Source of the DNA: a bacterium
GTDB taxonomy: Bacteria; CG2-30-53-67; CG2-30-70-394
Assembly: GCA_024278555.1 (NCBI GenBank)
Contig: JAJRSX010000154.1
Span: forward strand, 1 to 5,861
Direction of reading: 5' to 3'
DNA length: 5,861 nt
Positions 1 to 5,861 of the stretch are shown here, piece after piece. The position numbers were made by a program, and so were the translations under genes. The notes beneath the pieces were generated by a model. It was not told the DNA's origin. It did not search any database and was given only the letters and a program-made list of their open reading frames with translations. Position 1 is the stretch's first letter; every line of letters begins with the position of its first letter.

Positions 1-2
1 CC

Positions 3-743
3 CTGAGCTTCCACCGCCGGGACCACTATGGCTGGCCCATCCTCCTCCAGGGGACGCTGCTGGCCGGCGCCGGCCTCCACGCACTCTTTCTCGCAGGCCG
101 CGACCTGTGGCGACGGCGCGACCCCGACGCCCTCCTCCTCGCCGCCTGGACCGGCGGCACCTTCGCCTTTGCCACGGTGGTCAACTGGACCACCTCCGCC
201 CGAGCGGTGATGCCCCTGATCCCGCCGGTGGCCCTCCTCTTCGCCCGTCGACTGGGAGAGGTCGCGGAGGGTGGGGAGGGGCCGGGATGGCGCCGCCTCA
301 CCCCGCCTCTGGTCGTCGCCGCCGCCCTCTCCCTGGCGGTGGCCCACGCGGACACCCGCCTCGCCGATGTCCAGCGCGAGGCCGCCGCGCGGATCACCGG
401 CGAGTTGCGCCCCGCCGGCGGCCAGCTCCACTTCCAGGGCCACTGGGGTTTCCAGTACTACATGGAACAGGCAGGCGCCCGCCCCATCGATTTTGAGGCC
501 CACGGCGTGATCCACCTCGGCGACTGGCTGGTCCTGCCCCTGAACAACACCGGCACCCGCACCCCGCGCCCCTTCTTCCGGCCCCAGGGGCGCCACGACC
601 TCCCCTCCTGCTCCTGGCTCGCCACCACCCAGGACGGCACCGGCGGGGCCGGCTTCTACTCCACCGTCTGGGGGCCGCTCCCCTTCGTCTTCGGGCGGAC
701 GCCGCCGGCCACCTACCTCATCTACCGCGCCCTGGGTGGATAG
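3..743 (+). CDS. Polytopic membrane glycosyltransferase, GT39/ArnT-like, C-terminal part (5' end outside window)
   Basis: The frame is open from the left edge to a TAG at 741-743, giving the last 246 residues; the start is not in the window. Hydrophobic segments lie at visible residues 13-31, 44-60, 67-81 and 100-116. Between two of them is N61-W62-T63 followed by [11 protein letters not shown], which resembles the transmembrane/loop pattern of GT-C enzymes such as ArnT and protein mannosyltransferases. The last 130 residues are a soluble tail containing [10 protein letters not shown] (147-156) and [15 protein letters not shown] (217-231). Family members take sugar from a polyprenyl-phosphate donor and add it to a lipid, protein or glycan on the periplasmic side. 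The catalytic first loop is off the window, so acceptor and activity cannot be judged. The GT2 gene 103 bp downstream on the same strand could supply its polyprenyl-phosphate sugar, but that link is inference. Confidence 0.72.
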
Positions 744-774
744 CCCCAGCGCATCGTCTGCAAACCAAAGACAG

Positions 775-791
775 AGCGGCGTCCAGCCGCT
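775..791. other. Short inverted repeat between the two + strand glycosyltransferase genes
   Basis: AGCGGC (775-780) and GCCGCT (786-791) are perfect reverse complements around a 5-base loop, 31 bp past the upstream stop codon. No T-run follows, so a terminator is not supported. In DNA this GC-rich it could be chance. It is the only structure I see in the 744-846 gap besides the C-rich leader. Confidence 0.25.
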
Positions 792-846
792 ACCATCCCG
801 TGTTCTGAGCCACCCCCTCCTCCCCCCCCTCCCGCGATCCCCATCC

Positions 847-1617
847 ATGATCAATGGCAAGCGCGTGGCGGTGATCCTCCCCGCCTACAACGCCGAGCAG
901 ACCCTGCGCGCCACCTACGCCGACATCCCGCACCTGATCGTCGACGACCTCATCCTGGTGGACGACCACTCCTCGGACCGCACCGCGGCGGTGGCGCGGG
1001 AGCTCGGCATCCACGTCATCGTTCACGACCGAAACCTCGGCTACGGCGCCAACCAGAAGACCTGCTACGCCGAGGCCCTCTCCCGCGGCGCGGAGATCGT
1101 GGTGATGGTCCACCCCGACTACCAGTACACCCCGCGGTTGATCACCGCCATGGCGTCGATGATCGCCGAAGGCGAGTTCGACGTGGTCCTCGCCTCCCGC
1201 ATCCTCGGCGTCGGCGCCCTGGCCGGCGGTATGCCACTCTACAAGTACATCGCCAACCGCTTCCTCACCTTCACCGAGAACCTCCTGGTGAGCCACAAGC
1301 TCTCCGAGTACCACACCGGCTACCGCGCATGGTCGCGGGAGGTCCTGGAGAGGCTGCCGCTGCAGCGCAACTCCGACGACTTCGTCTTCGACAACCAGAT
1401 GCTGGTACAGGCGATCCACGCCCGCTTCCGCATCGGCGAGGTCTCCTGCCCGACGAGCTACTTCACCGAGGCCTCGTCGATCAACTTCCGCCGTTCGGTC
1501 ACCTACGGCCTCGGGGTCCTGGCCACCGCCGCGGCGCTGAGGCTGCACCGGTGGGGGCTCCGCCCCTCCCCCCTCTTCGACTTCGTGCCTCAGCCGCCGC
1601 CGAAGAGGGGCGCGTAG
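847..1617 (+). CDS. Family 2 glycosyltransferase (dolichyl/polyprenyl-phosphate sugar synthase-like)
   Basis: This complete 256-residue protein has a GT-A fold signature. Residues 7-15 (VAVILPAYN) form the first nucleotide-binding strand. V38-D39-D40 begins the VDDHSSDRT nucleotide-sugar motif, and N63-LGYG-AN-K71 is the typical GT2 loop. H89-P90-D91 sits where the metal-binding DxD-type motif is expected, and [14 protein letters not shown] with a later DDFVFDNQ supplies the acceptor and base region. There is no transmembrane segment, so it probably acts at the cytoplasmic face of the membrane. Family members move sugar from a nucleotide donor to polyprenyl phosphate or a growing glycan; substrate is unknown. 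I chose ATG 847 because homology starts at once. The frame stays open back to GTG 736, but those codons look non-coding (AGC CCC AGC GCA TCG). No Shine-Dalgarno is present. The 3' end overlaps the convergent gene by 28 bp. Confidence 0.87.
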
Positions 1618-3242
1618 GCGCCATAGAGTTCGGGGTGGACGGCGCGGGCGCGTGCCATCCACGCCTCCGCCCGTTGCACCTCTCCCGCCATCGCCCAGGC
1701 GGCGGCCGCGGTGTAGGCGGCGTGGGGGGCGTGGCCTCGAACCGCCTTGGCCTCACCGTCCAGGGCCACCCGCCGCCACCCTGCCGCCGGCGGCAGGGGC
1801 CTCACCCCCGGCGGCACCGGCGGCCGAACGAAGACCAGGGCGTCGTCCGCCGCCACCAGACGCCAGGCCGGAGAGGTGAGCAACACCCCCACCAAGGGGA
1901 GGAGGCGGCCGCTGGAGCGAAAGAGGGTGGAGGTAAGCACCGTGCGTACGCCGTAGCGGGCGAGGGCCCTCTCGGTATCCACACCGCGCAGAATGCGGTC
2001 GCAGTCCTGGACGAAGGCGGCGCCGCCGAGGGCGCGGCCGTCCTGAAAGGTGGGCGGATCGCCGCCCCACGCCCAGTTCAGGTAGCCGCCGGTGTCGAAG
2101 TCGTTGTAGACCACCGGCTCCAGGTGGTGTTCGACGACGAAGCGCGCCGCCTTCCGGGGCACCCCCTGCCCCACCACCCCCACCCCCCACGGTAGCTCCC
2201 GGTCCCCCACCGCCCAACCCACGAGAAGGGCCACCACCACCGCCGCGGCGGCCGCCATGCCGCCGCCATACCGCCCTGCCACCGCCGACCAGGAGGCGGC
2301 ATCGAGCCCCTCCAGGGCGAAGGGGGCCATGGCGACCATGGCCAGGGGGACGTTGCGCACCACCACCACCCCGAGGAGGCTGCACGCGGCCACGAAGAGG
2401 AGGCGTCGACCCCGCCCAGGTCGCCCCCCCCACGCCAACACCAGGGATGCGGCGACAAAGGCGGCGTAGGGGTAAGCCACCTCCGGAAAGTTCCACACCG
2501 GCAACATCTCCGAGATGTGGCCCATGCGGCCGCCACCGGCCAGCCCGGTGGCCACGTCGGCGACAAAGCGCCACACGCCGGGCACCGCCGCCGCCAGAGT
2601 CGCCGCCACCACCGTGAGGAAGAGACGACCGCGGCCGGTGGAAAGCTGCCCCCGCCAAAAGGCCACGTGCGGCTCCACGGCAACGGAGAGGGCGACGAGG
2701 CAGAGACCAATCGTCCAGGTGACGTGGAGAGGGACCCACAGCAGGAAGAGGAGCCCCATCGCCACCACCGACCGCCGTGCCGGCCGCCGATGCCAGGCTG
2801 CAAGGAGGAGGAAGAGGGCGGCGGCGATCGGGTAGACCACGGCCTCCGGCCGCGGCACAAAGCGATCGTGGGCGAGGGCGAGGAGGGCGACCACATAGAC
2901 CAGCCCCAGGCCCCTCCGTCCCACCTCACTCCACCGCCCTAAAGGCCTGCTCAGGAGCCAACCCGTGGCCGCGCCGCAGAGGGCCACCGCCACGCAGACC
3001 CCGGTGTGCGAGAGGCTTCGCTGCAGGAGGTAGAGGAGGATCTGAAAGGGCCACTCGGTGGTGGCCACCTCCCCCCCCTGGAGGCGCCAGAGGAAGGGCT
3101 CGCCGATGTGGACGGTGCGGGCGGCGAGGAAGGCGCGACCGAAGGCGAGGTGGCTCCAGTAGTCCACCGAGACGATCCGGTGCAGCCCCGCCAAGAGGCC
3201 GCAGATCGCCGCTGCCGCTTGCCAGTAGACCGCCCTTCGCAT
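1590..3242 (-). CDS. Polytopic GT-C-like membrane protein with soluble C-terminal domain and TPR-like tail
   Basis: This 550-residue protein begins with an N-terminal membrane segment (residues 5-22) followed by V26-D27-Y28-W29-S30-H31-L32. An acidic residue in that first external loop matches the D-x-WWHL motif of a broad GT-C membrane family. TTEWPFQ (61-67) and HDRFVPRPE (125-133) fit the later 'ExL' and 'RPq' motifs of the same group. Further hydrophobic stretches lie near 81-98, 111-125, 135-149, 157-190, 206-222, 256-271, 280-310 and 328-346. The soluble part carries [12 protein letters not shown] (379-390) and FQDGRALGG (399-407), which are characteristic of these proteins. An alanine-rich helix pair (507-535) resembles one TPR unit. 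The role is probably sugar transfer or glycan export, but no member's activity is identifiable here. ATG 3242 follows AAGGGG-type bases. An in-frame GTG at 3269 would add nine unlikely residues (NCLGEGGA). Confidence 0.72.
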
Positions 3243-3247
3243 CGCGC

Positions 3248-3257
3248 CCCCTTCCCC
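3248..3257 (-). promoter_or_regulatory. Shine-Dalgarno-like purine run before the GT-C-like gene
   Basis: Reading on the - strand, GGGGAAGGGG ends five bases before ATG 3242. It is purine-rich and could pair with 16S rRNA, and it favours this ATG over the upstream GTG at 3269. The match is imperfect. Confidence 0.45.
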
Positions 3258-3376
3258 TAGGCAGTTCACTCTACTGGATCGCTCCGCGGCCAGCCACTAG
3301 GCCACCGCCGGCCACGGTCGCTCCCTCTCAACCCCGGCCCGGCGACGGAGAAGCCGAGCCGACGATCGGAGCCGCG

Positions 3377-3392
3377 AGGGGGCCGGCCCCCT
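3377..3392. other. Perfect 16-bp palindrome overlapping the decaheme gene stop codon
   Basis: AGGGGGCC is followed directly by its reverse complement GGCCCCCT, and the right end lies in the TAG stop (3391-3393) of the cytochrome gene. As RNA it could form a 6-bp GC stem with a CCGG loop, which might slow polymerase or protect the 3' end. No T-tract follows on the - strand, so it is not a standard intrinsic terminator. The rest of the 148-bp gap to the next gene (3243-3390) holds no clear promoter. Confidence 0.35.
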
Positions 3393-4893
3393 AGGGCGCC
3401 ACCGGCGTCTCGTACTCGGAGGTGGGGCCGGGGACCATGAAGGCGCGGTTGTGATCGTGGCACAGCATGCAGTAGGCGCCGTCGTGGTGGCCCACGTAGC
3501 TGCCGCTGGCGTCGAAGTCACCCGGGGCGCTGCCGTCGTGGCGGTGGTGATCTGTCTGGGTGTGGCATGTCTCGCACACATTTGCGTCGTGGGGCGGCCC
3601 GTCGGCGAGGGAGCCACTACCTGACCGGGTCGTGTTCACCACCTGTACCCCAGGGACCACACTCCCCGGGTTGGCCTCCCGCAGGAGCTTGCGGTTCGCC
3701 CCCTCGGGAAACATCGGGTCGTGGCAGTCGACGCACTGGAAAGCGTAGGTGTACTTGCCCGAGGCGTACGGGTTCTCCGCTGGGTCGGACGAGTGGGCGT
3801 TGCGGTAGCCGTGGCACCGCTTGCAGTTGGCGTTCGGGATCGGCGTGGCGAAGTTTACCTGCCCGGCACCGTCCACCACATGGCAGTACTGGCAGTTGTC
3901 GAGCAAGAGCTGGCCGTCGTGAGGCGGCTGCGGCGTCCCGCCGGTGGGGGCGAAGCCGTCGGCGTGAGAGTGGCAGGTCATGCAGTCCTCGCCGTCGTGG
4001 TGGCCCACGTAGGCGCCGTTCGCGTCGAGATCGCCCGGGGCGTCCCCGGTGCGCCGGTGGTGGCGCGTCTGGGTGTGGCAGGTCTCGCAGATGTTCTCGT
4101 TGTGCGGTGGGCCGTCCGCGAAGGAGCCGGAGCCGGTGCGGGCGGTCACCTCGATCCAGTCGAAGATGTGATCTCCCGTCACCCCGTTGGTGAAGCAGAC
4201 CCACCAGTTCAGCAGCTTGTCGATGGAGGCACCGTACTTGCGCCGCTGGCGGTCCTCGTGGGGGTTGTGGCAGTTCACGCAGTTCGCCGCCCAGCTGCCG
4301 TACTTCGTGTCCCCGAGGGCGGCCGCCGAGTGGGTCCTGACGATCGGGGCGGAGCCGAAGCCGTAGGGGGCGGGCAGGGGGTACTGGAGCCGCAGGACGC
4401 CGTTCAGGGGATCCGACGGGTCGTTCGGATCGGCATGACACCGCTGACACTGGTAGCGCATGGGGCTGAAGAAGTTGTTCGCCTCGTGGCACTTGCCGCA
4501 CCACAGGGTCGAGTCGTCCGGGTGGACCGAACCGTCCGGATTGAGGAGCTGATTGAGGTGGGGTGCTGTGAGCGCCCCAAGGGAGAAGCAACCAGGATAG
4601 TCGTTGGAGCCGATGGAGGCCGGGTCGCACGCCGAATACGAGCAGGTGGCGCACCCCACCGCCCCCAAATCCGCCATGTCGGTGACGCCGTTGCAGTCGT
4701 TGTCGATCCCGTCGGTGCAGAGCTCCGTCATCCCCGGGTGGACCGCGGGGTTGGTGTCATCGCAGTCGGTGCCGCCGCAGCTCACCGCCGTGTAGCCGTC
4801 GAAGTCCGCGTCGACACACGCCCAGACTGCCACCGGCAGGGCCATCCACGCCGCCGCCAGCGCCGCCACCATCCACCTTCCTTGAACCACCAT
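3391..4893 (-). CDS. Secreted decaheme c-type cytochrome with N-terminal MopE-like metal-binding motif
   Basis: The 500-residue product starts with a signal peptide (1-25, cleavage probably after VWA before C26). A MopE/'putative metal-binding motif' segment follows: D28-A-D-F-D-G-Y, DCDDTNPAVHPGMTE (43-57) and DGIDNDCNG (61-69). Ten CXXCH c-heme sites start at C132, C149, C205, C269, C304, C334, C357, C387, C440 and C475. More than 15 other histidines could serve as distal ligands, so bis-His low-potential hemes are likely. Residues 253-316 and 424-487 are copies, about two thirds identical by hand count. Such proteins carry electrons in the periplasm or at the cell surface; partner and acceptor are unknown. 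ATG 4893 is preceded by AGAGGAG at eight bases and starts the signal peptide. The upstream in-frame extension to 5103 overlaps the promoter and is rejected. C81-A-T-C84-S resembles a heme site lacking its histidine. Confidence 0.88.
   Translation of the reverse strand: MVVQGRWMVAALAAAWMALPVAVWACVDADFDGYTAVSCGGTDCDDTNPAVHPGMTELCTDGIDNDCNGVTDMADLGAVGCATCSYSACDPASIGSNDYPGCFSLGALTAPHLNQLLNPDGSVHPDDSTLWCGKCHEANNFFSPMRYQCQRCHADPNDPSDPLNGVLRLQYPLPAPYGFGSAPIVRTHSAAALGDTKYGSWAANCVNCHNPHEDRQRRKYGASIDKLLNWWVCFTNGVTGDHIFDWIEVTARTGSGSFADGPPHNENICETCHTQTRHHRRTGDAPGDLDANGAYVGHHDGEDCMTCHSHADGFAPTGGTPQPPHDGQLLLDNCQYCHVVDGAGQVNFATPIPNANCKRCHGYRNAHSSDPAENPYASGKYTYAFQCVDCHDPMFPEGANRKLLREANPGSVVPGVQVVNTTRSGSGSLADGPPHDANVCETCHTQTDHHRHDGSAPGDFDASGSYVGHHDGAYCMLCHDHNRAFMVPGPTSEYETPVAP
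3433..3624 (-). repeat. Triheme module, copy 2 (CETCH...CMLCH part)
   Basis: Encodes residues 424-487 of the decaheme protein: SGSLADGPPH, then CETCHTQT, then YVGHHDG and CMLCH. It aligns without gaps to residues 253-316, exactly 171 codons earlier, with 43 of 64 residues identical by hand count. Each copy is preceded by a further CVxCH site (C387 here), but with an 11-residue spacing difference. Confidence 0.85.
3946..4137 (-). repeat. Triheme module, copy 1 (CETCH...CMTCH part)
   Basis: Encodes residues 253-316 of the decaheme protein, with SGSFADGPPH, CETCHTQT, YVGHHDG and CMTCH in the same order and spacing as copy 2. The preceding heme site is C205-V-N-C-H. Between the copies lie two unrelated heme sites (C334 and C357). 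The duplication looks old, since a third of residues have changed while heme ligands are kept. Confidence 0.85.
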
Positions 4894-4901
4894 GGCCCTC
4901 G

Positions 4902-4908
4902 CTCCTCT
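4902..4908 (-). promoter_or_regulatory. Ribosome-binding site of the decaheme gene
   Basis: AGAGGAG on the - strand lies eight bases before ATG 4893. It fixes this ATG as the start rather than any of the upstream in-frame codons as far as 5103. Confidence 0.75.
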
Positions 4909-4969
4909 CTGCGGTGGCCACCGCCACCGCGCCACGAAACGAAACTGCTCCTCCTCCCATAAAGCAAAA

Positions 4970-4985
4970 AGCAAGCCAGGTGCCA
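4970..4985 (-). promoter_or_regulatory. Sigma-54 (RpoN) -24/-12 promoter for the decaheme gene
   Basis: The - strand reads TGGCAC, five bases (CTGGC), then TTGCT. This matches the invariant parts of the sigma-54 consensus TGGCAC-N5-TTGC, with the essential GG and GC separated by exactly ten bases. Transcription would begin near 4959, leaving a leader of about 65 nt that includes the ribosome-binding site. Sigma-54 promoters need an ATP-driven enhancer-binding protein, so expression would depend on a specific signal. That protein is not encoded in the window. Confidence 0.78.
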
Positions 4986-5069
4986 CATCGGCTCCCCCGC
5001 CGCCGGCGACACCAAGGCTTATCCCACGCGGGTTTCGGCGGCATCGCCGGCCACCCCCCGTCGCCCCCC

Positions 5070-5096
5070 TGCGCCGGATGGCGCACCACCTGCGCC
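5070..5096. promoter_or_regulatory. Possible activator-binding inverted repeats upstream of the sigma-54 promoter
   Basis: On the + strand TGCGCC (5070-5075), GGCGCA (5080-5085) and TGCGCC (5091-5096) are three alternating half-sites separated by four and five bases. They lie about 110-135 bp upstream of the predicted transcription start, a usual distance for sigma-54 enhancer sites. Six-base GC palindromes are common in GC-rich DNA, so this is only a candidate. Confidence 0.35.
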
Positions 5097-5108
5097 CTTT
5101 CACCCATG

Positions 5109-5143
5109 AAAAAGCCCCCCTGCCGGGGTGCGGCAGGGGGGCT
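5109..5143 (-). terminator. Rho-independent terminator of the repeat-cytochrome gene
   Basis: A perfect 12-bp stem pairs AGCCCCCCTGCC (5113-5124) with GGCAGGGGGGCT (5132-5143) around a 7-base loop. On the - strand it is followed by a run of T. It begins 25 bases past the TAA at 5169 and separates the upstream gene from the decaheme gene, so the two cytochrome genes are probably transcribed independently. Confidence 0.9.
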
Positions 5144-5168
5144 CCCTCATGGGCGGTGGGTGTCCGCC

Positions 5169-5861
5169 TTACTTGTAGGTCACCGAGGTCGTGACCGTGG
5201 CTCCCGAGGAGGAGGTGATGGTGAGGCTGGTGTTATAGGTATTGGTAGTCACCTTCAACTCGTACCGGCCCTTGCTGCTGTTCCAGCTCATGGTGTACTG
5301 GCTCCCGCCGTACGTCACCGTGAGTGTGTCGGCGCCGTTACTGCCATCCGTGGCCTTGACCGCAAGCTCGTTCTTACCCGAGTCGTACTGTGATTTGCTG
5401 ACCGAGATGGTCCCACCACCGGTCCCGCCGCCACCACAGGTGGCGCCGGTCAGGTACACGGAGACCGCGTCAAACACCTCCTGCGACACCCGGCCCGCCT
5501 GGCCCGGGGGATGCGCCAGCCACTTGCTGTTGCTGCAAGAGACCTTGTTCGAGTTGTCACCGTGACAGCCGAGGCAGGTGGTCTGCAGCTCTGTCGCCGG
5601 GTCAATGGTGCCGCCGCCCCCGCCACCGCCGCACGTGGCGCCGGTCAGGTAGAGGGAGACCGCGTCGTACACCTCCTGCGACACCCGGCCCGCCTGGCCC
5701 GGGGGATGCGCCGTCCACTTGCTGTTGGTGCAGGAGACCTTGTTCGAGTTGTCACCGTGACAGCCGAGGCAGGTGGTCTGCAGCTCTGTCGCCGGGTCAA
5801 TGGTGCCGCCGCCCCCGCCACCGCCGCACGTGGCGCCGGTCAGGTAGAGGGAGACCGCGTC
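5169..5861 (-). CDS. Repeat-type c-cytochrome with polyglycine linkers and beta-rich C-terminal domain, C-terminal part (5' end outside window)
   Basis: The frame is open from the right edge to TAA at 5169-5171, giving the last 230 residues. Two copies of a 65-residue unit are seen. Each has a CLGCH c-heme site (C31-H35, C96-H100), KVSC(S/T)NSKW, then AHPPGQAGRVSQEV, DAVS(L/V)YLTGATC and a seven-glycine linker. The histidine of AHPP (H52, H117) is the obvious candidate distal ligand. C44 and C109, and the ATC cysteines C12 and C142, are not heme cysteines and could pair as disulfides. Residues 152-230 are rich in Thr, Ser and Val with alternating hydrophobics (TLTVTYGG, LTITSSSGATVT), suggesting an Ig-like beta sandwich of a kind often at the C-terminus of secreted proteins. 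It likely carries electrons outside the inner membrane; the signal peptide and repeat number lie off the window. Family name unknown to me. Confidence 0.8.
   Translation of the reverse strand, partial: DAVSLYLTGATCGGGGGGGTIDPATELQTTCLGCHGDNSNKVSCTNSKWTAHPPGQAGRVSQEVYDAVSLYLTGATCGGGGGGGTIDPATELQTTCLGCHGDNSNKVSCSNSKWLAHPPGQAGRVSQEVFDAVSVYLTGATCGGGGTGGGTISVSKSQYDSGKNELAVKATDGSNGADTLTVTYGGSQYTMSWNSSKGRYELKVTTNTYNTSLTITSSSGATVTTSVTYK
5472..5861 (-). repeat. Tandem 195-bp repeat, two full units (5472-5666 and 5667-5861)
   Basis: The two units are in phase with the reading frame (65 codons) and differ at 6 of 195 positions by hand comparison. The differences change three residues (F/Y, L/T, S/T) and include one silent change. 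The remnant of a further unit is visible from about 5430 to 5471, where the array gives way to the C-terminal domain. The right edge falls inside the array, so more units probably follow. Confidence 0.93.

Follow-up and report, generated by a model that had tools for sequence, protein, structure and literature searches.

Tethered mono-heme units at the C-terminal end of a predicted secreted c-type cytochrome

What kind of protein carries single hemes on strings of polyglycine, and how might it move electrons? The locus that raises this question lies at one end of the window, the whole stretch of 5,861 bp that was analysed, which is an entire contig (G000:C132) of a 3.06-Mb draft genome assembled into 211 contigs. 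On its minus strand, translation gives a frame of 230 amino acids that is open at the contig edge (5861..5172, stop at 5169-5171), in the order DAVSLYLTGATC, GGGGGGGTIDPATELQTTCLGCHGDNSNKVSCTNSKWTAHPPGQAGRVSQEVYDAVSLYLTGATC, a second 65-residue copy, GGGGTGGG and an Ig-like domain (Table 1).

The repeat and the C-terminal domain

The repeat was detected independently by TRF as a 195-bp (65-codon) tandem array at 5424-5861, with 2.2 copies and 95% matches. The two full copies differ by seven codons, four of which are replacements. The original prediction had described a 65-residue unit with one CLGCH, one downstream histidine, two extra cysteines and seven glycines, and all these elements were recovered by translation and TRF. 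It had also placed the heme beads at 5430-5861: the repeat is real, but the window holds only two hemes, the array ends at 5436 and a non-heme Ig-like domain follows down to 5172.

Table 1. Features of the bead gene and of the gene next to it in the window
Feature	Position	Strand	Basis
12-residue C-terminal tail (DAVSLYLTGATC) of a further heme unit, clipped by the contig end	5826..5861	-	36/36 bases shared with the end of the next copy; TRF array reaches 5861
Linker GGGGGGGTIDPA	5790..5825	-	translation
Heme unit 1, complete	5631..5789	-	profile match, E 1.8e-25
Heme unit 1 sites	CLGCH 5757-5771; putative distal His 5706-5708; extra Cys 5730-5732 and 5631-5633	-	
Linker GGGGGGGTIDPA between heme units 1 and 2	5595..5630	-	translation
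Heme unit 2, complete	5436..5594	-	profile match, E 6.4e-25
Heme unit 2 sites	CLGCH 5562-5576; putative distal His 5511-5513	-	
Linker GGGGTGGG	5412..5435	-	translation
C-terminal Ig-like beta-sandwich domain, ~80 residues	5172..5417	-	match range takes in the last two linker Gly
Probable terminator of the bead gene, strong hairpin and U-tract directly 3' of the stop	5095..5165	-	RNA fold -55.9 kcal/mol, z = -7.35
Neighbouring gene, secreted-looking protein with a MopE metal-binding motif and then a c7-type multiheme region, separate from the bead protein	3391..4893	-	PF11617 E 1.2e-13, PF14522 E 6.4e-13

Since the window is a complete contig, the bead gene was broken by the assembly, inside its own repeat, and the N-terminus, the signal peptide and the true number of units are not in the window. 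In the AlphaFold model of the 230-residue frame (three sequences), the Ig-like domain has eight strands with a pLDDT of about 70-80; Foldseek matched it to Ig-like folds only at E about 1e-3 to 1e-2, and homologues by sequence were found in the bead proteins L073 (E 8e-17), L078 (9e-9) and L074 (2.6e-6). The hairpin that follows the gene was not listed by a pattern scanner; being terminator-like, it suggests that the gene after it on this strand is probably transcribed separately.

The unit as a small cytochrome domain

We extracted 43 distinct copies of the unit, of about 50 residues each, from loci found in whole-genome searches with a protein query and unit profiles. All 43 contain one CXXCH followed by a histidine at +15 to +19, which stands exactly at +17 in 38 of them, and a histidine at +17 accompanies 1 of the 202 other CXXCH motifs of the same proteins. 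No conserved methionine was found in the 43 units. The conserved histidine 17 residues after CXXCH is thus the probable second axial ligand, and with such bis-His ligation the heme would probably be of low potential. The two extra cysteines occur together in 37 units and are both absent from six, a single one never being seen (Fisher 1.6e-7, a value that overstates independence because the sequences are related). This joint absence arises in at least two settings: it is seen in the first units within one group of paralogues, and again in unit three of a 1474-residue protein of the same genus (genome G001). Because the extra cysteines are always paired or both missing, a disulfide is implied.

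From these patterns we infer that the unit is a bis-His mini-cytochrome that binds one c-type heme via CXXCH and is clamped by a disulfide; the heme loading, ligation, fold, location and function proposed for the beads, like the identity of the missing N-terminus, are inferred from the observed sequence, repeat, homology, cysteine pairing, invariant histidine and architectures of relatives. An AlphaFold model of one unit without heme (five sequences) reached a pLDDT of 58.8, the units of the 230-residue model were likewise low, values too poor to give a heme geometry, and Foldseek returned only meaningless matches for the model of the unit.

No Pfam or NCBIfam family reached its cut-off for the unit. 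Among the class I families (PF00034/PF13442), Cytochrome_CBB3 (PF13442) scored 14.1 bits for a cut-off of 27 and matched only one of the 25 units scanned (E 0.035). Sequence and profile searches of PDB chains likewise gave no significant match between the unit and a solved structure, so that the earlier proposal of a unit without a named family agrees with these profile searches. Matches to complement factor H and to scFv chains in the PDB sequence search were rejected, since they reflected the cysteine pattern or the Gly-Ser composition only.

The unit is carried by three proteins of its own genome. In the first profile sampling it was present in 6 of 386 genomes (own genome included), all six belonging to the class of the window. 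Elsewhere its frequency was low, with 7 carriers among 290 genomes sampled around a deltaproteobacterial genome from Lac Pavin, 11 among 395 in a phylum sample, of which three are weak partial matches, and 6 among 46 in one class. Since the G459 and G568 phylum scans covered an identical sample, they were counted once; G663, G730, G800 and G1044 gave weak partial matches (E about 1e-3), which were left out of the count. A match in G033 was rejected as a unit carrier, its frame containing no CXXCH.

Tethers, architectures and gene neighbourhood

At least two monoheme c domains on flexible low-complexity linkers are found in the window protein, L072, L073, L014, L078 and L100, and the repeat and linkers of the window thus bear out the idea of a mono-heme domain repeated on flexible tethers. 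Seven glycines form the core of the tether in the window. Between neighbouring units of complete or near-complete relatives, the linkers are TTSGTGGTTTGGTTTGGTTTVDAA (L072, twice, with GGTTT repeats), GGTGGSGGGGTGGGTGGTIDVN (L073, GGTGGSGGGG), SGATTPPPTTTPPPTTTTAPP (L014, PPPTTT), SGGGGTVDAAK (L078, SGGGG) and a 16-residue S/N/G-rich stretch (L076). Such different sequences in one role suggest selection for flexibility. In the PDB sequence search, these natural linkers matched the engineered Gly-Ser linkers of scFv. By a simple chain estimate, the 12-residue linker of the window has an rms end-to-end span of about 21 A. Flexible linkers of about 12 residues would let hemes meet without holding them at conducting distance, which makes a wire-like conduit unlikely and leaves collision-based transfer as the physical option. 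After the last tether, the bead-bearing multiheme proteins of L073, L074, L076, L077, L099 and L100 terminate in short acidic tails (EDDD, QEDDDD, GDDD, GDSDD, KDDD).

Tethering is not the only way in which the module is used: in the class relatives L005, L006, L023 and L024, two units stand back to back, 2-9 residues apart, where a large multiheme protein ends. Two of these are paralogues in the genome of the window (L005 2-1993 on the plus strand, L006 1390-3222 on the minus strand) and end in two untethered units. A PPIase-like gene follows the multiheme gene of L006, and L005 also encodes (2316-2843, plus strand) a small secreted-looking protein of KCGEGKCGDAMKEKKEG-type repeats, rich in Cys and Lys, beside a membrane-protein gene.

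Full-length relatives carry one to three units on G/T/P-rich tethers, mostly off a compact multiheme core; a closely packed CXXCH core is present in L073, L072 and L088. Briefly, L072 consists of a signal sequence, an Ig-like domain, a seven-heme core and three tethered units. L073 is built in the same way with two units, its core matching the MtrC/MtrF-like family PF22113 (1.1e-9) and cytochrome c7 (PF14522). In G767 (L088/L078/L098) the order is signal sequence, unit, seven-heme core, unit, G-linker, unit, G-linker and Ig-like domain; this C-terminal order (beads, then Ig-like) is that of the window, and the Ig-like domains are homologous. The signal sequences at the start of L072, L073 and L088 look by eye to be of the Sec type, with no lipobox seen. 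L014/L015 place one or two units ahead of an octaheme-type cytochrome (TIGR04315-like, below cut-off), and in L079/L080 the unit terminates lipoprotein-like proteins with class-I/cbb3-type c domains. The 1474-residue protein of G001 combines a signal sequence, 12 MopE motifs, four class-I-like c domains and three units, the third of which is degenerate. Finally, the 22-heme frames of L081 and L082 (G955, G972) contain a heme stretch and, after it, one bead unit and two F5/8-type-C (discoidin-like) domains, which appear to be carbohydrate- or surface-binding tails on a multiheme cytochrome.

On G001:C138, a homologue of the window gene at 3391-4893 adjoins the gene of the bead-bearing 1474-residue protein; this homologue has 14 MopE motifs ahead of the same heme region. 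The G001 cluster also encodes two other multiheme proteins, one a 12-heme PF22113 cytochrome and the other a 5-heme protein, together with barrel-like and PPIase-like proteins. The window's own genome has a comparable cluster on contig C27, in which the last gene encodes a signal-peptide MopE protein that runs off the contig. This cluster (L039 257-7020) includes a 5-heme lipoprotein-like cytochrome, a barrel-like protein, an NHL-repeat protein, an 11-heme cytochrome and a SurA-like PPIase, and looks like an outer-membrane porin-cytochrome conduit. Elsewhere in the window are a GT2 glycosyltransferase (736-1617, plus strand) and a large membrane protein (1590-3269, minus strand) that matches no Pfam family; a membrane protein of similar appearance also flanks the bead locus of G001.

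The 5' part of the bead gene was sought in its own genome with the repeat DNA, the G001 protein and the L073 protein. No repeat DNA was found on other contigs of that genome by DNA search. The ends of contigs C27 and C34 emerged as candidates, neither provable: C27 ends within the MopE ORF mentioned above, which matches the G001 protein at 59-60%, and the end of C34 holds another candidate signal-peptide gene. By analogy with the relatives, the missing N-terminal part most likely comprises, besides a signal peptide, further domains for electron transfer, which would be either a compact multiheme core or MopE motifs combined with class-I-like c domains.

Comparison with known systems and proposed mechanism

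Heme domains arranged as beads on a string are not new. Fernandes reportedly published this concept for PgcA in 2023. It was also published for PgcA in Nash 2024. PgcA (GSU1761) of Geobacter sulfurreducens is a 'hemes on a string' protein for which structures, SAXS data and a mechanism of tethered diffusion are available (PMC11520253, PMC12307469), and it was put forward in 2024 as the first member of a class of tethered-heme electron carriers. In PgcA the domains are separated by (PT)x tethers and tumble freely, the chain extending to 180 A, and electrons are passed on to domain III (PMC11520253; reviewed in PMC12307469), which is the one that meets ferric oxide (PMC11520253). Relatives outside Geobacter have 3-14 hemes (PMC11520253), and tandem repeats in extracellular cytochromes that lack PT motifs had been pointed out earlier by Zacharoff et al. 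2017 (PMC5732950). Apart from the PgcA papers and the review that discusses them, our literature search on monoheme domains in tandem or on tethers yielded no relevant work.

The window protein resembles PgcA in having several monoheme c domains (~60 residues in PgcA) on flexible low-complexity linkers, and domain III of PgcA is bis-His. It differs in its polyglycine linkers, and PgcA domains I and II are His-Met. The proximal and distal ligands of PgcA are 27 (Met, I/II) or 32 (His, III) residues apart, whereas this spacing is 17 in the unit (15-19 in all copies). Moreover, neither a multiheme core nor an Ig-like domain is described in the PgcA papers (PMC11520253, PMC12307469). The PgcA domains 8QJ6, 8QJG and 8QK0, whose presence in the searched set is assumed, were not listed to E 10 when profiles A1 and A5 were compared with PDB chain sequences. 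Outer-membrane cytochromes of the MtrC/MtrF-like (PF22113) and c7 (PF14522) families provide the core of full-length relatives such as L073; these families do not cover the beads or linkers, and no core is visible in the window. Tethered monoheme domains are thus of a known kind, and at the sequence level the unit itself belongs to no named family and has no detectable homology to PgcA.

We consider it probable that the window encodes the C-terminal end of a secreted c-type cytochrome whose tethered mono-heme arms serve electron transfer by tethered diffusion. Each unit of about 50 residues would bind one c-type heme through CXXCH with the histidine at +17 as second ligand and a disulfide clamping the fold, and the seven-glycine tethers would let two or more heme domains move independently. 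The Ig-like domain may cap the chain, perhaps for surface attachment or secretion. The beads would then be mobile arms, taking up or handing over electrons as they collide with the core, neighbouring proteins or an extracellular acceptor, through tethered diffusion over short range as shown for PgcA. Signal peptides in relatives, together with neighbouring cytochromes of the outer-membrane type, make a role in electron transfer at the surface or outside the cell likely, in line with the cell-surface role of the original prediction.

The extended conduit or charge-storing chain, also put forward at the outset, has fared less well. That the whole protein is a long chain of identical single-heme beads acting in this way at the cell surface now seems unlikely. 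The array does run off the contig with almost identical copies, so that many more are possible, and PgcA paralogues with 3-14 hemes are reported (PMC11520253). Nevertheless, whole-genome searches found no pure bead chain among full-length relatives, which have at most three units, joined to a compact multiheme core, class-I c domains or MopE/TSP3-type motifs, and flexible linkers do not keep hemes at conducting distance. A capacitor role, conceivable in principle, would need many units, for which we have no evidence. We give still less credence to the reading of the beads as mainly mineral- or partner-binding modules with a heme that is structural or used only for docking: the position of the unit at the N- or C-terminal edges of relatives' cores, and its place beside the F5/8-type-C domains of L081/L082, would suit such modules, but the occurrence of CXXCH and a second histidine in every unit suggests redox use.

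Two further readings concern the identity of the parts. The unit might belong, as a divergent form, to a small cytochrome family that already has a name (PgcA domains, a NapB-like module or class I c553), which we hold to be rather improbable, a little less so than the bead chain. The hemes of the diheme cytochrome NapB are bis-His, and the profile similarity to NapB (E 0.044 and 0.014; 1JNI) shows the CXXCH-x16-H spacing, with a histidine at +17, in the aligned segment. Class I c553 and PF13442 share a single CXXCH near the start and a similar sequence opening (phmmer E 0.43 for c553). Against this, the NapB and c553 similarities are all non-significant (0.014 at best), the unit stays under the Pfam cut-offs, and the ligand spacings of PgcA are not those of the unit. 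NapB, known as a periplasmic nitrate reductase subunit, has no tethered repeats, and class I cytochromes are larger and Met-ligated, whereas the unit is shorter and has no conserved methionine; the NapB similarity is a weak lead for the fold only. The other reading is a sub-case of the preferred one, in which the missing N-terminus is a MopE/class-I-cytochrome region as in the G001 protein, possibly the MopE gene of C27. This is possible but doubtful. The G001 protein has that architecture, C27 ends inside the related signal-peptide MopE ORF, C27 and C132 both end inside repeats, and a MopE and c7 gene of the same kind adjoins the bead gene in the own genome and in G001. However, the two loci differ in gene order, the G001 protein lacks a C-terminal Ig-like domain and has a degenerate third unit, the end of C34 offers a rival signal-peptide gene, and no sequence overlap joins C27 and C132.

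Returning to the tethered-arm cytochrome that we favour, we suggest tentatively, and at somewhat less than even odds, that the unit represents an undescribed mini-cytochrome family (~50 residues, CXXCH-x16-H, co-varying disulfide) placed on varied tethers of rigid multiheme cores in several distinct bacterial lineages, a new hybrid of 'wire plus swinging heme arms'. It would be a second domain family, apparently unrelated to PgcA in sequence, that is used in the same way. With linkers that differ by lineage (polyglycine, GGTTT, PPPTTT), this parallel suggests that flexible heme arms were selected convergently, and the hybrid, with its rigid core and its arms, offers a test of whether the reach of a surface cytochrome is extended by tethered diffusion.
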